Shown in pieces: positions 1 through 64,000 of a stretch of 64,000 nt of DNA (position 1 is its first letter; each line of letters begins with the position of its first letter). Made by a program: the position numbers and the translations under genes. Source of the stretch: Candidatus Vecturithrix granuli. GTDB lineage: Bacteria; Moduliflexota; Moduliflexia; Moduliflexales; Moduliflexaceae. The notes below the pieces were generated by a model. That model saw only the letters and a list, made by a program, of their open reading frames with translations. It was not told the DNA's origin and searched no databases. Where the stretch lies: assembly GCA_000739535.1 (NCBI GenBank), contig DF820471.1, positions 113,973 to 177,972 on the forward strand. Direction: 5' to 3'.

Positions 1-2
1 GA

Positions 3-65
3 TCTGAACATGATCACAAGATATTTGTCAAAGAACTTTTTTATCTACTGCGTAAAGTGAGTTAA
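3..65 (+). CDS. C-terminal tail of an upstream gene (partial)
   Basis: This frame is open from the left edge to a TAA at 63-65 and would encode about 20 residues ending in VKELFYLLRKVS, a plausible amphipathic tail. It stops 7 bases before the helicase start, so the two would be tightly linked. It is far too short to identify. SF1 helicases of the neighbouring type often carry an N-terminal NERD nuclease domain, so this could be the end of a separate nuclease or partner gene; that is inference. Confidence 0.3.
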   Translation, partial: SEHDHKIFVKELFYLLRKVS

Positions 66-72
66 TATTTCT

Positions 73-1407
73 GTGGAGACAAAACAAGAACAAGCTATTA
101 TTACGGCGCTTTTCACTGATATTGTTATTAAATCCCCTCCCAGGTCTGAAGAATATGTTGTCTTAGGACAAGAGACGTATCCCATAGATCAAAATCAAGA
201 ACAAATTGCTAAAAGTATAGGAGAAGGCCCCAGATTATTACGTGGAATTGCTGGTACAGGAAAAACATTAATCATGCTTTATCGCGCTAAATTGTTAGCA
301 GTCAATGATATCACAGGGGAAATGCGAATTTTAGTGTTATGCTGGAATATCAGTTTAGCCAATTATATGCGCCAGCTTTACGAGAGACTCCAATTTAGAG
401 TCTGGGGAAGGCAAGTACAGATAATGCACTTTTCCCAATTTACTGGAAGGTTCTTGCGAAGACGCATTGAATATGAAGAATTTGATGCCCCGGAATTTGT
501 TGAAAGTTTGGAAGCTGTTCGAATTACAGAAGACAAGAAATATGATGCTATTTACATTGATGAAGCCCAAGATTTTCGTAAAGAGTGGATTCAATTTTTG
601 TTTCATCGGCTACTAAAAGGCGATGATCCCAAAAAGCGTAATTTATTGATTGCTGCTGACGATGCTCAACAAATATACTTAAGACGAGATTTTAGTTGGT
701 CTATGCTAGAGGAAGAAACTCCACGATTATATCAAAATGAGGAGCTTAATTGGAGAAAATTAGGAATTCCCTTGCAAGGTCGTACAAAGATCCTCAAAAC
801 TGTTTATCGTAATTCAGCCCGTGTCTGGATATTTGCAGCATATCTACTGGAAGAAAGAGCAGCTTATAGTAAACAATCAGATACACAAGTTCGTTTTTCC
901 ACGAAGGGAGGCTATGATCCGGAACTAATTGAATGTGCAAACCCACAAGCCCAAATTGACAAAACGATAGAAATCCTAAAAAATGTCATTAATTCAGACT
1001 ATGCACCTCGCAATATATTGATTCTTTACCGACATGCAAATTTTAACGGATTTAACTGGTTAGAACATATAGAAAAGAAACTTTTGCAAGAGCATATTCC
1101 TTACGAATCAATTGTTGAAAATAAACGAGATTTTGAATGGCAAGCCGATACGGTTAAAATTTCCACTATTCATTCAGCAAAAGGCATGGATAGTCCTATA
1201 GTTATCGTTTTAGGAGCAGAAACATTTGTAGATAAGTATGAAGATCAGGATGAAACGAAATTGATGTATGTTGCCCTTACCCGTGCTCGTGAATATCTTG
1301 TGGTTTTACATTCAGGTGATCGAGGGCTTGTTCCCCAGCTAAAATATTGCCAGGAACAATACCACAAGTTTCGAGATGCGATTATAGAATACATTGAACA
1401 GTCATAG
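73..1407 (+). CDS. UvrD/Rep-like superfamily 1 DNA helicase
   Basis: This is an ATP-dependent SF1 helicase core of 444 residues. Visible motifs are Walker A GIAGTGKT (58-65), Walker B DEAQD (163-167), motif III AADDAQQIY (194-202), motif IV VYRNS (244-248), motif V TIHSAKG (365-371) and motif VI YVALTRARE (399-407). The core is compact, like the C-terminal half of NERD-helicases, but no nuclease domain precedes it; an in-frame stop lies 12 bases upstream of the GTG start at 73. No good ribosome site is visible, so the true N-terminus is uncertain. The gene is clearly richer in A and T than the genes after 5 kb, which fits acquisition by transfer. It leads a plus-strand run with a dual-OB-like gene and two DUF488 genes, a context that suggests nucleic-acid processing or defence. 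Helicase assignment is firm; the biological role is inferred. Confidence 0.88.
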   Translation: METKQEQAIITALFTDIVIKSPPRSEEYVVLGQETYPIDQNQEQIAKSIGEGPRLLRGIAGTGKTLIMLYRAKLLAVNDITGEMRILVLCWNISLANYMRQLYERLQFRVWGRQVQIMHFSQFTGRFLRRRIEYEEFDAPEFVESLEAVRITEDKKYDAIYIDEAQDFRKEWIQFLFHRLLKGDDPKKRNLLIAADDAQQIYLRRDFSWSMLEEETPRLYQNEELNWRKLGIPLQGRTKILKTVYRNSARVWIFAAYLLEERAAYSKQSDTQVRFSTKGGYDPELIECANPQAQIDKTIEILKNVINSDYAPRNILILYRHANFNGFNWLEHIEKKLLQEHIPYESIVENKRDFEWQADTVKISTIHSAKGMDSPIVIVLGAETFVDKYEDQDETKLMYVALTRAREYLVVLHSGDRGLVPQLKYCQEQYHKFRDAIIEYIEQS

Positions 1408-1555
1408 ATATTGAAAACGATGATGGTAATATTACCACATGTAAACGGACAGTCATTCAGAGTTGTTTAGCCAAAGAAACGTATTCATCACTGTATGCAT
1501 TTTTGCCAAGATGCAGAAGGCCAACATGGAATAATTGCCTGAATATGAGAGTCTC

Positions 1556-2239
1556 ATGAGCTACACAAAGATCATGGTATGTCTAGCGAACTCAAGAAAA
1601 ATATCAGGCCGATGTCTTGCCGGAAAAGAGAGGATTGAAAGCGGATTTGGCGAGTGGATACGTCCGGTGAGTCAGCGTCCTGCCGGAGAAATTTCTGAAT
1701 TTGAACGGAGGTATCAAAATGGGGATGATCCAAATGTCTTGGACATCATTGAAATTCCATTACTTCACCCTCATCCTCATAGTTATCAAACAGAGAACCA
1801 TCTCATTGATGCGAGGCAGGCGTGGAGAAAAGTTGGACAATTCGACAGGCATAAACTTCATGTACTCGCTGATACAATAGAGGGAGAACTCTGGGTAAAC
1901 GGTTATTCAAGCTATAACGGCCTCAACGATCGTATCTCGGAGGACATTGCAAAGACCTTACGCAATTCGCTGTATTTGATACATCTAGAACAGCTCTCAA
2001 TAGTGGTTTGCACAGAAGGGGGGAATTTTGGGAATGCCAAAAGAAGAATACGAGCTGAATTTACCCTCCATGACACTCCATATAAACTTGCTGTCACAGA
2101 TCCTCGTATTGAGAGGGCATTTCTCAAAAAGAACGATGGGAAATATCCGTTATGGGAACAACATCTTTATGTCTGTATCAGCATAGGTGAACCATATAAT
2201 GGTTACTGCTATAAGTTAATCGCATCAGTCATTGCATAA
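1556..2239 (+). CDS. Putative dual-OB domain protein, DUF488-associated
   Basis: The product is a 227-residue soluble protein without signal peptide or membrane segment. It starts MSYTKIMVCLANSRK and contains a conserved-looking GEWIRPVS motif, then an early DIIEIPLL strand followed by a His-rich turn (HPHPH). From memory this matches small proteins annotated as dual OB-fold domains that sit next to DUF488 genes; I could not run a profile search. The ATG at 1556 was preferred to a TTG at 1535 because it has a GAGAG stretch just upstream. The end overlaps or nearly abuts the DUF488 gene at 2256, which indicates translational coupling. OB folds usually bind nucleic acid, so a nucleic-acid-binding role is a reasonable inference. 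Catalytic function is unknown. Confidence 0.6.
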   Translation: MSYTKIMVCLANSRKISGRCLAGKERIESGFGEWIRPVSQRPAGEISEFERRYQNGDDPNVLDIIEIPLLHPHPHSYQTENHLIDARQAWRKVGQFDRHKLHVLADTIEGELWVNGYSSYNGLNDRISEDIAKTLRNSLYLIHLEQLSIVVCTEGGNFGNAKRRIRAEFTLHDTPYKLAVTDPRIERAFLKKNDGKYPLWEQHLYVCISIGEPYNGYCYKLIASVIA

Positions 2240-2255
2240 ACATTCGGTGATAAAA

Positions 2256-2852
2256 GTGAAATACAATGTCTTCACCATTGGGCATTCTACCCATTCGATC
2301 GAGAAATTCATAGACTTGCTCCACCAGCACAAGATTACTGCCGTATGTGATGTGCGTTCTATTCCATACAGTCAATATACTCCTCAATTCAATCGAGAGC
2401 CTTTACAACAAGAATTAGCCCGGCGCAAGATAACGTATGTGTATTTGGGAAAAGAACTCGGAGCGCGGAGTGAAAATCCGCACTGCTATCGTGATGGACA
2501 GGTGCAATTCGATCAACTTGCCAAAGAACCCCTGTTTCTCAAGGGACTCAATCGGCTGCGAAAAGGGATGCAGAGGTATAGGATCGCGCTGCTGTGTGCA
2601 GAAAAGGATCCGCTGATGTGCCATCGAACTATTCTTGTGTGCCGGAATTTGCGAACAAAGGATATTGAGATTCATCATATTTTAGAAGATGGGACACTCG
2701 AACATCATGCAGAAGCGGAAAAACGTTTAATGGCCTTACACAAACTTGAACCGGATATGTTTTATTCCGAGCAACGCTGTCTTGAAGACGCCTACGACAA
2801 ACAGGCGCAAAAAATCGCATACATTGATCAGGAACAGAAGGCGTGTAAATAA
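2256..2852 (+). CDS. DUF488 domain protein 1
   Basis: DUF488 is a family of small soluble proteins of unknown biochemistry. The signature pieces are present: an N-terminal strand leading to TIGHS, then CDVRSIPYSQ, and the C-terminal LLCAEKDPLMCHR block with conserved Cys, Glu and Cys-His-Arg. A tail of about 45 residues (rich in charged residues, ending QEQKACK) extends beyond the domain. Candidate starts are TTG 2232, GTG 2247 and GTG 2256. I favour 2256 because GGTGAT lies just before it and the domain begins almost immediately. The gene follows the dual-OB-like gene with almost no gap. A second, divergent DUF488 gene begins 112 bases downstream, so the pair is unlikely to be a recent tandem copy. 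Confidence 0.88.
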   Translation: MKYNVFTIGHSTHSIEKFIDLLHQHKITAVCDVRSIPYSQYTPQFNREPLQQELARRKITYVYLGKELGARSENPHCYRDGQVQFDQLAKEPLFLKGLNRLRKGMQRYRIALLCAEKDPLMCHRTILVCRNLRTKDIEIHHILEDGTLEHHAEAEKRLMALHKLEPDMFYSEQRCLEDAYDKQAQKIAYIDQEQKACK

Positions 2853-2964
2853 CTACAAGAATTAAGAATAAGCAAGAATTTCCGGACTTTTGCCGAATAG
2901 TCACGTTTTTCACAACACAAACGTTCAAAGAAATTATTTGGAATTACTGAGAGGATAACGAACA

Positions 2965-3411
2965 GTGGAAGAGATCCAGATTTACACGATTGGTTTTACC
3001 AAAAAAACAGCGGAATATTTCTTTGAATCCCTGAAAAAGGCGGGAGTGAAACGCATTATTGACGTGCGTCTCAATAATACCTCGCAGCTTGCCGGATTTA
3101 CGAAACGAGACGATCTGACGTATTTCCTCAAAGAAATTTGTCAGATAGAATATCTTCATCTCCCGGAGCTTGCCCCGACCCAGGCGATTCTTGATGCATA
3201 CAAGAAAGAAAAGGGGGATTGGAAGGTCTATGAAGCACACTTTCTTCAATTACTGCAAGACCGCCGGATTGAGGACACCCTTTCCCCGGAGATCGTAGAT
3301 CGCGGATGTTTGTTGTGCAGTGAAGGCAAACCAGAACGCTGTCATCGCAGATTGGTCGCAGAATATCTCAAAGAGAGATGGGGCAATATCCGCATTGAAC
3401 ATTTGGTATAG
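2965..3411 (+). CDS. DUF488 domain protein 2
   Basis: This is a short, single-domain DUF488 protein of 148 residues. It shows the YTIGFTKK N-terminal motif, IIDVRLNNTSQLAGF, and the C-terminal block LLCSEGKPERCHRRLVAEYL. It matches a different DUF488 branch from the gene at 2256: the first motif lacks the GHS triplet and there is no extra tail. The start is GTG at 2965 with GAGAGGA about 10 bases upstream. A diverged copy of its last 18 codons is found alone at 4882-4941, showing that a related gene once stood there. Immediately after its stop lies the tail of a TIGR04076-like gene, so DUF488-2 and TIGR04076 were probably neighbours in the ancestral arrangement. Function is unknown. Confidence 0.87.
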   Translation: MEEIQIYTIGFTKKTAEYFFESLKKAGVKRIIDVRLNNTSQLAGFTKRDDLTYFLKEICQIEYLHLPELAPTQAILDAYKKEKGDWKVYEAHFLQLLQDRRIEDTLSPEIVDRGCLLCSEGKPERCHRRLVAEYLKERWGNIRIEHLV

Positions 3412-3425
3412 CCATTTCATCTATT

Positions 3426-3473
3426 GGCGGCGGCACGGTCATTTTTGTAAGACGTAGAGTTGAGAAGCCCTGA
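3426..3473 (+). pseudogene. Remnant of TIGR04076 gene 3' end
   Basis: The frame reads GGGTVIFVRRRVEKP followed by TGA. The intact TIGR04076 gene at 5005 ends DGGTVIFEISKVEKP followed by TAG, and the DNA is also clearly similar. Nothing of the rest of the gene is present upstream, where DUF488-2 ends at 3411. This is best read as the tail left after a deletion or recombination. It pairs with the DUF488 tail at 4882-4941 as the other side of the same event. Confidence 0.65.
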
Positions 3474-3602
3474 ACATTGTCCGGGAAAAAGATATTCGCG
3501 ATGAATTCCCATTGACAAAATTCAATCGCCGATCCCACGCTAGAAACGTTATTATTGCTTGATGCAGAAATCTTCCCTTCAGGCATTGATGAGGAGAGAA
3601 CA

Positions 3603-3998
3603 ATGAACAAGCGAGTGGTATCTGTTGGCATCATATCGTATGAAGATTATAAGCAGCGGACAATGGCGATTGCCCAAGGCACATATCGTCCGAAACCCGG
3701 AGAACCCAAAATCTGGTTTGAATCATTAGAGGCGATGGTCAAAGCGTTAAATAGCAAAAATCAGCAATTACTTCGGACTATTCTTGAGCAGCAACCGGAA
3801 TCAATTCAAGTCTTAGAAAAACTGACCGGACGTAGCCGACACAATTTATCGGAAACCTTGCATCTGATGGAGCGATACGGCATTGTTGAACTTGAGAAGC
3901 ACAACGGTTCAGTCAAACCTATCGTAAAAGCGACCGATTTCCGGGTGGAGTTTGGCCTCCATCATCCGTTTGAGCACGCTGTGTCATACCTGAAATAG
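3603..3998 (+). CDS. HTH DNA-binding protein, HVO_A0114-like
   Basis: The product is a soluble protein of 131 residues. It has a central winged-helix-like segment: a QVLEKLTGRSRHNLSETLHL stretch with the usual helix-turn-helix spacing, then MERYGIVELEK as the wing. This arrangement resembles the HVO_A0114 family, members of which include antitoxins paired with TumE-type toxins. The ATG at 3603 has GAGGAGAG about 6 bases upstream; a longer TTG start at 3555 is unlikely. No intact toxin gene lies directly upstream: 3474-3602 contains only short broken frames. It is therefore an orphan regulator or an antitoxin that lost its partner. It sits inside the segment bounded by the two gene-tail remnants. 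Confidence 0.65.
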   Translation: MNKRVVSVGIISYEDYKQRTMAIAQGTYRPKPGEPKIWFESLEAMVKALNSKNQQLLRTILEQQPESIQVLEKLTGRSRHNLSETLHLMERYGIVELEKHNGSVKPIVKATDFRVEFGLHHPFEHAVSYLK

Positions 3999-4000
3999 CA

Positions 4001-4866
4001 ATGAGGCGATTTGTTCACATTCTGTTTTTAGGCCCATTTTTCTACAGCAGAACCCGTTGGAAGTTGAGCCTCGGATTGTTCGTTCTGATAAGCCTGTTGA
4101 CCGTTGTGACCCAAATAGGCGGCGTGCTGATATGGGTAAGTCTCCTCTCCTTGATCGTATCCATCTCCGTCAAAATATCGTGAGATGGGGAGTCAACATC
4201 CTGCTCGTACTTGCGCTCTATTTCATTAGTCTGATCGTGCTCATTCCAGGGATTGCTTCGATAGGAGGACGAGTAGCATTACCCTGGTTTGCAACACCGG
4301 ATCTTCCATTACGGCCAGTCAACCTCGGCTATTGCCTTCTGGCAAGAAACTATGTCAGACCGACAGTCCGCACCGTGCTTGCACGGATTGCCAGGAACAT
4401 GTCAACTCGATATCAGGGAACGACAGTGATCTATCTTGATGCGAATTTTCCATTTCTCAATGGCTTTCCATTATTGCCACATTTGAGCCATCACGATGGC
4501 AGCAAGGTCGATCTGGCCTATTTTTATCGAAATGCGACGACAAAAGAACGTCTGAATACAACACCATCACCAATTGGTTATTGGGCTTATGAACAACCAC
4601 AACCTTCTGAAGTTCAACCGTGCCAGGGGAAGAAAAGTTGGCTGCGATGGAATTTTGACTGGCTTCAACCCCTGTTTGCGTATACCGGAGTCGATCCAGA
4701 ACGGACAGAAGTCTTATTGAAGGAATTGATTGCAGAGCCTGAAATTCAGAAAATCCTGATAGAACCTCATTTGAAGTTCAGGCTGCATAGCGATGTGCCA
4801 AAAGTCAGATTTCAAGGATGTTCTGCCGCACGACATGATGATCATATTCACATACAAGTTCAGTGA
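4001..4866 (+). pseudogene. Membrane-anchored LAS-type metallopeptidase, frameshifted
   Basis: Two overlapping frames make one protein of about 288 residues. The first (4001 to about 4172) starts MRRFVHILFLGPFF and has hydrophobic segments, including GLFVLISLLTVV. The second continues RWGVNILLVLALYFISLIVL and then a soluble domain. Restoring one A in the AAAA run at 4172-4175 joins them smoothly (SVKNIVRWGV). The soluble part carries SHHDGSKVD, matching the S-H-x-x-G-x-x-x-D zinc motif of LAS peptidases such as MepA, and a terminal HDDHIHI for the H-x-H ligand. A membrane-tethered murein or peptide hydrolase is the likely role. The ATG at 4057 belongs to the second frame but its first residues look out-of-frame. 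The break may be a sequencing error, a real mutation or slippage; I cannot tell which. Confidence 0.6.
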
Positions 4867-4881
4867 TGAAACACGATAACT

Positions 4882-4941
4882 GAAGTGATCGCGGAATATC
4901 TCAAAGATCGATACAACAATATCCGCATTGAATATTTATAA
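4882..4941 (+). pseudogene. Remnant of DUF488 gene 3' end
   Basis: The frame reads EVIAEYLKDRYNNIRIEYL then TAA. The intact DUF488-2 ends VAEYLKERWGNIRIEHLV, and the match is evident at DNA level too. No upstream part of the domain is present; the preceding bases belong to the metallopeptidase stop region. This is the left-over tail of a second DUF488 gene that lay directly before the intact TIGR04076 gene. Confidence 0.72.
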
Positions 4942-5004
4942 TTCTTCACATACTGGGAATATCAAGGCAGTAAATATGCTTAAGAAGAAGGGGAGAAGAA
5001 CGAA

Positions 5005-5298
5005 ATGTATCTCCTGGTAAAGGTAGTAGAGATCAAAGGCCATTGTCCTGTATACAAGGTAGGTGATAGTTTCAGACTAGAGGATGGTTTCCGACTGGTC
5101 GCGGACATTCCGCTCTGTATGCACGCGCTGGCCGCGTTGCTGCCTTTTTACAATGCGCTCCGATTCTGTGAGCCAAAGCAGTTGGGGTTGGCAGAGAAAG
5201 ATAACCCGGCTAGCGCATACGTCCAATGTCCTGATTCTGTTTCACGTACTGACGGCGGTACGGTCATTTTTGAAATCAGCAAGGTTGAGAAACCTTAG
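5005..5298 (+). CDS. TIGR04076 family protein
   Basis: The product is a 97-residue soluble protein of the TIGR04076 family, whose function is not established. Family features are VVEIKGHCPVYKVGDSF near the start, IPLCMHALAALLPFYNALRF in the middle, then the AYVQCPD segment and a GGTVIFEI terminal strand. The three Cys residues (after GH, before MHA, and in VQCPD) are typical of the family. The start is ATG 5005 with AGAAGGGGAGAAG directly upstream. It is preceded by a DUF488 tail remnant, and another TIGR04076 tail follows the intact DUF488-2, so the two families were repeatedly adjacent here. Confidence 0.85.
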   Translation: MYLLVKVVEIKGHCPVYKVGDSFRLEDGFRLVADIPLCMHALAALLPFYNALRFCEPKQLGLAEKDNPASAYVQCPDSVSRTDGGTVIFEISKVEKP

Positions 5299-5387
5299 AC
5301 TCCGCTTCGAGGAATGTTTGATGATCTTTTTTCCTCTCATGATCGAGTGATGATAACCGCTGTTTCTGCATTCAAAATCATTTCTTG

Positions 5388-6629
5388 TCAATCGCTTTTG
5401 TTCGGAAAACATTGACGAATGCTACGAATTGCATCAAAGCAGGCCATAAAGGCATCTACCATCTCGGGATCAAAGCGCGTTCCTCTGCCGCTTTTTACTA
5501 TTGCGGCGGCCTCCTCTTCCGCGAAACCTTCTCTGAACATAAGTTCGTCGTACACATCCGCAATCGCCACAATACGTGCAAATAGAGGGATTTCTTCCCC
5601 TTGCTTCCCACGCGGATTTCCGTGTTCGTCTGCATATCCAGGCAGAACATGTCCGTTCAGATCGACATGGCCTGGATAGCCAGTTCCATCCCAATGCTCA
5701 TGATGGTTCAAGGCAATCTCGCCGGCAATCTGATGAAATTCAGATTGCTCAAATACAGATTGACATCCAATGAGCATACGAGCGCCTTCCATCGTATGCT
5801 GTTTCATTTGCTCATCTTCATCCGCATTTAACCGGCCTGGTTTTTGAAGGATATTGTCACTGATTCCAACTTTCCCGGCATCATGAAGCATCGCCGCCCT
5901 TCGCACAAGTTGTGTATAATGCCTGATTGTTTTTTGATCTATCCCTCGCCTTTGCGCCCAGGTTGTATAAATTTCAGCGGTATAGGCGGCAATGCGATCC
6001 CTGTGCGCGTCGGTTTCTCCCGGAGCACACCTCAATTTAATCATAGAAACCATGCGTGTGGACAACGCTTCTTCCATGTGGGTGCGTTCGAGAGCCATTG
6101 CCGCGTGACTGGCGAACAGTCTAATCAGTGGTATATCTTTTTCAGAAAACGGGATAACAGTCCCATGTTCATTTTGGGCATTGATCAGTCGCATAACCCC
6201 AATCACTTTGTCTTGACAGTTTTTTAATGGTATCGCAAGCATGGATTGGGCGACATACTGCATGTCCGTGTCATATTGAGGATGAAAACGATACAACACC
6301 TCATCTACCGAAATATGAGCGACATCAGGAATATTCACCATTTCCCCGGTGATGGCAACATATCCCATAATTGAATCTTCGTCTATTGGCATCGGATGCG
6401 TTGGGTACGCAAGTTCTTTTCCAGGGGGAAGTTGTTGCTGCAGGGTGTGATTTTGCAGAACAGTACGCTCGAAGTGGTCATGGCGCACAAGCGCAATCAT
6501 GCCGGCGTCGGCGTTTACAAGCATTCTTGCGCTACTGAGAATCTTGTCCAGGAGTACATCAACATCTTTGATCTGCTCAATCTCAAGAATTAATTCCAAC
6601 AAGTGTTGAAATTGAAGGGATTGTTCCAT
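5388..6629 (-). CDS. GAF / HD-GYP domain signalling protein
   Basis: The protein (413 residues) has an N-terminal GAF sensor (about 15-185) and a C-terminal HD-GYP domain (about 205-400). HD-GYP enzymes hydrolyse cyclic di-GMP. Key residues are present: HD at 249-250 in MLHDAGKVGI, H278, NHHEHWDGTGYPG (308-320) and D358 in AIADVYDEL. Between the GYP motif and the next helix there is an insert of about 23 residues (321-343) before the usual GEEIPLFARI. The segment after DEL, normally containing a Tyr-Arg motif, is shortened. There is no membrane segment or receiver domain, so the input is cytoplasmic, through GAF. It points away from the 8 kb locus and is followed at 5388 by the convergent TIGR04076 gene. 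Phosphodiesterase activity is likely but not proven. Confidence 0.9.
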   Translation of the reverse strand: MEQSLQFQHLLELILEIEQIKDVDVLLDKILSSARMLVNADAGMIALVRHDHFERTVLQNHTLQQQLPPGKELAYPTHPMPIDEDSIMGYVAITGEMVNIPDVAHISVDEVLYRFHPQYDTDMQYVAQSMLAIPLKNCQDKVIGVMRLINAQNEHGTVIPFSEKDIPLIRLFASHAAMALERTHMEEALSTRMVSMIKLRCAPGETDAHRDRIAAYTAEIYTTWAQRRGIDQKTIRHYTQLVRRAAMLHDAGKVGISDNILQKPGRLNADEDEQMKQHTMEGARMLIGCQSVFEQSEFHQIAGEIALNHHEHWDGTGYPGHVDLNGHVLPGYADEHGNPRGKQGEEIPLFARIVAIADVYDELMFREGFAEEEAAAIVKSGRGTRFDPEMVDAFMACFDAIRSIRQCFPNKSD

Positions 6630-6740
6630 TTTAGTATGTCAAAAGCCAGGCGTAATCCGCCAAAAAGGGCGGACACCACCTACACATGGAAAAACACCAC
6701 CCTATTTTCTTCGCTGCAAACGCTCTGGTCGGCACTGAAC

Positions 6741-7937
6741 CTAGTTCAGATTGCTTTTGTTTGCCTCAGCATCATGTTGTAATGTGTCAAAAATCCATTG
6801 AAATACCCGTTGAAAGCTCAGCTCCAATTGGGCATTTGTCTTAAATGGCGAGGGCATTTCACCAAAACAATAATGTTGACAGGTATTGAAGTAATAGCAC
6901 ATCCCTTTCCCAAAATGGCGAAATCCGAAGATCGGGATATGCTGATCTGTCTCAAATAAAATGGCGGTGTCATCCTTGCCTTGCAATAGCTCATAGGAAG
7001 AAACATAGGTTATCTGTTCGGGAAATAATTGAAGCGCGAAGGTGTGGTCTGTTGGACAGCACGTGATTATCACGTTTTCATGATAAGTATTGTGAAGATG
7101 GACAAAGGGCAAGAGATCAGTCAACACACCGTTCGATGCATTTTCCCAACAGACCCATGATGTCGCAAACAAGTTCCCGCCTTCACTGACAAACTGGTGT
7201 ATTTGGGAATAGTAGTCATGCTCTGTGGCTCTCGTATAGTGTTCGCCCTTCACGAGAATCAGCAAGTCATACGCTTTCAGAATTTCGGCGTCGAGGTGTT
7301 GCAGGGTTGTGATGGTATCAAAAGTGGTCGGAGCAGAGACGGTGACGAATTTGAACCCTGCATCTTGCGCCATTTTACCGAGATCAGCGGCAAAATCGGT
7401 TCCGTCAGCGATCAGCAAACACGACGTACATTTGGGCAGATGAGACAACGCATAGGATTGCACAACCCAATCAGAATCATGTCGGAAGAGATCGTGCGCG
7501 ACGTCATCCGGTAACCGTTTGCCCAGGCGATGGAGGCAGTGTAACATCGCTCGTTTGGCGTGCGGGTCATGTTCGCGGTTGAGATGAGCAATGAGGTTCT
7601 CTGCAATATTGGGATCGCCGATCACTTCAATGAGCCTACTCACGCCTGCTCTGATTTGTTGGCTTTGGTGGGCGAGTACGCTTTCAAAAAGTGTATCGCG
7701 TCGAAGAGGATCCAAGCTATTCAACCACTGCGTGAATTTTGTGATAAGCGATGCATCAATCGCCGGTATATAGGCGATACTACACAGGAGATATTCCATA
7801 AGCTGCGGAGATATGTCAAGATGGAGAATATCCTGAAGGATCAAGGCGATCCTGGCTTCGTCAAGCAGAGACTTCTCTTGCCTTCCGGCAATGATCCAAT
7901 CGTGACAGGCCATGTTATACGAGTTATCTACTTTCAT
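6741..7937 (-). CDS. HEAT-repeat / GATase1-like (ThuA-like) fusion protein
   Basis: The first half is helical and HEAT-like (for example VSRLIEVIGDPNIAENLIAH and AMLHCLHRLGKRLPDDVAHD). The second half, from about residue 190, resembles a class I glutamine-amidotransferase-like or ThuA-like domain: CLLIADGTDFAADLGKMA, then LLILVKGEHYT, FVSEGGNLFATSW and late GKGMCYYFNTCQHY. The usual nucleophile elbow of active amidotransferases is not visible, so a binding or structural role is likely. The start is ATG 7937, which has GGAGGAGA five bases upstream in transcript sense; a further upstream ATG at 7994 lacks a ribosome site. It lies upstream of the HD-GYP gene on the same strand with 111 bases between them. 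Function is unknown. Confidence 0.65.
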   Translation of the reverse strand: MKVDNSYNMACHDWIIAGRQEKSLLDEARIALILQDILHLDISPQLMEYLLCSIAYIPAIDASLITKFTQWLNSLDPLRRDTLFESVLAHQSQQIRAGVSRLIEVIGDPNIAENLIAHLNREHDPHAKRAMLHCLHRLGKRLPDDVAHDLFRHDSDWVVQSYALSHLPKCTSCLLIADGTDFAADLGKMAQDAGFKFVTVSAPTTFDTITTLQHLDAEILKAYDLLILVKGEHYTRATEHDYYSQIHQFVSEGGNLFATSWVCWENASNGVLTDLLPFVHLHNTYHENVIITCCPTDHTFALQLFPEQITYVSSYELLQGKDDTAILFETDQHIPIFGFRHFGKGMCYYFNTCQHYCFGEMPSPFKTNAQLELSFQRVFQWIFDTLQHDAEANKSNLN

Positions 7938-8195
7938 CAGTTTCTCCTCCATACACGCCACATTCCTTACAATCAGGTGTAATGGTTGTGACAATTTTTC
8001 TCTCCTTCTGATATTTTTCTCTCATAGCATGGCTTCACCTGTCAACATTTTTCTATATACCACTGATACTTTTTTCAGGGAAAAAGAGGATCGAGGCGTC
8101 TTTTCTGGTGAGACTTAAACAACCCTGGCTCTAACCGGATATGATGCTGATAACCTGGGAAGTTAACTTTGTCAGGTGATCATGGCAAAAATTAC

Positions 8196-8249
8196 TTGAC
8201 AGTATTAGGTAAATTCTTCATACGTATGATGTCCTATATATGAAGAATT
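8196..8249 (+). promoter_or_regulatory. Candidate promoter/operator upstream of FadR-type gene
   Basis: TTGACA at 8196-8201 is followed by an inverted repeat with 11-bp perfect arms, AATTCTTCATA (8212-8222) and TATGAAGAATT (8239-8249). Inside it is the palindrome CATACGTATG. The repeat lies about 60 bases before the regulator start at 8308. A position overlapping the expected -10 region fits autoregulation by the GntR-family protein, but no -10 box at standard spacing is convincing. Confidence 0.45.
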
Positions 8250-8307
8250 CTGGTTCGTCTCATATCTGGTAAAATCTCTTTTCACGGAAAGTTTTCGCTC
8301 TGGCAGG

Positions 8308-9048
8308 ATGAAATCTATGCGAGACAAAGCGGTGATGCTCCCGAATTTTAAACGGACGAATCTCGTTCAGATGGTTTTTGACGCCTTAAAAGAAAACATT
8401 CTCACCGGAAAATTCCAGGGAGGAGAACGTCTTCCCACTCAAGATCTGCTTGCCCAACAATTCGGGGTATCACGCACGGTCATGCGAGAGGCCCTGAACA
8501 AGCTCTCATCCTTAGGTTTGATCGAAAGCCAGCAGGGACGCGGCACGTTTGTCTGTTCGCCCGATGTGCAGACCGTGATGGAACCCATGTTCACGGCCTT
8601 CGTCCTGGAGGAAGCCTCGATCTGCGAACTGATGGAAGTACGCTATTACCTGGAGGCCATTATCGCTCGTTTAGCGGCAAAACGGATTACTCCTGCTCAA
8701 ATTGATGCACTGCATAAAAATGTCGTTGACATGGAACAGGCGGTTCATGCAAAGAATCTCGACCGGTTTGTTGAAAAAGATCTACAATTTCATTTCATGC
8801 TGGCAGAAGTGTCGGAAAACCACCTTTTGGCGCGGATTATCACGGCATTGCGCGAAATGATGGCGAAATTTTTTGAAGAGTTCAGTCGCACCCCCCATAT
8901 TGCCGAACGTTCAGTCAACTATCACAAAAAAATTTTCCAGGCCATTGCACGTAAAGACCCGGAGAGCGCCGAGGGTGAAATGCAGCAGCATATCCTGGAT
9001 GTTATCGCTGTGCTTCGGGAGAAGTATAAGATTAACCTCGAACTATAA
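8308..9048 (+). CDS. GntR family regulator, FadR subfamily (FCD domain)
   Basis: This is a transcriptional regulator of 246 residues. The winged helix occupies about residues 15-85 (ERLPTQDLLAQQFGVSRTV, then MREALNKLSSLGLIESQQGR). The C-terminal FCD effector domain carries the expected acid and His ligands in EKDLQFHFML, NYHKKIFQAI and MQQHILDV, which bind a metal and often a carboxylate sugar acid. FadR-type regulators commonly control uronate and sugar-acid catabolism, which fits the genes that follow. The next gene begins 10 bases after its stop, so it is probably the first gene of the operon. Alternative starts at 8317 and 8335 exist. The inverted repeat at 8212-8249 is a candidate operator. 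Confidence 0.9.
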   Translation: MKSMRDKAVMLPNFKRTNLVQMVFDALKENILTGKFQGGERLPTQDLLAQQFGVSRTVMREALNKLSSLGLIESQQGRGTFVCSPDVQTVMEPMFTAFVLEEASICELMEVRYYLEAIIARLAAKRITPAQIDALHKNVVDMEQAVHAKNLDRFVEKDLQFHFMLAEVSENHLLARIITALREMMAKFFEEFSRTPHIAERSVNYHKKIFQAIARKDPESAEGEMQQHILDVIAVLREKYKINLEL

Positions 9049-9058
9049 AGGAATTGAT

Positions 9059-10099
9059 ATGAAAGCATTAGTCAAATACCAAAAAGGGGAAGGCAACATG
9101 GAGATCCGCGATCTCCCGGAACCGATCGCCGGACCTGGTCAGATCAAAATAGAAGTCAAAGCGGCCGGTATTTGCGGTTCGGATTTACACATTTATCATG
9201 ATGATATTGCCATTCCGCTCAATCCGCCAGTGGTGACTGGACATGAATTTTCCGGGGTCATTGCCGATCTGGGCGAAGGGGTCACTGGCTGGAAGATTGG
9301 GGATCGCGTGGTGTCAGAAACCGCCTATAGCTATTGCGGCATCTGCGAACCCTGCACCGAGGGTTTTTATAATCTCTGCAATCACCGGAGAACCCTGGGA
9401 TACTGGTTTAACGGCATATTCACGAATTATACGGTCGTGCCTGCGGCCAGAGTGCATCATTTGCCTGATAACGTTGATTTTATCGGCGGAGCCTTAATGG
9501 AACCGCTCGCCTGCGTGACCCATGCTGTGCTGGAATTAACCCATATTACGGCAGGAGATACGGTGCTTATCACCGGCCCGGGTTCGATTGGACTGCTTGC
9601 CTTGCAAGTTGCAAAGGCACAGGGAGCGATTGTGATTATGACCGGGACCGATCAGGATCTGAATCGGCTTGATACGGCCAAAAAGTTTGGCGCGGACTAT
9701 TGCCTGAATGTCATGCGTGAGAATATGCTGGAACGGATTGAGACGCTGACGCAGGGCAAAGGGGCTGATGTGGTGCTCGAGTGCTCCGGGAATCAAAAAG
9801 CGGCCAACGACGCCCTCTTAGCGGTCAAAAAGCGCGGACAATTTACGCAGATTGGACTCTATGGAAAACCGATTACGATTGATTTTGAAAGAATTTGTTT
9901 TAAAGAAATCAAAGTGACAGGCTCTTTAGGTTCACGCCGTATGTCCTGGAAAAAAGCCTTACAATTGACTGCCCAGGGTAAAGTACAGCTACAGCCGCTG
10001 GTCTCGGACATTTTGCCCATCACAGAATGGAAAAAGGCATTTACCATGTTTGAAGAAAAGCAAGGCCTGAAACTCGTCTTAACCCCGATAGAATCGTGA
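9059..10099 (+). CDS. Zinc-dependent medium-chain alcohol/polyol dehydrogenase 1
   Basis: The product is a 346-residue MDR-family dehydrogenase of the sorbitol/threonine dehydrogenase type. The catalytic zinc site is seen in GICGSDLH and GHEFSG. The structural zinc cysteines are in CGICEPCTEGFYNLC, and the nucleotide fold in GPGSIGLLALQ. It interconverts a hydroxyl and a ketone on a sugar, polyol or sugar acid with NAD(P); the exact substrate cannot be read. ATG 9059 has AAAGGA 7 bases upstream. A clear paralogue sits at 16264 in the same locus, with most residues identical, so the two probably act on related substrates or on opposite steps of one route. Confidence 0.9.
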   Translation: MKALVKYQKGEGNMEIRDLPEPIAGPGQIKIEVKAAGICGSDLHIYHDDIAIPLNPPVVTGHEFSGVIADLGEGVTGWKIGDRVVSETAYSYCGICEPCTEGFYNLCNHRRTLGYWFNGIFTNYTVVPAARVHHLPDNVDFIGGALMEPLACVTHAVLELTHITAGDTVLITGPGSIGLLALQVAKAQGAIVIMTGTDQDLNRLDTAKKFGADYCLNVMRENMLERIETLTQGKGADVVLECSGNQKAANDALLAVKKRGQFTQIGLYGKPITIDFERICFKEIKVTGSLGSRRMSWKKALQLTAQGKVQLQPLVSDILPITEWKKAFTMFEEKQGLKLVLTPIES

Positions 10100-10237
10100 G
10101 TGAGGCAGATACCTGGAGGAAGCAGTATTCAGTGTTCAGTATTCAGTGGCCGGTTGGCAGGGGAGAATCGTAAATCAGGCTGAGCTCAGGAGGAAGGGGG
10201 GTGATCGTTCACAGCTAAATATGTGAAGCATGACGTG

Positions 10238-10264
10238 TTGACTTCATTACAAACATGTTATATG
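10238..10264 (+). promoter_or_regulatory. Candidate promoter of TRAP transporter genes
   Basis: TTGACT at 10238-10243 and TATATG at 10259-10264 are spaced 15 bases apart, about 28 bases before the ATG at 10293. The surrounding sequence contains an ACATG/CATGT dyad (about 10253-10272) that could be an operator. Spacing is short of optimal, so this is tentative. Upstream, 10108-10160 holds a CAGTATTCAGT duplication without other structure. Confidence 0.35.
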
Positions 10265-10292
10265 AACCATGTAGAATATGGAGGAACGAATT

Positions 10293-11273
10293 ATGAAAAA
10301 GGGAGTAGTGCTCGCAGTCATTTTTATTCTGGTGTGTGGAATTGCATCATTCGCAGGCGCAAAAACGACGTTTAGACTGGCGCATGTGTACAATCCTGAC
10401 CATGCCTGGGATCGGGGAGCGCATCTTGCCGCCAAAATTGTCGCTGAAAAAACCAACGGCGAGATCGAGATTGAAGTGTTTCCATCTTCACAGTTGGGTA
10501 CCGAAGAACAGATTACCGAAGCCGTGATCTTTGGCTCCATTGATATGTGCGTGTCCGGAGCAGGACAGATCGGCAACCTCTTCAAACCGATTTACGTTCT
10601 GGAAATGCCCTATACCTTCAAAGACAATAATCATGTGTTGCGCTTTGCCAAAAGTGACGTGGCTCAGAAAATGTTCGAGGATTTGGGAAAAGAATTTCAG
10701 ATCAAAGTGATTGGAACATCTTCTTATGGCATCCGCCAGGTGCTTTCCGTCAATAAACCGATTTACACGCCTGAAGATCTGAAAGGGTTTAAACTACGCG
10801 TACCGGAACAGCAGATTACGGTAGAATACGGGAAAGCCATGGGCGCAGACCCGACCCCGATCGCCTATGCCGAAGCGTACATGGCCTTGCAGCAGGGGGT
10901 AGTTGATGGCCTGGAAAATCCGCTTTCCGCCCTTCAAAATATGAAGTTTTACGAGGTCGCCAAATACATCAACATGACTTCCCATGTCACCAACTGCTGT
11001 TTTTACCTCATGAATGGGGATAAATTCAACAGTCTCACCAAAGAACATCAGGAGATTATCCTGGAGGCTTTTGATGAAGCCTCAAAATTGATCGTCGAGA
11101 TCTTGAATAAAGATGATCAAGAATTAGGTGCATTTTTTGAGAAAGAGGGGCTGACGATCATTCAATCTGATGTTGAAGCGTTCAAAAAAGCGACAGCGGC
11201 CATGCCGCATAAATTCAGAAAATGGTGGATTCGCTACGGCGAGGATTTGCACCAGAGAATCCAGGAGATGTAA
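10293..11273 (+). CDS. TRAP transporter substrate-binding protein (DctP family)
   Basis: This is a periplasmic solute receptor for a tripartite ATP-independent transporter, 326 residues. An N-terminal signal peptide (MKKGVVLAVIFILVCGIASF, cleaved after AGA) is followed by TTFRLAHVYNPDHAW. Family landmarks are GTEEQITEAV, the SYGIRQVLSVNKPI region with the carboxylate-binding Arg, LKGFKLRVPE, and the AYMALQQGVVDGLENPL helix. The conserved Arg implies a carboxylate ligand, and a uronate or sugar acid is consistent with the neighbouring FadR and UxaE-like genes. ATG 10293 has GGAGG 8 bases upstream; an ATG at 10278 overlaps that ribosome site and is rejected. A strong hairpin separates it from the membrane subunits, as expected for higher receptor expression. 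Confidence 0.93.
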   Translation: MKKGVVLAVIFILVCGIASFAGAKTTFRLAHVYNPDHAWDRGAHLAAKIVAEKTNGEIEIEVFPSSQLGTEEQITEAVIFGSIDMCVSGAGQIGNLFKPIYVLEMPYTFKDNNHVLRFAKSDVAQKMFEDLGKEFQIKVIGTSSYGIRQVLSVNKPIYTPEDLKGFKLRVPEQQITVEYGKAMGADPTPIAYAEAYMALQQGVVDGLENPLSALQNMKFYEVAKYINMTSHVTNCCFYLMNGDKFNSLTKEHQEIILEAFDEASKLIVEILNKDDQELGAFFEKEGLTIIQSDVEAFKKATAAMPHKFRKWWIRYGEDLHQRIQEM

Positions 11274-11288
11274 ATACGCGAAGGGCTG

Positions 11289-11326
11289 CTCGTTCCCACG
11301 CAGAAGTGTGGGAACGAGTATTTTTT
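11289..11326 (+). terminator. Hairpin with T-run between dctP and dctQ (attenuator)
   Basis: CTCGTTCCCAC (11289-11299) pairs perfectly with GTGGGAACGAG (11308-11318) around an 8-base loop, and TTTTTT follows at 11321-11326. This is an intrinsic-terminator shape inside an operon. Partial read-through would give more binding protein than permease and would also stabilise the upstream messenger. Confidence 0.75.
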
Positions 11327-11347
11327 CAGCAAGAGGAGGGAGATTGC

Positions 11348-11836
11348 GTGTTGAAGAAAGTGTATGATACGTTTGAAGAAGGGGTGTCAGTCGCACTCTT
11401 TTTGTTAATTTTCCTGCTCATGACCACTCAAATCATTACCCGTTACATCTTTAATTTTTCGTTCTCGTGGAATATCGAGCTCTCGCGCTATACATTTGTC
11501 TGGCTGACCTTTGTCGGAGCAGCATTCGTCAGAAGAGAGGATTCGCATATTAAAATCGAAATCTTATTCAATTGCGTCAACAAGTTGCTTCCACCAGCAG
11601 GCCAGAAAGTCTTTTGGCTGTTCAAACAGATGCTCTCCTTTGCCTATTTGCTCGCATTAATCTGGTTGGGGTACGTGCTTGCCAGCAAGTCGATCCGGTT
11701 CAAATCTCAGGCCATGCAAATTTCACAGTTTTATCTCTATATTTCGGTTACTGTCGGAGCGTGCATGTATCTTTATCGCGAGATTCAAGGATGTGTCCGC
11801 TCGTATTGCGAATATTTCGGGAAAGGGGGGAAATGA
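11348..11836 (+). CDS. TRAP transporter small permease (DctQ family)
   Basis: The product is a 162-residue membrane protein with four hydrophobic helices, starting VLKKVYDTFEEGVSVALFLL. Typical DctQ features are the amphipathic start, SFSWNIELSRYTFVWLTFVG and GAAFVRREDSHIKIEIL. It bridges the receptor and the large permease. The start is GTG 11348, placed by GAGGAGGG seven bases upstream. Its stop overlaps the next start by 4 bases (ATGA), showing coupled translation with DctM. Confidence 0.9.
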   Translation: MLKKVYDTFEEGVSVALFLLIFLLMTTQIITRYIFNFSFSWNIELSRYTFVWLTFVGAAFVRREDSHIKIEILFNCVNKLLPPAGQKVFWLFKQMLSFAYLLALIWLGYVLASKSIRFKSQAMQISQFYLYISVTVGACMYLYREIQGCVRSYCEYFGKGGK

Positions 11837-13119
11837 CATTGATCTGGTTTCTCATTATCGGGTTATTTGTGCTGTTGGCAACCGGAATACCGGTCGCCCT
11901 GGCGATTGGAATTCCATCGCTGATCTATGTGATTGTTGATGGTAGCATCCCCAATTTTGCGGCTGTTCAGACTATGGTTGGAGGGGCCAATACGTATCCG
12001 CTGCTGGCGATCCCGTTTTTTATTTTTGCCGGAAATTTGATGAATATAAGCGGAGTGACAACCAGGATCTTTGATTTTTCGAATAAATTGGTGGGGCATA
12101 TCAAAGGTGGGTTAGGGCACGTCAATGTCATCGCCAGCGTCATTTTTGCTGGAATGTCCGGAGCAGCAATTGCAGATGCCGGGGGATTAGGAACCATCGA
12201 AATTACCGCAATGCGTCAGGCCGGCTATGACGACAAGGTGACCATAGGTATTACCGCAGCCTCTTCAACGATTGGCCCGATCATCCCACCAAGCATGGTG
12301 GCCGTAATTTATGCGGTAATAGCCTCTGCCTCGGTCGGTCGGCTGTTTGCGGCCGGGATTATTCCAGGATTGTTGATGGGAGGGAGTCTGATGCTTTTGA
12401 TTTACCTCATGGCAGGCAGATACACGATGCCGCTTTCACCAAAAGCGTCCTTCAAAGAGATTCTGCACAGCAGTAAAGATGCTTTTTTTGCCCTGCTCAC
12501 CCCGGGCATTATTTTGGGAGGGATCTTTTTTGGCATTTTTACTCCCACTGAAGCGGCGGCGATTGCCTCGCTTTATGCCATCATTTTAGGAGCCTTCATC
12601 TACCGTGAAATGTCCTGGCGCGCATTTTACAACGCTGTTAAGGATTCCATGTCAACTACGGTGCAGGTCATGTTTATTGTGGTATCCGCCACATTATTTG
12701 CCTGGATTTTAGCCAGAGAACAGGTGCCACAAGCGGTTGCCTCATTTATTTTGAGCAAAACGCAAAATTACTACCTCATTCTGTTTGCCATCAATCTTAT
12801 TCTGCTGATCGTTGGCATGTTCATGGAAACCGTGGCGTCAATCAATATTCTGGTACCGGTGTTTATTCCGCTGATGCAGCAACTCGGCATTGATCCCGTG
12901 CATTTTGGCGTCATGATGATTTTAAATTTGATGATCGGTATCTTGACTCCGCCTTTTGGCACCGTGCTCTTTGTGCTCAGCAGCGTGGCAAAAGTGTCGG
13001 TCGAGGAGGTGGCAAAAGACACGATGATCTTTATTTTGCCCCTCTTAGCAGTGTTAGCCCTGATCGTCTTGTTTCCTCAACTCACTTTATTTTTACCAAA
13101 TCTTATTTTCGGACAATAA
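11833..13119 (+). CDS. TRAP transporter large permease (DctM family)
   Basis: This is the ion-coupled channel subunit, 428 residues with about 12 hydrophobic segments. It begins MTLIWFLIIGLFVLLATGIP. Family features are NTYPLLAIPFFIFAGNLMN, MSGAAIADAGGLGTIEI, the conserved SSTIGPIIPPSM loop, FTPTEAAAIASLYA, and GILTPPFGTVLFV near the end. It works with the DctQ and DctP products to import the substrate with a sodium gradient. It follows DctQ with an ATGA overlap and is followed 18 bases later by the transaldolase gene, so transport and metabolism are co-transcribed. Confidence 0.94.
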   Translation: MTLIWFLIIGLFVLLATGIPVALAIGIPSLIYVIVDGSIPNFAAVQTMVGGANTYPLLAIPFFIFAGNLMNISGVTTRIFDFSNKLVGHIKGGLGHVNVIASVIFAGMSGAAIADAGGLGTIEITAMRQAGYDDKVTIGITAASSTIGPIIPPSMVAVIYAVIASASVGRLFAAGIIPGLLMGGSLMLLIYLMAGRYTMPLSPKASFKEILHSSKDAFFALLTPGIILGGIFFGIFTPTEAAAIASLYAIILGAFIYREMSWRAFYNAVKDSMSTTVQVMFIVVSATLFAWILAREQVPQAVASFILSKTQNYYLILFAINLILLIVGMFMETVASINILVPVFIPLMQQLGIDPVHFGVMMILNLMIGILTPPFGTVLFVLSSVAKVSVEEVAKDTMIFILPLLAVLALIVLFPQLTLFLPNLIFGQ

Positions 13120-13137
13120 CAAAACGGAGAAACGTCT

Positions 13138-14190
13138 ATGGCTCATCAAAATTATTTAGACTGGCTTGTATCTCACACGCAAACGACCTGGTGGAACGAT
13201 TCGGGAGCGCCGGATGAACTGACCTTTGCGCTCGAACACGGAGCAACAGGGGTCACAACAAATCCCGTATTATCCAATATCGCTCTGCGGACGAATCGAG
13301 CATACTGGGCGACGCAATTGCAAGAGGTGTTTGCACATAATCTTGCGGCAGAACAAAAGGCCGAAGCGTTAACTCGTATTGTCGTCACTCATGCCGCCTC
13401 TCAGTATGAATCCATTCATAAGAAAAGCGGCAAACGTGAAGGTTATGTGTGCGCACAAGTGAATCCTGTGCTGGCCGGCGACCGCGAAGCCATGTTCGCT
13501 ATGGCGCAGCGATTTCATGCTTTTGCTCCGAATATTGCCGTCAAATTACCTGTGACCGCAGCGGGTTTAGAGGTGTTGGAACGATGTACGGCGCAAGGTA
13601 TCACGGTAACGGCCACCGTCAGTTTCTGCGTACCTCAGGTTGTGCAGATTGCTGAGGCCTATCGGCGCGGTATTGCCCGCGCCCTAGGAAATGGTGTTGA
13701 ACCAGGGAAATGTTTTGCAGTGATCATGATTGGCCGCCTGGACGATTATCTGCGAGATGTCGCCAAAGATTCGCAAGCTGACCTTAGTGAATCTGATATT
13801 CAGCAAGCCGGTCTGGCGGTCACAAAACGCGCCTACAAAATTTATCAAGAACGTGGCTATGAAGCCGTCTTATTAATTGCCGCTTTGCGCGGAACCCACC
13901 ATGTCACAGAACTTGCCGGAGCCAAACTGATCCTGTCAATTCATCCCACATATCAAAAGATTTTCCTCTCGCAAGACCTGCCATGCGAAGAACGGATCGA
14001 ACGCGACATTTCGGCCGACGTGATCGCCCGTTTAGAAAAATTGCCGGAATTCGTCCGCTCTTACGAACCGGACGGCATGATGGCCGAAGAATTCATCACT
14101 TACGGAGCAAATCAGCGTACACTCTCGCAGTTCATCGAACTCGGATGGAAACCACTTGAAAATTTTCACAAGGAGGACGTACTCTCATGA
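13138..14190 (+). CDS. Transaldolase family protein
   Basis: This 350-residue TIM-barrel aldolase of the transaldolase family shows GATGVTTNPVLSNIAL early and VCAQVNPVLAGDREAM. The Schiff-base lysine is in IAVKLPVTAAGLEVLE, and GITVTATVSF follows. The family transfers a dihydroxyacetone unit between aldoses or cleaves ketose phosphates. This version differs from housekeeping transaldolases: it starts TTWWNDSGAPDELTFALEHG and has an extended C-terminus (SYEPDGMMAEEFITYGANQR). A dedicated catabolic role is therefore likely. GGAGAAACGTC precedes the ATG. The last codons overlap the transketolase start by 4 bases, so the two products are made together and may hand over intermediates. Confidence 0.87.
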   Translation: MAHQNYLDWLVSHTQTTWWNDSGAPDELTFALEHGATGVTTNPVLSNIALRTNRAYWATQLQEVFAHNLAAEQKAEALTRIVVTHAASQYESIHKKSGKREGYVCAQVNPVLAGDREAMFAMAQRFHAFAPNIAVKLPVTAAGLEVLERCTAQGITVTATVSFCVPQVVQIAEAYRRGIARALGNGVEPGKCFAVIMIGRLDDYLRDVAKDSQADLSESDIQQAGLAVTKRAYKIYQERGYEAVLLIAALRGTHHVTELAGAKLILSIHPTYQKIFLSQDLPCEERIERDISADVIARLEKLPEFVRSYEPDGMMAEEFITYGANQRTLSQFIELGWKPLENFHKEDVLS

Positions 14191-16250
14191 TAGCAACGCA
14201 TGAAAATCTTCTCAGAAAGGGACTGATTCAACTTTTGGAAATCAAAGATTCCTCTATTCGCCTCATGACCCTGGAACAATGCCGCGAGGCGGTTGATAAA
14301 GGCATTCATATCGGCGGCGCGTTTTCAGCCACTATTCCGCTTGTGTCGCTTTTTTACGGCGGCGTCATGCGCCTGGATTTTGAGCAGCCGACAAAATACG
14401 GACAGGATATGTTTGTTTTGAGCAAGGGACATGCTGTGGCAGCTATGGCGTCAATTTACGCTGATCTGGGTTATTTTGATCGGTCAGTGCTCAAAAACTC
14501 CCGTTCCCAGGAAAGCCTTCTTAACGGGCATCCAGGGCCAATCCTACCAGGCGTGCACATTTCAACCGGGCCTTTAGGGCAGGGGTTAGGAATAGCCCAG
14601 GGATTCGCGCTGGCCGGCAAACAAAGTCCGCATTTCAACGTGTTCTGTCTTACGGGCGATGGCGAGCTTCAGGAAGGACCGATCTGGGAAGCGGCTATGT
14701 TTTCCAGTTACAAAAAACTCGATAACCTGTGCGCCATTATTGATAAGAATCAGGGGCAATTGGATGTCACCAAACATCTGGTGTTTCCGCTGACGGATTT
14801 GGAAGAAAAATTGACGGCCTTCGGCTGGAGAGTCTTTACCGTTGATGGCACGCAATACGGCCCGGTTTTAGACGCCTTACACAGATTTATAAACGATCCG
14901 CGGGATGGGCGTCCGACCGCAATTATCTGTGAGGCGCAAAAAGGTGAAGGCGGCTTCTCAGAATTTATGATGAAACATAAAGCAAACCTCCCCGATGAAT
15001 TAATAGATCAGGAAGCGGCCTTACACCAACAACGCTTGGCGGATCGAATTACAGAATTTCTCGATTTTCATCGAACTATTGAGGATCTGGACATTGATCT
15101 GGCATTACGAGATTTTGCCCGGCGCATGAATCTTGACCTCGATCTGAGTGGGAAAAAAGGGAATGTGACGCCGGTCATTACGCCAGTGCGAACCAAACGC
15201 GCGCCGGTGCGTCAGAAAGCGATCACCTATTCTGCCGAGCGCCTGCCGCGATTGGATCCGTCGAAAGAATACAGCGCTGGCGATATTATTACCCAGGCGA
15301 TGAAAGTCTTTGCGCAAGATCGCCGCGTAGCATCGATCGATGCGGATCTTAGCTCAACCAGCGGCCTTCAGGCCGGAGTCGGTTTTGTAGATATGAGCCG
15401 GGCCTTGAATGTAGGGGTAGCTGAGGCCAATATGATGTGCATTGGTGAAGCCTTTGCGGCCCTGGGTTATAACGCCTGGGTCAGCACGTTTTGTCCGTTC
15501 TTCGATTGGAAAGTGCTGCGCCGCATTGCGGTCGGCTATCAGGAACGCCTCGAAGCAATCGCCATGCCAGATGGCTGGTTAAACGAAGGACATGGCCTGG
15601 ATCTGACCTTTGTGGCGACCGCTCCGAATTTTGAAACCACCACCAATGGAGCCACGCACATGGGTAATGATGACATTCAGGTCTTTGACGGTATTGCCCA
15701 CCTGAAAATCATTGATATTTCCTGTCCTAATCAACTGCTGGCAGCCATGAAGTGGGTGATGGAGGGCAACAAAGGATTGGTGTATCTGCGGATTATGCGC
15801 GCGCCTTCAGGTGTCATCTATGATCAGGATGTGACCTTTGATTTTGGCAAAGGGTATATTCTCAAAGAACATTCGGATGACAAAGCCGTAATGATCAGCA
15901 GCGGACGCGGTGTACATGAAGCCCTGAATGCAGCGAAACTTCTGGAACAGGCCGGAATCATGGCTGGCGTTGTTGATATGCCTTCGATTGACGAAAAGCT
16001 CCTGCGCTCTCTTTACGATTCAGGCAAATTACTCGTGTTTGCTGAGCAGAATAACGGCTATATCTGGTCAGAATGTCGCAAAATCCTTTTTAAGCATTAT
16101 GCGACAATTGATGCCGCGCGCTTACTGCCGATCAATACGCTGAATACTGAAGGCAAACCCCAGTTTATTCATTCGGCTACCTACAAGCAGCTTTTACAAC
16201 AGTTTGGGCTGGCGCCGCAGCAATTAGCTGAAAGGATTCAATCTTTATAG
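14187..16250 (+). CDS. Transketolase
   Basis: This is a full-length, single-chain thiamine-diphosphate transketolase of 687 residues. The N-terminal half has LSKGHAVAAMASIYADLG, GHPGPILPGVHISTGPLGQG and the cofactor motif GDGELQEGPIWEA ending in DKNQGQLD. The C-terminal half has IDADLSSTSGL, GVAEANMMCIGEAFAALGYN, and a terminal domain from about 550. A Pro/Arg-rich linker near residue 330-350 joins the halves, which resemble the split transketolases of catabolic operons. It transfers two-carbon ketol units. Translational overlap with the transaldolase and the following dehydrogenase make it part of a dedicated pathway, not the housekeeping pentose phosphate copy. Confidence 0.93.
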   Translation: MIATHENLLRKGLIQLLEIKDSSIRLMTLEQCREAVDKGIHIGGAFSATIPLVSLFYGGVMRLDFEQPTKYGQDMFVLSKGHAVAAMASIYADLGYFDRSVLKNSRSQESLLNGHPGPILPGVHISTGPLGQGLGIAQGFALAGKQSPHFNVFCLTGDGELQEGPIWEAAMFSSYKKLDNLCAIIDKNQGQLDVTKHLVFPLTDLEEKLTAFGWRVFTVDGTQYGPVLDALHRFINDPRDGRPTAIICEAQKGEGGFSEFMMKHKANLPDELIDQEAALHQQRLADRITEFLDFHRTIEDLDIDLALRDFARRMNLDLDLSGKKGNVTPVITPVRTKRAPVRQKAITYSAERLPRLDPSKEYSAGDIITQAMKVFAQDRRVASIDADLSSTSGLQAGVGFVDMSRALNVGVAEANMMCIGEAFAALGYNAWVSTFCPFFDWKVLRRIAVGYQERLEAIAMPDGWLNEGHGLDLTFVATAPNFETTTNGATHMGNDDIQVFDGIAHLKIIDISCPNQLLAAMKWVMEGNKGLVYLRIMRAPSGVIYDQDVTFDFGKGYILKEHSDDKAVMISSGRGVHEALNAAKLLEQAGIMAGVVDMPSIDEKLLRSLYDSGKLLVFAEQNNGYIWSECRKILFKHYATIDAARLLPINTLNTEGKPQFIHSATYKQLLQQFGLAPQQLAERIQSL

Positions 16251-16263
16251 ATGGGAGGAAGCG

Positions 16264-17298
16264 ATGAAAGCGTTAGTGAAATACCAGCGGGGGGATGGGT
16301 TTATGGAAATTCGTGAGGTTCCTGAACCCATCGCCAGCAAAGGTGAGATTAAAATAGAGGTACATGCCACAGGGATTTGCGGCTCAGATCTGCACATTTA
16401 CCATGACGATGCGGTTGTACCGATTCAGCCGCCGGTGATTACAGGCCATGAGTTTTCAGGCGTGATCGTAGAAATTGGCGAAGGGGTCACAGGTTGGAAT
16501 ATTGGGGATCACGTGGTGTCAGAAACCGCCTATCGCGTGTGCGGCGGCTGTGAGCCGTGCATGACCGGATTTTATAACTTGTGCAATCAACGCCAAACCC
16601 TTGGATTTTGGGCGAATGGCGCGTTTACAAACTATACGGTTGTCCCTGCGCACAGAGTTCACCATCTTCCTGAAGCTGTTGATTTTGTAGCCGGGGCCTT
16701 AATGGAGCCACTAGCTTGTGTGGTTCATGCGACTTTGGAACTCACGCAGATCACCGCAGGCGATATTGTGCTGGTGTCTGGTCCTGGTGCGATTGGGCTA
16801 AGCGCAGTACAGCTTGCCAAAGCTCAGGGGGCTATTGTTGTAGCGTCCGGAACTTCTCAGGATCGCCAACGCCTGGAATTAGCACAGCGGCTTGGGGCTG
16901 ATGTGATCGTAGATGTCGTGCAGCAACCGCTTCTTGAGGAAATTCAGATCCTCACGAATGGATGCGGGGTTGATGTGGTACTGGAATGCTCAGGCAGTGA
17001 AAAAGCTGCCAATGATGCAATCATGGCCGTAAAAAAACGCGGGAAATATACGCAAATCGGCTTATTTGGTCGACCAATTACAGTTGATATTGAAAAAATC
17101 TGTTTTAAGGAAATTCAATTTACCGGGTCTCTGGCTTCGAAATGGACGTCCTGGAAAAAAGCTTTGCAACTCGTGGCTCAGGAAAAAGTGCAGCTTGCCC
17201 CCTTAGTTTCCGATGTCTTTCCACTGACAGAATGGGAACAGGCATTCAAGATGTTCGAAGAAAAGCAAGGTTTAAAAATCGTACTCACTCCCGTATGA
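16264..17298 (+). CDS. Zinc-dependent medium-chain alcohol/polyol dehydrogenase 2
   Basis: This 344-residue paralogue of the dehydrogenase at 9059 shares the GICGSDLHIYHDD zinc site, GHEFSGVI, the cysteine cluster CGGCEPCMTGFYNLC and the nucleotide motif GPGAIGLSAVQ. Differences cluster in the substrate and coenzyme loops (for example ASGTSQDRQRLELAQ), which suggests a different substrate or coenzyme preference. GGGAGGAAGCG precedes the ATG, 13 bases after the transketolase stop. Having two such enzymes flanking TRAP, transaldolase and transketolase genes suggests two redox steps in the same route. Confidence 0.9.
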   Translation: MKALVKYQRGDGFMEIREVPEPIASKGEIKIEVHATGICGSDLHIYHDDAVVPIQPPVITGHEFSGVIVEIGEGVTGWNIGDHVVSETAYRVCGGCEPCMTGFYNLCNQRQTLGFWANGAFTNYTVVPAHRVHHLPEAVDFVAGALMEPLACVVHATLELTQITAGDIVLVSGPGAIGLSAVQLAKAQGAIVVASGTSQDRQRLELAQRLGADVIVDVVQQPLLEEIQILTNGCGVDVVLECSGSEKAANDAIMAVKKRGKYTQIGLFGRPITVDIEKICFKEIQFTGSLASKWTSWKKALQLVAQEKVQLAPLVSDVFPLTEWEQAFKMFEEKQGLKIVLTPV

Positions 17299-17302
17299 AT
17301 CA

Positions 17303-17376
17303 GGAGTGTCAAAGCTCTGCTTTGACGGGCAAAAGCAGAGTTTTTGCACTCAGCAAAAGCAGAGCTTTGACACTCC
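17303..17376. repeat. Intergenic inverted repeat with long arms
   Basis: The arms at 17303-17323 and 17356-17376 are perfect 21-base reverse complements (beginning GGAGTGTCAAAGCTCTGC). The loop repeats the core again as GCAAAAGCAGAG. The hairpin lies between the second zinc dehydrogenase and the UxaE-like gene and ends 19 bases before the latter's start. It has no T-run, so it looks like a dispersed repeat or RNA processing site more than a terminator. Confidence 0.75.
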
Positions 17377-17394
17377 AGGAAAGGACATCATAAC

Positions 17395-19101
17395 ATGCAA
17401 TTCGGAAAACTTGATCTGAATCCGGCAAAAAATCCGGCGGTGTTGGATACTGGTTCGTGGGACAAGAAAAACGCCTGGGACATTATCAACGCCATTGATG
17501 ATAGTTATTGGCAAGCTCTTCAGGAAGCAATCACGACGCACCAACCTTTCCCATTTCATACATGTTGTACAGTCTATCCCGGTTCATACGCTTGCTATCA
17601 GCAGGGTGATTTTGTCCTGGCAGAATTGCACGACAAACAAAAGGTGTTTCTCGAATTTGCTGACAACGACTCTCAACCGTTTTTACAAGGGAAGATTGGA
17701 GCAAAGCATCTGAAGAGTGGAAAATTCCTGAGCACCTGTACAACAGAGGCCGCCAATATCGATCTGTACTGTCGCCGTATTCATCCGCAGAAAGGCCCTC
17801 AAGCCCTGGCCGCAACTCCGCGTTTAGGGATCGGCGTGCGTATGTCAACAGCGGTCTGGCCTGGAATCTGGCGTGCAATGGCAAAATATGACTTTGCGGC
17901 CAACGCGATTCAGAATTCGCTGCGGGAATTAAATATGCTGGACGATGTACTGGCTGGCAAGCCGCCGCATACAAATTATCTTTTCAGTTTTGGGAACATT
18001 GATGAAGGTCACACCGGCAGCACCTTTGAGGGATTATGGGTCGCTGGCGTCTTATCTGCGCTCAAGAGTGAGACGTTGCCGAAATACGGGGCGGATGCGG
18101 ATCATATCATGGTCAAACGCGGTCCGGAGGGACTTGATCGGGCGAAGCGCATTATTGATTCGGCGCGCTATTACACCTTTTTTACGCTCGACGTTTCTGA
18201 TATTTTGAATTATGGCGCGCTTAACGAAACCTCAGCAGCGAAGGCGGAAGCATATTTGACGGAAATCCTGCAAGACGCCTCGCTTTTCAAATCCGTATTA
18301 GCCTACCATAGCCAGACGGATGAGGCGACGCTCGGACGTCTGGTCGCCAAATATTGGAAGGCCCTGGATGCCGCGCAGGTATTGTACGACCACATTCGAG
18401 AATTGAAAAAAGGCGTCCCCTTTGATCTTGAACTCAGCATAGATGAGAATCCGCCGGAAGTTCGCACCTGCCAATCATTAACGCAGGATGTCGAACTCAG
18501 GTTTTTGATCACCGAAATTCAGCGGCGACAACTACCGATTACCCATATTGCTCCGAATTTCGGAGTGGAAAAAGGGGTGGATTATCGCTGTCCCGGAGGA
18601 TTGGAGGAATTGGAAGCGCGGGTGCGGCGGCAGTATCGCATTGCGAGCGAATATGGGATTATGTTAGACTGCCATTCCGGCGACGATCTTGCTTCTGCCA
18701 CGCGTAAGGTATTTGGTAGAGCGACTGAAGGACATATTCATTTCAAAATTTCGCCGTCGCTGCAAGTCATTTTCGGCGAAACCCTTGAAGATCTCTATCC
18801 TGAACAGTTCCGCTTCTGGTGGGACGATACACTCGCCTACGCTCGTCGTGAAGCTGAAGGCGGAGCCGGTATGGCGATTGAGAGTCTGCGTGAATATGAA
18901 AACAGAGATCATCCGCAGTCATTAGCTCGCACCAGTTTGTTCCAACATTTTAACTTTGCAACGGTCGGCAAACGCGATGCTCAGGGACAATTCATCTTCC
19001 GTGAACAATTTTATGATTTACCCGCAGTGTTTTACGAAGAATATACCCGACGCATCGAACAACGCTTAGGCGAAGTGGCGCAAGATGTGTTTTCCTGTTA
19101 A
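17395..19101 (+). CDS. uxaE: Tagaturonate epimerase-like protein (UxaE family)
   Basis: The 568-residue product resembles UxaE, which epimerises D-tagaturonate to D-fructuronate in some anaerobes. Recognisable segments are TPRLGIGVRMSTAVWPGIWR, the FGNIDEGHTGSTFEGLW block, HIAPNFGVEKGVDYRCPGG, and the metal-site-like LDCHSGDDLASATRKV with GHIHFKISPSLQ. It is longer than the roughly 480-500 residues I recall for the family; the extra length is mainly N-terminal (MQFGKLDLNPAKNPAVLDTG onward). No signal peptide is seen. AGGAAAGGA precedes the ATG. With a FadR regulator and carboxylate-type TRAP system it supports hexuronate use, although no uxaB, uxaC or kdg genes are in the window, so the natural substrate could be another keto-sugar acid. 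Confidence 0.72.
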   Translation: MQFGKLDLNPAKNPAVLDTGSWDKKNAWDIINAIDDSYWQALQEAITTHQPFPFHTCCTVYPGSYACYQQGDFVLAELHDKQKVFLEFADNDSQPFLQGKIGAKHLKSGKFLSTCTTEAANIDLYCRRIHPQKGPQALAATPRLGIGVRMSTAVWPGIWRAMAKYDFAANAIQNSLRELNMLDDVLAGKPPHTNYLFSFGNIDEGHTGSTFEGLWVAGVLSALKSETLPKYGADADHIMVKRGPEGLDRAKRIIDSARYYTFFTLDVSDILNYGALNETSAAKAEAYLTEILQDASLFKSVLAYHSQTDEATLGRLVAKYWKALDAAQVLYDHIRELKKGVPFDLELSIDENPPEVRTCQSLTQDVELRFLITEIQRRQLPITHIAPNFGVEKGVDYRCPGGLEELEARVRRQYRIASEYGIMLDCHSGDDLASATRKVFGRATEGHIHFKISPSLQVIFGETLEDLYPEQFRFWWDDTLAYARREAEGGAGMAIESLREYENRDHPQSLARTSLFQHFNFATVGKRDAQGQFIFREQFYDLPAVFYEEYTRRIEQRLGEVAQDVFSC

Positions 19102-19110
19102 AAAGTTATA

Positions 19111-19212
19111 TATAGCAATCCTCAATCATTTGTCACAGGTCACTTCGACTCCGCTCAGTGACCGGGCGATTGTCGAGCGGAGTCGAGACATGAATCAGGT
19201 AGGACTGCTATA
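19111..19212. repeat. Nested inverted repeat after uxaE-like gene
   Basis: Outer arms TATAGCAATCCT (19111-19122) and AGGACTGCTATA (19201-19212) differ at one pair. Inner arms TCGACTCCGCTC (19145-19156) and GAGCGGAGTCGA (19175-19186) are perfect. The inner core belongs to the same TTCGACT-CGCTCA type as the element near 60420-60467. The design of short terminal repeats around an inner palindrome resembles a small non-autonomous mobile element. Confidence 0.6.
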
Positions 19213-19221
19213 GTTATTATA

Positions 19222-19254
19222 AAAAACCAGGTTTCTTCAAGAAACCTGGTTTTT
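19222..19254. terminator. Palindromic terminator, AAACCAGGTTT family
   Basis: AAAAACCAGGTTTC (19222-19235) and GAAACCTGGTTTTT (19241-19254) form a 14-bp perfect stem with a TTCAA loop, A-rich before and T-rich after. It would terminate transcripts in both directions. It is identical in its arms to the copy at 28968 and separates the uxaE-like gene from the ABC operon. Confidence 0.8.
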
Positions 19255-19364
19255 AAGGAAAAGGGGGGATGTGGAGATTCACAGGGTTGAAGCAGATTTA
19301 TACCGTATTTTCTCTGTTCATTGTGAATAACTATCAGGAAAATTCAAGTTAGGAGGAAAAGAGT

Positions 19365-20321
19365 ATGAAAAAGTTTGTTTCTATCGTTGCAGTTATCTGC
19401 ATACTTGCAAGTATGCTAGTTGCGGGAGTTGCTGTGGCCCAGGAAAAAACCTATAAAGTAGCGTTCATTACCACCACGATGGCGCATTCTGTGCCGGCTG
19501 CCTGGCATGAAGGCATTAAGAGAGTCGCCGACACAAAACCCTATATTGAATATGAAGTGGCCGATGGCGAGTGGCGGGCTGACGTGCAAATCGCCAAAAT
19601 GGAAGATTATATCAACCGCGGATTCGACGCCATTATTCTGCAAGCTCAGGATGCAGCCGCACTGGCCGCTTCCGTGCGTGAAGCGGAAGAAGCCGGTATT
19701 TTTGTGGTCACCTTGAATCTGGATGTCACCGTGCCTCATGCTGCGCTCGTGACCATGGTGACGGATCGCGGCGGTCAATTAGTGGCCCAGGAGATGGCGA
19801 AAGATCTGGGAGGAAAAGGGAATGTGGTTATTTTACAATCGCCTCCCGGAGCAAGCATTGGGATTGATCGTGAACGTGGATTCCGCGAAGAGATCAAAAA
19901 ATATCCCGACATTCAAATCATTGCTGCCCAGAATGCAGAATGGCGCAAAGATAAGGCCTTTGCGATTATGCAGAGTTTGCTCCAAAGCCATGATAAAATA
20001 GACGGCGTCTATGGAGTGAATGATTCGATGGCAGAAGGCGCTGCGCTTGCGGCCGAACAAGCCGGAAAACTGGAAGGTATGTCTGTGTGGGGTCTTGATG
20101 GCGAAAAAGACGCATTGACCATGATCGAAGAAGGCAAGCTGACCGGGACGATCTATACCAACTGTTTTATCCAGGGCGAAATGGCGCTGAAAGTGGTGGA
20201 AGATCTGTTAAAATCAGGAAAAACGCCCCAGGATATTCAGGAAACACAGGTTTTTGAAGTCGATCCGATGGTCGTTCGTAAAGATAATGTCGCTCAGATT
20301 AAACCGGAAGATCGCTGGTAA
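19365..20321 (+). CDS. Sugar ABC transporter substrate-binding protein (RbsB-like)
   Basis: This periplasmic binding protein of the ribose/galactose type I fold has 318 residues. A signal peptide (MKKFVSIVAVICILASMLVA, cleaved near AVA-QE) is followed by KTYKVAFITTTMAHSVPAAW. Family landmarks are DYINRGFDAIILQAQDAAAL, GNVVILQSPPGASIGIDRER, and the late VYGVNDSMAEGAALAAE and VWGLDGEKDAL segments. The ligand is probably a monosaccharide, polyol or sugar derivative; the sequence does not reveal which. TTAGGAGGAAAAGAGT directly precedes the ATG. A fused permease-ATPase and a second permease follow within 90 bases and complete the transporter. Confidence 0.92.
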   Translation: MKKFVSIVAVICILASMLVAGVAVAQEKTYKVAFITTTMAHSVPAAWHEGIKRVADTKPYIEYEVADGEWRADVQIAKMEDYINRGFDAIILQAQDAAALAASVREAEEAGIFVVTLNLDVTVPHAALVTMVTDRGGQLVAQEMAKDLGGKGNVVILQSPPGASIGIDRERGFREEIKKYPDIQIIAAQNAEWRKDKAFAIMQSLLQSHDKIDGVYGVNDSMAEGAALAAEQAGKLEGMSVWGLDGEKDALTMIEEGKLTGTIYTNCFIQGEMALKVVEDLLKSGKTPQDIQETQVFEVDPMVVRKDNVAQIKPEDRW

Positions 20322-20409
20322 TTAACACTCATCAGGATGAACCCGGGTGGAGATGACCTTAGCGGTGATCTCCACCTTTCCGAGTTTTTTCGGAGAAGGA
20401 TCCTTACGC

Positions 20410-22953
20410 ATGAAAACCCAGACCATACGCGATGTCCACAATTATATTATCGCTATCTTATTTATCCTGATTCTGATCATTTTCAGCATTCTTTCGCCCC
20501 AATTCAGAACCACCAGAAATATTCTTTCTATGCTCCGGCAGACCTCATTTGTGGGGATTATGGCCGTTGGCGCAACCTTTGTCATTCTCAGCGGGGGGAT
20601 TGATCTGTCGGTTGGCTCAATGTTAGCCCTGGCCGGGATGATTTGCGCCCGGCTGTTGCGGCAATTCGGGTTTGACGCCTATACCGCCGTGCTTGTTACT
20701 CTGCTATTCGGAGTATTTATGGGCTACTTCAATGGAACGCTCGTCAGTAAACTCGGCATTCCTCCTTTTATCGTCACATTCGGTACAATGGGGATTTTTC
20801 GGGGACTTGTCTTTTTGCTGGCTTTCCGAGAACCCGGCGGCTTTATCCAAAATGTCCCGCTGACCGACAAAACCTTTCTATCCATCGGAGGTGGGCGTAT
20901 CGGCCAGATCCATACCCCCATTATCTTTTTTGTGATTGTGGCAATTCTTGGCTATGTGTATCTGAAAAACAGCAAGTTCGGCACGTATGTGTATGCGGTC
21001 GGCAGCAACGAACAATCGGCAGCCATGTCCGGAATTTCCGTAAACGGGGTTAAAACGCGCGTTTTTGTTCTTTCAGGAATCTGCGCGGCCTTTGCCGGAA
21101 TTTTATGGACCTCCCGCCTCATGACAACCACCACCGAAATGGGACTTGGGAACGAGTTAGATGTGATTGCCGCAGTCGTTGTTGGCGGCACGAGTATTAT
21201 GGGAGGACGCGGGGGCATCGGCAAAACCATTATCGGCGCGTTGTTTATCGGAACCTTGACCAATGGATTATCCATGGTGGGAGTCCCGGCGTTTTATCAA
21301 CCTCTGGCCAAAGCGCTGTTAATTGTCTCGGCGGCTTATTTAGATAATTATCTTCTGGTGCGCTATACCGAACAAACCAAACGGCATCTGATCGCAGCGA
21401 CATCAAATCATGTCGAAGTCAAAGCGATCAAAGGTGAACGTCCTCCGATCGATCCTAACGATATTCTGCTTGATCTCCGGGGAATTTCCAAACGTTTTGG
21501 GGAAATTGAAGTGTTAAAGAATGTGTCTCTGAACATTGCAAAAGGCGAAATTCATGCGCTGGTTGGCGAAAACGGCGCCGGGAAATCAACGTTGATCAAG
21601 ATTATCACCGGGGTGTATCAAAAAAGTACGGGCGACATTTACTTGAATGGCAAACTGGTGGATATTCATAATCCTCATCATGCCCAATCTCTTGGGATCA
21701 GTACGGTGTTCCAGGAATTCAGTTTAATCCCGTCCCTCAATGTTGCCAGGAATATTATGCTTGGCAGAGAACCCCAATCCCTCCCCGGATTTATTCATCA
21801 CGGAAAGTTGCGCAGACATGCCGCAGAGGTGCTCGAACGTCTGAAATTCCATCTGCCGCTCAATGCCTTGTCAGAAAGTCTGAGCGTCGGTAATAATCAG
21901 GAGGTAGAAATTGCCAAAGCCCTTTCGCAAGAGGCGGCGCTGATTATTATGGATGAGCCGACGGCCTCATTAAGCGCAGAGGAAAAAATCAAGCTGTTTG
22001 AAACCATCCGTCAACTGAGCGCGCGCGGCGTCTCTATTCTGTTTATTTCCCATATTCTGGATGAAGTCTTAGAAATTGCGCATCGGGTAACAGTGCTGCG
22101 CAATGGGGAGGTTGTCAACATATCGCCTACCGAAGAATTAGACAAAAAGAAAATTGTGCAATATATGGTCGGACGTGAATTGGCTGAACAAAAGAGCGTG
22201 ACGACGAAACGAGGCGAGCCGATTCTGGAAGTCAGCAATCTTGGCCGCGAAGGGAGTTTTACTGATATTTCCTTCACATTGCATCAGGGTGAGATTCTCG
22301 GCCTCACCGGTCTGGTCGGATCCGGTCGCAGCGAGGTTGCCAGAGCGATTTTCGGACTCGATCCCATTGATAATGGTGAAATGAAGTTAAACCAGAAACC
22401 GGTGCGCATATCTTCACCGGCAATGGCCATGAAACAGGGGATTGCATTTTTATCAAAAGATCGCAAAACCGAAGGGTTGGTGCTCATTCATTCTATGATG
22501 CACAATATCTCCATGGCGAATCTGGAAAATATTGCCGCTCACACCATCATCAACAGTCAACAGGAAGTGAAGATCGCCAGAGATTACGTGCAGAAGGTTG
22601 ATATTCGCCCTCCGCAGATTGATCTGCCTGTGTCAGGTCTGAGCGGCGGCAATCAACAGAAGGTCGTGCTGAGTAAATGGTTGTGCCGGAATCCGAAATT
22701 GTTGATTGTTGATGAGCCGACGGTCGGGATTGATGTAGGCGCAAAACATGAGATTTACCAGATTTTGCATGACCTTGCCTCGCAGGGCGTGGCGATTTTA
22801 TTTATCTCCTCGGATTTTGCCGAAGTTTTGAGAATGTGCCAGCGCATCCTGACGATGCGCGAGGGACGTATTGTTTTGCAAACCGACACCACCAGAGAAC
22901 TTGTCACCCAGGAGACCCTCATGAAAGCAGCAATAGGGAGGGTAGAGGAATGA
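20410..22953 (+). CDS. Fused ABC permease and sugar ATPase (RbsC-RbsA type)
   Basis: One chain of 847 residues carries a complete ribose-type permease (about 1-335; many helices, GATFVILSGGIDLSVGS, ELDVIAAVVVGGTSIMGGRG) joined to a two-domain sugar ATPase (about 355-845). ATPase motifs are GENGAGKST and DEPTASL in the first cassette, and the typically degenerate GLVGSGRSE, LSGGNQQKV and VDEPTVGIDVG in the second. The first signature reads LSVGNNQEV. ATG 20410 has AAGGA 9 bases upstream; an ATG at 20347 gives an unlikely extra N-terminus. ATPase and permeases are normally separate genes, so the order (receptor, permease-ATPase, permease) is unusual. A frameshift artefact is unlikely because the linker (about 335-355) is open and coding-like. 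Confidence 0.9.
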   Translation: MKTQTIRDVHNYIIAILFILILIIFSILSPQFRTTRNILSMLRQTSFVGIMAVGATFVILSGGIDLSVGSMLALAGMICARLLRQFGFDAYTAVLVTLLFGVFMGYFNGTLVSKLGIPPFIVTFGTMGIFRGLVFLLAFREPGGFIQNVPLTDKTFLSIGGGRIGQIHTPIIFFVIVAILGYVYLKNSKFGTYVYAVGSNEQSAAMSGISVNGVKTRVFVLSGICAAFAGILWTSRLMTTTTEMGLGNELDVIAAVVVGGTSIMGGRGGIGKTIIGALFIGTLTNGLSMVGVPAFYQPLAKALLIVSAAYLDNYLLVRYTEQTKRHLIAATSNHVEVKAIKGERPPIDPNDILLDLRGISKRFGEIEVLKNVSLNIAKGEIHALVGENGAGKSTLIKIITGVYQKSTGDIYLNGKLVDIHNPHHAQSLGISTVFQEFSLIPSLNVARNIMLGREPQSLPGFIHHGKLRRHAAEVLERLKFHLPLNALSESLSVGNNQEVEIAKALSQEAALIIMDEPTASLSAEEKIKLFETIRQLSARGVSILFISHILDEVLEIAHRVTVLRNGEVVNISPTEELDKKKIVQYMVGRELAEQKSVTTKRGEPILEVSNLGREGSFTDISFTLHQGEILGLTGLVGSGRSEVARAIFGLDPIDNGEMKLNQKPVRISSPAMAMKQGIAFLSKDRKTEGLVLIHSMMHNISMANLENIAAHTIINSQQEVKIARDYVQKVDIRPPQIDLPVSGLSGGNQQKVVLSKWLCRNPKLLIVDEPTVGIDVGAKHEIYQILHDLASQGVAILFISSDFAEVLRMCQRILTMREGRIVLQTDTTRELVTQETLMKAAIGRVEE

Positions 22954-23915
22954 AAACTCGACATATCGGAATCTATATCATCCGATTTTTCAAAAAATAT
23001 CGGTTATTAGCGGCGATTATCGTGTTATCTGCCCTCTTGACCATGATCTCGCCGGCTTTTTTCTCCATCACCAACATCATCAACATTTTATGGAATGTCG
23101 CAGTTGTCGGGATTATGGCGGTTGGCATGACCTTTGTCATTTTAACCGGCGGCATTGATCTTTCGGTAGGGTCTGTGGTCTGTGCAACCGGAGTGGCGAC
23201 CGCATTGTTCTTTGATCCTCTCAGACTGCCCCTGGTTGTCACGCTGCTGCTTGTGGCAGTCATCGGAACGTTGTTGGGATTAGGAAACGGATTACTGGTT
23301 TCCCGCGCCAGAATCGCGCCGTTTATTGTGACGTTGGCGACAATGGTATTTTATCGCGGAATGACCTTATTTGCGACCAATGGGGTGACGCTGGGCGTGC
23401 TCAAACCTGCATCGTTTCTGGAAATTGGTCTCGGAAAAATCTTAGGAATTCCGGTGCCGATTATTATCTTTGCCGTTATTGCCGTTATCGGATGGTTTCT
23501 CAGCCAGAAAACCACTTTTGGACGTTCGATTTATATTCTGGGCGGGAATAGAACGGCCGCGCTCATGTCAGGCATCCCGGTCAAGCGCGTCGAAATGATT
23601 GCCTATATTATATCAGGTTTTTGCGCCGGGATTTCCGGAATTGTGCTCACCTCGCTGGTGCAGCAAGCCGGGTCCTACCAGGGAGTCGGTTTTGAGCTTG
23701 ATGTAATTGCGGCCGTTGTCGTAGGGGGCACAAGTATGTTTGGCGGAGCAGGCCGGGTCTTTGATTCGGTGCTTGGCGCAATTTTCATCGGAATTATTGC
23801 CAATGGGTTAAGTCTATTGAATGTTCCCAGCCCCTACCATCCGATTGTCAAAGGGCTTGTTGTGTTGGTCGCCGTGGGGTTTGAAATCAATCTGCGCGAG
23901 TATACAAAAGAATAA
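22950..23915 (+). CDS. Sugar ABC transporter permease (RbsC-like)
   Basis: This inner-membrane permease has 321 residues, starts MKTRHIGIYIIRFFKKY and has about 8-10 hydrophobic segments. It has the RbsC landmarks GMTFVILTGGIDLSVGS, GNGLLVSRARIAPFIVTLAT and ELDVIAAVVVGGTSMFGGAG. Its start overlaps the end of the fused gene by 4 bases (ATGA), so the two are co-translated. It is related to, but clearly different from, the permease half of that fusion, so the transporter is probably a heterodimer in the membrane. Confidence 0.92.
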   Translation: MKTRHIGIYIIRFFKKYRLLAAIIVLSALLTMISPAFFSITNIINILWNVAVVGIMAVGMTFVILTGGIDLSVGSVVCATGVATALFFDPLRLPLVVTLLLVAVIGTLLGLGNGLLVSRARIAPFIVTLATMVFYRGMTLFATNGVTLGVLKPASFLEIGLGKILGIPVPIIIFAVIAVIGWFLSQKTTFGRSIYILGGNRTAALMSGIPVKRVEMIAYIISGFCAGISGIVLTSLVQQAGSYQGVGFELDVIAAVVVGGTSMFGGAGRVFDSVLGAIFIGIIANGLSLLNVPSPYHPIVKGLVVLVAVGFEINLREYTKE

Positions 23916-23922
23916 AAATCAG

Positions 23923-24188
23923 CCCGCGAAACACGCCAAACACGCGAAAAATTTTTGAAGATATTATGATCCAATTTTGGTTTTTCTAGATGATTGCTCA
24001 AGAACAGGAGTGCGACGCGGTCGTCGCTTATCGGCGATCCCTTTGCTCTTGAAAGCGCGACGACCGCGTCGCACTCCTGAAGGCAAAGATCATGCCATGC
24101 CTCAACCAAACTTGGAGTATAATACAAGAGAAAAGAACGGAAAAATCTATCGATCTGTTTTTTTCGCGTGTTTGGCGTGTTTCGCGGG
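23923..24188. repeat. Long nested inverted-repeat element (MITE-like)
   Basis: Outer arms at 23923-23951 and 24160-24188 are perfect 29-base reverse complements (beginning CCCGCGAAACACGCC). Inside, arms at 24005-24027 and 24057-24079 are perfect 23-base complements (beginning CAGGAGTGCGACGCGGTC) around a 29-base loop. No protein is encoded. The element lies between the sugar permease and the SDR and ends 28 bases before the SDR start, so it could form a large hairpin in the messenger. Confidence 0.85.
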
Positions 24189-24216
24189 TTATATTTCCAG
24201 GGGAGGAAAGGATAGA

Positions 24217-25038
24217 ATGGAACAACGATTACGCAATAAAGTTGCGATTGTCACAGGGGCGGGGCAGGGAATCGGCAAAGGGGTTGCTCTGCGATTAGCG
24301 AGGGAAGGCGCGGATGTGGTGGTCGCTGACGTTCAATTGGCCAATGCGGAACAGACCGCCTGGGAAATCCGAGATCTGCATCGACAGGCGTTCGCCTGCT
24401 ATATCAATCTGGCGAATATTGCTGAAATTCAGCCGATGGTGGATAAAGTCGTTGAAACCTTTGGTCATATTGATATTCTGGTGAATAACGCCGGAGTAGT
24501 CCAATCGAAACCCTTCCTGGATGTGACCGAAGCTGATTGGGATCGGGTGATTGATATTAATCAGAAAAGCGTGGTCTTCTGCATTCAGTCTGTTGCAAAG
24601 CAGATGATCAAGCAGATTCCCGAAGTGGTTAAAGCCGCAGGCAGGGCTGAGCAAAGCTATGGGAAGATCGTCAATTTTTCTTCCATCTCCGGACGCCGTG
24701 GCCGTGCCTTGCAGGTGCATTACGCCGCCAGTAAAGCCGCCATCATCAGCATTACCCAATCGGCCGCCTTAGCTCTGACCCAATATGGCATTAATGTCAA
24801 TGCGGTCTCACCGAGCGTGGTACCGACGCCGATGTGGGAACAAAATGATCTGGAAAAGAGTCGTATTCTGGGTATTCCGCGTGGCCAGGCCATGCAGGAT
24901 TTCATTGAGAAAATCCCGCTCAAACGCGCTGGCACGGTGGAAGATATTGCCGCAGCCGTCGCGTTTCTCTGTTCAGCGGATTCGGACTATATCACCGGCC
25001 AGACGCTCAACGTTGACGGCGGTTTTGAAATGAATTAA
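24217..25038 (+). CDS. Short-chain dehydrogenase/reductase, sorbitol dehydrogenase-like
   Basis: This is a 273-residue Rossmann-fold oxidoreductase of the classical SDR type. Motifs are VTGAGQGIG (cofactor), DILVNNAGVVQSKPF, the catalytic Ser in NFSSISGRRG, HYAASKAAIISI with Tyr and Lys, and the end GQTLNVDGGFEMN. Sugar-alcohol or sugar-acid oxidoreduction fits both the family and the transporter context. A stretch of about 15 residues before the Ser (PEVVKAAGRAEQSYGK) is longer than usual. ATG 24217 is chosen because GGGGAGGAAAGG is just upstream and the cofactor motif falls at residue 12-18; any earlier start would run through the inverted repeat. It ends the catabolic locus. Confidence 0.9.
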   Translation: MEQRLRNKVAIVTGAGQGIGKGVALRLAREGADVVVADVQLANAEQTAWEIRDLHRQAFACYINLANIAEIQPMVDKVVETFGHIDILVNNAGVVQSKPFLDVTEADWDRVIDINQKSVVFCIQSVAKQMIKQIPEVVKAAGRAEQSYGKIVNFSSISGRRGRALQVHYAASKAAIISITQSAALALTQYGINVNAVSPSVVPTPMWEQNDLEKSRILGIPRGQAMQDFIEKIPLKRAGTVEDIAAAVAFLCSADSDYITGQTLNVDGGFEMN

Positions 25039-25082
25039 GGTAAAAGAGTGTAAGTAATGATAAATAATTTCCTTTGTCCATC

Positions 25083-25115
25083 AGAAACCGGGTTTTTTGA
25101 AAAAACCCGGTTTCT
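25083..25115. terminator. Palindromic bidirectional terminator, AAACCAGGTTT family
   Basis: AGAAACCGGGTTTTTT (25083-25098) and AAAAAACCCGGTTTCT (25100-25115) form a perfect 16-bp palindrome around a single G. It stands between the convergent SDR and GNAT genes and has T-runs for both strands, so it should stop both transcripts. It is a CCGGG variant of the family. Confidence 0.85.
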
Positions 25116-25153
25116 TGGCCCGTCAAAATTGGCAAAAATTTATTTATAATCAC

Positions 25154-25603
25154 TTATTGGCCAAATTCCATTCCTAAAAGAACATATTCTTCAGTGATGC
25201 CATGTTTTTTATAGAATTTAATTGCTCCAATGTTGTCTTGCATGACGCCCACTTCGATTTCATCCATACCCCGCTCTCTTGCTGCGTTCATCCCATATTG
25301 CAAAAGTTGCTCGCCAATTTTCTGATTCCGATAGGCTTTGGACACGATTAGTTCATTGATTAACGCTGTGCCTCGTTTATGATAGATAGTTCGGTAGAAG
25401 AGCAGCGAGAGAAAACCTGCGACCATGCCATTGTCTTCAAATACGTAGTTTTCATAAACTTCCGGCTGCTCATTCATGTTGACATAGTGTTCACGCACCG
25501 TGCTGTCATCTATTTCCTGATCTTCTCCTAAAGCTTCATTCAATTCTTGCAGAAGTGCAATGATCTGAGGTAAATCCTGCTCCTGCCATTTTCTAATTGC
25601 CAT
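25154..25603 (-). CDS. GNAT family N-acetyltransferase
   Basis: This is a 149-residue acetyl-CoA-dependent acyltransferase of the GNAT fold. The order is typical: an N-terminal MAIRKWQEQDLPQIIALLQE helix, a strand ending MVAGFLSLLF, the acetyl-CoA loop ELIVSKAYRNQKIGEQLLQY, then EIEVGVMQDNIGAIKFYKKH and the final strand ITEEYVLLGMEFG. The substrate is unknown. It follows greA on the same strand, but a palindromic terminator lies between them, so it may be transcribed separately. Confidence 0.88.
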   Translation of the reverse strand: MAIRKWQEQDLPQIIALLQELNEALGEDQEIDDSTVREHYVNMNEQPEVYENYVFEDNGMVAGFLSLLFYRTIYHKRGTALINELIVSKAYRNQKIGEQLLQYGMNAARERGMDEIEVGVMQDNIGAIKFYKKHGITEEYVLLGMEFGQ

Positions 25604-25621
25604 AGTGTGGTTCCTAATGAA

Positions 25622-25656
25622 AAGAAACCAGGTTTTTGGGAAAAACCTGGTTTCTT
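25622..25656. terminator. Palindromic terminator between greA and GNAT
   Basis: AAGAAACCAGGTTTTT (25622-25637) pairs perfectly with AAAAACCTGGTTTCTT (25641-25656) around GGG. It is a further copy of the AAACCAGGTTT family. It lies 18 bases after the greA stop in transcript sense and would end that messenger. Confidence 0.82.
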
Positions 25657-25674
25657 CTAAAGGAACAGGTAAAA

Positions 25675-26157
25675 TTATGAAAAGCGTTCGATTTTGATGA
25701 CTTCAAAACTTTTCACCCCGGCCGGCACTTTGATTTTGACTTCATCCCCTTCTTCACGACCGATTAACCCCCGCGCCATCGGAGATTTGGCTGAGATGGC
25801 ATTCTGGTAAAATTCGGCATCGTCGCCGCTCAAAATCTGATACATTACTTCTTCATCCGTATCCAGGTCATACAAGGTCACTTTCGTACCAAGCGAGATG
25901 CGACTGACATCAATCTCCAGATCATCAATAATTTTCACGTTTGAAAGACGTTGACGCAGATTTTTGACTTCGTTGCCCAACATGTCCTTTTTTTGAATCG
26001 CGGCTTCCCATTCCGCATTTTCACTCAGGTCTCCATGGCTGGCGGCCGTTCCGATTTCCTGTGCAATTTTGCCGCCGGGTTTGATCGCATCCAGATTCTC
26101 TTGCAGCTTTTTGTTGAGAGCATCCCAGGCTCTTCTGGTCATGTAGTTGGTTTCCAT
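25675..26157 (-). CDS. greA: Transcription elongation factor GreA
   Basis: GreA rescues backtracked RNA polymerase by stimulating transcript cleavage. The 160-residue product has the N-terminal coiled coil (METNYMTRRAWDALNKKLQE onward) with the tip motif HGDLSENAEWEAA, including the conserved acidic residues. The C-terminal globular domain has ISLGTKVTLYDLDT, ISAKSPMARGLIGREEGDEV and a final KSFEVIKIERF strand. Length is standard. It is monocistronic in appearance, flanked by an imperfect palindrome upstream and a terminator downstream. Confidence 0.94.
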   Translation of the reverse strand: METNYMTRRAWDALNKKLQENLDAIKPGGKIAQEIGTAASHGDLSENAEWEAAIQKKDMLGNEVKNLRQRLSNVKIIDDLEIDVSRISLGTKVTLYDLDTDEEVMYQILSGDDAEFYQNAISAKSPMARGLIGREEGDEVKIKVPAGVKSFEVIKIERFS

Positions 26158-26195
26158 AGCGTCTTTACCTCAAGTAATGTGGTTCTAAAACAAGA

Positions 26196-26264
26196 GCCAC
26201 GAAAGAAACAAAAGACACGCAAAAAGATCGTCTTCTTTTCCGTGCCTTTTATCTGTTTCGTGGC
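26196..26264. repeat. Imperfect inverted repeat between greA and FAD oxidoreductase
   Basis: GCCACGAAAGAAACA (26196-26210) pairs imperfectly with TGTTTCGTGGC (26254-26264), and the intervening bases show further partial pairing (CACG with CGTG). It encodes nothing and sits 5' of greA. It resembles the other nested palindromes but is less exact. Nothing else is evident in 26158-26370. Confidence 0.5.
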
Positions 26265-26370
26265 TTATTGATTGGCAAACTTCTTTGCGCTTGCCATCTT
26301 AGCTCATCACATTCATGAGAGCAATATACTATTTAACCTTGTAAAAATGTCAAGAGAGTATTTTGAAAAT

Positions 26371-27687
26371 TTATGCTTTCAGGTCAGTTACGCCGCTGAG
26401 ACGCTCAGCAATCTGCTTTCCGGCCAGAATCGCGCCCTCCATGGAGTTATATTCCCAGGCACCGTAGCGCCCAACGGAATAAATCTGCTGCTGTGCCAGA
26501 TAAGGGATAATCTTGTGTAAAGCCTGTGGGCGACACAGATCATGGATGACATAGGCGCATTCGATCCGTACAATATCGGCCGTCAAAATGTCATCGGTAT
26601 TTCGAAGAATCCCGCTGCGTTGTAAACCGTCGTAAATCTTCTCCAGCAATGTTTGTTCAGGAATGACTTCTTCAGGGAGCACAGAGACTTCCACGTAGAT
26701 TGAACTGCATCCTTCAGGAACGGCAGCGGATGAGAAATTCATCGGAAACCCTACTCGATAAAAGAGGTATTCCGGTTCTGGGAAATAAATCCAGTGCGCA
26801 TCCGAAATATGCGGACGTTTCACACCGATATTCACATCATAAACAGAAATGTAGCGCAACGATTCGGCAGTCTGTTTGATCTCTTCTGGCAGAGGTTGTA
26901 AAAGATGAAGTAGATGTGATAAAGGAAGTGTGGAAATTAATTGGTCGTAAGAACAGATTGAACGATCTTCAAATCGAATGAGTCTGGTTTCAGCCTCAAT
27001 TGCAATTGCTTTTTTCCGGCAGTGTAGATGATCAGGATGGAGACAGGCTGCCAACGCCTGTGGCAATTGTTCCGTTCCGCCGCTTTTGGGATAGAGAAAG
27101 GTTGGATTATAGCCAAACGCCCGATTTTTAATCCCCAAGGCCCCATTCAAAAACTCATCGAGGGTGGGTTTTGGAATAGACCAGGAGACCCAATCAGCGG
27201 CCAGTTGATCTAACGGAGTGCGCCAGAGTTTTTGATTATACGGAAACATGAAATATTTGGCAATGCCGCTCCCAAAGGTGTGCAGCACCCAATCGTGAAA
27301 AGAATTCGCAGCATCCGGGGCCGAGCAATCCGCCTTGTTGAGCGTTTCGACAAAACCGATGATGCATTCCTTAATGATTTCCGGGGGAAGGCTGCTGATA
27401 TTCGCCTGAAATGGATAATTCAGATAGCGACCCTGTGTGTAAATGACCGCCTTGCGTTCGTGCTGTTGGTACAAATTGGGTAAGAGCGTCTGGATCAGAT
27501 GTTTCGTATAGTCATGACGCAGGTGTAATAAATGACCGGTATAATCGAACAGAAAGCCTTTGCGTTTCATTGTGCGGCACAGGCCGCCAACCTCAGCTTC
27601 CTGCTCAAAAATTTCATAGCCATCGCGCAGGTGATAGGCTGCGCTTAATCCTGTTAATCCGGCTCCTAAAATAGTTGTCTGTGTCAT
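26371..27687 (-). CDS. FAD-dependent protoporphyrinogen oxidase/UDP-galactopyranose mutase-like protein
   Basis: This is a 438-residue flavoprotein of the amine-oxidase/NAD(P)-binding superfamily. The FAD site is GAGLTGLSAAYHL at the start, with EQEAEVGGLCRT and GFLFDYTGHLLHL after it. Other pieces are the central FMFPYNQKLWRTPLDQLAADW, typical of surface-sugar flavoenzymes, and the terminal SVGRYGAWEYNSMEGAILAG that closes the FAD site. Context (a WecA/MraY-type transferase and a sugar nucleotidyltransferase upstream on the same strand) points to polysaccharide or lipid-linked sugar synthesis rather than haem. The reaction cannot be fixed from sequence. It starts 16 bases after the previous stop, so it is in that operon. 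Confidence 0.83.
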   Translation of the reverse strand: MTQTTILGAGLTGLSAAYHLRDGYEIFEQEAEVGGLCRTMKRKGFLFDYTGHLLHLRHDYTKHLIQTLLPNLYQQHERKAVIYTQGRYLNYPFQANISSLPPEIIKECIIGFVETLNKADCSAPDAANSFHDWVLHTFGSGIAKYFMFPYNQKLWRTPLDQLAADWVSWSIPKPTLDEFLNGALGIKNRAFGYNPTFLYPKSGGTEQLPQALAACLHPDHLHCRKKAIAIEAETRLIRFEDRSICSYDQLISTLPLSHLLHLLQPLPEEIKQTAESLRYISVYDVNIGVKRPHISDAHWIYFPEPEYLFYRVGFPMNFSSAAVPEGCSSIYVEVSVLPEEVIPEQTLLEKIYDGLQRSGILRNTDDILTADIVRIECAYVIHDLCRPQALHKIIPYLAQQQIYSVGRYGAWEYNSMEGAILAGKQIAERLSGVTDLKA

Positions 27688-27703
27688 GTTTCCGGCGCGA
27701 TTC

Positions 27704-28852
27704 CTAAGACTCGCTGAAAATTTCCTTATTACTCGGCATTTGTACCTGGCTTAATTTCCAGGCAATGGCTAGCACCACAACGATTACTCCCGACAGAATC
27801 CACACTGTGGCGAAGGGTGTTACATACATAATCCAGAGCGCAACTCCGCCGAGCAAGAGAGTCGCAGCATAACTCATGCACACAATCTGCCTGACAGAAA
27901 ATCCGATTTTACGGCAGCGCAGGGGAAAGTGATCTTTGCTGCCCAAAAACATGGAAATACCCTTGCGATAACGCAAGACCATCACGAAGAGCATGTCAAA
28001 AATTGGCACCCCCAGAATGAGCAGCGGTGCGACAAAACCCAGATTGTTATGGTGACTATAACTCCCAATCATTGAGAGTGAGCCTAACATCAGGCCGATA
28101 AACATGCTGCCGGTATCACCCAAATAAATTTTAGCCGGTTCAAAATTATACTTGAGCACCCCTAACAAACTTCCGGCCAGAGCCAGCGTAAGGATGGCAA
28201 TCATGGTGTTCCCATTCAGGATTGACACCAGAAATAAAATGAGAGATGCGCAAAATGCCACACCCGTTGCCAGGCCGTCCATGATGTCGAGAATGTTCAG
28301 GGCGTTAATAATCCCGGCAATCCACAACACCGTAAACGGCAGATTGATCCATTCCGGCAGGGCGATCAATTCAATACGAATGCCCGATTTCACGAGCACC
28401 AGAATGGCGATCAATTGTCCTAAAAATTTGATCTTTGGAGTGACAGCCTGCATATCGTCAAACAAACCGATGATTACCAGGACTGAGCCAGCCAATATGA
28501 TCCCCAATACTTTTTCATTAAAGTCAAAGGTACAGGAGAGTGTGAGCAAGAAGGAAATATACACGACAATCCCGCCAAGATAGGGAGTTGGCTGCGCGTG
28601 ATCCTTTAAGCGACCATCAGGTTTATCCACAATATTATAGCGTAACGCCGCATTTCTTGCGAGCGGCGTGGCCCACCATGCCAGACCTGAAGACAGCAAA
28701 AACGTGAACAGATATTTAAACGCAATATAGGTTGATGGCAGCAAATTCGTCAGGGGAGATACCGATAAGGTCATGATAATAAAGGCGAATGAAAAGTTCA
28801 CTGATTGACAGGAATTTCCTTTGAGCGTCATTGGCGAACGTTCAGTACTCAT
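27704..28852 (-). CDS. Glycosyltransferase family 4, UDP-sugar:undecaprenyl-phosphate sugar-1-P transferase (WecA/MraY-like)
   Basis: This integral membrane enzyme of 382 residues with about ten helices starts lipid-linked glycan synthesis. Conserved loops are PTPYLGGIVVYI, the metal-binding GLFDDMQAVTPKIKFLGQ, NALNILDIMDGLATG, IYLGDTGSMFIG and GSKDHFPLRCRKIGFS. The last His-containing motif is typical of WecA-type rather than MraY-type enzymes. AAGGAG lies six bases before the ATG. The N-terminus has about 35 extra residues before the first family helix (starting MSTERSPMTLKGNSCQS). It shares a strand and probable operon with the flavoprotein that follows. Confidence 0.92.
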   Translation of the reverse strand: MSTERSPMTLKGNSCQSVNFSFAFIIMTLSVSPLTNLLPSTYIAFKYLFTFLLSSGLAWWATPLARNAALRYNIVDKPDGRLKDHAQPTPYLGGIVVYISFLLTLSCTFDFNEKVLGIILAGSVLVIIGLFDDMQAVTPKIKFLGQLIAILVLVKSGIRIELIALPEWINLPFTVLWIAGIINALNILDIMDGLATGVAFCASLILFLVSILNGNTMIAILTLALAGSLLGVLKYNFEPAKIYLGDTGSMFIGLMLGSLSMIGSYSHHNNLGFVAPLLILGVPIFDMLFVMVLRYRKGISMFLGSKDHFPLRCRKIGFSVRQIVCMSYAATLLLGGVALWIMYVTPFATVWILSGVIVVVLAIAWKLSQVQMPSNKEIFSES

Positions 28853-28967
28853 GAAAGTCTCCTTATGCTTGAGTAATATGGGAAGAAAAGATTTTTTCTA
28901 AAAACGGGAGAGAATACAACTTGTCTGATGCTATTGCATAAATGATGCCATCGTTTCTCAAGAACTT

Positions 28968-29000
28968 AAAAACCAGGTTTCTTCAAGAAACCTGGTTTTT
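28968..29000. terminator. Palindromic terminator, AAACCAGGTTT family
   Basis: AAAAACCAGGTTTC (28968-28981) and GAAACCTGGTTTTT (28987-29000) form a 14-bp stem with a TTCAA loop, identical to the copy at 19222. It begins 7 bases past the stop of the nucleotidyltransferase (transcript sense) and separates it from the membrane transferase. Confidence 0.82.
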
Positions 29001-29006
29001 TCACCC

Positions 29007-30203
29007 CTACATCAGATCTTCCTGGACAACCGTTCCAGCCGGAACAGCCGTATTTGGGCCAATCTTAACACCAGGGTACGTGACAACGTGCGGATACATA
29101 AACACATGATCCGCCAGAACAACCCCAAGCTGTTCACGGCCAGAGTCAATTATCTGACCTTTAACTTGCGAAGTGACAGTTTTTGTCGCCAGGGGTGCGC
29201 TCATTGTAACTGTGCCGGAATGGACGAGTGCATATTCTCCTACCACAGAATGAGAAATATTACAAAATGGTTCGATCCGGACGTTCTGATCAATCACCGA
29301 ATTTTTAATGCTATTCGCCATCGCAATGTAACTGTGATCGCCTATCGAAGTATTGCCTGTCATAAAACAATTTGAGCTAATCACGCAGTCGTCGCCAACC
29401 CAGAGATTCCCATGAATACGGGTTCCCTGACGGATAATCGAACGTTTGCCGAGTGATAATCGTCCTTCAATTTCGACGCCAGATTCCACCATTCCTTCAA
29501 TATGAGGCTCCTCAAAACCTTGCTCCAGTAAAAAGTCATTCGCATTGAGCAAACTCCAGGGAAATCCGACTGGAATCCAGTAGGCTGTACTGACATGGCA
29601 GTGTACCTCGGCTTGCTGGGCGAAACGTTTGACCGCATCGGTCACTTCATATTCTCCGCGCGGACTCCTGGGAATGTTGTCAAGAATATCGAAAATCTGA
29701 CGGTCAAACACATACATGCCAACGCTCGTCAAATTACTCGCCGGATGTTCAGGTTTTTCAATCAGATCCTTTACCAGGCCATCTTCCACAGTCAGAACGC
29801 CGAATTGACGAGGATCTTCGACTTCCATGCCTAGCAGCGAATAGGGATAGGCCAGGCATCCTTCAATATCCTGACGAGCGTACAAGTCATCGCCGTTCAT
29901 CACCAGAAACCGGTCAAGAATGTGGTTGCGCACTTGCATGACGGCGTGACCGGTCCCTAGTTGCTCGCTTTGTTTAACATAGCGCAGTCGGATGCCTTGA
30001 TAGGATTCGCCGAAATAGGCGCGAATCATGTCGCTCTTATATCCAACGATAATGATGGCTTCTTCAGTCAACCCAATAAATTGGTCAAGTTGATGCGCTA
30101 AAATCGGCTTATTCGCGATCCTGAGCAAGGGTTTCGGTTTGGTCAGCGTTAAGGGATACGTCCGCGTTGATTTCCCGGCCGCCATAATTACGGCTTGTAT
30201 CAT
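29007..30203 (-). CDS. Sugar-1-phosphate nucleotidylyltransferase with left-handed beta-helix domain (GlmU-like)
   Basis: The N-terminal nucleotidyltransferase domain (about 1-230) has MAAGKSTRTYPLTLTKPKPL, EQLGTGHAVMQVRN, NGDDLYA and IEKPEHPASN. The C-terminal half (about 245-398) is made of hexapeptide repeats (SIIRQGTRIHGNLWVGDDC, TSIGDHSYIAMANSI, YPGVKIGPNTAVPAG) that form a left-handed beta-helix, often an acyltransferase. It resembles archaeal-type bifunctional enzymes rather than E. coli GlmU. It activates a sugar-1-phosphate for glycan synthesis, in line with the downstream membrane transferase. No clear ribosome site precedes the ATG at 30203; the upstream DNA is the 9-base repeat array. 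Confidence 0.87.
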   Translation of the reverse strand: MIQAVIMAAGKSTRTYPLTLTKPKPLLRIANKPILAHQLDQFIGLTEEAIIIVGYKSDMIRAYFGESYQGIRLRYVKQSEQLGTGHAVMQVRNHILDRFLVMNGDDLYARQDIEGCLAYPYSLLGMEVEDPRQFGVLTVEDGLVKDLIEKPEHPASNLTSVGMYVFDRQIFDILDNIPRSPRGEYEVTDAVKRFAQQAEVHCHVSTAYWIPVGFPWSLLNANDFLLEQGFEEPHIEGMVESGVEIEGRLSLGKRSIIRQGTRIHGNLWVGDDCVISSNCFMTGNTSIGDHSYIAMANSIKNSVIDQNVRIEPFCNISHSVVGEYALVHSGTVTMSAPLATKTVTSQVKGQIIDSGREQLGVVLADHVFMYPHVVTYPGVKIGPNTAVPAGTVVQEDLM

Positions 30204-30212
30204 TGAACGAAG

Positions 30213-30329
30213 AAGTGACTAAAGTGACTAAAGTGACTAAAGTGGCTAAAGTATAAGGAAATCCCTTCAACTTTAGCCACTAAAAACTTTAGTCACTTTA
30301 GTTCGCTTTAGTCATTTTAGTTCACTTTT
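30213..30329. repeat. Tandem 9-base repeats facing an inverted set
   Basis: About four tandem copies of AAGTGACTA (30213-30251, last copy AAGTGGCTA) face inverted copies (TTAGCCACTAAAAACTTTAG, then TTTAGTCACTTTAGTTCGC and degenerate units to 30329). The two sides can pair into one long hairpin around ATAAGGAAATCCCTTCA. The array fills the space between the kinase stop and the nucleotidyltransferase start. Confidence 0.8.
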
Positions 30330-30810
30330 ATTGTTTATATCCAAATTTTCGCAGCAGTTCCTTGCGAGCCTGGATGTCCTCATCTGTTTCAATGCCTTTT
30401 GACGCAAATCCGTCAATGACACCCAGGATTCCACGCCCTTGTTCAGTTTCGGCGACCAGAACCTGCACCGGATTGGCGCTTGCACAAAACACCCGGCAGA
30501 CTTCAGGCACATTTTTCACTGCATTCAGCACATTAACAGGAAAAATATCTTTCATAAACAGAATGAAACAATGCCCGGCTGACAACTGATAGGCATTTTT
30601 CTTTGCCAGTTCAACTAATTCTTCATCTGTGCCGGTATAGCGAACCAGACAGGGACCTGAGGATTCACAAAAGGCTAACCCGAATTTTGCACCGGGAACA
30701 GCGTTTACCATGGCTTCATAAAGATCCTCAACGGTTTTAATAAAATGCGACTGTCCTAAAATAAAATTCAGATCTTCCGGTTTTTCAATCGAGATCGTTT
30801 TGATTTCCAT
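30328..30810 (-). CDS. Adenosine-specific kinase family protein (PF04008)
   Basis: This 160-residue soluble protein belongs to the small adenosine_kin family known from Thermotoga TM0459 and archaea; its true substrate is poorly defined. It has the typical start EIKTISIEKPEDLNFILGQS, then GAKFGLAFCESSGPCLVRYT, the SAGHCFILFMKDIFPVNVLN core and ASANPVQVLVAETEQGRGIL, and ends GIETDEDIQARKELLRKFGY. GGAGGAAATT precedes the ATG. It is probably the first gene of the minus-strand run toward the nucleotidyltransferase, although the repeat array between them may act as a terminator or processing site. Confidence 0.9.
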   Translation of the reverse strand: MEIKTISIEKPEDLNFILGQSHFIKTVEDLYEAMVNAVPGAKFGLAFCESSGPCLVRYTGTDEELVELAKKNAYQLSAGHCFILFMKDIFPVNVLNAVKNVPEVCRVFCASANPVQVLVAETEQGRGILGVIDGFASKGIETDEDIQARKELLRKFGYKQ

Positions 30811-30862
30811 AATTTCCTCCGACTCTATGATGATTCTTTTTAAAGGTCATCTTCTATTTTTA

Positions 30863-31215
30863 AGGAGCTGTCACGAGCGGGTGCCTACCCGACGCCATGA
30901 AAATCAGGCTCGTAGCTGCCGCTTCAGCGGCGTGAAGAAACGCTAAAGCGTTTACTACGAACGGATAATTTCAAAGGAGTTAACATGAACGGGTGCTCAC
31001 CCGACGCAATGAACATACGATGTAGCGCGAAACTCCAGTTTCGCGGCTGTCAACCATGCGCGAAACTGGAGTTTCGCGCTACATTTTCATAGGAGCTATC
31101 ATGAGCCTCCGGCTCACCCGTCATCATGAAAATGAGATGTAGCGCGAAACTCAAGTTTCGCGGCTGTCAACCATGCGCGAAACTGGAGTTTCGCGCTACA
31201 TTTTCATAGGAGACG
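30863..31215. repeat. Composite palindromic repeat cluster (REP/BIME-like)
   Basis: Three modules lie head to tail. Each begins near GGAGYTRTCATGARC with CTCACCCGACG-like sequence, then ATGAAAAT, then a palindrome. The palindrome has 25-base arms at 31021-31045/31059-31083 (perfect) and 31138-31162/31176-31200 (two mismatches), with core GCGAAACTCCAGTTTCGC; each arm is itself palindromic. The first module (30863-30975) carries a different hairpin with GCCGCTTCAGCGGC. A further copy lies inverted at 36606-36712. No gene is present in 30811-31387. Confidence 0.85.
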
Positions 31216-31336
31216 CCATAATTCACTTCTTGTGCTTTGTCAACGGATTTTTGCGCACTTTTCGCTTGACTATTCTTCAGGCAAGGTTTACAGCCTTCTG
31301 AAAGTAAAAATCAATTGCTTCAGATGGATACCAGAT

Positions 31337-31372
31337 TAAAAAACCAGATTTCTTGAAACCACCAGCTTTTTA
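31337..31372. repeat. Degenerate AAACCAGGTTT-family palindrome
   Basis: AAAAAACCAGATTTCTTGAAACCACCAG-type sequence followed by CTTTTT resembles the terminator family, but the right arm is damaged. It lies 15 bases before the PfkB kinase start. A similar weak copy (CACCAGGTTTATTGAAAAGC) lies after that gene near 32429. Confidence 0.5.
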
Positions 31373-31387
31373 TCATCGAGGAGGGAT

Positions 31388-32416
31388 ATGAACGAGAAAC
31401 GCGGATTTGTGCTTGGCGGAACCCTGATTGTAGATTGGGTGAAGATTGTGGATATGTACCCCCGCGAGGGAACTCTGGCGTACATTCTGTCATCCAGTCG
31501 GGGAATCGGAGGGTGTCCGACCAATAATTCGATTAATTTGAAAGTGCTCGATCCGGATCTGCCTGTCGCTGTGATCGGCTGCATCGGCGATGATGAGGAC
31601 GGGCAGTATATTCTTGAGGAGTTGCGCTGCCGTGAGATTGATACTGCGTCCATTCGCGTATCGCAAACACACCCTACAGCCTATACCGATGTGATGACAG
31701 TGCAAGGCACAGGGCAGCGCACGTTTTTTCATGATCGCGGCGCAAATTCTGAATGGAGCTTTGCAGATATTCCCTTTGAACGTTTTAAGGGGTATAAAAT
31801 TGCGCAAATCGGCTATATTCTGCTGTTAGATAGAATGGATGCCGAGGATGCGGAATATGGCACGGTGATGGCGAAAGCCTTTGCTCGTTTTCAGGAGATG
31901 GGCTTGAAAACGGCGGTTGATGTAGTCAGTGAAAATTCCGATCGCTTTGCACGTCTAGTGATTCCGGCCTTGAAATATGTGGATTATCTCATCCTGAACG
32001 AATTTGAAGCCGGCCAGACAGTAGGAATAGAATTACGCGATCCCATCGGCGTGTTGCAAGGGTGCCGGCTTCGGGAAACCGCGGAAAAGCTTTTATTGTC
32101 AGGAAATTCGGAATTGGTGGTGATTCACATGCCCGAAGGCGGGTATGCCCTGACACGCTCCGGGGAAGAAGTCAAAGTTCCGTCTTACTTGCTCACAGAA
32201 AAAGAGATTCGAGGCACAGTTGGAGCCGGCGATGCCTTTTGTTCCGGGGTGTTATATGGATTAGAACAGAACTCTTCGCTGACTGACTGTTTACAGTTAG
32301 GTTCGATGCTTGCTGCCTGTAACTTGTTTTCTCCGACGGCCACGGGGGGTGCGCTTGCGCTTGAGAATGTCCGCGAGAAAATGCAGCATTATACGCAACG
32401 CTCATTAGTATTTTAA
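31388..32416 (+). CDS. PfkB family carbohydrate kinase
   Basis: This is a 342-residue ATP-dependent sugar kinase. The N-terminus (RGFVLGGTLIVDWVKIVDMY) replaces the usual gly-rich start. The substrate-side GGCPTNNSINLKVLDP and IGCIGDDEDGQYILEEL follow. The catalytic signature is RGTVGAGDAFCSGVLYGL, whose Asp is the base. The substrate is not readable; ribokinase, 2-keto-3-deoxygluconate kinase and fructokinase-like roles are all possible. It stands alone on the plus strand between a repeat cluster and the convergent hydroxyacyl-CoA dehydrogenase gene. GAGGAGGG lies seven bases before the ATG. Confidence 0.9.
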   Translation: MNEKRGFVLGGTLIVDWVKIVDMYPREGTLAYILSSSRGIGGCPTNNSINLKVLDPDLPVAVIGCIGDDEDGQYILEELRCREIDTASIRVSQTHPTAYTDVMTVQGTGQRTFFHDRGANSEWSFADIPFERFKGYKIAQIGYILLLDRMDAEDAEYGTVMAKAFARFQEMGLKTAVDVVSENSDRFARLVIPALKYVDYLILNEFEAGQTVGIELRDPIGVLQGCRLRETAEKLLLSGNSELVVIHMPEGGYALTRSGEEVKVPSYLLTEKEIRGTVGAGDAFCSGVLYGLEQNSSLTDCLQLGSMLAACNLFSPTATGGALALENVREKMQHYTQRSLVF

Positions 32417-32454
32417 GGGATGCAACACACCAGGTTTATTGAAAAGCCTGATAT

Positions 32455-33321
32455 TTATTGCTCTTTTCGCGGGTATGTATAAAACCCCTGGCCGGTTTTT
32501 TGGCCCCAATGCCCTTGCTCAACGAGTTGTTTCAGCAAGGGCGGCGGGGCATATTGCGGGTCATGGTATTCCTGGAAGAAGGCGTTCGCCAGGCGATAGA
32601 TGTGGTCTAATCCGAGAAAATCCATGCGTGCAAAGGGCCCCATCGGCTGCCCGCTGCCTAATTCCATCGCTTTATCAATATCTTCTTTGGTCCCTACTCC
32701 TGTTTCAAAAATGCGGATCGCATTCAACAGATAGCCAAGCATCAAGCGCGTCACAATGAAACCAGGTAAATCCGCTACAATAATCGGTTCTTTTTTCAAG
32801 GAACGAATAAAATCACAAGTTAATCCCAGCACCGAAGGCAGCACTTTTTCTGTTTTGACGACTTCAACCAATTTCATGATATGAACCGGAGGGAGAAAAT
32901 GTACTCCCAGAATTCGTTCAGGATGCTGAGCCGTCGCCGCAATTTGCGCAATAGAAAGCGCAATCGAATGAGTTGCCAAAATCACAGGAGGGGGATAGAG
33001 CTGATCTAAGATGTTAAACATCTCGATTTTTTTCTCAAGATTTTCCGGAATCGCTTCAATGATCATCTCGCACCCATTGAGATCGTGAATAGTAAGAGAA
33101 CCTCGGATACGAGAAGCGACCGCGCGGACTTCCTCATCATTCAAAGCGCCGCGGATAGCCTGGCGCTTAAAAAATTGAAGACTTTCAGTAAAGGAACGAT
33201 CAAGCGCGGCCTGAGTTATTTCACAAATATGAACTTCATAGCCTGCAAGGGCAGCCGCTCGAGCAATTCCGCCGCCAATATGTCCGCAGCCGACAAGACC
33301 TACGCGATGAAAATGAAGCAT
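32455..33321 (-). CDS. 3-hydroxyacyl-CoA (3-hydroxybutyryl-CoA-like) dehydrogenase
   Basis: This NAD(P)-dependent enzyme of 288 residues oxidises or reduces 3-hydroxyacyl-CoA. The nucleotide fold is VGLVGCGHIGGGIARAAALA. The catalytic His-Glu region is ILGVHFLPPVHIMKLVEVV. The C-terminal domain has VADLPGFIVTRLMLGYLLNA, GSGQPMGPFARMDFLGLD and GQKTGQGFYTYP. The substitutions LPPVHI for the usual FNPVPV may tune the substrate. It is the last gene of the minus-strand 2-oxoacid oxidoreductase block, so it may act on the acyl-CoA derived from those 2-oxoacids. Confidence 0.9.
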   Translation of the reverse strand: MLHFHRVGLVGCGHIGGGIARAAALAGYEVHICEITQAALDRSFTESLQFFKRQAIRGALNDEEVRAVASRIRGSLTIHDLNGCEMIIEAIPENLEKKIEMFNILDQLYPPPVILATHSIALSIAQIAATAQHPERILGVHFLPPVHIMKLVEVVKTEKVLPSVLGLTCDFIRSLKKEPIIVADLPGFIVTRLMLGYLLNAIRIFETGVGTKEDIDKAMELGSGQPMGPFARMDFLGLDHIYRLANAFFQEYHDPQYAPPPLLKQLVEQGHWGQKTGQGFYTYPRKEQ

Positions 33322-33405
33322 AATAAAAAAAGAAACCGGAGGAACAGGCGGTTATGCGTTAAATCTATGCTACGATAAGCCAGCCTCGGGTTTGAACAAG
33401 AGACT

Positions 33406-33855
33406 CTACATGAGCAATTGAATCTGATTGCGCCCATGAATAATGCCTAACTGTTCATCAACGTCAACGAGTTTCAATTTGTGCTGATGGCATCCCACTT
33501 TCAAACATCCTTCCAGCACCCCGCCTTTCGGAAGATAGAATTGAAATAATGGCGAAAAACACCAATCACAGACTCGTTCGCCTGGAATTTGCATATCTAC
33601 TCCACAGGTTGGGCAGAACATTTTCACGACAACCCCTTCCGGAATATCCACATCAAAAATATTATGGAAACTTCCATAGACCGGATCAAGATGAACGATC
33701 CCTTTGGCGTCGCCATATTGCAAAATAATTTTAATTGAGGGAAAGCCATTTATGGGCACGCTCGGATCCATGAGACTATGCCCGTTCAGACAACTGGCAT
33801 GTTTCACATGGAGGGCCTGAGTTGGAACTTCGAGAATAATTCTTTCTGTTTGCAT
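33406..33855 (-). CDS. Zinc-ribbon protein of unknown function
   Basis: This is a 149-residue soluble protein, unrecognised. A central CPTCGVDMQIPG and CDWC pair forms a treble-clef or zinc-ribbon site. Further Cys and His residues occur in HASCLNGHSL and in KVGCHQHKLKL. The rest is beta-rich with a short KIILQYGDAKGIVHLDPVYG segment. It lies between the oxidoreductase gamma subunit and the hydroxyacyl-CoA dehydrogenase, on the same strand, and may be an accessory protein of that pathway. No ribosome site stands out near the ATG at 33855. Confidence 0.7.
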   Translation of the reverse strand: MQTERIILEVPTQALHVKHASCLNGHSLMDPSVPINGFPSIKIILQYGDAKGIVHLDPVYGSFHNIFDVDIPEGVVVKMFCPTCGVDMQIPGERVCDWCFSPLFQFYLPKGGVLEGCLKVGCHQHKLKLVDVDEQLGIIHGRNQIQLLM

Positions 33856-33999
33856 ACCGTTTCAGATATGGCAGTCTCCCCGTTTGCGACGGAGAGACAC
33901 CATCTTAAAAGAAGAAATTCGCGTGGCGCGCGATTTTTGTCCACGAAAATCCAGATTTTTTCAATAACCTGGGTTATATACATACACGATGATCAGGCA

Positions 34000-34551
34000 C
34001 TAGGCTGCATTCGCAAACTTCATACCTTCTTCAAGGGCTTTAACGTTTATGTCAAGTAAATGTCGTTTACTTTTTCCCAAAACGTCTTCAATCGCCTCAA
34101 GCACGGTTTCTTTTTTGACGACCTGCGAGAGAGCGATATACGCTCCGAGCATGACGACATTGGCTACTTTTAAACTACCCTGGGCATTAGCAATTGCATT
34201 GACAGGAATTTCGAGGACCTGGACATCGCTGCGTTTTGATGTTCGATTGATCAGGGAACTATTGATTAAAAGGCGTCCTCCGACTTTGGTGCTTGGTTCA
34301 AATTTATCTAACGACGGAAGATTCATGGCAATCACACACGTGGCCTCTGTCACCACCGGCGCGCCGATAATACTTTCAGACAGAATCACGTTGCAATTGG
34401 CTGTGCCTCCCCGCATTTCAGGTCCATACGAAGGCAGCCAGGAGACGTTCAAATTTTCCATCATCCCGGAGTGGGCCAGAAGCTTACCAATCATCATGAC
34501 GCCCTGCCCTCCAAAGCCAGCCACAATAATGCGTTCATCAATCATGATCAT
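34000..34551 (-). CDS. 2-oxoacid:ferredoxin oxidoreductase, gamma subunit (VorC/KorC-like)
   Basis: This is the small 183-residue subunit of the thiamine-dependent 2-oxoacid ferredoxin oxidoreductase. It begins MIMIDERIIVAGFGGQGVMM and continues with SWLPSYGPEMRGGTANCNVI, a loop typical of the gamma domain that binds coenzyme A. LKVANVVMLGAYIALSQ follows. Its start overlaps the beta subunit stop by 4 bases, so the complex is co-translated. The complex makes acyl-CoA, CO2 and reduced ferredoxin from branched-chain or other 2-oxoacids. Confidence 0.92.
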   Translation of the reverse strand: MIMIDERIIVAGFGGQGVMMIGKLLAHSGMMENLNVSWLPSYGPEMRGGTANCNVILSESIIGAPVVTEATCVIAMNLPSLDKFEPSTKVGGRLLINSSLINRTSKRSDVQVLEIPVNAIANAQGSLKVANVVMLGAYIALSQVVKKETVLEAIEDVLGKSKRHLLDINVKALEEGMKFANAA

Positions 34552-35300
34552 GCCCCTCCTTCAATATCCTTGTACACCCCCAGCGGGTACACAGGAATCA
34601 TATTATGTTCAAGCCAGTTTAAGGCTTCGACCGGCGATAACCCCCAGTTCGTCGGACAGGTGGACAAGACTTCGATCATACTGAAGCCCTTCTTTTCAAT
34701 TTGCATTTGAAAGGCTTTTTTAATTGAGCGTTTCGCAGCATTAATTCGGGCGATTTTATGCACCGCCACCCTGGCAATGTACGCCGTCCCTTGTAAGGTT
34801 GCCAACATCTCGCTGATCCGAATCGGATGCCCCTGCCCCTCGACTTTTCGCCCATAAGGAGAGGTCGTGGTATGTTGACCGATCAGGGTCGTCGGTGCCA
34901 TCTGTCCGCCGGTCATGCCATAAATCGCATTATTGACGAAAATAACGGTAATATTCTCACCGCGCATGGCGGCATGGACAATTTCCGCCGCGCCGATCGA
35001 CGCCAGATCTCCATCGCCTTGATAGGTGAACACCACGCGGTCCGGAAGGACACGTTTTACTCCGGTCGCCAGTGCAGGGGCGCGTCCATGCGCCGCTTCC
35101 TGAGCGTCGCAGTTAAAATATTCGTAGGCTAACACAGCACACCCAACCGGGGCAATGACGATTGCTTTTTGTAAGACATCGAGTTCGACCAGGGTTTCAG
35201 CGACGAGTTTATGGATAATGCCGTGCGTGCAACCCGGGCAATAGTGGAGTTCCTTGCCGGTTAAGCCCGCTGATTTTTGATATACAATTTTTTCTGCCAT
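34548..35300 (-). CDS. 2-oxoacid:ferredoxin oxidoreductase, beta subunit (TPP-binding)
   Basis: This is the 250-residue catalytic subunit binding thiamine diphosphate. CPGCTHGIIHKL is at the N-terminus, the cofactor motif is YQGDGDLASIGAAEIVHAA, and VIFVNNAIYGMTGGQMAPTT is the second part of the metal site. Only CPGC and a lone Cys in the N-terminal part are seen, so there is no iron-sulphur cluster in this chain. The separate small ferredoxin at 36380 supplies electron transfer. The gene starts 4 bases after the alpha subunit stop. Confidence 0.93.
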   Translation of the reverse strand: MAEKIVYQKSAGLTGKELHYCPGCTHGIIHKLVAETLVELDVLQKAIVIAPVGCAVLAYEYFNCDAQEAAHGRAPALATGVKRVLPDRVVFTYQGDGDLASIGAAEIVHAAMRGENITVIFVNNAIYGMTGGQMAPTTLIGQHTTTSPYGRKVEGQGHPIRISEMLATLQGTAYIARVAVHKIARINAAKRSIKKAFQMQIEKKGFSMIEVLSTCPTNWGLSPVEALNWLEHNMIPVYPLGVYKDIEGGA

Positions 35301-35304
35301 GAGA

Positions 35305-36369
35305 TTAACCCTCCTGTAGGATCGCTTGTATTTTTTTGACGATCTCTTCCGGCATGGGGATCATGCCGCCGGTACGGCCATAGAAATAGACCGGCTTTCT
35401 GCCGGCAGCAGCAATTTTGACATCATCAACCATTTGTCCCATGCTCATTTCCACGGATAAGAAGGCTTTTGCCCGATCAACGACCTCATCAAAAACATGA
35501 TAAGGGAAAGGATACAGAGAAATAGGGCGAATCAGACCAGCGTGAATTCCTATGCGTTCGCATTGTTCGATGGCTGTTCGCACAATGCGGGCCGTGGTGC
35601 CATACGCCACCATGATGATATCGGCATTCTCGCAATTATACAGTTCATATCGCACTTCCTGTTTCTCCATTTCAGCGTATTTCCGGTAAATTTTCAGGAC
35701 GTGTTGTTCTAATTCCGTAGGATCTAAAAAAAGTGAGTTGATGATGCGCCGGCGGCCGCCGCTATCAATTGTTCCGGTTGACGCCCAATCTTTGGGAGGA
35801 AGATTTTGATAGGGTGTATAGGGTTTAATTTCGACTGGTTCCATAATCTGTCCAATCATGCCATCAGCAAGTATCATCACCGGATTGCGATATTTATCCG
35901 CCAGATCAAAGGCTTCCTCCACAAGCTCGACGGTTTCTTGCAGGCTGGACGGGGCTAACACCAGTAAATGATAATCGCCGTGTCCGCCGCCTTTGGTGGC
36001 CTGAAAATAATCGGATTGGGCCGGCTGAATGCCGCCGAGTCCCGGACCGCCGCGCACAACATTGATGATGACACACGGTAACTCCGCTCCGGCAATATAA
36101 GAAATCCCCTCCTGTTTCAAGCTAATTCCGGGACTTGAGGAGGAGGTCATGACTCGCGCCCCGGCCCCGGCAGCGCCATAAACCATGTTAATCGCTGCGA
36201 CTTCTGATTCGGCCTGTAGATAGGTACCACCGACTTTTGGAAGTTCCCTGGACATATACTCCGGCAGTTCATTTTGAGGGGTAATCGGATAGCCGAAGAA
36301 AAATCGGCACCCGGCGTTAATTGCCGCAGCGCCTATTGCTTCATTTCCTTTCATCAGGACTTTTGCCAT
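35305..36369 (-). CDS. vorB: 2-oxoacid:ferredoxin oxidoreductase, alpha subunit (VorB-like)
   Basis: This is the 354-residue subunit with the pyrimidine-binding fold. It starts MAKVLMKGNEAIGAAAINAG and has GYPITPQNELPEYMSRELP, VAAINMVYGAAGAGARVMTS and SPGISLKQEGISYIAGAELP. The C-terminal domain has MVAYGTTARIVRTAIEQ and RPISLYPFP. The residues QNELPEY and the subunit sizes match 3-methyl-2-oxobutanoate (VOR) enzymes best; 2-oxoglutarate specificity (KOR) is possible. It lies 10 bases downstream of the ferredoxin gene. Confidence 0.92.
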   Translation of the reverse strand: MAKVLMKGNEAIGAAAINAGCRFFFGYPITPQNELPEYMSRELPKVGGTYLQAESEVAAINMVYGAAGAGARVMTSSSSPGISLKQEGISYIAGAELPCVIINVVRGGPGLGGIQPAQSDYFQATKGGGHGDYHLLVLAPSSLQETVELVEEAFDLADKYRNPVMILADGMIGQIMEPVEIKPYTPYQNLPPKDWASTGTIDSGGRRRIINSLFLDPTELEQHVLKIYRKYAEMEKQEVRYELYNCENADIIMVAYGTTARIVRTAIEQCERIGIHAGLIRPISLYPFPYHVFDEVVDRAKAFLSVEMSMGQMVDDVKIAAAGRKPVYFYGRTGGMIPMPEEIVKKIQAILQEG

Positions 36370-36379
36370 AACTCTTCCC

Positions 36380-36586
36380 TCACTTTTTCACCGTAATGAC
36401 TGAATCCGGACAAATTTTGGCGCAATTTGCACATCCGATGCATTCAGCCATATTATTGACAATTGCGGGATAATAGCCTTTGATATTGACGCGTGTCGTA
36501 TCAAGTTTGATAATTTTCTTTGGACACACGGTAACACATAATCCACATCCTTTACAGATGTTTTCATTGAAAATCGTTTCTGGCAT
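36380..36586 (-). CDS. Two-[4Fe-4S] ferredoxin of the 2-oxoacid oxidoreductase
   Basis: This is a 68-residue bacterial-type ferredoxin starting MPETIFNENICKGCGLC. Each half carries a CxxCxxCxxxCP motif (CKGCGLCVTVCP and CIGCANCAKICP), so it should hold two [4Fe-4S] clusters. ATG 36586 is fixed by GGAGG seven to eight bases upstream. Longer reading upstream runs through the palindromic repeat at 36606 and is not coding. It is most likely the delta subunit or electron acceptor of the complex encoded next to it. Confidence 0.92.
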   Translation of the reverse strand: MPETIFNENICKGCGLCVTVCPKKIIKLDTTRVNIKGYYPAIVNNMAECIGCANCAKICPDSVITVKK

Positions 36587-36605
36587 ACCTTCTTCCTCCT
36601 TTGAA

Positions 36606-36712
36606 AATGCACCGCGAAACTCCAGTTTCGCGGTTGTCAAAAATGCGCGAAACTGGAGTTTCGCGGTACATCGTATTTTCATGGCGTCGGGTGAGCGTCT
36701 GCTCATGACATC
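36606..36712. repeat. Inverted copy of the composite palindromic repeat
   Basis: The palindrome GCGAAACTCCAGTTTCGC occurs with 25-base arms at 36608-36632 and 36646-36670 (one mismatch pair near the ends). The constant module (CGTATTTTCATGGCGTCGGG, GTGAGCG, CTCATGACATCTCC) follows on the opposite orientation to the copies at 30863-31215. It sits between the P-loop gene and the ferredoxin gene without interrupting either. Confidence 0.82.
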
Positions 36713-36729
36713 TCCCATGTAAATTATCA

Positions 36730-36759
36730 ATTCACAATGAGCAATTGCTCATTGTGAAT
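36730..36759. repeat. Perfect 30-base palindrome
   Basis: ATTCACAATGAGCAA (36730-36744) is followed directly by its reverse complement to 36759. It lies 15 bases past the stop of the P-loop ATPase gene (transcript sense). No T-run follows, so it is either an operator, a processing hairpin or a repeat, not a classic terminator. Confidence 0.7.
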
Positions 36760-36774
36760 CGTGATTGAAGTCAC

Positions 36775-37455
36775 TCACATCCCATACGGGGGTTTAATAT
36801 ATTGTTCCATCAGCAGCACGTCATTGGCAATCCGCCCCTCCAGGTCTTTCGCCAGATTTTTCATCGCTGCCGTCAAAACAAGCGGAACGCCAGTCTCTCT
36901 CGCCGCCTGCTCTAATAACTCTTGTCCGGCGCAAATGTCCTCTACTGAGGTTTCATGCAGCAAATGCGTATTGTGGATCAGGCCGGTGAAAGCGAGACGC
37001 GACGCTGCGCCAATGCTGGTCAGGTACTCCAGAATGCCGTGATAATCCCTGGTGAATGGTCGTTTGGTATTCACAACACAATAGACATGCAGAGGCTTCC
37101 CTCGCAGGTGGCCGCACAGGCTGCCTAAAATTCTGGCTCCGGCGGAATCGCCGCCGACATCGAGCACAAGCGTATAATCTTCTCGATGCAGCATTTGATA
37201 CACCTCTTTGGGAAGAACGGGAAGAGCGGCTGTCGTCGTATGAATTGAAGGCGCTGCGACCTGGATGCCCTGGGATTCCAGGATGTTGCGAGCCTCCCTG
37301 GCGGCAAAATATGGGTTGATCACGTCAATATCAACCAGAGCAACCGCCGCAGAAGAGTTGGCGTGTTTTGCGCGGGCTGCCAGGCGGAGCGCGAAGTTGA
37401 CCGCAATTTCTGTTTTCCCGCTGCCGAGATGTCCGGTAATAATGTGAATGTCCAT
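36775..37455 (-). CDS. P-loop ATPase (CobQ/CooC-like) linked to 2-oxoacid oxidoreductase
   Basis: This 226-residue SIMIBI-class P-loop protein has the Walker A GHLGSGKTEIAVNFAL near the N-terminus, switch-like VALVDIDVINPYFAAREA and a later LVLDVGGDSAGARILG. A CVVNTKRPFTRDYHGI strand follows. The Walker A has Gly-Ser-Gly-Lys without the deviant Lys of the MinD type. From memory, ATP-binding proteins like this often head VOR/KOR operons in anaerobes, where a maturation or metal-delivery role has been supposed; this is inference. GAGGAAACAG precedes the ATG at 37455. It is the first gene of the minus-strand operon. Confidence 0.8.
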   Translation of the reverse strand: MDIHIITGHLGSGKTEIAVNFALRLAARAKHANSSAAVALVDIDVINPYFAAREARNILESQGIQVAAPSIHTTTAALPVLPKEVYQMLHREDYTLVLDVGGDSAGARILGSLCGHLRGKPLHVYCVVNTKRPFTRDYHGILEYLTSIGAASRLAFTGLIHNTHLLHETSVEDICAGQELLEQAARETGVPLVLTAAMKNLAKDLEGRIANDVLLMEQYIKPPYGM

Positions 37456-37888
37456 CTTTCTGTTTCCTCCTTCATTATATTTCTTTTACAAGCATGATGA
37501 ACGTCGTTGATTTAGTCAACATACTTTTACAAATTTTTGCAAGATTTCTTTCTTTTCCCTGCGTATGAAAGGAGAATATGGAATTACATGATGTAAGGAT
37601 AATTCTTCTTAAACACATTATTTTTTCTTGACAAACCTGCTGAATTATTAAGGCATAAACGCCGGGATGCGAGAAAATTCTTGACAAACTCAATTTTGAT
37701 AGATAGAGGTTTCTCCGTTCTTTTCGAATGTTGACGAATGACAGTGCGTATTCCTAACTAAAGGGGGTGATGTCCTTTCTTTCATAAACAGAAGAACCGC
37801 TATAATGGTATTTTTATGTTGTTGATGTTCTGAAACCCGGGCAATGAAATTTACCATTGCCTCGTATTAACCTAAGGAGGATTTTTTT
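37456..37888. promoter_or_regulatory. Divergent regulatory region, VOR operon and sugar ABC operon
   Basis: This 433-base stretch has no gene. TTGACA hexamers occur at 37628-37633 and 37681-37686 on the plus strand, but no -10 box at ideal spacing is convincing. A plus-strand AAGGGGGTGATG lies at 37761-37772 without a long frame after it. TAAGGAGGATTTTTTT directly precedes the binding-protein gene at 37889. Both divergent operons must start here, so promoters and operators are expected. Confidence 0.4.
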
Positions 37889-39511
37889 ATGAAACGTGTG
37901 TGTTCATTATTGACAATGATAGTGTTTAGTCTGTTTTTATTGAGTAGTGTTGTATCGGCTGACGTGACGGTCACTTCAGCAAGCGGTGATGTGATTACCT
38001 TTACTGATGAAGAGATCGGATCAATTGCTGCTGGCGGCGAAAAGCCGTTTGCAGGCAAGGAAGTTACCATTACGGTGAACACGGGCGGCCCCAAAGGCGG
38101 AATTTCTGGCCCATTATTTGAGTGGCGCGACGCCTGGCAAGAATTGACAGGTGCAAAACTCAACATCGTTGAGATTCCGATTGCCGAACAATTCCAGAAG
38201 GTCATGATCGATCTTCAGACCGGGGCTGGCACGTATGACGCTTGTATGCCTGCGGCCTCCTGGTACGGCGATTTAGTGACCGGCGGTTTTGCCTTCTCGC
38301 CTGATAAATTCTATGATGATCCGCGTTTTCCGAAATGGCATCGCGAATATTTGCCGCCGTCGTTGGTGAACCTGCATACCTGGCAGGGCACATGGTACGG
38401 CGTGCCGAACGATAGCGATGGTCAGGTGCTTTATTTCCGTAAAGATGTGTTGACTGACCCGGAATGGCAAGCCGCTTTTAAAGCCGAATTGGGCTACGAT
38501 TTGCCGGTTCCGCCGAAAACCTGGGATCAGGTGTATGACATTGCCAATTTCTTCAACAACAAAGACTGGGATCGGGATGGCGAAGTGGAAAAAGATTCCG
38601 GGATCGCTCTGCACTTTCAGGTGCACAACCAGGGCATGTATCACTTTGTGTCGCTCTCCGCAGCTTTCACCGTGTTACCGGGCGAAAAAGTGGATAAGTG
38701 CCATAATGTTTACTGGTTTGATCCGGAAGATATGACGCCGTTAGTGAATGAACCTGGCCATGTGAAGGCTCTGGAATTCTTGATGAAGCTGGCGAAAACC
38801 GGACCGGAAGCGCAAATCGCCTGGGATCTTGGCACCGCCTGGGATTACTTCTTACGTGGTGATGCGGTATTCACCTATTCCTGGGGTGATGTTGGCTCAT
38901 TGGTGCAGGATGAAAGCCGTTCCAAAATTAAAGGCAAAATGGGCGCGGCCGTGCTGCCTGGCTCTTATGAAGTGTATGACCGCTGCAAAGGTGAATTTGT
39001 GAAAATGGATGAACCGAATGTGATCGGAAACACCACTGGCGGTTCCTGGCACGGCGTGATCCTGAATAGCGCTGTTGATAAGGGCGTTGAAGAAGTGATT
39101 TATCATCTGTTGGCCTTCCATGCTACCCCGAAAATCAGTATGTGGAATGTGACGCGTGGCTGGACCGGAGTTGACCCGGGCTGGAAACTTCATTTCCTGA
39201 AAGAACAAGGTGGTATGTCCACAGTTGAGGATTTTGTGGCGCAAGGTTGGAATGCCAATGACGTGACCGATTACACCCAGGCCTACCATGACAACTTCTT
39301 TGCCGAAACAATGCAGGGCTACATTCGTATTCCTGGCGGTGAAGAATTCTGGTACAAACTTGACGAACACCTTTCCGAAGCGATGTCTGGCCAGATCGGC
39401 GCTAAAGAAGCCCTGGATCGGGCTGCTCAGGATTGGAACGACATCAACGAACGGCTTGGCAAAGAAGAACAGTTGAAGTACTATCAGGAATCGATCGGCT
39501 ACCAGCCGTAG
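37889..39511 (+). CDS. Sugar ABC transporter solute-binding protein (family 1, MalE-type)
   Basis: This is an extracytoplasmic receptor of 540 residues, larger than most MalE-like proteins (about 400-450). The signal peptide is MKRVCSLLTMIVFSLFLLSS, cleaved near VSA. A short extra segment (TVTSASGDVITFTDEEIG) precedes the fold. Landmarks are WQELTGAKLNIVEIPIAEQ, DLQTGAGTYDACMPAASWYG, and WYGVPNDSDGQVLYFRKDVL, the typical strand-hinge motif. Aromatic residues such as GGSWHG and WNVTRGWTG suggest a stacked sugar ligand, possibly an oligosaccharide. A terminator-type palindrome follows the stop, so the receptor is probably made in excess over the membrane genes. Confidence 0.9.
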   Translation: MKRVCSLLTMIVFSLFLLSSVVSADVTVTSASGDVITFTDEEIGSIAAGGEKPFAGKEVTITVNTGGPKGGISGPLFEWRDAWQELTGAKLNIVEIPIAEQFQKVMIDLQTGAGTYDACMPAASWYGDLVTGGFAFSPDKFYDDPRFPKWHREYLPPSLVNLHTWQGTWYGVPNDSDGQVLYFRKDVLTDPEWQAAFKAELGYDLPVPPKTWDQVYDIANFFNNKDWDRDGEVEKDSGIALHFQVHNQGMYHFVSLSAAFTVLPGEKVDKCHNVYWFDPEDMTPLVNEPGHVKALEFLMKLAKTGPEAQIAWDLGTAWDYFLRGDAVFTYSWGDVGSLVQDESRSKIKGKMGAAVLPGSYEVYDRCKGEFVKMDEPNVIGNTTGGSWHGVILNSAVDKGVEEVIYHLLAFHATPKISMWNVTRGWTGVDPGWKLHFLKEQGGMSTVEDFVAQGWNANDVTDYTQAYHDNFFAETMQGYIRIPGGEEFWYKLDEHLSEAMSGQIGAKEALDRAAQDWNDINERLGKEEQLKYYQESIGYQP

Positions 39512-39529
39512 TGACTGATGCAGCACATC

Positions 39530-39559
39530 GAAACCAGGTTTTGCAAAAAACCTGGTTTC
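39530..39559. terminator. Palindromic terminator after binding-protein gene
   Basis: GAAACCAGGTTTT (39530-39542) pairs with AAAACCTGGTTTC (39547-39559) around a short GCAA loop and is followed by TTCTCTTCT. It is a copy of the AAACCAGGTTT family inside the operon, 18 bases past the receptor stop, which fits differential expression of receptor and permeases. Confidence 0.78.
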
Positions 39560-39664
39560 TTCTCTTCTATAAATCCAATTATCTTATGAACATGTGTTCG
39601 AAGAACAATATGAAGAATTCACAAGTCAATAATTAATTGATGTGATCGTGTTTGGTGATATGAA

Positions 39665-40882
39665 ATGATGAATACAGGGAAAAAAGCAATAGCTGCAATC
39701 GTGTCATCAACCCCCTGGCATATCTGGGGGTGGGGAGTCCTTTTTTTGATCGCTGGCATTGCTGCAATAATTTATGGCCTGGTCAAAGGATTCTCATTTC
39801 TCTTGATCGCGGGAATGGTCTATTTCCTGTGGACTGCCAGAGGTTTATTGTTGCTCAAGCATTGGGCCTGGTTGACCGCGTTGTGTGGATTTTCTGTCAC
39901 GCTGTTGTTTAGTCTGCTCGGTCTGCTGCAAGGCTCTGTGCATATCGGGATTGCGCTGGTGGTCTGGATTCTCGCCGGCGCGCTGATCTGGTATTTCACC
40001 GGAACGGCCATGAAACAAGCCTTTGGCGTGAAGAGTGAGGATGTCAAATTCCTCTTTTTGCTCCCGGCAACGGTTTGGGTGTTATTATTTACGGTCTTTC
40101 CTTTCTTCTATGGGGTTAGAACCAGTTTTTATAAAGTCCAGATTGGACGCGTTGATAAATTTGTCGGGTTGACAAATTTTATTCGGTTATTCAAAGACTA
40201 TAAGATCCATAATTCGGTCAAACTCACGTTTATCTTTATTATCGTGACAGTGGTGATTGAGATTCTGCTGGGATTACTGATCGCCTTACTCTTTAATCAG
40301 AAATTGAAACATCTGAAAACCTATCGAACGATCATGTTGATGCCCTTGTTTGCCACGCCGGTCGCGATAGGGTTTTTATTTTTGACAATTTTCTATGAAG
40401 AAGGTGGGCCGATTAACGGGTTCTTGATTCCTTTTGGCTACAAAATCCCCTGGCTATCCCACCCTAACTGGTCCATGCTCTCCGTGATGCTGGTCGATAT
40501 CTGGCAATGGACGCCCTTCTGTTTTCTGGTCATTCTGGCCGGGCTGCAATCGCTGCCGGAAGAAATCTATCAGGCCGCTGCGCTCGATTATGCTCCGGGC
40601 TGGCAGTTGTTTCGTAAAATTACGCTGCCCATGCTGCAACCCGTGCTGATCATTGTTTTCTTGCTGCGCCTGATCGAAGCCTGTAAAATTTTCGACATTC
40701 CATCGCGTTTGACCAGAGGCGGGCCAGGAACGGCGACCATGGTGTATTCATTGTATACCTATTTAACCGGCATGAAATATTTTGATCTGGGCTATGCCTC
40801 AGTTCAAGGATTTGCGTTGTTAGTGGTGATGATGATTATTGTGACCTTCTTCTTTAAACGCATGAGGCAGATTTATGAGTAA
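39665..40882 (+). CDS. Sugar ABC transporter permease (MalF-type)
   Basis: This is a 405-residue permease. The first 120 residues add about four hydrophobic helices (GWGVLFLIAGIAAIIYGLVK, MVYFLWTARGLLLL, TLLFSLLGLLQG) that are not part of the usual domain. The binding-protein-dependent permease domain then starts with FLFLLPATVWVLLFTVFPFF. The ATPase-contact EAA loop reads EEIYQAAALDYAPGWQLF, followed by KITLPMLQPV. It pairs with the permease at 40958. The N-terminal membrane extension is unusual and could anchor or sense. Confidence 0.9.
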   Translation: MMNTGKKAIAAIVSSTPWHIWGWGVLFLIAGIAAIIYGLVKGFSFLLIAGMVYFLWTARGLLLLKHWAWLTALCGFSVTLLFSLLGLLQGSVHIGIALVVWILAGALIWYFTGTAMKQAFGVKSEDVKFLFLLPATVWVLLFTVFPFFYGVRTSFYKVQIGRVDKFVGLTNFIRLFKDYKIHNSVKLTFIFIIVTVVIEILLGLLIALLFNQKLKHLKTYRTIMLMPLFATPVAIGFLFLTIFYEEGGPINGFLIPFGYKIPWLSHPNWSMLSVMLVDIWQWTPFCFLVILAGLQSLPEEIYQAAALDYAPGWQLFRKITLPMLQPVLIIVFLLRLIEACKIFDIPSRLTRGGPGTATMVYSLYTYLTGMKYFDLGYASVQGFALLVVMMIIVTFFFKRMRQIYE

Positions 40883-40957
40883 ATCGGAAAACTCTTCCCC
40901 TCCCCTCTCCTTTGATGAAAAAGAGAGGGAAGGCCAAGGAAGGAGTGGAATAGAGTT

Positions 40958-41815
40958 ATGAGTGATCACACAGAAAATAGATGGTCAACAAAACGTGTTC
41001 TGGTTGGTTTTGCGATCGCGATATGTTTAATATGGGCGATATTTCCGTTTTATTGGGCTATCACCACCTCACTCCGCAAACCGGCTGAAACCTTTACGGT
41101 CGCCGGATTGGCCATACCGTTTTTGCAATTTAAGCCAACGCTGGAAAATTGGGCCGCAGAAATCAAAGTGCCTGAAAATCAACAGGCCTTAAAAAACAGC
41201 ACGGTCATCGCCTTTAGCAGCGCGATGCTTGCGACGATCTTAGGCACGCTGGCTGGTTATGGCCTAGCTCGGTTTAAATTTCACAAAGTGAAGAATCCTG
41301 ATCTGACGATCTGGTTTCTTTCACAACGCGTCCTGCCGCCGGTGGTTGTGGCAATCCCATTCTTCTTGCTGGCACATCAATTTCAGGCCCTGGATAAGGT
41401 TTCAACCTTAATTGTGTTGAATACCACCTTTAATCTCCCTTTTGCGGTCATCATTATGAGTCAGTTATTTAAAGAACTGCCGATTGAGTTGGAGCAAGCC
41501 GCATTGGTTGACGGGTATTCGCGCATCGGCGCGTTTTTTAAAGTCGCGCTGCCGCTTTCAACTCCCGGATTGGTCGCAACTGGCATTATCTGCCTGGCCT
41601 TTGCCTGGAATGAATTTATGTTTGCGCTTATTATAGCCCAGCGCAAAGCGATTACCATTCCCTATATTATTTCTGGGGCCTCGGATACTCGCGGCATCCA
41701 ATTCTGGTTTATCGCGACTCGCGCCCTGATGGCGATGGTGCCGCCGACGATCTTAGCGCTGACGGTTCAGAAATTTATCGTGCGCGGCTTAACGTTCGGC
41801 GCGGTGAAAGGATAA
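40958..41815 (+). CDS. Sugar ABC transporter permease (MalG-type)
   Basis: This is a 285-residue permease with about six helices. It starts MSDHTENRWSTKRVLVGFAI and has FPFYWAITTSLRKPAETF, LAGYGLARFKFHK, and the EAA loop IELEQAALVDGYSRIGAF, with KVALPLSTPGLVATG after it. It acts with the MalF-type subunit and the ATPase at 41897. The 75-base gap from the previous gene contains a purine-rich stretch with GGAAGGAGTGG before the ATG. Confidence 0.92.
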   Translation: MSDHTENRWSTKRVLVGFAIAICLIWAIFPFYWAITTSLRKPAETFTVAGLAIPFLQFKPTLENWAAEIKVPENQQALKNSTVIAFSSAMLATILGTLAGYGLARFKFHKVKNPDLTIWFLSQRVLPPVVVAIPFFLLAHQFQALDKVSTLIVLNTTFNLPFAVIIMSQLFKELPIELEQAALVDGYSRIGAFFKVALPLSTPGLVATGIICLAFAWNEFMFALIIAQRKAITIPYIISGASDTRGIQFWFIATRALMAMVPPTILALTVQKFIVRGLTFGAVKG

Positions 41816-41896
41816 AAACCTGGTAAACGGTGAAAGGCAAAAGGCAAAAGGTTATATGTCTTTTCGCCCTTTGCTCTTCGCTCTTTGCCCTAAATC

Positions 41897-43021
41897 ATGG
41901 CAGACGTTGTTTTAAAAAATATCTATAAAGAATATACTGAAGGTGTGCCTGTGGTGCAGGAATTTAACCTGGAAATCAAAGATAAGGAATTTGTGGTCTT
42001 TCTGGGGCCGTCAGGGTGCGGCAAAACGACCACCTTAAAAATGATTGCCGGACTTGAAGAGATTACCCGGGGCGAAATTTATATTGACGGTAAACTGGTC
42101 AATGATATGGCTCCCAAAGATCGGGATATTGCCATGGTATTTCAGAGTTACGCCCTCTACCCGCATCTGGACGTGTTTGAAAATATGGCCTTCAGTTTAC
42201 GTGCCCGAAAATATCCGCAAGCGGAGATTAAAGAACGCGTGGAACATGCGGCCGAATTGCTTAAAATTCGAGAATTGCTCAGCCGCCTTCCTCGTCACCT
42301 TTCCGGAGGGCAGCGCCAGCGCGTCGCACTGGGACGCGCCATCGTCCGGAAGCCGAAGGTGTTTTTGATGGATGAACCTCTCAGTAATCTCGATGCAAAA
42401 CTGCGTGTCCACATGCGCTTTGAACTGAATAAAATTCATCAGCAGCTTGAAGCCACGACTATTTATGTTACCCATGACCAGATTGAAGCGCTGACCCTGG
42501 GGGACCGGCTGGTGTTGATGAAAGATGGCATTGTGCAGCAGATTGGGGACCCTCGCACTATGTATAATCAGCCTGCGAACATGTTTGTCGCCGGATTCAT
42601 CGGCAGTCCTTCGATGAATTTTCTCAACGCCAAGCTTATCGCTGAGAATGGGGCGTTATGGCTTGATCTGCAAAGCTTTAAATTACAATTGCCGAAACAA
42701 GAGCAGAACCTGGATTCGTATCTTGACAAACCCGTTGTCGTTGGGTTCCGCCCCGAAGATATTCTTGACAAACCGCGCGCTCCGTTTACTGGAAGCGGTA
42801 ATATTATGAAAGCGCGGATTGACGTGATCGAACCAATCGGCGCCGAGGAATTGTTATATGTCTCTTCCGGCGAGCATACTTTTGTCGCTGAAGTTCCCGA
42901 ACTGATCGGAACGGTGTCTGAAAAACGCGAGATGGTGCAGCAGGAAATCGAACTCGCCTTTAATATGAGCAAGATCCACCTCTTCGACCCGGAAACGGAA
43001 GTCGCAATCCTGAATCCATGA
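41897..43021 (+). CDS. Sugar ABC transporter ATP-binding protein (MalK/UgpC-type)
   Basis: This 374-residue ATPase energises the MalF/MalG-type permease. Walker A is GPSGCGKTTTLKMIAGLEE. The signature is LSGGQRQRVALGRAIV, Walker B is VFLMDEPLSNLDAKLRVHMR, and the H-loop is YVTHDQIEALTLGDR. The C-terminal 130 residues form the MalK-type OB/regulatory domain (VVVGFRPEDI, MKARIDVIEPIGAEELLYV). Having its own ATPase completes the transporter, but MsmK-type ATPases can serve several systems. The 81-base gap upstream contains a GCAAAAGG repeat and no clear SD before ATG 41897. Confidence 0.94.
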   Translation: MADVVLKNIYKEYTEGVPVVQEFNLEIKDKEFVVFLGPSGCGKTTTLKMIAGLEEITRGEIYIDGKLVNDMAPKDRDIAMVFQSYALYPHLDVFENMAFSLRARKYPQAEIKERVEHAAELLKIRELLSRLPRHLSGGQRQRVALGRAIVRKPKVFLMDEPLSNLDAKLRVHMRFELNKIHQQLEATTIYVTHDQIEALTLGDRLVLMKDGIVQQIGDPRTMYNQPANMFVAGFIGSPSMNFLNAKLIAENGALWLDLQSFKLQLPKQEQNLDSYLDKPVVVGFRPEDILDKPRAPFTGSGNIMKARIDVIEPIGAEELLYVSSGEHTFVAEVPELIGTVSEKREMVQQEIELAFNMSKIHLFDPETEVAILNP

Positions 43022-43107
43022 ATTTCTAAGACGTGTTCCATCCCAATCCCAGCTATCGCCTATCAAAAAGCCGGGATTGGGTATATTCTTGTTTGTCGTT
43101 CCCTGCC

Positions 43108-43305
43108 TTATGTGTGAAGTTGCATAAAACGCCGGATGCTGCGGTCATAGCTGCGTTGCACATCATTGGGAAAATAACAGGCCGGCAATTCTCCCATCTG
43201 ACGATGGTAAGCGATACATTCACAGCAATGTCCTTTATGCGGACAGGGATCATAAGTGCAATTGCACATTTTCAGGTTTTTTTCATAATTTGAGCATGTT
43301 TTCAT
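43108..43305 (-). CDS. DUF6485 family small cysteine-rich protein
   Basis: This 65-residue protein is dominated by cysteines: [36 protein letters not shown], then [20 protein letters not shown]. The spacing matches DUF6485, small proteins of unknown function, possibly binding metal or an iron-sulphur cluster. AAAGGAG lies seven bases before the ATG. It is alone on the minus strand, 3' to the ABC operon that runs toward it, and has its own upstream region 43306-43430. Confidence 0.88.
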
Positions 43306-43430
43306 GATACGACTCCTTTAAGTGAGTTAACTTAGAATTCTTTTTGAACGCGTTAGATAAGAAAAGCAACAAGTTGTGTGTCAAGGGAAAAAATTTTAGA
43401 TCACGTGAATAGCACTTTGTTCGTAAGGTT

Positions 43431-44642
43431 TTAGCGTTCATCTGCGCCAATATCATAGCCTCTGTCTCGCGGTCGCAGGTCACAATCAAAATCCTGAAAC
43501 ACTTCTGGTAATGGCTGTCCTTGATCAACAACCCTTGGTTCTGATGTGGCAAGGTGTAAATCTCCACTCCTCGGATTGACAAACCAGGAAGGTTGCGCAT
43601 TAGTAATATTCGTTTCGACTTTGCCGCTTCCGCCATCTCGACTTGCAATAGCGACGTTAGTCAGGTTGTTGAGAATAGAGACATCGCGTGTGCCGGCAAA
43701 ACGATATTCGATTGAATTGCGATAATGCTCTGTAAACACGGTATTATGATAGACTCTTGTTCCATGCGCATTCTCCAGACCAATCCCCACATCTCGGGTG
43801 GTATGAACCATATTATTCCGAATCATGCCGCCGATATGTCCTCGGTCTCCTAAGCCAAAGCCTATTCCTCGATCACAATTAGTGATCATGTTATTTTCGA
43901 CCAGTGTGTTTTGAGATTCGGACCAGAAATGGATGGCATGTTCTGCTAATTCACCTTCAGGACTGCGAATATTTCGGAAGAGATTGTTGCGAATAATCCA
44001 ATTGTGGGCTTGATGTGCGTCAATCCCGCCAATGTAATACTGAGGGCCAACCCCGGCGCTGTATTCAAACACGCACCATTCCACCAGTCCGTTATCGGAA
44101 CTGTCGTTATCGTCAGGACGATAGGAGACTTTCAGCATTTGTTCGCCTGTATCCACAAAGCGGACGTTATGTATAATCGGATTATCGGCATCGCTATGAA
44201 TTTGTACTGCATGATTCGCCACCCACCCGATCGTCATATCAGCTACCACAAAGTTGTCGCCCGGGACATTAAAAATATGTGATATTCCTCCATACATCCC
44301 GTGTCCATGAATAATCACGGCATCCTGACGACCTGATTTACTCCGAAAGGCGACATTATTGCCGCTAATCCAGAGCACCTGGTCAAGCGCATAGGTGCCA
44401 TCTTCAAGGAAGATCGTCAGATTTCCGGTTGCGTTGGCGTGTTGTACTGCGTTCACAAGCTCACTTACCGTACTAACAGTGACCGTTGATCCCCGAGGAT
44501 CAGGCAACGGGGTTACAAGACAGGCTGAGGCATTTTGTTCCGGGAAGGGAATTGGGGGTGAGGTGGATGAAGCAGAACACGATATAAACATCATAATCCC
44601 TAACAGGCGCAAAATCTTTTGATGTTGCTTGCTCTTTTTCAT
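43431..44642 (-). CDS. Right-handed parallel beta-helix lipoprotein
   Basis: The product has 403 residues. An N-terminal signal (MKKSKQHQKILRLLGIMM) ends in a lipobox-like FISC, so it is probably lipid-anchored. The body is a parallel beta-helix of the NosD/pectate-lyase-like class, with repeating strand-turn units such as DNPIIHNVRFVDTG, HNWIIRNNLFRNI, QNTLVENNMITNC and GGMIRNNMVHTTRDVG. It ends in DCDLRPRDRGYDIGADER, a motif common in choice-of-anchor beta-helix proteins. Catalytic lyase residues cannot be assigned. ATG 44642 has AAAGGAGG nine bases upstream. It lies 52 bases after the NtrC-type gene on the same strand and may be in its operon. Confidence 0.82.
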   Translation of the reverse strand: MKKSKQHQKILRLLGIMMFISCSASSTSPPIPFPEQNASACLVTPLPDPRGSTVTVSTVSELVNAVQHANATGNLTIFLEDGTYALDQVLWISGNNVAFRSKSGRQDAVIIHGHGMYGGISHIFNVPGDNFVVADMTIGWVANHAVQIHSDADNPIIHNVRFVDTGEQMLKVSYRPDDNDSSDNGLVEWCVFEYSAGVGPQYYIGGIDAHQAHNWIIRNNLFRNIRSPEGELAEHAIHFWSESQNTLVENNMITNCDRGIGFGLGDRGHIGGMIRNNMVHTTRDVGIGLENAHGTRVYHNTVFTEHYRNSIEYRFAGTRDVSILNNLTNVAIASRDGGSGKVETNITNAQPSWFVNPRSGDLHLATSEPRVVDQGQPLPEVFQDFDCDLRPRDRGYDIGADER

Positions 44643-44694
44643 GTGCAAATCCTCCTTTCTCTTTGAAAAAACATAGAACTTTCCCAGAAGTTTC

Positions 44695-46026
44695 TTACAT
44701 CTTCGCAAATTCTGTCAAATCATATTCTTTGAGTTTATTCAGGATGGTTCGCCGATTAATGCCCAACTCTTCTGCTGCTCGGGTTTTATTGCCTTCCCAG
44801 CGTTGCAGAGCTTCGATAATCGCCTGTTTTTGGATTTCGTCCAGGGTTCCCCGCCTTACAGAAGGTTGAGGAGCAGTTTGATGAATTCCAAGATCTTTCA
44901 GGGTAATCGTTTCTGTTTGAGCGAGAATAATAGCTCGTTCAATCATATTCTCAAGTTCGCGGACATTTCCTGGAAACGGATAGGTTTGCAGGGCGCGCAC
45001 AGCTTCTGGATCAATCTGATACACGGGTTTTCCCTCTCTGCGCGTAAATTGTTTGATAAAATGTCCGACAAGTAAAGGGATATCTTCCTTGCGATCTCTG
45101 AGGGTAGGCAACGTAATTTGTAGTACATTCAGACGATAATACAGATCTTCACGAAATAAGCCTTTTTTTAACTGTTCTTCAAGATTTTTATTCGTTGCCG
45201 TGATAATCCTCACATCAATAGGAATATTTTGCGTTCCTCCAAGTCGCTGAATCTTACGCTCCTGAAGCACTCGCAGTAATTTTATTTGTAGATGAATTGG
45301 CATGTCCCCCACTTCATCAAGAAACAACGTTCCAGATGATGCGAGTTCAAACATTCCGAGTTTTCGTGTGCTTGCTCCGGTAAACGCGCCTTTTTCATAT
45401 CCGAATAATTCACTTTCCAACAAGGTTTCCGGAACTCCTCCCATGTTGAGAGCAACAAAAGGTTTATTTGCCCGGGGAGACAGCCGATGAATGGCTCGGG
45501 CAATCACTTCTTTACCTGTCCCACTCTCTCCGTTAATCAGAACGGTTGAGGAGGTTGGGGCAATTTGCTCGACAATGGCTGTCACTTTCTTCATCGCCGG
45601 ACTTTCCCCAATCCAATTCTGCATTTCAGAAAAATTTCGTTTCCCTATCTCGATCTGATCCTGAAGTCTCCGGCTTTCAACAAGTCGTTTCAATCTTATC
45701 AAAAATTCATCAAGATCAAAGGGTTTGACCAGATAATCCTGGGCCCCACGTTTCATCGCTTCTACCGCATCATAAATATCACCATAGCCAGACATCATGA
45801 TCACCGGCAGTGATGGCCCTTCTTCCTGAATCCATTTCAGGAGATCGAGTCCGGTCATTCCAGGCATATTCAAATCTGTTACCACGGCGTCAAAGATTTC
45901 CTCTTCAAGTCGTCGTTTCGCCGAAAGCCCATTTTCAGCCGCCGTCATTTCGACTCCTTCTAATTGACAAAATTTGATGATTCTTTCCCGAAAATACTTG
46001 TCATCTTCGACAATAAGAATTCTCAT
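44695..46026 (-). CDS. Sigma-54-dependent response regulator (NtrC family)
   Basis: This 443-residue regulator has three domains. The receiver (about 1-120) has LIVEDD, phosphoacceptor Asp in [10 protein letters not shown] and DYLVKPFD. The AAA+ domain (about 135-370) has [22 protein letters not shown] for sigma-54 contact, LFLDEVGDM and [12 protein letters not shown]. The Fis-type HTH is at the end ([20 protein letters not shown]). It activates sigma-54 promoters when phosphorylated. No single dedicated kinase is adjacent on the same strand, but two hybrid kinases are encoded divergently from 46370, so they are the likely partners. I could not find a convincing sigma-54 promoter in the intergenic space. 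Confidence 0.94.
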
Positions 46027-46369
46027 GATGAACTCCTTTTATCAGAAAGAAAAAAATTGTATCTTCTTTTCCTGGAAAAAGAAAAGAAGTTCTTGCCTTT
46101 TTTGGGATAGAGAAAAAAATTTGGTAAACGTTGAGTTTGTGCATACAATATAAGTAACTCCAAGAATGAAGAATAAATAAGAATTTTCTGATTTTTACTG
46201 CATAACAGCAGTTCTCATCAACCAAATGTGTTTATAGTTACTCAAAAAAGTCAATAATAAGGAAATTGTCAACAAGAAAAGAGATTGTTCTATTTTCATG
46301 AAAAAACATGTAACACTTACATGAGAACCCTGTCCATATAAAAAATATGGAATTGTGCGGAGTGATGGT

Positions 46370-48670
46370 ATGGAGATTTTGTTCAGAGAAAAAGAACGAC
46401 AAAGAACCCAATCTGCCCTTTACGAAAGTGAAACTCGTTATCGGGAACTCGCCGATAGCATTACTGATATTTTCTTTGCACTTGATAATCATCTGACGAT
46501 TACTTACTGGAATAAAGCTACTGAGCATCTTACAGGGATGCCAGCCGATAAAGCCCTGGGAAAACCCTTATACGATATTTTCCCGAGAATCAAAGAAACC
46601 CAGGTTGAAGCGGTCTATTTTAAGGTCAAAGAAACCCAACAACCGTACAGCTTTATCCAACCTTATCCGTTGAAAGAAAAACCAGCTTTTTTTGAAATCA
46701 GTGTCTATCCTTCACGTGATGGTGTCTCCGTATTTGCGAAAAATGTCACCTATCATAAACAAATGGAAGAGGCGTTGAAAAAAAGTTGGGATTATCTGCA
46801 AAATCTCAATAATTCCTTAGGCGATGCGATTTTCACGGTGAGCCTGCCTGAGCAGACGATTGATTATGTCAACAAAGCAGTAGAACATATTTTTGGCTAT
46901 ACCACCGAAGAGTGCATCGGGAAATCCACGCGTGTGTTTTTTCCAGATAGAAAGGGTTATCTTTTTTTTGCCCGACATTTACAAGCCGCAATTGCGCAGC
47001 AGAGAAAGATTTTACGAACGGAACAACTGCTCAAGCGCAAAAATGGAGGGTACTTTACCGCTGAAATTACTACCACTTTTCTCAATGAAACTGGCGATCT
47101 GACCGGGATTATCAGTATTGTCAGAGATGTGACCGACCGGAAGCAGATGGAACTCGCTCTTAAACAAGAGCGAGCCTCGCTTGCCCAAAAAGTTGAAGAG
47201 CGCACTGAGGAACTGAAGCACATGAATGCTGAACTGGCGCGAGCATCGAGGCTTAAAGATGAATTTTTGGCCAATATCAGCCATGATCTACGTACGCCGC
47301 TCAACGCCATTTTAGGGTATGCCAAAATTTTGAAAAAATCCCGAGAATTGACCCCGCTTCAATATGAAGGTTTGAACACGATTCAAAGCAGTGGAGAACA
47401 ACTCTTGCAACTCATTAACGACATTTTAGAATTAGCCCGGATCGAAGCCGGACACTTAGAACTTCAGCCGGTTGATCTGCACCTCCCGGAATTTCTGCAA
47501 CATATTGTGAATATCATTCGAATGCGATCTGAACCAAAAGGAATTGTCTTTGTTTATGACCCTGTCCTGAATTTGCCATCTGGAATTCGGGCTGACAAGA
47601 AACGATTGCATGAAATTCTGATCAATCTCCTTGACAATGCTGTGAAATTTACAGATCAGGGTAAAGTGACATTCCGTGTGCGGTGTTCTGAAGGACACGT
47701 TCCATTTACAGAACCGACCAAAGTGCCGCCCGTCACTCACTTGCGTTTTGAAGTGCAGGATACCGGCCCGGGAATTCCTGACGATCACCTCGAAGAAATT
47801 TTTCTGCCCTTTCAACGGCTTAATCTTCATCATCAGGCGATTGAAGGCACCGGGCTTGGACTGGCAATCAGCCGGCAATTTGTGAAAATGATGGGCGGGG
47901 AACTCTCTGTTCAGAGCACGCCTGGGGAAGGAAGCCTCTTCTGGTTTGAAATATCTGTGCCAATCATATCAACAAATTTTTCGGAGGTTGACATTCACCA
48001 ACCTGAAATTATTGGCTATCATGGTAAACGACAGACCATTCTGCTTGTTGATGACAAAGAAGTGAATCGCGCCGTGTTACGGAATATCTTACTGCCGCTA
48101 GGGTTTGAGGTTCTTGAGGCAGAGAATGGGAGGCAGTGCCTTGAATTAGTCGTGCAAAAGCATCCTGATGTCATCTTATTAGATTTGCGTATGCCAGAGG
48201 CCGATGGTTTTGAAACTGCACGACAAATTCGTCACACTGAAGGCGTCAGTGCTACGATCATTATTGCCATTTCTGCCAGTACTCTGGAAAAAACTCAAAA
48301 AAGAAGCCTGGAAGCCGGGTGCAATCTGTTTCTTGCGAAACCCCTGGAACTCGACAGATTATTGGAAGCTCTGCAAACCTATTTACACGTGCAGTGGATT
48401 TACCAGGTCCCAGAACCATTACCCCCCTCTCAACTTTTTCAGAATGATCAAATCCTGAGCATTCGCTTACCGACCGAGGAACGCACCATGTTAAAAAAAT
48501 TTGCCCAATGTGGCAATATCACCAGGATTTTGAAATATCTCGACATGCTTGAGCAGCAGGGAGAAACATATCTCCCGTTTGTGACAGCACTTCGAAAACT
48601 TGCGAAAAATTTTCAGATGAAAAACATTCTTGAACTTCTTGACCAAATGGAGGAACAGCATGAATCATGA
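46370..48670 (+). CDS. PAS-PAS hybrid histidine kinase with receiver domain
   Basis: This cytoplasmic sensor of about 766 residues has, in order: PAS 1 (ALYESETRYRELADSITDIF), PAS 2 (SLGDAIFTVSLPEQTIDYVN), a coiled segment (VEERTEELKHMNAELARAS), HisKA with ANISHDLRTPLNAILGYAK, HATPase with ILINLLDNAVKFTDQG, QDTGPGIP and GTGLGLAIS, a receiver with LLVDD and ILLDLRMPEADG, and a C-terminal helical tail of about 110 residues that resembles no domain I recognise. There is no membrane segment. ATG 46370 is favoured over GTG 46355 because GGAGTGATGGT lies directly before it. It is divergent from the NtrC-type gene and overlaps the following REC-kinase gene by 11 bases. Confidence 0.92.
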   Translation: MEILFREKERQRTQSALYESETRYRELADSITDIFFALDNHLTITYWNKATEHLTGMPADKALGKPLYDIFPRIKETQVEAVYFKVKETQQPYSFIQPYPLKEKPAFFEISVYPSRDGVSVFAKNVTYHKQMEEALKKSWDYLQNLNNSLGDAIFTVSLPEQTIDYVNKAVEHIFGYTTEECIGKSTRVFFPDRKGYLFFARHLQAAIAQQRKILRTEQLLKRKNGGYFTAEITTTFLNETGDLTGIISIVRDVTDRKQMELALKQERASLAQKVEERTEELKHMNAELARASRLKDEFLANISHDLRTPLNAILGYAKILKKSRELTPLQYEGLNTIQSSGEQLLQLINDILELARIEAGHLELQPVDLHLPEFLQHIVNIIRMRSEPKGIVFVYDPVLNLPSGIRADKKRLHEILINLLDNAVKFTDQGKVTFRVRCSEGHVPFTEPTKVPPVTHLRFEVQDTGPGIPDDHLEEIFLPFQRLNLHHQAIEGTGLGLAISRQFVKMMGGELSVQSTPGEGSLFWFEISVPIISTNFSEVDIHQPEIIGYHGKRQTILLVDDKEVNRAVLRNILLPLGFEVLEAENGRQCLELVVQKHPDVILLDLRMPEADGFETARQIRHTEGVSATIIIAISASTLEKTQKRSLEAGCNLFLAKPLELDRLLEALQTYLHVQWIYQVPEPLPPSQLFQNDQILSIRLPTEERTMLKKFAQCGNITRILKYLDMLEQQGETYLPFVTALRKLAKNFQMKNILELLDQMEEQHES

Positions 48671-49811
48671 CGTCTCCTCAATTTTAGTAGTTGAAGATAA
48701 TCCGGCCACATTGAGTCTCTTATTTAATTTATTAGATGAAGCCGGATTTGAAGTACTGGTTTCTCAGGATGGGGAAAATGCTATAACAGTGGCGACAACG
48801 GCACAACCAGACATGATCCTCTTAGATGTGCTCATGTCTGGCATGGATGGGTTTGAAACCTGCCAACGCTTGAAAGCTTGCCCTGAAACCAAAGATATCC
48901 CGGTGATTTTCATGACCGCGCTCACCAAAACGGTTGATAAAGTCAAGGGTTTTGAACTAGGCGCTGTGGATTATATTACAAAACCGATTGAACCGGAAGA
49001 AGTCTTGATGCGTATTAAGACTCATTTGATGTTACAACAGTTACAGTGCGATCTGCAAATCAAAAACAGAGAACTTCATGCCGCGCTTGAACGCGAACAA
49101 GAATTAAACAAACTCAAATCTCGATTTATTTCCATGGCCTCGCATGAATTTCGCACTCCTTTAGCCACTATTCGTTTATCAGGCAATTTATTGGGACGCT
49201 ACTATGCCAAATGTCCCCAAGCGCCAGACATCGAAAGAAAAATCAGGGAAGAACTCGATGTCATCGATCATTCAGTCACGCAAATGACCGTCACGCTTGA
49301 TGAAGTCTTGACGCTCTCAACATCGGAAGCCGGAAAAATGACATTTTCCCCGGTTTCTTTTGATTTACGCGAGTTCTGTCAAACTATTATGACACGCTTT
49401 ACCTTGATTGCAGCAAAAACCCATCGATTGATTTTCCAGAGTGCGAACAAACATCTTCAGATTGTTGCGGACCCGAAATTACTTGACCAAATTCTCTCAA
49501 ATTTATTATCAAACGCTATGAAATATTCTCCCCAGGGAAGTACGATCCTTTGCCAGTTGACAGAACATGAGCGTCAGGCTATCGTGTCTGTGAAAGATGA
49601 GGGCATGGGGATTTCAGCGGAAGATCAACAACATCTCTTTGAACCCTTTCGTCGAGGAACGAATGTCAAACATATTCAGGGAACAGGGCTTGGGCTCTCT
49701 ATTGTAAAGCAATTTGTCGAACTGCACGGAGGAACAATCACTGTGGAAAGCCAGATCGAAGTCGGCACGACATTTTTCATCACTCTCCCACTTCGTAAAG
49801 AAGGAGCGTGA
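48660..49811 (+). CDS. REC-HisKA-HATPase hybrid kinase
   Basis: The 383-residue protein has an N-terminal receiver (SSILVVEDN, DMILLDVLMSGMDG, MTALTK, DYITKPIEPEE) ahead of HisKA (SMASHEFRTPLATIRLSGNL) and HATPase (ILSNLLSNAMKYSPQG, KDEGMGISAEDQQHLFEPFR, GTGLGLSIVKQFVELHGG). It is a cytoplasmic relay kinase likely phosphorylated by the upstream kinase and feeding further receivers. Start ATG 48660 has GGAGGAA about 6 bases upstream and lies inside the end of the previous gene, which shows coupled translation. Confidence 0.93.
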   Translation: MNHDVSSILVVEDNPATLSLLFNLLDEAGFEVLVSQDGENAITVATTAQPDMILLDVLMSGMDGFETCQRLKACPETKDIPVIFMTALTKTVDKVKGFELGAVDYITKPIEPEEVLMRIKTHLMLQQLQCDLQIKNRELHAALEREQELNKLKSRFISMASHEFRTPLATIRLSGNLLGRYYAKCPQAPDIERKIREELDVIDHSVTQMTVTLDEVLTLSTSEAGKMTFSPVSFDLREFCQTIMTRFTLIAAKTHRLIFQSANKHLQIVADPKLLDQILSNLLSNAMKYSPQGSTILCQLTEHERQAIVSVKDEGMGISAEDQQHLFEPFRRGTNVKHIQGTGLGLSIVKQFVELHGGTITVESQIEVGTTFFITLPLRKEGA

Positions 49812-49826
49812 AAGAACGTGTAGAGT

Positions 49827-50024
49827 ATGTGGTTTATTAAACTTGTGACCTTTCTTGAAGATCATCTCTATGCTGTTGTTACTGGCATCCTGCTCCTGAT
49901 CGCACTGCTGAGATTTTTTCGGAAGGAATCCCAACGTCCTTCATATCGGCAGCAACAAGAGCTCGAACGGTTTTTGCAAGGATTTCGCAAAGATACCCCT
50001 GGCAGACAGGAAAAAAAAGGATAA
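49827..50024 (+). CDS. Small single-pass membrane protein
   Basis: This is a 65-residue protein with one hydrophobic helix (AVVTGILLLIALLRFF) after an amphipathic start MWFIKLVTFLEDHLY and a basic, Gln-rich tail (QQQELERFLQGFRKDTPGRQ). It begins 15 bases after the relay kinase stop in the same direction and its frame stays open to a single stop, so it is likely a real co-transcribed gene. No family is recognised. A role in membrane recruitment or signal modulation is possible but unsupported. Confidence 0.55.
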   Translation: MWFIKLVTFLEDHLYAVVTGILLLIALLRFFRKESQRPSYRQQQELERFLQGFRKDTPGRQEKKG

Positions 50025-50070
50025 ACACGGACCAGGCCTGAATGTATCGGAGAAAAATCCCGACATGCGC

Positions 50071-50838
50071 TTAATGAACAAAACTCTCGGCCCCAAACAT
50101 GTTGGCAGGAATGGCTTCTTCGCCTTCATTGGCGGTAATATAATTCTTCATAAAGCGCCGGAGATTTCTGATCGCATGAAAATAATTCGCTTTTGCTGTG
50201 CCGACTGAACATTTCAAAATTCTGGAGACTTCCCGGTGCGATAAGCCCTCACAGACGCGCAATAAGACTGTCGCTTTTTGTTTTTCCGGGAGCTTTTCAA
50301 TCGCCTCATTCACAATCTCCTGAAGTTCCATCGTATATAAGGTATCCAACGAATCCGCTTCTTTTGCAGCATGATAGTTTGTCAATTCAATATGACGCTG
50401 TGCGCTGTAGCGTCGTAAATAATTGATGCAGGAGTTGGAAGCAATGCGATAGAGCCAGGTATGAAAGCTTGATTTTTTGCGAAAAGAACTTAACGCTTCG
50501 TAGGCTTTTAAAAAGACATCCTGCGCAATATCAGCGGCATCTTCCTGGTTGCGTAACATGCGATAAGCCAGAGCATAGACCGAACCGCTATAGCGTTTCA
50601 CCAACACATCAAAAGCTTCCTGTTGACCACTGACAGTTAAATCAATCAGGTCAAAATCGCTGCGCTCTTCCAATGGAAGCGGAGCAGGAAGGGGAACTTC
50701 ACGTGATGGTTGGTTTTCCCTGGCAATAACCGGCGTATGTTCAGGACGCAAGGCTTGCCAGCCGGAAAATGCAGGAAATTTCGGAAGAGGATAAAGTTGT
50801 AACGCTGTCGCAGCAGCGGCCGAACCGGATGTCATCAT
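50071..50838 (-). CDS. ECF-type RNA polymerase sigma factor with N-terminal extension
   Basis: The sigma-70 region 2 (about 80-150: AFDVLVKRYSGSVYALAYRM, DAADIAQDVFLKAYEALSSF, TWLYRIASNSCINYLRR) and region 4 (about 195-245: LPEKQKATVLLRVCEGLSHR, ILKCSVGTAKANYFHAI) identify an ECF or RpoE-like sigma factor. The first 60 residues are an extra Ala/Pro-rich segment with no known fold, and the tail ends EGEEAIPANMFGAESFVH. No anti-sigma factor gene is adjacent. The start at 50838 has GGAGAGAG just upstream; an internal Met is possible. Activity may be controlled by its own extension or by an unlinked partner. Confidence 0.9.
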   Translation of the reverse strand: MMTSGSAAAATALQLYPLPKFPAFSGWQALRPEHTPVIARENQPSREVPLPAPLPLEERSDFDLIDLTVSGQQEAFDVLVKRYSGSVYALAYRMLRNQEDAADIAQDVFLKAYEALSSFRKKSSFHTWLYRIASNSCINYLRRYSAQRHIELTNYHAAKEADSLDTLYTMELQEIVNEAIEKLPEKQKATVLLRVCEGLSHREVSRILKCSVGTAKANYFHAIRNLRRFMKNYITANEGEEAIPANMFGAESFVH

Positions 50839-51060
50839 AATGCTCTCTCCTGTTGATGGTTGCTGTCAAAAAAGAATGTTTCCTTCTATTTTCGCAACCA
50901 CCGTGCCAACAGAGGCAAAAATGATGGGAGAAAGAGAGGCGAAACTGAGACGTGACGTCTAACTCAACGTATATTGCCGGGTTATCTTGACCTGATTTTT
51001 CTGTTTTTTGAAGAAATTATACCGAACAGTCCCGAAAATGAAGGCAATGTTTCGTCTCCT

Positions 51061-51120
51061 ATGAGGAATATTCAGGAGTTATGAGGAATAGTGAGGAATA
51101 ATAGGGAATTGTGAGGAATA
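51061..51120. repeat. Array of six 10-base tandem repeats
   Basis: Exactly six decamers run in register: ATGAGGAATA, TTCAGGAGTT, ATGAGGAATA, GTGAGGAATA, ATAGGGAATT, GTGAGGAATA. The consensus is RTGAGGAATA. The array is 220 bases upstream of the sigma-factor start and 190 bases past the rhomboid stop. The rest of 50839-51306 has no gene; an 11-base TTTAAAC motif pair near 51229 and 51264 is the only other structure seen. Confidence 0.8.
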
Positions 51121-51306
51121 AAAGATCTATTTCAGAAACTCCGGTTGTCAAACACTGGGATACACTGGGTGTTTTTCCTGTTAAAAGGACACCCTTCGTC
51201 ATCCTGTCAGACAACAGGGGGATGTTTAAACTATTCGTTATTATCACAAAGCGAACCCGTGAGTTTAAACAGCGTTACGTTAGGCGAGCTATTAAGCCGC
51301 CCTCCT

Positions 51307-52161
51307 TTAATGCCGCCTCTCACCAGATGCACGTTTGAGAGTTGCCAATTCTTCTTCGGTTAAGCTCTCCATGCCCTGTTCTGAAATTTTATCAAGCAGA
51401 CGATTGATTTCTTCCTGGGATATAGGCGATTGCGCTGGTGATTGGGGCGAAGGATTGGAATGGACCGTCCAGCCTGTCGGAATGTTTGATTTTGGCTCTG
51501 ATTGTTTTGGCTTCATTTGCCGCAAAAATTTGAACATATCCCAGACTTTGCTGCCATAAATTGATCTGATATAAAAATACGCGCTGATAAATCCGCCTAG
51601 ATGGGCAAGGTGCGCGATTCCACCGCGAGTCTGGGAAAATTCACTGACAATCTCGATCACCGCATACACCGTGACAAAGGTTTTCATCTGCATTGGAATC
51701 GGAGGAAACAATAGTTGAATCCGCATTGAGGGATGTAACATCGCGGCTGCCATCATCACGCCGAACACCGCCCCGCTGGCCCCGACAATAGGAATTCTTG
51801 ATCCCCAATTCAGCGCCAGCCAGAGCCCTGCTCCGGACACTCCGCTCAGAAAATAGAGCGTCACAAAACGTTTTGTTCCCAGAATCGGCAGAATGACCGA
51901 GCCAAACAGATAAAGCCCCCACATATTAAAGAAAATATGGGAAAATCCGGCATGGAGAAACATGTAGGTGACAAACTGCCAGAGTTTAAATTGTTTGATG
52001 CCATAGGAGCTCAGGGCAAAATCATACAACCACGTTCTTGAACTGGAAGGTACGAGGAAAAATATGACCACATTGATTGCAATGAGAATAAACACAATAT
52101 TTTTACCGGAAGAAGTCCCCCCTCCATAAGAGGAAGACATATAATTTCGTTCTGATAACAT
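51307..52161 (-). CDS. Rhomboid family intramembrane serine protease
   Basis: This 284-residue membrane protease has six helices. Catalytic features are GASGAVFG (127-134, nucleophile S129) and HLAHLGGF (H187), with HIFFNMWGLYLFG (75-87) on the oxyanion side. The C-terminal cytosolic tail (about 205-284) is Pro/Ser-rich (PSPQSPAQSP) and ends with a helix EEINRLLDKISEQGMESL and LTEEELATLKR, a common feature of this rhomboid subgroup. A second Met at residue 8 (MSSSYGGGTSS) is another possible start. The substrate is unknown. Confidence 0.93.
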   Translation of the reverse strand: MLSERNYMSSSYGGGTSSGKNIVFILIAINVVIFFLVPSSSRTWLYDFALSSYGIKQFKLWQFVTYMFLHAGFSHIFFNMWGLYLFGSVILPILGTKRFVTLYFLSGVSGAGLWLALNWGSRIPIVGASGAVFGVMMAAAMLHPSMRIQLLFPPIPMQMKTFVTVYAVIEIVSEFSQTRGGIAHLAHLGGFISAYFYIRSIYGSKVWDMFKFLRQMKPKQSEPKSNIPTGWTVHSNPSPQSPAQSPISQEEINRLLDKISEQGMESLTEEELATLKRASGERRH

Positions 52162-52673
52162 AATAAGTTATGATCCACGCATTCGTGTATTGAACGCTAC
52201 ATTTGCCAGATAATCAACAGGCATGGAACAATCCACGAACACCGGTTTTAAATTTTCTTAAGTTTCGTGATACGTTTTGAAATGACTCATAAAATATATA
52301 GAGACAAAACTTGAGATGTCAAGTAAAAATGGGTTTTATAAGCCAGACACAACACATAATTCTCCTTTCGACTGGGTAAGAGTCTGGTAAAACTTCCTTG
52401 ACAGCAGGTAACAATCAGTTTATTGTTGAAAAGATTACGGATTTTTTTGTTGCGCAGACTTTACAGGAGAAACACAACGGTTTTCAAAATCGAATCATGG
52501 CAAGGATGCGACGTTTGCAGAGAATAAACACGAAAATGCCCGGGGTATGAATTGATACAGATTGATTTATTTCGAACGCGCTTAGCTACAGCAATCAAAG
52601 AACAGTTACATGAAGAAGTCGTCATATTCCGCTGGTCAGGTGAAAAAAACATACCTTGTGGCAGTATTAAGGT
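52162..52673. other. Intergenic region without identified gene
   Basis: These 512 bases separate the divergent rhomboid and HEAT-repeat genes. I see no long open frame with good codon use on either strand. The region is AT-rich in 52240-52330, consistent with promoters for both genes. Frames around 52461-52688 are short shadows without a ribosome site. No clear hairpin or repeat was found. Confidence 0.5.
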
Positions 52674-53864
52674 ATGAGAAAAAAGCAAGCGAATGAGATG
52701 CGAAATTTTTCAAAAGGAGTCCTTGATGTTATGAAGAACATGGTTTTTCCCCCTATCAATGAACGTGAGCAGGCTCTCCAAACATTGTCACAATTGGAAG
52801 TCATCAGTCAGATATCTGGTTCTCAAGAGGATCTCAGAAAAATTGTGGCATTTCTTAAGCACGAACACCGGGAAGTACGGTATACTGCCGCCGAAATCCT
52901 GGGGAAATTGGGCGAACGCGTGAAACCTTACATTCCTTCTATAATCGAATTACTCACAGATACGGATCGGTATATTCATTTTGCTGGCATAGAGGCTCTA
53001 AGCTGTTTAAAGGAGATTGCCATCGACGCTGCACCTCAACTTGTAGCGCTTTTGGATCACCCGGCCTGGGATGTTCGTTATGATGTGATTGAAGTTCTGG
53101 CCGAGATCAGGGCTGAAGCTTGTATTCCCCAGATTGTGGAACGCCTTGAAGATCATGACAGCCGGGTCCGATTTGCAGCAGTTGAGGCATTAGGACAGCT
53201 TGGGGAGGTGACAAGTATGTATATCCCTCAGATTGCGGCCCGGAGGATCGCTCATCATTTGGAAGATGAAGACCCGATGGTCCGCTCCTTAGCTGCTCAA
53301 GTGTTAGAAAACCTGGGAAATGTCGCCAAAGCCTATATTCCCCAGATCTCGGAACGATTAGGCGATAGCGATCCAATTGTCCGGGCGGCAGCAGTAGTCG
53401 CGTTGGGCTATCTGGGAAAAGAAGCCAAAAAAAACGGGCATATCTGTCAACTGGCGTTACAACAGATTGCTGTGCTTTTTACAGATCGGGAGCCTGCTGT
53501 GCGCTCCACTGCCCTGAAAATTGTCGGCGAAATGGGAGAAGATACGAAAATGTATATCCCGTTGTCTATCGCAGACCAAATTGCCGACAGTTTACAAGAT
53601 CATGAGCCGCAAGTTCGCGCTGCAGCCGTTGAAGCCATGGGAAAACTCGGATACATGAACCATGCATATATCCCCCAAGTTGCTGCCTGTCTCAACGATT
53701 CAGATTCGCTTGTCAGAGCATCAACACTCATTGCTCTGGGGAATTTAGAATGTTTTATTCACGACTATGTTCCTCACATCAGAGCATGCCTGACAGATCA
53801 GGAGCCAATGGTTTCATCTGCCGCTCAAGAAGTGCTCAACATTCTTTATGAAAGTATGCGGTAA
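52674..53864 (+). CDS. HEAT-repeat protein (PBS lyase HEAT-like)
   Basis: The 396-residue protein is almost entirely HEAT repeats. Helical pairs recur about every 40 residues with the pattern YIPQIAERLGDSDPIVRAAA and VALGYLGKE. Successive copies contain REVRYTAAEILGKLGE, SRVRFAAVEALGQLGE, PMVRSLAAQVLENLGN, PIVRAAAVVALGYLGK and PQVRAAAVEAMGKLGY. Such proteins are scaffolds or lyase-like chromophore handlers; nothing here suggests phycobilins, so a scaffold role is likelier. Start choice is uncertain: ATG 52674, 52698 or 52731, the last having AAAGGAG 11 bases upstream. It shares HEAT content with the protein at 6741 but not its domain order. Confidence 0.8.
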   Translation: MRKKQANEMRNFSKGVLDVMKNMVFPPINEREQALQTLSQLEVISQISGSQEDLRKIVAFLKHEHREVRYTAAEILGKLGERVKPYIPSIIELLTDTDRYIHFAGIEALSCLKEIAIDAAPQLVALLDHPAWDVRYDVIEVLAEIRAEACIPQIVERLEDHDSRVRFAAVEALGQLGEVTSMYIPQIAARRIAHHLEDEDPMVRSLAAQVLENLGNVAKAYIPQISERLGDSDPIVRAAAVVALGYLGKEAKKNGHICQLALQQIAVLFTDREPAVRSTALKIVGEMGEDTKMYIPLSIADQIADSLQDHEPQVRAAAVEAMGKLGYMNHAYIPQVAACLNDSDSLVRASTLIALGNLECFIHDYVPHIRACLTDQEPMVSSAAQEVLNILYESMR

Positions 53865-53888
53865 GTATCAGGGGATGTAAGTATCAAG

Positions 53889-54881
53889 TTATTGATCGAA
53901 AAATTGTGTGGATTCGCCGCCAATATGATAGAATTCATAAAAATCGATGCCTTCGATCGTTACTACGTGCTGGACGTTTTGACGGGAAAAGGTCATTTGA
54001 AATTTTTTGTGTACCGGGATTGCCCATAGCTGGAGGAGAAATTGTTCTTCTGTTCTCACACGCTGCTCATTGATGTGCGTCACAATATCGCCCTTTTGTA
54101 AGCCAGCTTCACTCGCCGGCCCGTCTGGCATCACATCAACAACAATAATCCCTTTCTGATACGGAGCATGATACATACCGATCCAGGTTCGGGGCTGACG
54201 GCTTAAAACTCTCCCATAGCGGATTAATTCTGATTCAACTTCATAAAATAATTCGATCGGAATAGCCAGGTTCATCCCCTGGTGCTGATTTAATTGGAGC
54301 GACACGATTCCGATGACTTCACCTTCAAGGTTAAAAAGCGGGCTTCCGCCAAAGGCCGGATTTTGAGGCACAACATATAAGGCGCGTTCGAGCATATATT
54401 CCCAATACCCGATAAATGGGCCGGTCTCAAAAATTCGTCCATTCGTGACAACTCTGGCCTGCGCTTCCACGCTATCGCCAATCGTCAATGTCAATTGGTC
54501 AGGAGACACCCGTGAGGCTTTTCCAAGCGTAATCGCTTCAATATCAGAAGGATCGATCACTCGAATCAATCCTAATCCACTTTCAAAATCGACTCCCACA
54601 ACCTCTGCGTTGAAATGTCTATCGTCAGCGAAGAGCACCTGAATTTCCGTCGCTTCCATAACTAAATACCCCACTGTCAGGATATAGCCCTGGGAATTTA
54701 CCACAATGCCTGTACCCTGGCGTAATGTGCCCAACACCTTCGTTGAATGGCGATCTTCAGGAATAACGGCTTGAAAACGGACAATAGAAGCAAATGTGTT
54801 TTCGACCACTTTAATGATTTGATCTCGTAACCCTCCATGTCCATTATGTTCAAATGATAATTGATAGATCGTTTTCAGCAT
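53889..54881 (-). CDS. HtrA/DegP-like protein with PDZ domain, catalytic triad apparently lost
   Basis: The 330-residue protein has a trypsin-fold region (about 20-210) and a C-terminal PDZ domain (about 235-320; GLQKGDIVTHINEQRV, ELWAIPV-like helix). Alignment to HtrA motifs shows the substitutions: the ILTNAHVV site reads ILTVGYLV (His position Tyr), the ETDLALL Asp site reads ESGLGLI, and GNSGGPL reads AFGGSPL with no nucleophilic Ser. The surrounding scaffold (GTGIVVNSQGYILT, LEGEVIGIVSLQ) is well kept, so this is likely a pseudoprotease chaperone or binding module. ATG 54881 has GGAGG four bases upstream. No signal peptide is seen. It is next to mreBCD, same strand. Confidence 0.82.
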   Translation of the reverse strand: MLKTIYQLSFEHNGHGGLRDQIIKVVENTFASIVRFQAVIPEDRHSTKVLGTLRQGTGIVVNSQGYILTVGYLVMEATEIQVLFADDRHFNAEVVGVDFESGLGLIRVIDPSDIEAITLGKASRVSPDQLTLTIGDSVEAQARVVTNGRIFETGPFIGYWEYMLERALYVVPQNPAFGGSPLFNLEGEVIGIVSLQLNQHQGMNLAIPIELFYEVESELIRYGRVLSRQPRTWIGMYHAPYQKGIIVVDVMPDGPASEAGLQKGDIVTHINEQRVRTEEQFLLQLWAIPVHKKFQMTFSRQNVQHVVTIEGIDFYEFYHIGGESTQFFDQ

Positions 54882-55027
54882 GCTGCCTCCAAACACAGAA
54901 TGTAAAGACCCCTGGTTGCTAAAACATTCGCAAATCTCAACAGACAAAAAATGGACTCCATACTGCTATTCATGAGTCCATCATATATTTCTATTTCCTC
55001 AGTTACCTTTGGTTCCAGATTTCTTTC

Positions 55028-55504
55028 TCAAGACGGTGTCTTAGGTTTCAGATATCGTTCTCCATATCGATAAATGGCGACAATCACAGGACAACACAAG
55101 AGATTATACAGCATTTCATATATCAGAATAGTTCGCCACTCGGGAGCAAATCCATGGATGCTCGATAAGATCGCCACATTCGCCACTGTGCCGATGCCGA
55201 CACACAAGATATGCGTGAGCAAACTTTGGGTATATAGTCGTTTTCCTAAAAGGCCACACGCAAACCCAAGCATCGTTTTTATCAGAGCATTGGCCCCTAG
55301 CAATCCTCCGGAATAGGCATCTTCAAACAATCCAAAAACAAATCCACTGAAACTCCCTGCATCTGGCCCCCTGACCAATCCAAGATACACCACAATAATG
55401 AGCACCAAATCAGGACGTACCCCACCAATACTCACGTATCGTAGAAGAGATGTCTGAAAAACCATCGCGCCAAGAAACACAATACAGGTAAATACAATAT
55501 ACAT
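55028..55504 (-). CDS. mreD: Rod shape-determining protein MreD
   Basis: This is a small integral membrane protein of 158 residues with about five helices. It begins MYIVFTCIVFLGAMVFQTSL and has VRPDLVLIIVVYLGLVRGPD, SGFVFGLFEDAYSGGLLGAN and IHGFAPEWRTILIYEMLYNL, which are typical MreD landmarks. It acts in the elongasome with MreB and MreC in rod-shape maintenance. It follows mreC by 72 bases on the minus strand. No mrdA/mrdB-like (PBP2/RodA) gene follows; instead an HtrA-like protein is next. Confidence 0.9.
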   Translation of the reverse strand: MYIVFTCIVFLGAMVFQTSLLRYVSIGGVRPDLVLIIVVYLGLVRGPDAGSFSGFVFGLFEDAYSGGLLGANALIKTMLGFACGLLGKRLYTQSLLTHILCVGIGTVANVAILSSIHGFAPEWRTILIYEMLYNLLCCPVIVAIYRYGERYLKPKTPS

Positions 55505-55576
55505 GTCAACTATCCAATCCGTTTTTGCCTGGGCTATCAGAGTACACCAATAGTATCGCGAGTACGAGAACTTTTC

Positions 55577-56836
55577 TCATGGAGTAGTAAACACCGTTGT
55601 ATCTTGTTCATCACGTCGGATAATCAGGACTTCTTCAAGCTTTGAGAAATCAACGCTTGGCGTGACTTCGATATCTTGAAACAACCCGTAATCTTGCTTT
55701 CCCACTTTTGAGACTGTTCCGACCAGCAAGCCTTTGGGGAAAATCCCTCCTAATCCTGAAGAGATGACTGTTTCCTCTTCTTCAGCGTGTTTCAGGATAC
55801 TTTGTTGGTATTTTTGAGCAGTTTCCTGACCTATTGTTGTTTCCAGGGCCTTCAGAAAGTCAGTTTTGGTTGAAAAATCCTGATCTTTGAGCTGGCGTAG
55901 CGTCATAAGCACATCAGTCTGGGCATATTGAACAATAAAAGGAGTGTACCACTCTGCTTGTTCTTTGCCAAGAATATCTTCTAATGCTTTGATAAACGCT
56001 TTGTGATGTGGGAAGGATTGATCTTTCAATTCTTCCAGAATAACGAGAATATCCTCTGGAATCGCATTCTGCCGTAATTGCTCAAATACCTGATCTGTCA
56101 GGCGAAACCCGGGGATCTCTTCATTAAGTAATTGGGCCAGCGATTGATCTGTCAGCCGATAAATCCCTCCTTCTCGAATGAGCGCCCGACGATTGACATA
56201 TTTCATTGTATAGGCGTCTTTTCTCCCCAGTCCCCCCACAATCCCTTGATCACGTGTTCGCTGAATTAACGCCGCCACATTACAGTTTGGATCGGTCATT
56301 AACAAAATTTTCGAGGAGCGTTTTGCGACACTCGCCGTCACCCCAACAATACCATCCAGCGTAATAACCGGCCAGCTTTCTTGCACGCCATCATCAGATC
56401 CGCGATTGACCAGAATCGTGTGCGAGTGGTTTGAAGCATCGATGCCGATGACTCTCGCTAAAATGGTAGAAAATTGACGCGTTTCAACTAAATCAACCGT
56501 CCCTTTCAGGCGTTCGTAGGCTAAGGCATCTTCAATATAACGATTCTTCTCAGCGCGTAATTGCTGAATTTCCTCACGAAGACGTTGATTCTCCTCACTC
56601 AACTGAATCAGAGCAATATAGCCATCCCAGATGCGTTGAAACTGCATGGTGACTGCCGTCACCATGCTTTGAAACGGCTCAAGGATGAGTAACATGCCTC
56701 GTTCCATAATATTGGATGGTTTAATCAGCGTTTCCGGCGACTGGTGAAGCGACAATAATGTCATTGAGATAAACAAAAATAAGAGAAATAAAGAAATATG
56801 ACGATAGCGAGTCAATAAATTCAACATCTTCACCAC
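55577..56836 (-). CDS. mreC: Rod shape-determining protein MreC with duplicated helical insert
   Basis: MreC (419 residues; family members are usually about 280-350) has a short cytosolic start, one membrane helix (about 13-30), a periplasmic coiled coil (about 78-110; EENQRLREEIQQLRAEKNRY) and the beta domain (ARVIGIDASNHSHTILVNRG to DIEVTPSVDFSKLEEVLII). Within the beta domain, residues about 218-353 are extra. They contain RLTDQ at 227 and 245 in two 18-residue units, then two 46-residue units (262-307 and 308-353), each with an ELKDQ-type LKDQ, KALE and a Gln/Tyr-rich helix. The insert precedes the conserved VISSGLGGIFPKGLLVGTV. The insert is probably a periplasmic helical protrusion. It starts 7 bases after the mreB stop. 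Confidence 0.92.
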   Translation of the reverse strand: MVKMLNLLTRYRHISLFLLFLFISMTLLSLHQSPETLIKPSNIMERGMLLILEPFQSMVTAVTMQFQRIWDGYIALIQLSEENQRLREEIQQLRAEKNRYIEDALAYERLKGTVDLVETRQFSTILARVIGIDASNHSHTILVNRGSDDGVQESWPVITLDGIVGVTASVAKRSSKILLMTDPNCNVAALIQRTRDQGIVGGLGRKDAYTMKYVNRRALIREGGIYRLTDQSLAQLLNEEIPGFRLTDQVFEQLRQNAIPEDILVILEELKDQSFPHHKAFIKALEDILGKEQAEWYTPFIVQYAQTDVLMTLRQLKDQDFSTKTDFLKALETTIGQETAQKYQQSILKHAEEEETVISSGLGGIFPKGLLVGTVSKVGKQDYGLFQDIEVTPSVDFSKLEEVLIIRRDEQDTTVFTTP

Positions 56837-56843
56837 TCCCTGA

Positions 56844-57863
56844 TCAATCGATCGTCACTTGATTCAACAAATCCGGCAGACTGATCAATTTTCCTGCCCC
56901 CATAGCCACCGACATCAGAGGATCATCACTCAATGTGATGGGTAAGCCGGTTTCTTCGCGCAAGCGCAAATCAAGATTTTGCAATAGGGACCCTCCACCA
57001 GTGAGCACAATTCCGGTATCGGCAATATCGGAGGAGAGTTCCGGCGGAGTACGCTCCAGAGCAGTTTTGACAGCATCAACAATTGTCGCGACGACTTCAG
57101 TCAGAGCTTCTCGAATTTCTTCGCTTTTTATGTGCAGGATTTTTGGGATCCCTTCAAGCAGATCACGGCCTTTCACATCCATCTCTTGTTCTTCAGTTAG
57201 AGGGTAAGCTGAACCAATTGTCATTTTGACCAATTCTGCAGTTCTTTCGCCAATAAGTAAATTATATTTCCGTTTGACGTGTTGAATAATTGCGTTATCC
57301 ATTTCGTCGCCCCCAACCCGAACAGATTTGCTATACACGATCCCAGAGAAAGAGATGACAGTTACTTCCGTAGTTCCGCCCCCGATATCAATAATCATAT
57401 TCCCAGTAGGTTCTTCGATCGGCAAACCAACCCCCAGAGCAGCAGCAATCGCCTCATCAACAAGATAAACCTGCGATGCACCCGACGACAGCGCCGAATC
57501 TTTCACAGCTTTCTTCTCAACTTCAGTAATCCCGGAAGGAATACAAATGATCGTTTTGGGGCGCCCAAATTTTTTATTCAATGAGGTTTTAATTGCATAA
57601 CGAAGCAATTCCTCTGTAATTTTGAAATCCGCAATCACTCCATCTTTGAGAGGACGAATGGCTTTGATATTTTCAGGAGTACGCCCGAACATTTTTTTCG
57701 CCTCAGACCCAATAGCGACCACCTGATTCTTTTTGACGTGCAAAGCCACGATCGATGGCTCATTAAACACAATCCCCTTTCCCTGAGCGTAAACCACGGT
57801 ATTGGCTGTCCCAAGATCAATTGCCAGTTCATGTGTCCAGAAACTCAATGCAGGAAAACGCAT
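56844..57863 (-). CDS. mreB: Rod shape-determining protein MreB
   Basis: This 339-residue actin homologue drives cell elongation. Motifs are IDLGTANTVVYAQGKGIVFN (phosphate 1), GNMIIDIGGGTTEVTVISFS (phosphate 2), SVRVGGDEMDNAI and the adenosine motif GIVLTGGGSLLQNLDLRL. An N-terminal MRFPALSFWTHE replaces the usual start and could be an amphipathic membrane anchor. It heads the mreBCD operon; a GATTGAAT-free, AT-rich promoter region with no clear SD lies upstream of ATG 57863. Confidence 0.96.
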   Translation of the reverse strand: MRFPALSFWTHELAIDLGTANTVVYAQGKGIVFNEPSIVALHVKKNQVVAIGSEAKKMFGRTPENIKAIRPLKDGVIADFKITEELLRYAIKTSLNKKFGRPKTIICIPSGITEVEKKAVKDSALSSGASQVYLVDEAIAAALGVGLPIEEPTGNMIIDIGGGTTEVTVISFSGIVYSKSVRVGGDEMDNAIIQHVKRKYNLLIGERTAELVKMTIGSAYPLTEEQEMDVKGRDLLEGIPKILHIKSEEIREALTEVVATIVDAVKTALERTPPELSSDIADTGIVLTGGGSLLQNLDLRLREETGLPITLSDDPLMSVAMGAGKLISLPDLLNQVTID

Positions 57864-58298
57864 GATTCAATCTATCCTTTCGATCACCTGAGAGAGGGTT
57901 GTACAACTCCACACAGAAACATAATTTTTCTTTAACAATATAGTCATTCCACTATGGATGCAACACTAAAATATAAGAAACTTTTTTATACAAGGAAAAT
58001 CATGAAAAAATTTCGAAAACATCGTAACATTTCAGGGCGTGTTGAACAACTCTCCTTTAACCTATTTTTTCGGTAAAAAACGAGAGTGACGCAGGAAAGG
58101 TTACCTCAAATAGTTCGATATCCCGTTTTTGAAGAGAGGGCAACAGGGGGAGTCGTGACAAATATGATGAAAAACGAGAATAGGATGAAAAAAAATGTTG
58201 CCAAGTTTTCCTACTCTGAATACCGTGCTCCAAATTTGGAAACTTTGTGGAAACGAGTGTTGGATCCTTATTGTCATTGAATGGAGGTTACTGTTGTT
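57864..58298. promoter_or_regulatory. Divergent region between mreB and ppiD
   Basis: The 435 bases hold no convincing gene. A frame at 58086-58280 runs without a good ribosome site and looks like noise. The AT-rich stretch 57920-58060 must contain the mreB promoter on the minus strand, and the ppiD promoter lies toward 58250. GGAGG at 58283-58287, 11 bases before ATG 58299, is the ribosome site for ppiD. Confidence 0.45.
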
Positions 58299-60224
58299 AT
58301 GCTTGAGTCAATGAGACAGAATTTAAAATCTCTTCAAATTTTCCTGTGGTTAGTGATTGCGGCATTTATTGGCACGATTTTTCTTGTCTGGGGGCAGGGA
58401 GGACGGACAGGGGGTGTTGCCAGTCAGGATGCGGTTGCATGGGTTAACGGAACACCGATTAGCCTTTCAAGTTTAGAGAACAGCTACCGGAATATTTATG
58501 CCTTTTACAAGCAGATGTACGGAGAAAATTTAACGAGTGATGTACTGAAAAGTTTACAACTCGATCAAGTTGCTCTGAATCAGATCACTCAGCGCGAATT
58601 ACTGTTGCAGGAAGCGCAAAAATATGACCTGCGCGTTTCAAATCAGGAGTTGATCAGCACGATTCAGGACATTCCCCAGTTTCAGAAAAATAATCGCTTT
58701 GATCCCGACCTGTATACGCAAACCTTGGCGCGAGCGCGTCTGACTCCCCAGGAATTTGAAGAGCAAACGGAAAAAAGTTTGCTCGTTGAAAAATTGGAAC
58801 TCCTGATTAAACAGACTGTGAGGATAAGTGATCAGGAACTTGTCGAAGATTATACTGCTCAGAATGACAAAATTGAGGTGGAAGGTTTACTGGTCAAGGT
58901 TGAGCCATTTAAAGAGCGGGCGGAATTTACAGACGAGGAACTCCAGGCGTATTACGACGCACACAAAGAAACCTTCAAAACACCGGATCGGATCAAAGTG
59001 CAGTATCTTCATTTTGATCCGCAAAAAATCAAAGAAGAAGTCACCCCGACCGAAGAAGAAATTCGTCAATACTATGACGCGCATGAAGCAGAATTTAACA
59101 AAGGCAAAGAAGTCCATGCCCGGCATATTTTATTCCGTGTTGAGCAGACAGCTGAGGAAGAGGCTGTCAATCAAGTCAAAGCAAAGGCAGAAGAGGTCCT
59201 TCAGCAATTAAAGGGCGGCGCTGATTTTGCGGAGATGGCTAAGACTCATTCTGAAGATACGGCAAGTGGGAAAGAAGGCGGCGATTTGGGCTTTTTTTCC
59301 AAAGGTATGATGATTCCGGAATTTGAACAAGCTGCTTTTGCGCTTTCTCCCGGAGAAATCAGTGAATTGGTGCGAACTCAGTTCGGATTTCACATCATCA
59401 AAGTCGAAGAGGTGCGTGAAGAAGCGGATCCGTATGTGAAAGCCACCCCAGAGATTATTGACCGGCTGAAACTCGCGCAAGCAAAAGAAATCGCCGCAGA
59501 ACGCGCTGAAATTAGTTATGAAGATTTGCTGGAAACCGAGAATTTAGAAGAGGTAGCCGCAAAAGATGCGATGGAAGTGCATGTCAGCAATTTCTTTGCG
59601 AAAGGGGAGCCGATTGACGAAAACACCATGGCACTGCCGCAAGTACAGGATGTGGCCATGACCTTGACGGCTGACCAAAAATTCAGCCAACCGATTGAAA
59701 CGCCATCAGGGTATTATCTGCTGGGATTTCTCGAACTGAAAGAATCATATATCCCGGAGATGGATGAAATTAAAGACCAGGTAGAACAAGCTGTTCGCGC
59801 AGAGAAAGCGAAAGAGCTTGCCAAAGCGGAAATAGAGCGCATCGAACAGGCATTGGTAAATGGCATGGCCTGGGATACGATTCTTGCAAATACGGAAGAA
59901 TATACGGTCGAAAAACTGTCGCCGCGCCCCTTTAGCAGACGACAATCTTATATCGCCGAAGTTCGGGGGAACACTGAAGATTTTGTGAAGATGGCGTTTG
60001 GATTACACGATGGCGAGTATAGCGAGGTATTCGAACTGTCTGAAGCCTATACGATTCTGCGCGTCAAAAACCGCATTGCCAGCGATATGGTGAAATTTGA
60101 GGACGAAAAAGAGACATTGCGTCAGCAATTACTGCGCCAAAAACAAGATACGGTGTTTCGCGAATTTACTGAAGAACTCCGGCAAAAGGCTGACATTAAA
60201 GTCAAAGAAAATCTCTTCTCTTAA
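58299..60224 (+). CDS. Membrane-anchored peptidyl-prolyl isomerase/chaperone (PpiD/SurA-type)
   Basis: The 641-residue protein has one N-terminal helix (IFLWLVIAAFIGTIFLVWG), so the rest faces the periplasm. A SurA-N-like chaperone region (about 45-210: AWVNGTPISLSSLENSYRNI) is followed by a parvulin domain (about 265-370: ARHILFRVEQTAEEEAVNQ, GGADFAEMAKTHSED, GGDLGFFSKGMMIPEFEQAA, RTQFGFHIIKVEEV). A second, less conserved SurA-like repeat follows (about 430-640). It should assist folding of exported proteins. The ATG at 58299 is chosen for its GGAGG; a Met codon at 58281 lies at the ribosome site itself. It is followed by a strong terminator hairpin. Confidence 0.92.
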   Translation: MLESMRQNLKSLQIFLWLVIAAFIGTIFLVWGQGGRTGGVASQDAVAWVNGTPISLSSLENSYRNIYAFYKQMYGENLTSDVLKSLQLDQVALNQITQRELLLQEAQKYDLRVSNQELISTIQDIPQFQKNNRFDPDLYTQTLARARLTPQEFEEQTEKSLLVEKLELLIKQTVRISDQELVEDYTAQNDKIEVEGLLVKVEPFKERAEFTDEELQAYYDAHKETFKTPDRIKVQYLHFDPQKIKEEVTPTEEEIRQYYDAHEAEFNKGKEVHARHILFRVEQTAEEEAVNQVKAKAEEVLQQLKGGADFAEMAKTHSEDTASGKEGGDLGFFSKGMMIPEFEQAAFALSPGEISELVRTQFGFHIIKVEEVREEADPYVKATPEIIDRLKLAQAKEIAAERAEISYEDLLETENLEEVAAKDAMEVHVSNFFAKGEPIDENTMALPQVQDVAMTLTADQKFSQPIETPSGYYLLGFLELKESYIPEMDEIKDQVEQAVRAEKAKELAKAEIERIEQALVNGMAWDTILANTEEYTVEKLSPRPFSRRQSYIAEVRGNTEDFVKMAFGLHDGEYSEVFELSEAYTILRVKNRIASDMVKFEDEKETLRQQLLRQKQDTVFREFTEELRQKADIKVKENLFS

Positions 60225-60301
60225 TGAAAGCGACATAAAACAGAGTTCTGAAGTCTGCCAAACTTCGAAAATCTCGAACCCGTCAAGACAATACACTATA
60301 A

Positions 60302-60348
60302 AAAAAGCGAGCAGCAAATCCATAATATGGATTTGCTGCTCGCTTTTT
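60302..60348. terminator. Bidirectional terminator hairpin
   Basis: AAAAAGCGAGCAGCAAATCC (first 20 of a 23-base arm from 60302) pairs perfectly with its complement ending in TTTTT at 60348 around one unpaired A. This is the strongest hairpin in the window. It lies 77 bases past the ppiD stop and should terminate both that gene and the opposing hypothetical gene from 60593. Confidence 0.92.
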
Positions 60349-60388
60349 CTCTGCCTCTAAAAATGCACCAGTGGTTAAAAAATAGGGT

Positions 60389-60496
60389 AGTGGTTAAATA
60401 GTAAGTGATATCCGCTCGTTGAGCGAAGTCGAAACGAGCCGCTCACTGTTCCCTTCGACTTCGCTCAGGGAACGCATCACTTACCATTTAACCACT
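60389..60496. repeat. Nested inverted repeat
   Basis: Outer arms at 60389-60409 (AGTGGTTAAATAGTAAGTGA) and 60476-60496 are 21-base complements with one mismatch. The inner palindrome TGAGCGAAGTCGAA (60420-60433) pairs with TTCGACTTCGCTCA (60454-60467). A related half-copy (CTCGCTAAGTGAACTCG) continues to about 60570. The inner core is the same type as at 19145-19186. Confidence 0.75.
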
Positions 60497-60592
60497 ACTA
60501 AAAATAGTAAGTAAGATCCGCTCGCTAAGTGAACTCGAAACGAGCAGCCCTTCGTTCCCTTCGAAATCCGCTGCTAAAACGCGGCAAGAAAG

Positions 60593-61051
60593 TTATATTT
60601 CTTTTGTCCGCTTCACAATATCAGCCCGGATAATATTACCTAATTCTTTTGGATCGAGCAAAACGCCAGTCTTCTTTTTCAAATCCTGAAAATTCATCTG
60701 CTTTAATTCTTTCACAGCTTGCTCAAAAATATAGGAGCGCGTCAAATCAACGCGATTCATACTCTGATAAAACGGACGTTTATCATTGAGAAAGTTAAAT
60801 TTTTCAGGATCTCGTTCCTTATATTTATAATAATTCCCTGCTTGATTGAAAATCTCTTTGTACATGATCATCACCATATACCAGATTAATTTTTCTTCCT
60901 CTGTCAATCGCTCGGCAATAGGTCGCGTGGCCGCATCAAAATGGATTGATCGTTCAAGAAAAGGCTGTGTGATGACTTCTTGCTTTTTTAACACGCGATA
61001 AATAAGTGCAAAGACCGTGTAGATCGAATCTTTTTTAATTTCCTCACTCAT
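60593..61051 (-). CDS. Hypothetical protein beside acyl-CoA synthetase
   Basis: This is a 152-residue, mostly helical soluble protein starting MSEEIKKDSIYTVFALIYRV and containing EEEKLIWYMVMIMYKEIFNQ and YKYKERDPEKFNFLNDKRPF, with a charged end (IIRADIVKRTKEI). I do not recognise it. It follows the acyl-CoA synthetase-Roadblock gene by 30 bases on the same strand, so a partner role is plausible. ATG 61051 is preferred to an upstream TTG at 61069; GAGAG lies about 8 bases before it. Confidence 0.75.
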   Translation of the reverse strand: MSEEIKKDSIYTVFALIYRVLKKQEVITQPFLERSIHFDAATRPIAERLTEEEKLIWYMVMIMYKEIFNQAGNYYKYKERDPEKFNFLNDKRPFYQSMNRVDLTRSYIFEQAVKELKQMNFQDLKKKTGVLLDPKELGNIIRADIVKRTKEI

Positions 61052-61081
61052 AACATCAGGCTCTCTCAATTTCAGCAGCCT

Positions 61082-63391
61082 TTAAAACAGTTCTGCCTCA
61101 ATTTGAGGGATAACTTTATTGAAATTCAGCCGCACTAATCCCCAATTTAACTCTTTTGCCTCAACAATAAGCGTTACCAGATATTGATCGCGGATAAGTT
61201 TGACGACAAATCCGTATTTATCAGCGATAAAATATGCTTCGAGCGGACTTCCGGCATCGAGGCTCTTGGCAGCTTTGCTGAACGCACCAGTGACAGCAGC
61301 TAATTCGGCATCCGCAAGGACTGTTGGGAAATCAGGATCCGTTGTAAATGAAGTAATGCCAATGCCATCTATCCCGGCGATACTGCCAGCAATACCGCCT
61401 GGAATTTCCATAACAAGTTCACGCAAACGATCGTCAAACCCACCTGCTCCTCCGGTCTCCGAAGGTACGACTTTGGGAGGACGTACAACCGGAGGTTCAA
61501 CCGAAACCTTTCCGCCGCCGCCTTCAAATTGACGCATCTGTGCTTCCAAACTCACGCCGGCTGCCGGAGAAGTTCCGCCGCCGCCTTCGAGGAGGTGCAT
61601 CTGATCTTCCAAACTCATGCCGGCTGCTGAAGGAGCTCCGCCGCTGCCTTCGAGGAGGCGCATCTGATCTTCCAAACTCATACCGCTTACCGGAGGAGTG
61701 CCACCGCCGCTTTCGAGTTGACGCATCTGCTCTTCCAAACTCATGCCGCCTGCCGGAGGAGCCACTATACTCGGCTCTTCAACTACCTCCTCGAGGGTTT
61801 CTAATTCCGATTCATCAACCGCCAGTTCATCTCCTTCTTCCCCTTCATCTTCAAACTCTTCCTCTTCTTCAGCCGGAAGCCCGGCAGCGATTCTTCGGAG
61901 AACACGCTTTAAAATTTTCCCTGTAACATTTTTCGGAATCTCATCAATCACCTCAATCGAACGAGGAACTTTATATGCGGCTAAATATTTCCGGCAATAT
62001 GAGAGGATATCCTTTTCATCAATGCTTGCTCCTAGTTTCGGAACAATATAGGCTTTGGGGACTTCTCCTCGGATAGCATCTTCCATACCAATCACGCCCG
62101 CATCTTGAACAGCCGGATGTTGTGTGAGGACATTCTCGATTTCTTTCGGATAAACATTCTCGCCGCCGACAATAATCATATCCTTTTTCCGGTCAGCGAT
62201 AAACACAAAGTCATCCTCGTCCATATACCCTAAATCGCCAGTATGAAACCAGCCGCCTCGGAAGGCTTCTTTGTTCGCCTCCTCATCTTTATAATACCCC
62301 ATCATCACATTGGGGCCCTGGACGACGATTTCACCAACGGTATTCCGAGGAACCTCTTTGTTATTCATGTCCACGACTTTCCATTTCACGCGATCCGCTG
62401 CTTTACCGATCGAGCCGATTTTTCGATTACTGAGCGGATTCACTGACACTAAGGGCGAACACTCTGACAACCCATAGCCTTCATAAATTTTACACGGAAA
62501 TCTCGATTCAAATTTTTCGGCAATAGCGGTAGTTAACGGAGCGCCGCCGCAATATCCTAAGCGAAGATGGCTGACATCGTAACGTTCCAGATTGGGCATA
62601 TTGGCCAGTACCGCAAACATGGTCGGCACTCCGACAAAGATCGTGACTTTCCAATCGCTAAAACCTTTTAATACGGGTTGAGGCAGGAAATTTTCCAGCA
62701 ACACATTGGTCATCCCGGCGAAAATCGGCACCATCATACAGGCGGTCATCGCCAGCGTATGAAACATGGGAAGGCAATTTAAGGGAACATCCTTTCGACT
62801 GGCTTCAACTGCTTTGCCGATGGCGACCGTACTGCTTAAAATGTTGACATGGGAAAGCATCGCACCTCTTGGCAAACCGGTCGTTCCGGAAGAATAGTAG
62901 ATCGCAGCCATATCACTTAACTTCACGGCTGGCGTTAAATTTGAATCTTCATAAGGTGCGATTAATGTTGAAAAAGGAAGCAGATTTTCATCTTCCGGGT
63001 CATCATCTAAGGTAATAATATATTGAACTTGAGGAAGCTGAGGGCGAAGCATGAGTAAAAGTTCATCATACGGAGGAGCCGTGACAATCACTTTGGCATC
63101 AGAATTATTAATCACATAAGTTAATTCGCGGCCGCTTAACAGCGAGTTAAACGCGACAAATGCGGCTCCGGCTTTTAATGCAGCAAACACGCCAGTGACA
63201 AATTCCGGGCAATTGTTCATTAAAACGCCAACTTTGTCGTTCTGACCAACCCCTAGCGCATTCAATGCTCTTCCAAGTTTATTGGCCTCCGCATTGAGAT
63301 CTTTATAGTTCACCCGGCGATCTCGAAAAACAATCGCTGTCTTATTGGGGTATTTTGTCGCACTCCGTTCTAACATTTCCCCAAGAGTCAT
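61082..63391 (-). CDS. Acyl-CoA synthetase (AMP-forming) fused to repeat linker and Roadblock/LC7-like domain
   Basis: The product has 769 residues. An ANL-family long-chain acyl-CoA synthetase (about 1-505) shows the ATP loop YYSSGTTGLPRGAM, YGLSECSPLVSVN, the hinge HTGDLGYMDEDDF and the catalytic C-terminal VTGKILKRVLRR. It is followed by an acidic linker (EEEEEFEDEGEEGDELAVDE) and four 21-residue repeats (549-632) of the type MSLEDQMRLLEG plus a Gly/Pro turn. The last 118 residues (652-769) form a Roadblock/LC7-type longin fold (LVMEIPGGIAGSIAGIDGIG, AYFIADKYGFVVKLIRDQYL), normally a GTPase-regulating scaffold. Such a fusion is not standard. The enzyme probably activates fatty acids while the tail docks to a partner. 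Confidence 0.9.
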   Translation of the reverse strand: MTLGEMLERSATKYPNKTAIVFRDRRVNYKDLNAEANKLGRALNALGVGQNDKVGVLMNNCPEFVTGVFAALKAGAAFVAFNSLLSGRELTYVINNSDAKVIVTAPPYDELLLMLRPQLPQVQYIITLDDDPEDENLLPFSTLIAPYEDSNLTPAVKLSDMAAIYYSSGTTGLPRGAMLSHVNILSSTVAIGKAVEASRKDVPLNCLPMFHTLAMTACMMVPIFAGMTNVLLENFLPQPVLKGFSDWKVTIFVGVPTMFAVLANMPNLERYDVSHLRLGYCGGAPLTTAIAEKFESRFPCKIYEGYGLSECSPLVSVNPLSNRKIGSIGKAADRVKWKVVDMNNKEVPRNTVGEIVVQGPNVMMGYYKDEEANKEAFRGGWFHTGDLGYMDEDDFVFIADRKKDMIIVGGENVYPKEIENVLTQHPAVQDAGVIGMEDAIRGEVPKAYIVPKLGASIDEKDILSYCRKYLAAYKVPRSIEVIDEIPKNVTGKILKRVLRRIAAGLPAEEEEEFEDEGEEGDELAVDESELETLEEVVEEPSIVAPPAGGMSLEEQMRQLESGGGTPPVSGMSLEDQMRLLEGSGGAPSAAGMSLEDQMHLLEGGGGTSPAAGVSLEAQMRQFEGGGGKVSVEPPVVRPPKVVPSETGGAGGFDDRLRELVMEIPGGIAGSIAGIDGIGITSFTTDPDFPTVLADAELAAVTGAFSKAAKSLDAGSPLEAYFIADKYGFVVKLIRDQYLVTLIVEAKELNWGLVRLNFNKVIPQIEAELF
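61496..61747 (-). repeat. Four 63-base coding repeats in the acyl-CoA synthetase gene
   Basis: These bases encode four copies of a 21-residue unit: a short helix MSLEEQMRQLE followed by a glycine-rich and proline-containing spacer. The copies differ at a few residues, and the last begins VSLEAQMRQFE. The regular 63-base period suggests growth by tandem duplication. The helix could be a repeated docking peptide. Confidence 0.85.
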
Positions 63392-63595
63392 AACAATCTC
63401 CCTTCCTCAGAAACAAAGTAGTCATAAAATTGATGAAGTTTACAACGTATTGATGAGCTTCGCTGAAATTCTTTAGGTCTAAAACTTCATAGGTGCTCTT
63501 CGTCCAGTTAACCTTTTTTTAGCCTGGACTTTTTTCCAAGTCAATCCTACTTAAATTTGAAAAATTAGCAAGGAAAAAATACTGATTTTCTGCCT

Positions 63596-64000
63596 TTATC
63601 GTTTTAAAGCATGAATTGTGTCACGAATTTTCGAAATCTGCTGCTGCCCGGTTTGTTCTCCGATTTCAACAATCTGTGGTAAACGTTTAAAATCAAACAG
63701 ATCAAAATTTTCCAGATTCGGTTTTATATGAATATCAAAATAGCGTGATTTATTGCGCGTAATTTCTAATCCCTCCATCGCCATGACGCGCATAATAATA
63801 CGCGGCAATAAAATAGACCCGTAGCGAAATTTGAGTTGTTTCGCATAGCGTATCAGTTTTTGGAATAAATTCGCCGTACCTGCTGAGGTTTCCTGTTCGA
63901 TAGGCGGCACAAGATATACTTCGCGCTCAGGCGTGACATCAACTGCAATCACCATATCAATCCCTTGTTTTTTTAAAACATCTCCCGGAACATTATTCAC
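63596..64000 (-). CDS. Patatin-like phospholipase, C-terminal part (cut by window edge)
   Basis: The frame is open to the right edge. The visible 134 residues begin with NNVPGDVLKKQGIDMVIAVD, the region that follows the catalytic Asp-Gly motif in bacterial patatin-like (NTE-family) esterases. A tail of about 100 residues follows with SILLPRIIMRVMAMEGLEIT and HIKPNLENFDLFDF. The nucleophile Ser lies outside the window. It would hydrolyse phospholipids or acyl esters, and it stands next to an acyl-CoA synthetase gene on the same strand, which suggests fatty-acid release followed by activation. It stops 204 bases before that gene. Confidence 0.8.
   Translation of the reverse strand: MNNVPGDVLKKQGIDMVIAVDVTPEREVYLVPPIEQETSAGTANLFQKLIRYAKQLKFRYGSILLPRIIMRVMAMEGLEITRNKSRYFDIHIKPNLENFDLFDFKRLPQIVEIGEQTGQQQISKIRDTIHALKR

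Follow-up and report, generated by a model that had tools for sequence, protein, structure and literature searches.

Bacterial cell polarity involves a small adaptor, MglC, whose type of docking domain serves gliding bacteria in marking their poles. In M. xanthus, MglC is a homodimer (PMC7949163) with two partner-binding surfaces: residues F25-D26-I28 (FDI) contact MglB, and residues K104-R106-R110 (KRR) contact RomR (PMC7949163, PMC10329633). MglC pulled down MglB and RomR, but not MglA, and a published AlphaFold-Multimer model places D26 and I28 of MglC against R115 of MglB (PMC10329633). More broadly, small GTPases are often regulated by Roadblock proteins (PMC10329633). Filaments of the phylum KSB3 (Moduliflexota) glide in sugar gradients by a mechanism that is unexplained (PMC4312070), and neither MglA nor roadblock occurs in the main text of that report. 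Here, we describe a KSB3 gene that encodes an acyl-CoA synthetase carrying a predicted MglC-like domain at its C terminus.

The window, meaning the whole 64,000-nucleotide stretch of the Candidatus Vecturithrix granuli genome under analysis, encodes the fusion, its parts, and its downstream neighbor as follows:

61082..63391, minus strand: acyl-CoA synthetase/Roadblock fusion gene, an ORF with an ATG start encoding 769 aa, with orthologues in three other genomes of the order
62291..63373, minus strand: AMP-binding (adenylation) domain, residues 7-367 (Pfam PF00501, 3.9e-97; NCBIfam PRK06187)
61916..62143, minus strand: AMP-binding_C domain, residues 417-492, with the catalytic-type K492 (Pfam PF13193, 1.7e-21; motif A10)
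61757..61879, minus strand: acidic linker, residues 505-545, in which 20 of 41 residues are D or E; acidic in 4/4 orthologues
61496..61747, minus strand: four 21-residue repeats with the core SLEEQMRQLE, residues 549-632
61085..61438, minus strand: predicted MglC-type Roadblock domain, residues 652-769, 118 residues (phmmer and profile matches to PDB 7ct3; homologues in other phyla)
60593..61069, minus strand: P0002, downstream of the fusion, a helical protein of 158 aa and no known family, with a probable start at residue 7 (ATG)

Residues 1-500 are predicted to constitute a complete FadD-type acyl-CoA synthetase with intact active-site motifs. Specifically, the best NCBIfam model for residues 1-501 is the long-chain-fatty-acid--CoA ligase PRK06187 (NF004837; 529 bits, 9e-159, cut-off 476), and motifs A3, A5, A7, A8, and A10, the last including K492, are all present. 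In the repeat units, 79 of 126 residue pairs are identical, whereas 20,000 shuffles gave 12.5 on average and never more than 28. The original prediction, which gave no strand, had described the protein as a synthetase, an acidic linker, four 21-residue repeats, and a Roadblock-like tail of about 118 residues, and the Pfam, motif, and shuffle analyses and the PDB search bear out that layout.

Four KSB3 genomes were sampled. The genome of the window and G001 belong to one family (f1), while G002 and G003 belong to another (f2). Each of the four carries exactly one fused copy as a single ORF. The orthologue of G001 has 796 aa, and those of G002 and G003 each have 777 aa when counted from MTLGEM, a conserved start (in G002 the mechanical ORF runs to 784 aa). 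Across the other three genomes, identity to the window copy is 79%, 61%, and 60% for the synthetase and 64%, 45%, and 44% for the tail. The repeat core is likewise retained across orthologues, while its copy number and sequence drift: the window protein has four units, that of G001 has two, and G002 and G003 have two of a related core (LASAMSQLE and LAALMAQLE, of the form LxxxMxxLE). In the G002-G003 comparison, the synthetase has a dN/dS of 0.02 and the tail one of 0.05, which indicates purifying selection on the tail; the linker value is 0.27. The four fused tails cluster together in a phylogenetic tree (support 86/84), as would be expected had the fusion arisen once. Alongside the fusion, each KSB3 genome has unfused acyl-CoA synthetase paralogues, encoded by separate genes and at most 44% identical. 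In these genomes the tail profile matches only the fusion, and a separate MglC-like gene was not found in any of the four. A scan of the genome contigs with a single sequence gave no match; an alignment-based scan yielded two of the KSB3 orthologues.

We also considered, and rejected, the idea that the repeats are a docking motif common to other proteins of the genome. A search of the window's own genome for the DNA pattern of LE[ED]QM returned only three copies in the fusion gene, a single copy in a permease-like membrane protein unrelated to it, and a near-match (FEDQM) that could not be assigned to an ORF. The repeat motif therefore looks private to the fusion gene.

Homology identifies the tail as a putative Roadblock-type domain that is MglC-like. 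A phmmer search of the PDB with the tail finds M. xanthus MglC (7ct3; 2.6e-6), the match covering 115 of the 118 residues (3-117). The original prediction had proposed a profile search with residues 652-769, and a profile built from all four KSB3 tails matches MglC at 1.1e-11. The same profile matches the Roadblock proteins 7f8m and 9jue more weakly (2e-3 and 5e-3), MglB is not among its PDB matches at E<=1, and MglB of the window's own genome is barely reached (5e-3). The full-length match to MglC and the absence of MglB from the PDB matches thus argue for an MglC-like rather than an MglB-like tail, and MglB-type identity was rejected. Neither Pfam nor NCBIfam has a model that detects the last 118 residues of the window copy, Robl_LC7 included; on the tails of G003 and G002, Pfam Robl_LC7 matches weakly (8.3e-4 and 3.7e-3; 21.4 and 19.3 bits, below the cut-off of 23). 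The AF2 model of the tail, built from three sequences, has a pLDDT of 40, too low for a fold search, and its order of elements agrees with beta-beta-alpha-beta-beta-beta-alpha. The earlier assignment of a Roadblock/LC7-like fold is supported by homology to MglC, with no other fold matched. Between the regulator and scaffold roles that had been put forward, the homology favors a docking or scaffold paralogue akin to MglC over an MglB-type GTPase-activating protein, since in the PDB the profile finds MglC and not MglB. The suggested connection to polarity gains support from the same homology, as MglC is itself one of the Roadblock proteins in the polarity module of M. xanthus. Positional control of lipid metabolism, which had also been suggested, would be a possible consequence, with lipid activation perhaps placed at chosen, possibly polar, sites.

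How unusual is this arrangement? A rarity search covered about 800 genomes: 385 drawn from across the domain, 10 from the phylum to which the closest stand-alone relative belongs, and 397 from one other phylum. The tail profile matches dozens of non-KSB3 genomes, always in open frames of at most 362 aa. Frames near 800 aa that contain the tail occur in this sample only in the four KSB3 genomes, and none of the roughly 800 genomes searched joins the tail to a synthetase outside KSB3. The possibility had been raised that the fusion is a common annotated architecture; it is seen here only in KSB3, and a literature search found no description of a synthetase-Roadblock fusion. We conclude that this is a new lineage-specific architecture made from known domains and confined to KSB3 in this sample.

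The stand-alone MglC-like proteins (nearest, f131 in G269 and G132; also in G104, G067, G338, and G208) share the domain with the tail, with scores against the KSB3 profile as high as 98 bits, and the nearest of them share its GxDGIGI and DAE motifs. Unlike the fusion, they are encoded by open frames of about 118-362 aa with no synthetase attached. Their closest representatives (f131; L075:7721-8098 and L078:8041-8514) have their genes within an operon resembling that of a V/A-type ATPase, where DnaJ-like and TPR genes are neighbors. In many phyla, stand-alone MglC-like genes reside in operons of the pilMNOPQ-aro(-acc) type (L019, L020, L076, L077, L080, L090, L091). We take the neighbors, named by sequence recognition, to be pilMNOPQ, aroC-aroK-aroB-TPR, and accB-accC. 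The pilMNOPQ neighborhoods suggest a broad link between the MglC family and type IV pili.

The two binding surfaces of MglC have fared differently in the fusions. On the MglB-facing side, alignment shows the exposed residues D26 and I28, and the turn around them, to be invariant in 4/4 fused tails. D26 and I28 are near-universal across the Roadblock subfamily, stand-alone relatives included, so their retention is compatible with MglB binding and is not proof of it. The position of F25 holds I, Y, E, and E in the four tails and varies in stand-alone homologues as well. On the RomR-facing side, all four fusions retain R106 and carry L in place of K104 and N in place of R110. With two of the three basic residues replaced, the fusions have probably lost the RomR-type contact, and with it that half of what MglC does.

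Potential partners exist in KSB3. The original prediction had called for a search for an MglA-like GTPase, and the genome encodes a clear MglA-MglB pair together with further MglA-like GTPases. Specifically, MglB (170 aa; L016:10065-10577; 6.6e-23 to M. xanthus MglB) adjoins MglA (194 aa), and the same locus encodes a second, weak Roadblock protein. By alignment, this MglB conserves the counterparts of R115 and K120, two residues of the surface that binds MglC (PMC10329633). The cluster is kept in G003, where MglA is 95% identical. Its conserved extent (L016:7992-11700 in the window's genome, L122:8379-11845 in G003) comprises genes for a DUF4388-type protein, a membrane protein, MglB, MglA, and the second Roadblock protein, and it is a candidate part of the KSB3 gliding system. 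Each KSB3 genome encodes two to four MglA-family GTPases, several of them on long acidic linkers. Some of these, in G001, G003, and the window's genome (L132, L133, L135), combine linkers of 300-400 residues with a C-terminal helical domain that is HEPN-like by eye.

The explanation we favor, at a little under an even chance, is that the synthetase is dimerized and docked through its MglC-type domain onto the Roadblock/MglA module. Domain identity, intact motifs, a single conserved fusion with selection on its tail, the co-occurrence of MglA and MglB, and the retention of D26 and I28 are the observations behind it; dimerization, docking, and spatial or GTP-dependent control are what we infer from them. 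The notion is that, in a single event predating the divergence of the sampled KSB3 lineages, a FadD-family synthetase gained at its C terminus a domain that came from the stand-alone Roadblock family of the MglC type. Tethered by a flexible acidic linker that includes short helical repeats, the tail would dimerize the synthetase and would dock it to further Roadblock proteins belonging to the MglA/MglB module, in the way that MglC sits between MglB and RomR. The synthesis of acyl-CoA would then follow the assembly of the module in space or in time, taking place at a GTPase-marked site. A bolder version, which we regard as unlikely, couples fatty-acid activation in KSB3 to the MglA/MglB polarity system as such: the fused domain would recruit acyl-CoA synthesis to the GTPase-marked site, the RomR contact having been dropped in favor of enzyme cargo. 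If docking is true, it would represent a direct wiring of a bacterial Ras-like polarity module to lipid activation, in a small and poorly known phylum of gliding filaments.

Docking onto MglB encounters a difficulty in G001, a genome that is 93% complete. The searches there turned up another Roadblock protein of ~124 aa and none that is MglB-like, which weakens a strict MglB-docking model. Moreover, the fusion gene is not near mglAB in any genome looked at. Both observations fit an alternative that we likewise consider unlikely, namely that the tail is an oligomerization or stability domain only, a Roadblock dimer pairing two synthetases with no link to MglA or MglB. MglC is homodimeric (PMC7949163), like Roadblock proteins generally, and the fusions have not retained F25 or the basic patch that binds RomR. 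Against a dimer alone speak the invariance of the exposed residues D26 and I28 and of the turn around them, and the fact that FadD-type enzymes commonly dimerize without such a tail, which would make the added domain redundant.

The neighbor P0002 had been described as a helical protein of no known family and as a possible partner of the fusion. The description holds: the AF2 model is all-helical (mean pLDDT 72), no Pfam family scores over the cut-off, and the model has no fold match in the PDB at E<=0.001. As a general partner, P0002 was rejected. It adjoins the fusion in G001 too (59-60% identity) and was not found in G002 or G003, both of which carry the fusion. Conserved in only one of the two families, P0002 is thus not an obligatory partner, although a role in assisting the fusion is possible within f1. 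An mreBCD cluster lies beside the fusion, along with P0002, in both genomes of that family. In both f2 genomes, mrdAB (PBP2/RodA) lies 4-7 kb from the fusion, the other gene neighbors differ from those of f1, and mreBCD was not found in the stretches read. The presence of one or the other cluster within several kb of the fusion in each genome may reflect function or inherited gene order. These surroundings bear on another reading, somewhat less likely again than a dimer alone, in which the docking target of the tail and repeats is a different protein, e.g., P0002 or the cell-elongation machinery (mreBCD in f1, mrdAB in f2), and the synthetase feeds membrane growth. That the repeat core is essentially limited to the fusion protein in its own genome also speaks for this reading; retention of the fusion where P0002 was not found, and the otherwise different f2 neighborhoods, speak against it. 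Least probable, and in our judgment improbable, is that the tail senses GTPase state, with an MglA-family GTPase binding it directly and switching the synthetase on or off: KSB3 genomes do hold two to four such GTPases, several on acidic linkers of their own, and Roadblock proteins often regulate small GTPases, but MglA, unlike MglB and RomR, was not pulled down by M. xanthus MglC (PMC10329633).

A separate observation concerns an in-frame insertion module of ~65 residues, present in some 20 proteins, mostly of unrelated families, of the two f1 genomes (loci L023-L044). Its consensus is about [FY]xLTxxSLxxLxxxxxPxxILxxLxxLxxxxFxxxxxFxxAIxxxIGxExxxxYxxxILxxA. Hosts include MreC, ABC permeases, a signal peptidase, an Rce1-like protease, an MCE-like protein, and the synthetase fusion of G001. 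Two instances are as follows:

55577-56836 of the window, minus strand: MreC gene, with two tandem units of the module at residues 225-355
L038 358-2748: synthetase fusion of G001, with the module at the hinge, residues about 382-448

The module was not found in G002 or G003 at E<=0.01, and no Pfam family covers it in the hosts scanned. The synthetase of the window itself lacks the module, which thus looks like a spreading coding element comparable to the Rickettsia palindromic elements.

Set beside known proteins, the fusion resembles each in part. Like a PRK06187-type, FadD-like ligase (NF004837), it has all catalytic motifs within residues 1-501; unlike that ligase, which has no linker, repeats, or Roadblock tail, it continues beyond the end of the match at ~residue 500. 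MglB of the same genome (L016:10065-10577) shares with the tail a Roadblock fold, predicted for the tail by homology, but it matches Pfam Robl_LC7 and PDB MglB, whereas the tail does not reach the cut-off of the former and does not match the latter. The closest counterpart is M. xanthus MglC (PDB 7ct3/7cy1), which matches the tail over its full length of ~118 aa and shares with it the G-x-D-G-I turn, D26, I28, and R106. F25, K104, and R110 of MglC are not shared, and MglC stands alone, whereas here its type of domain is permanently joined to a metabolic enzyme.
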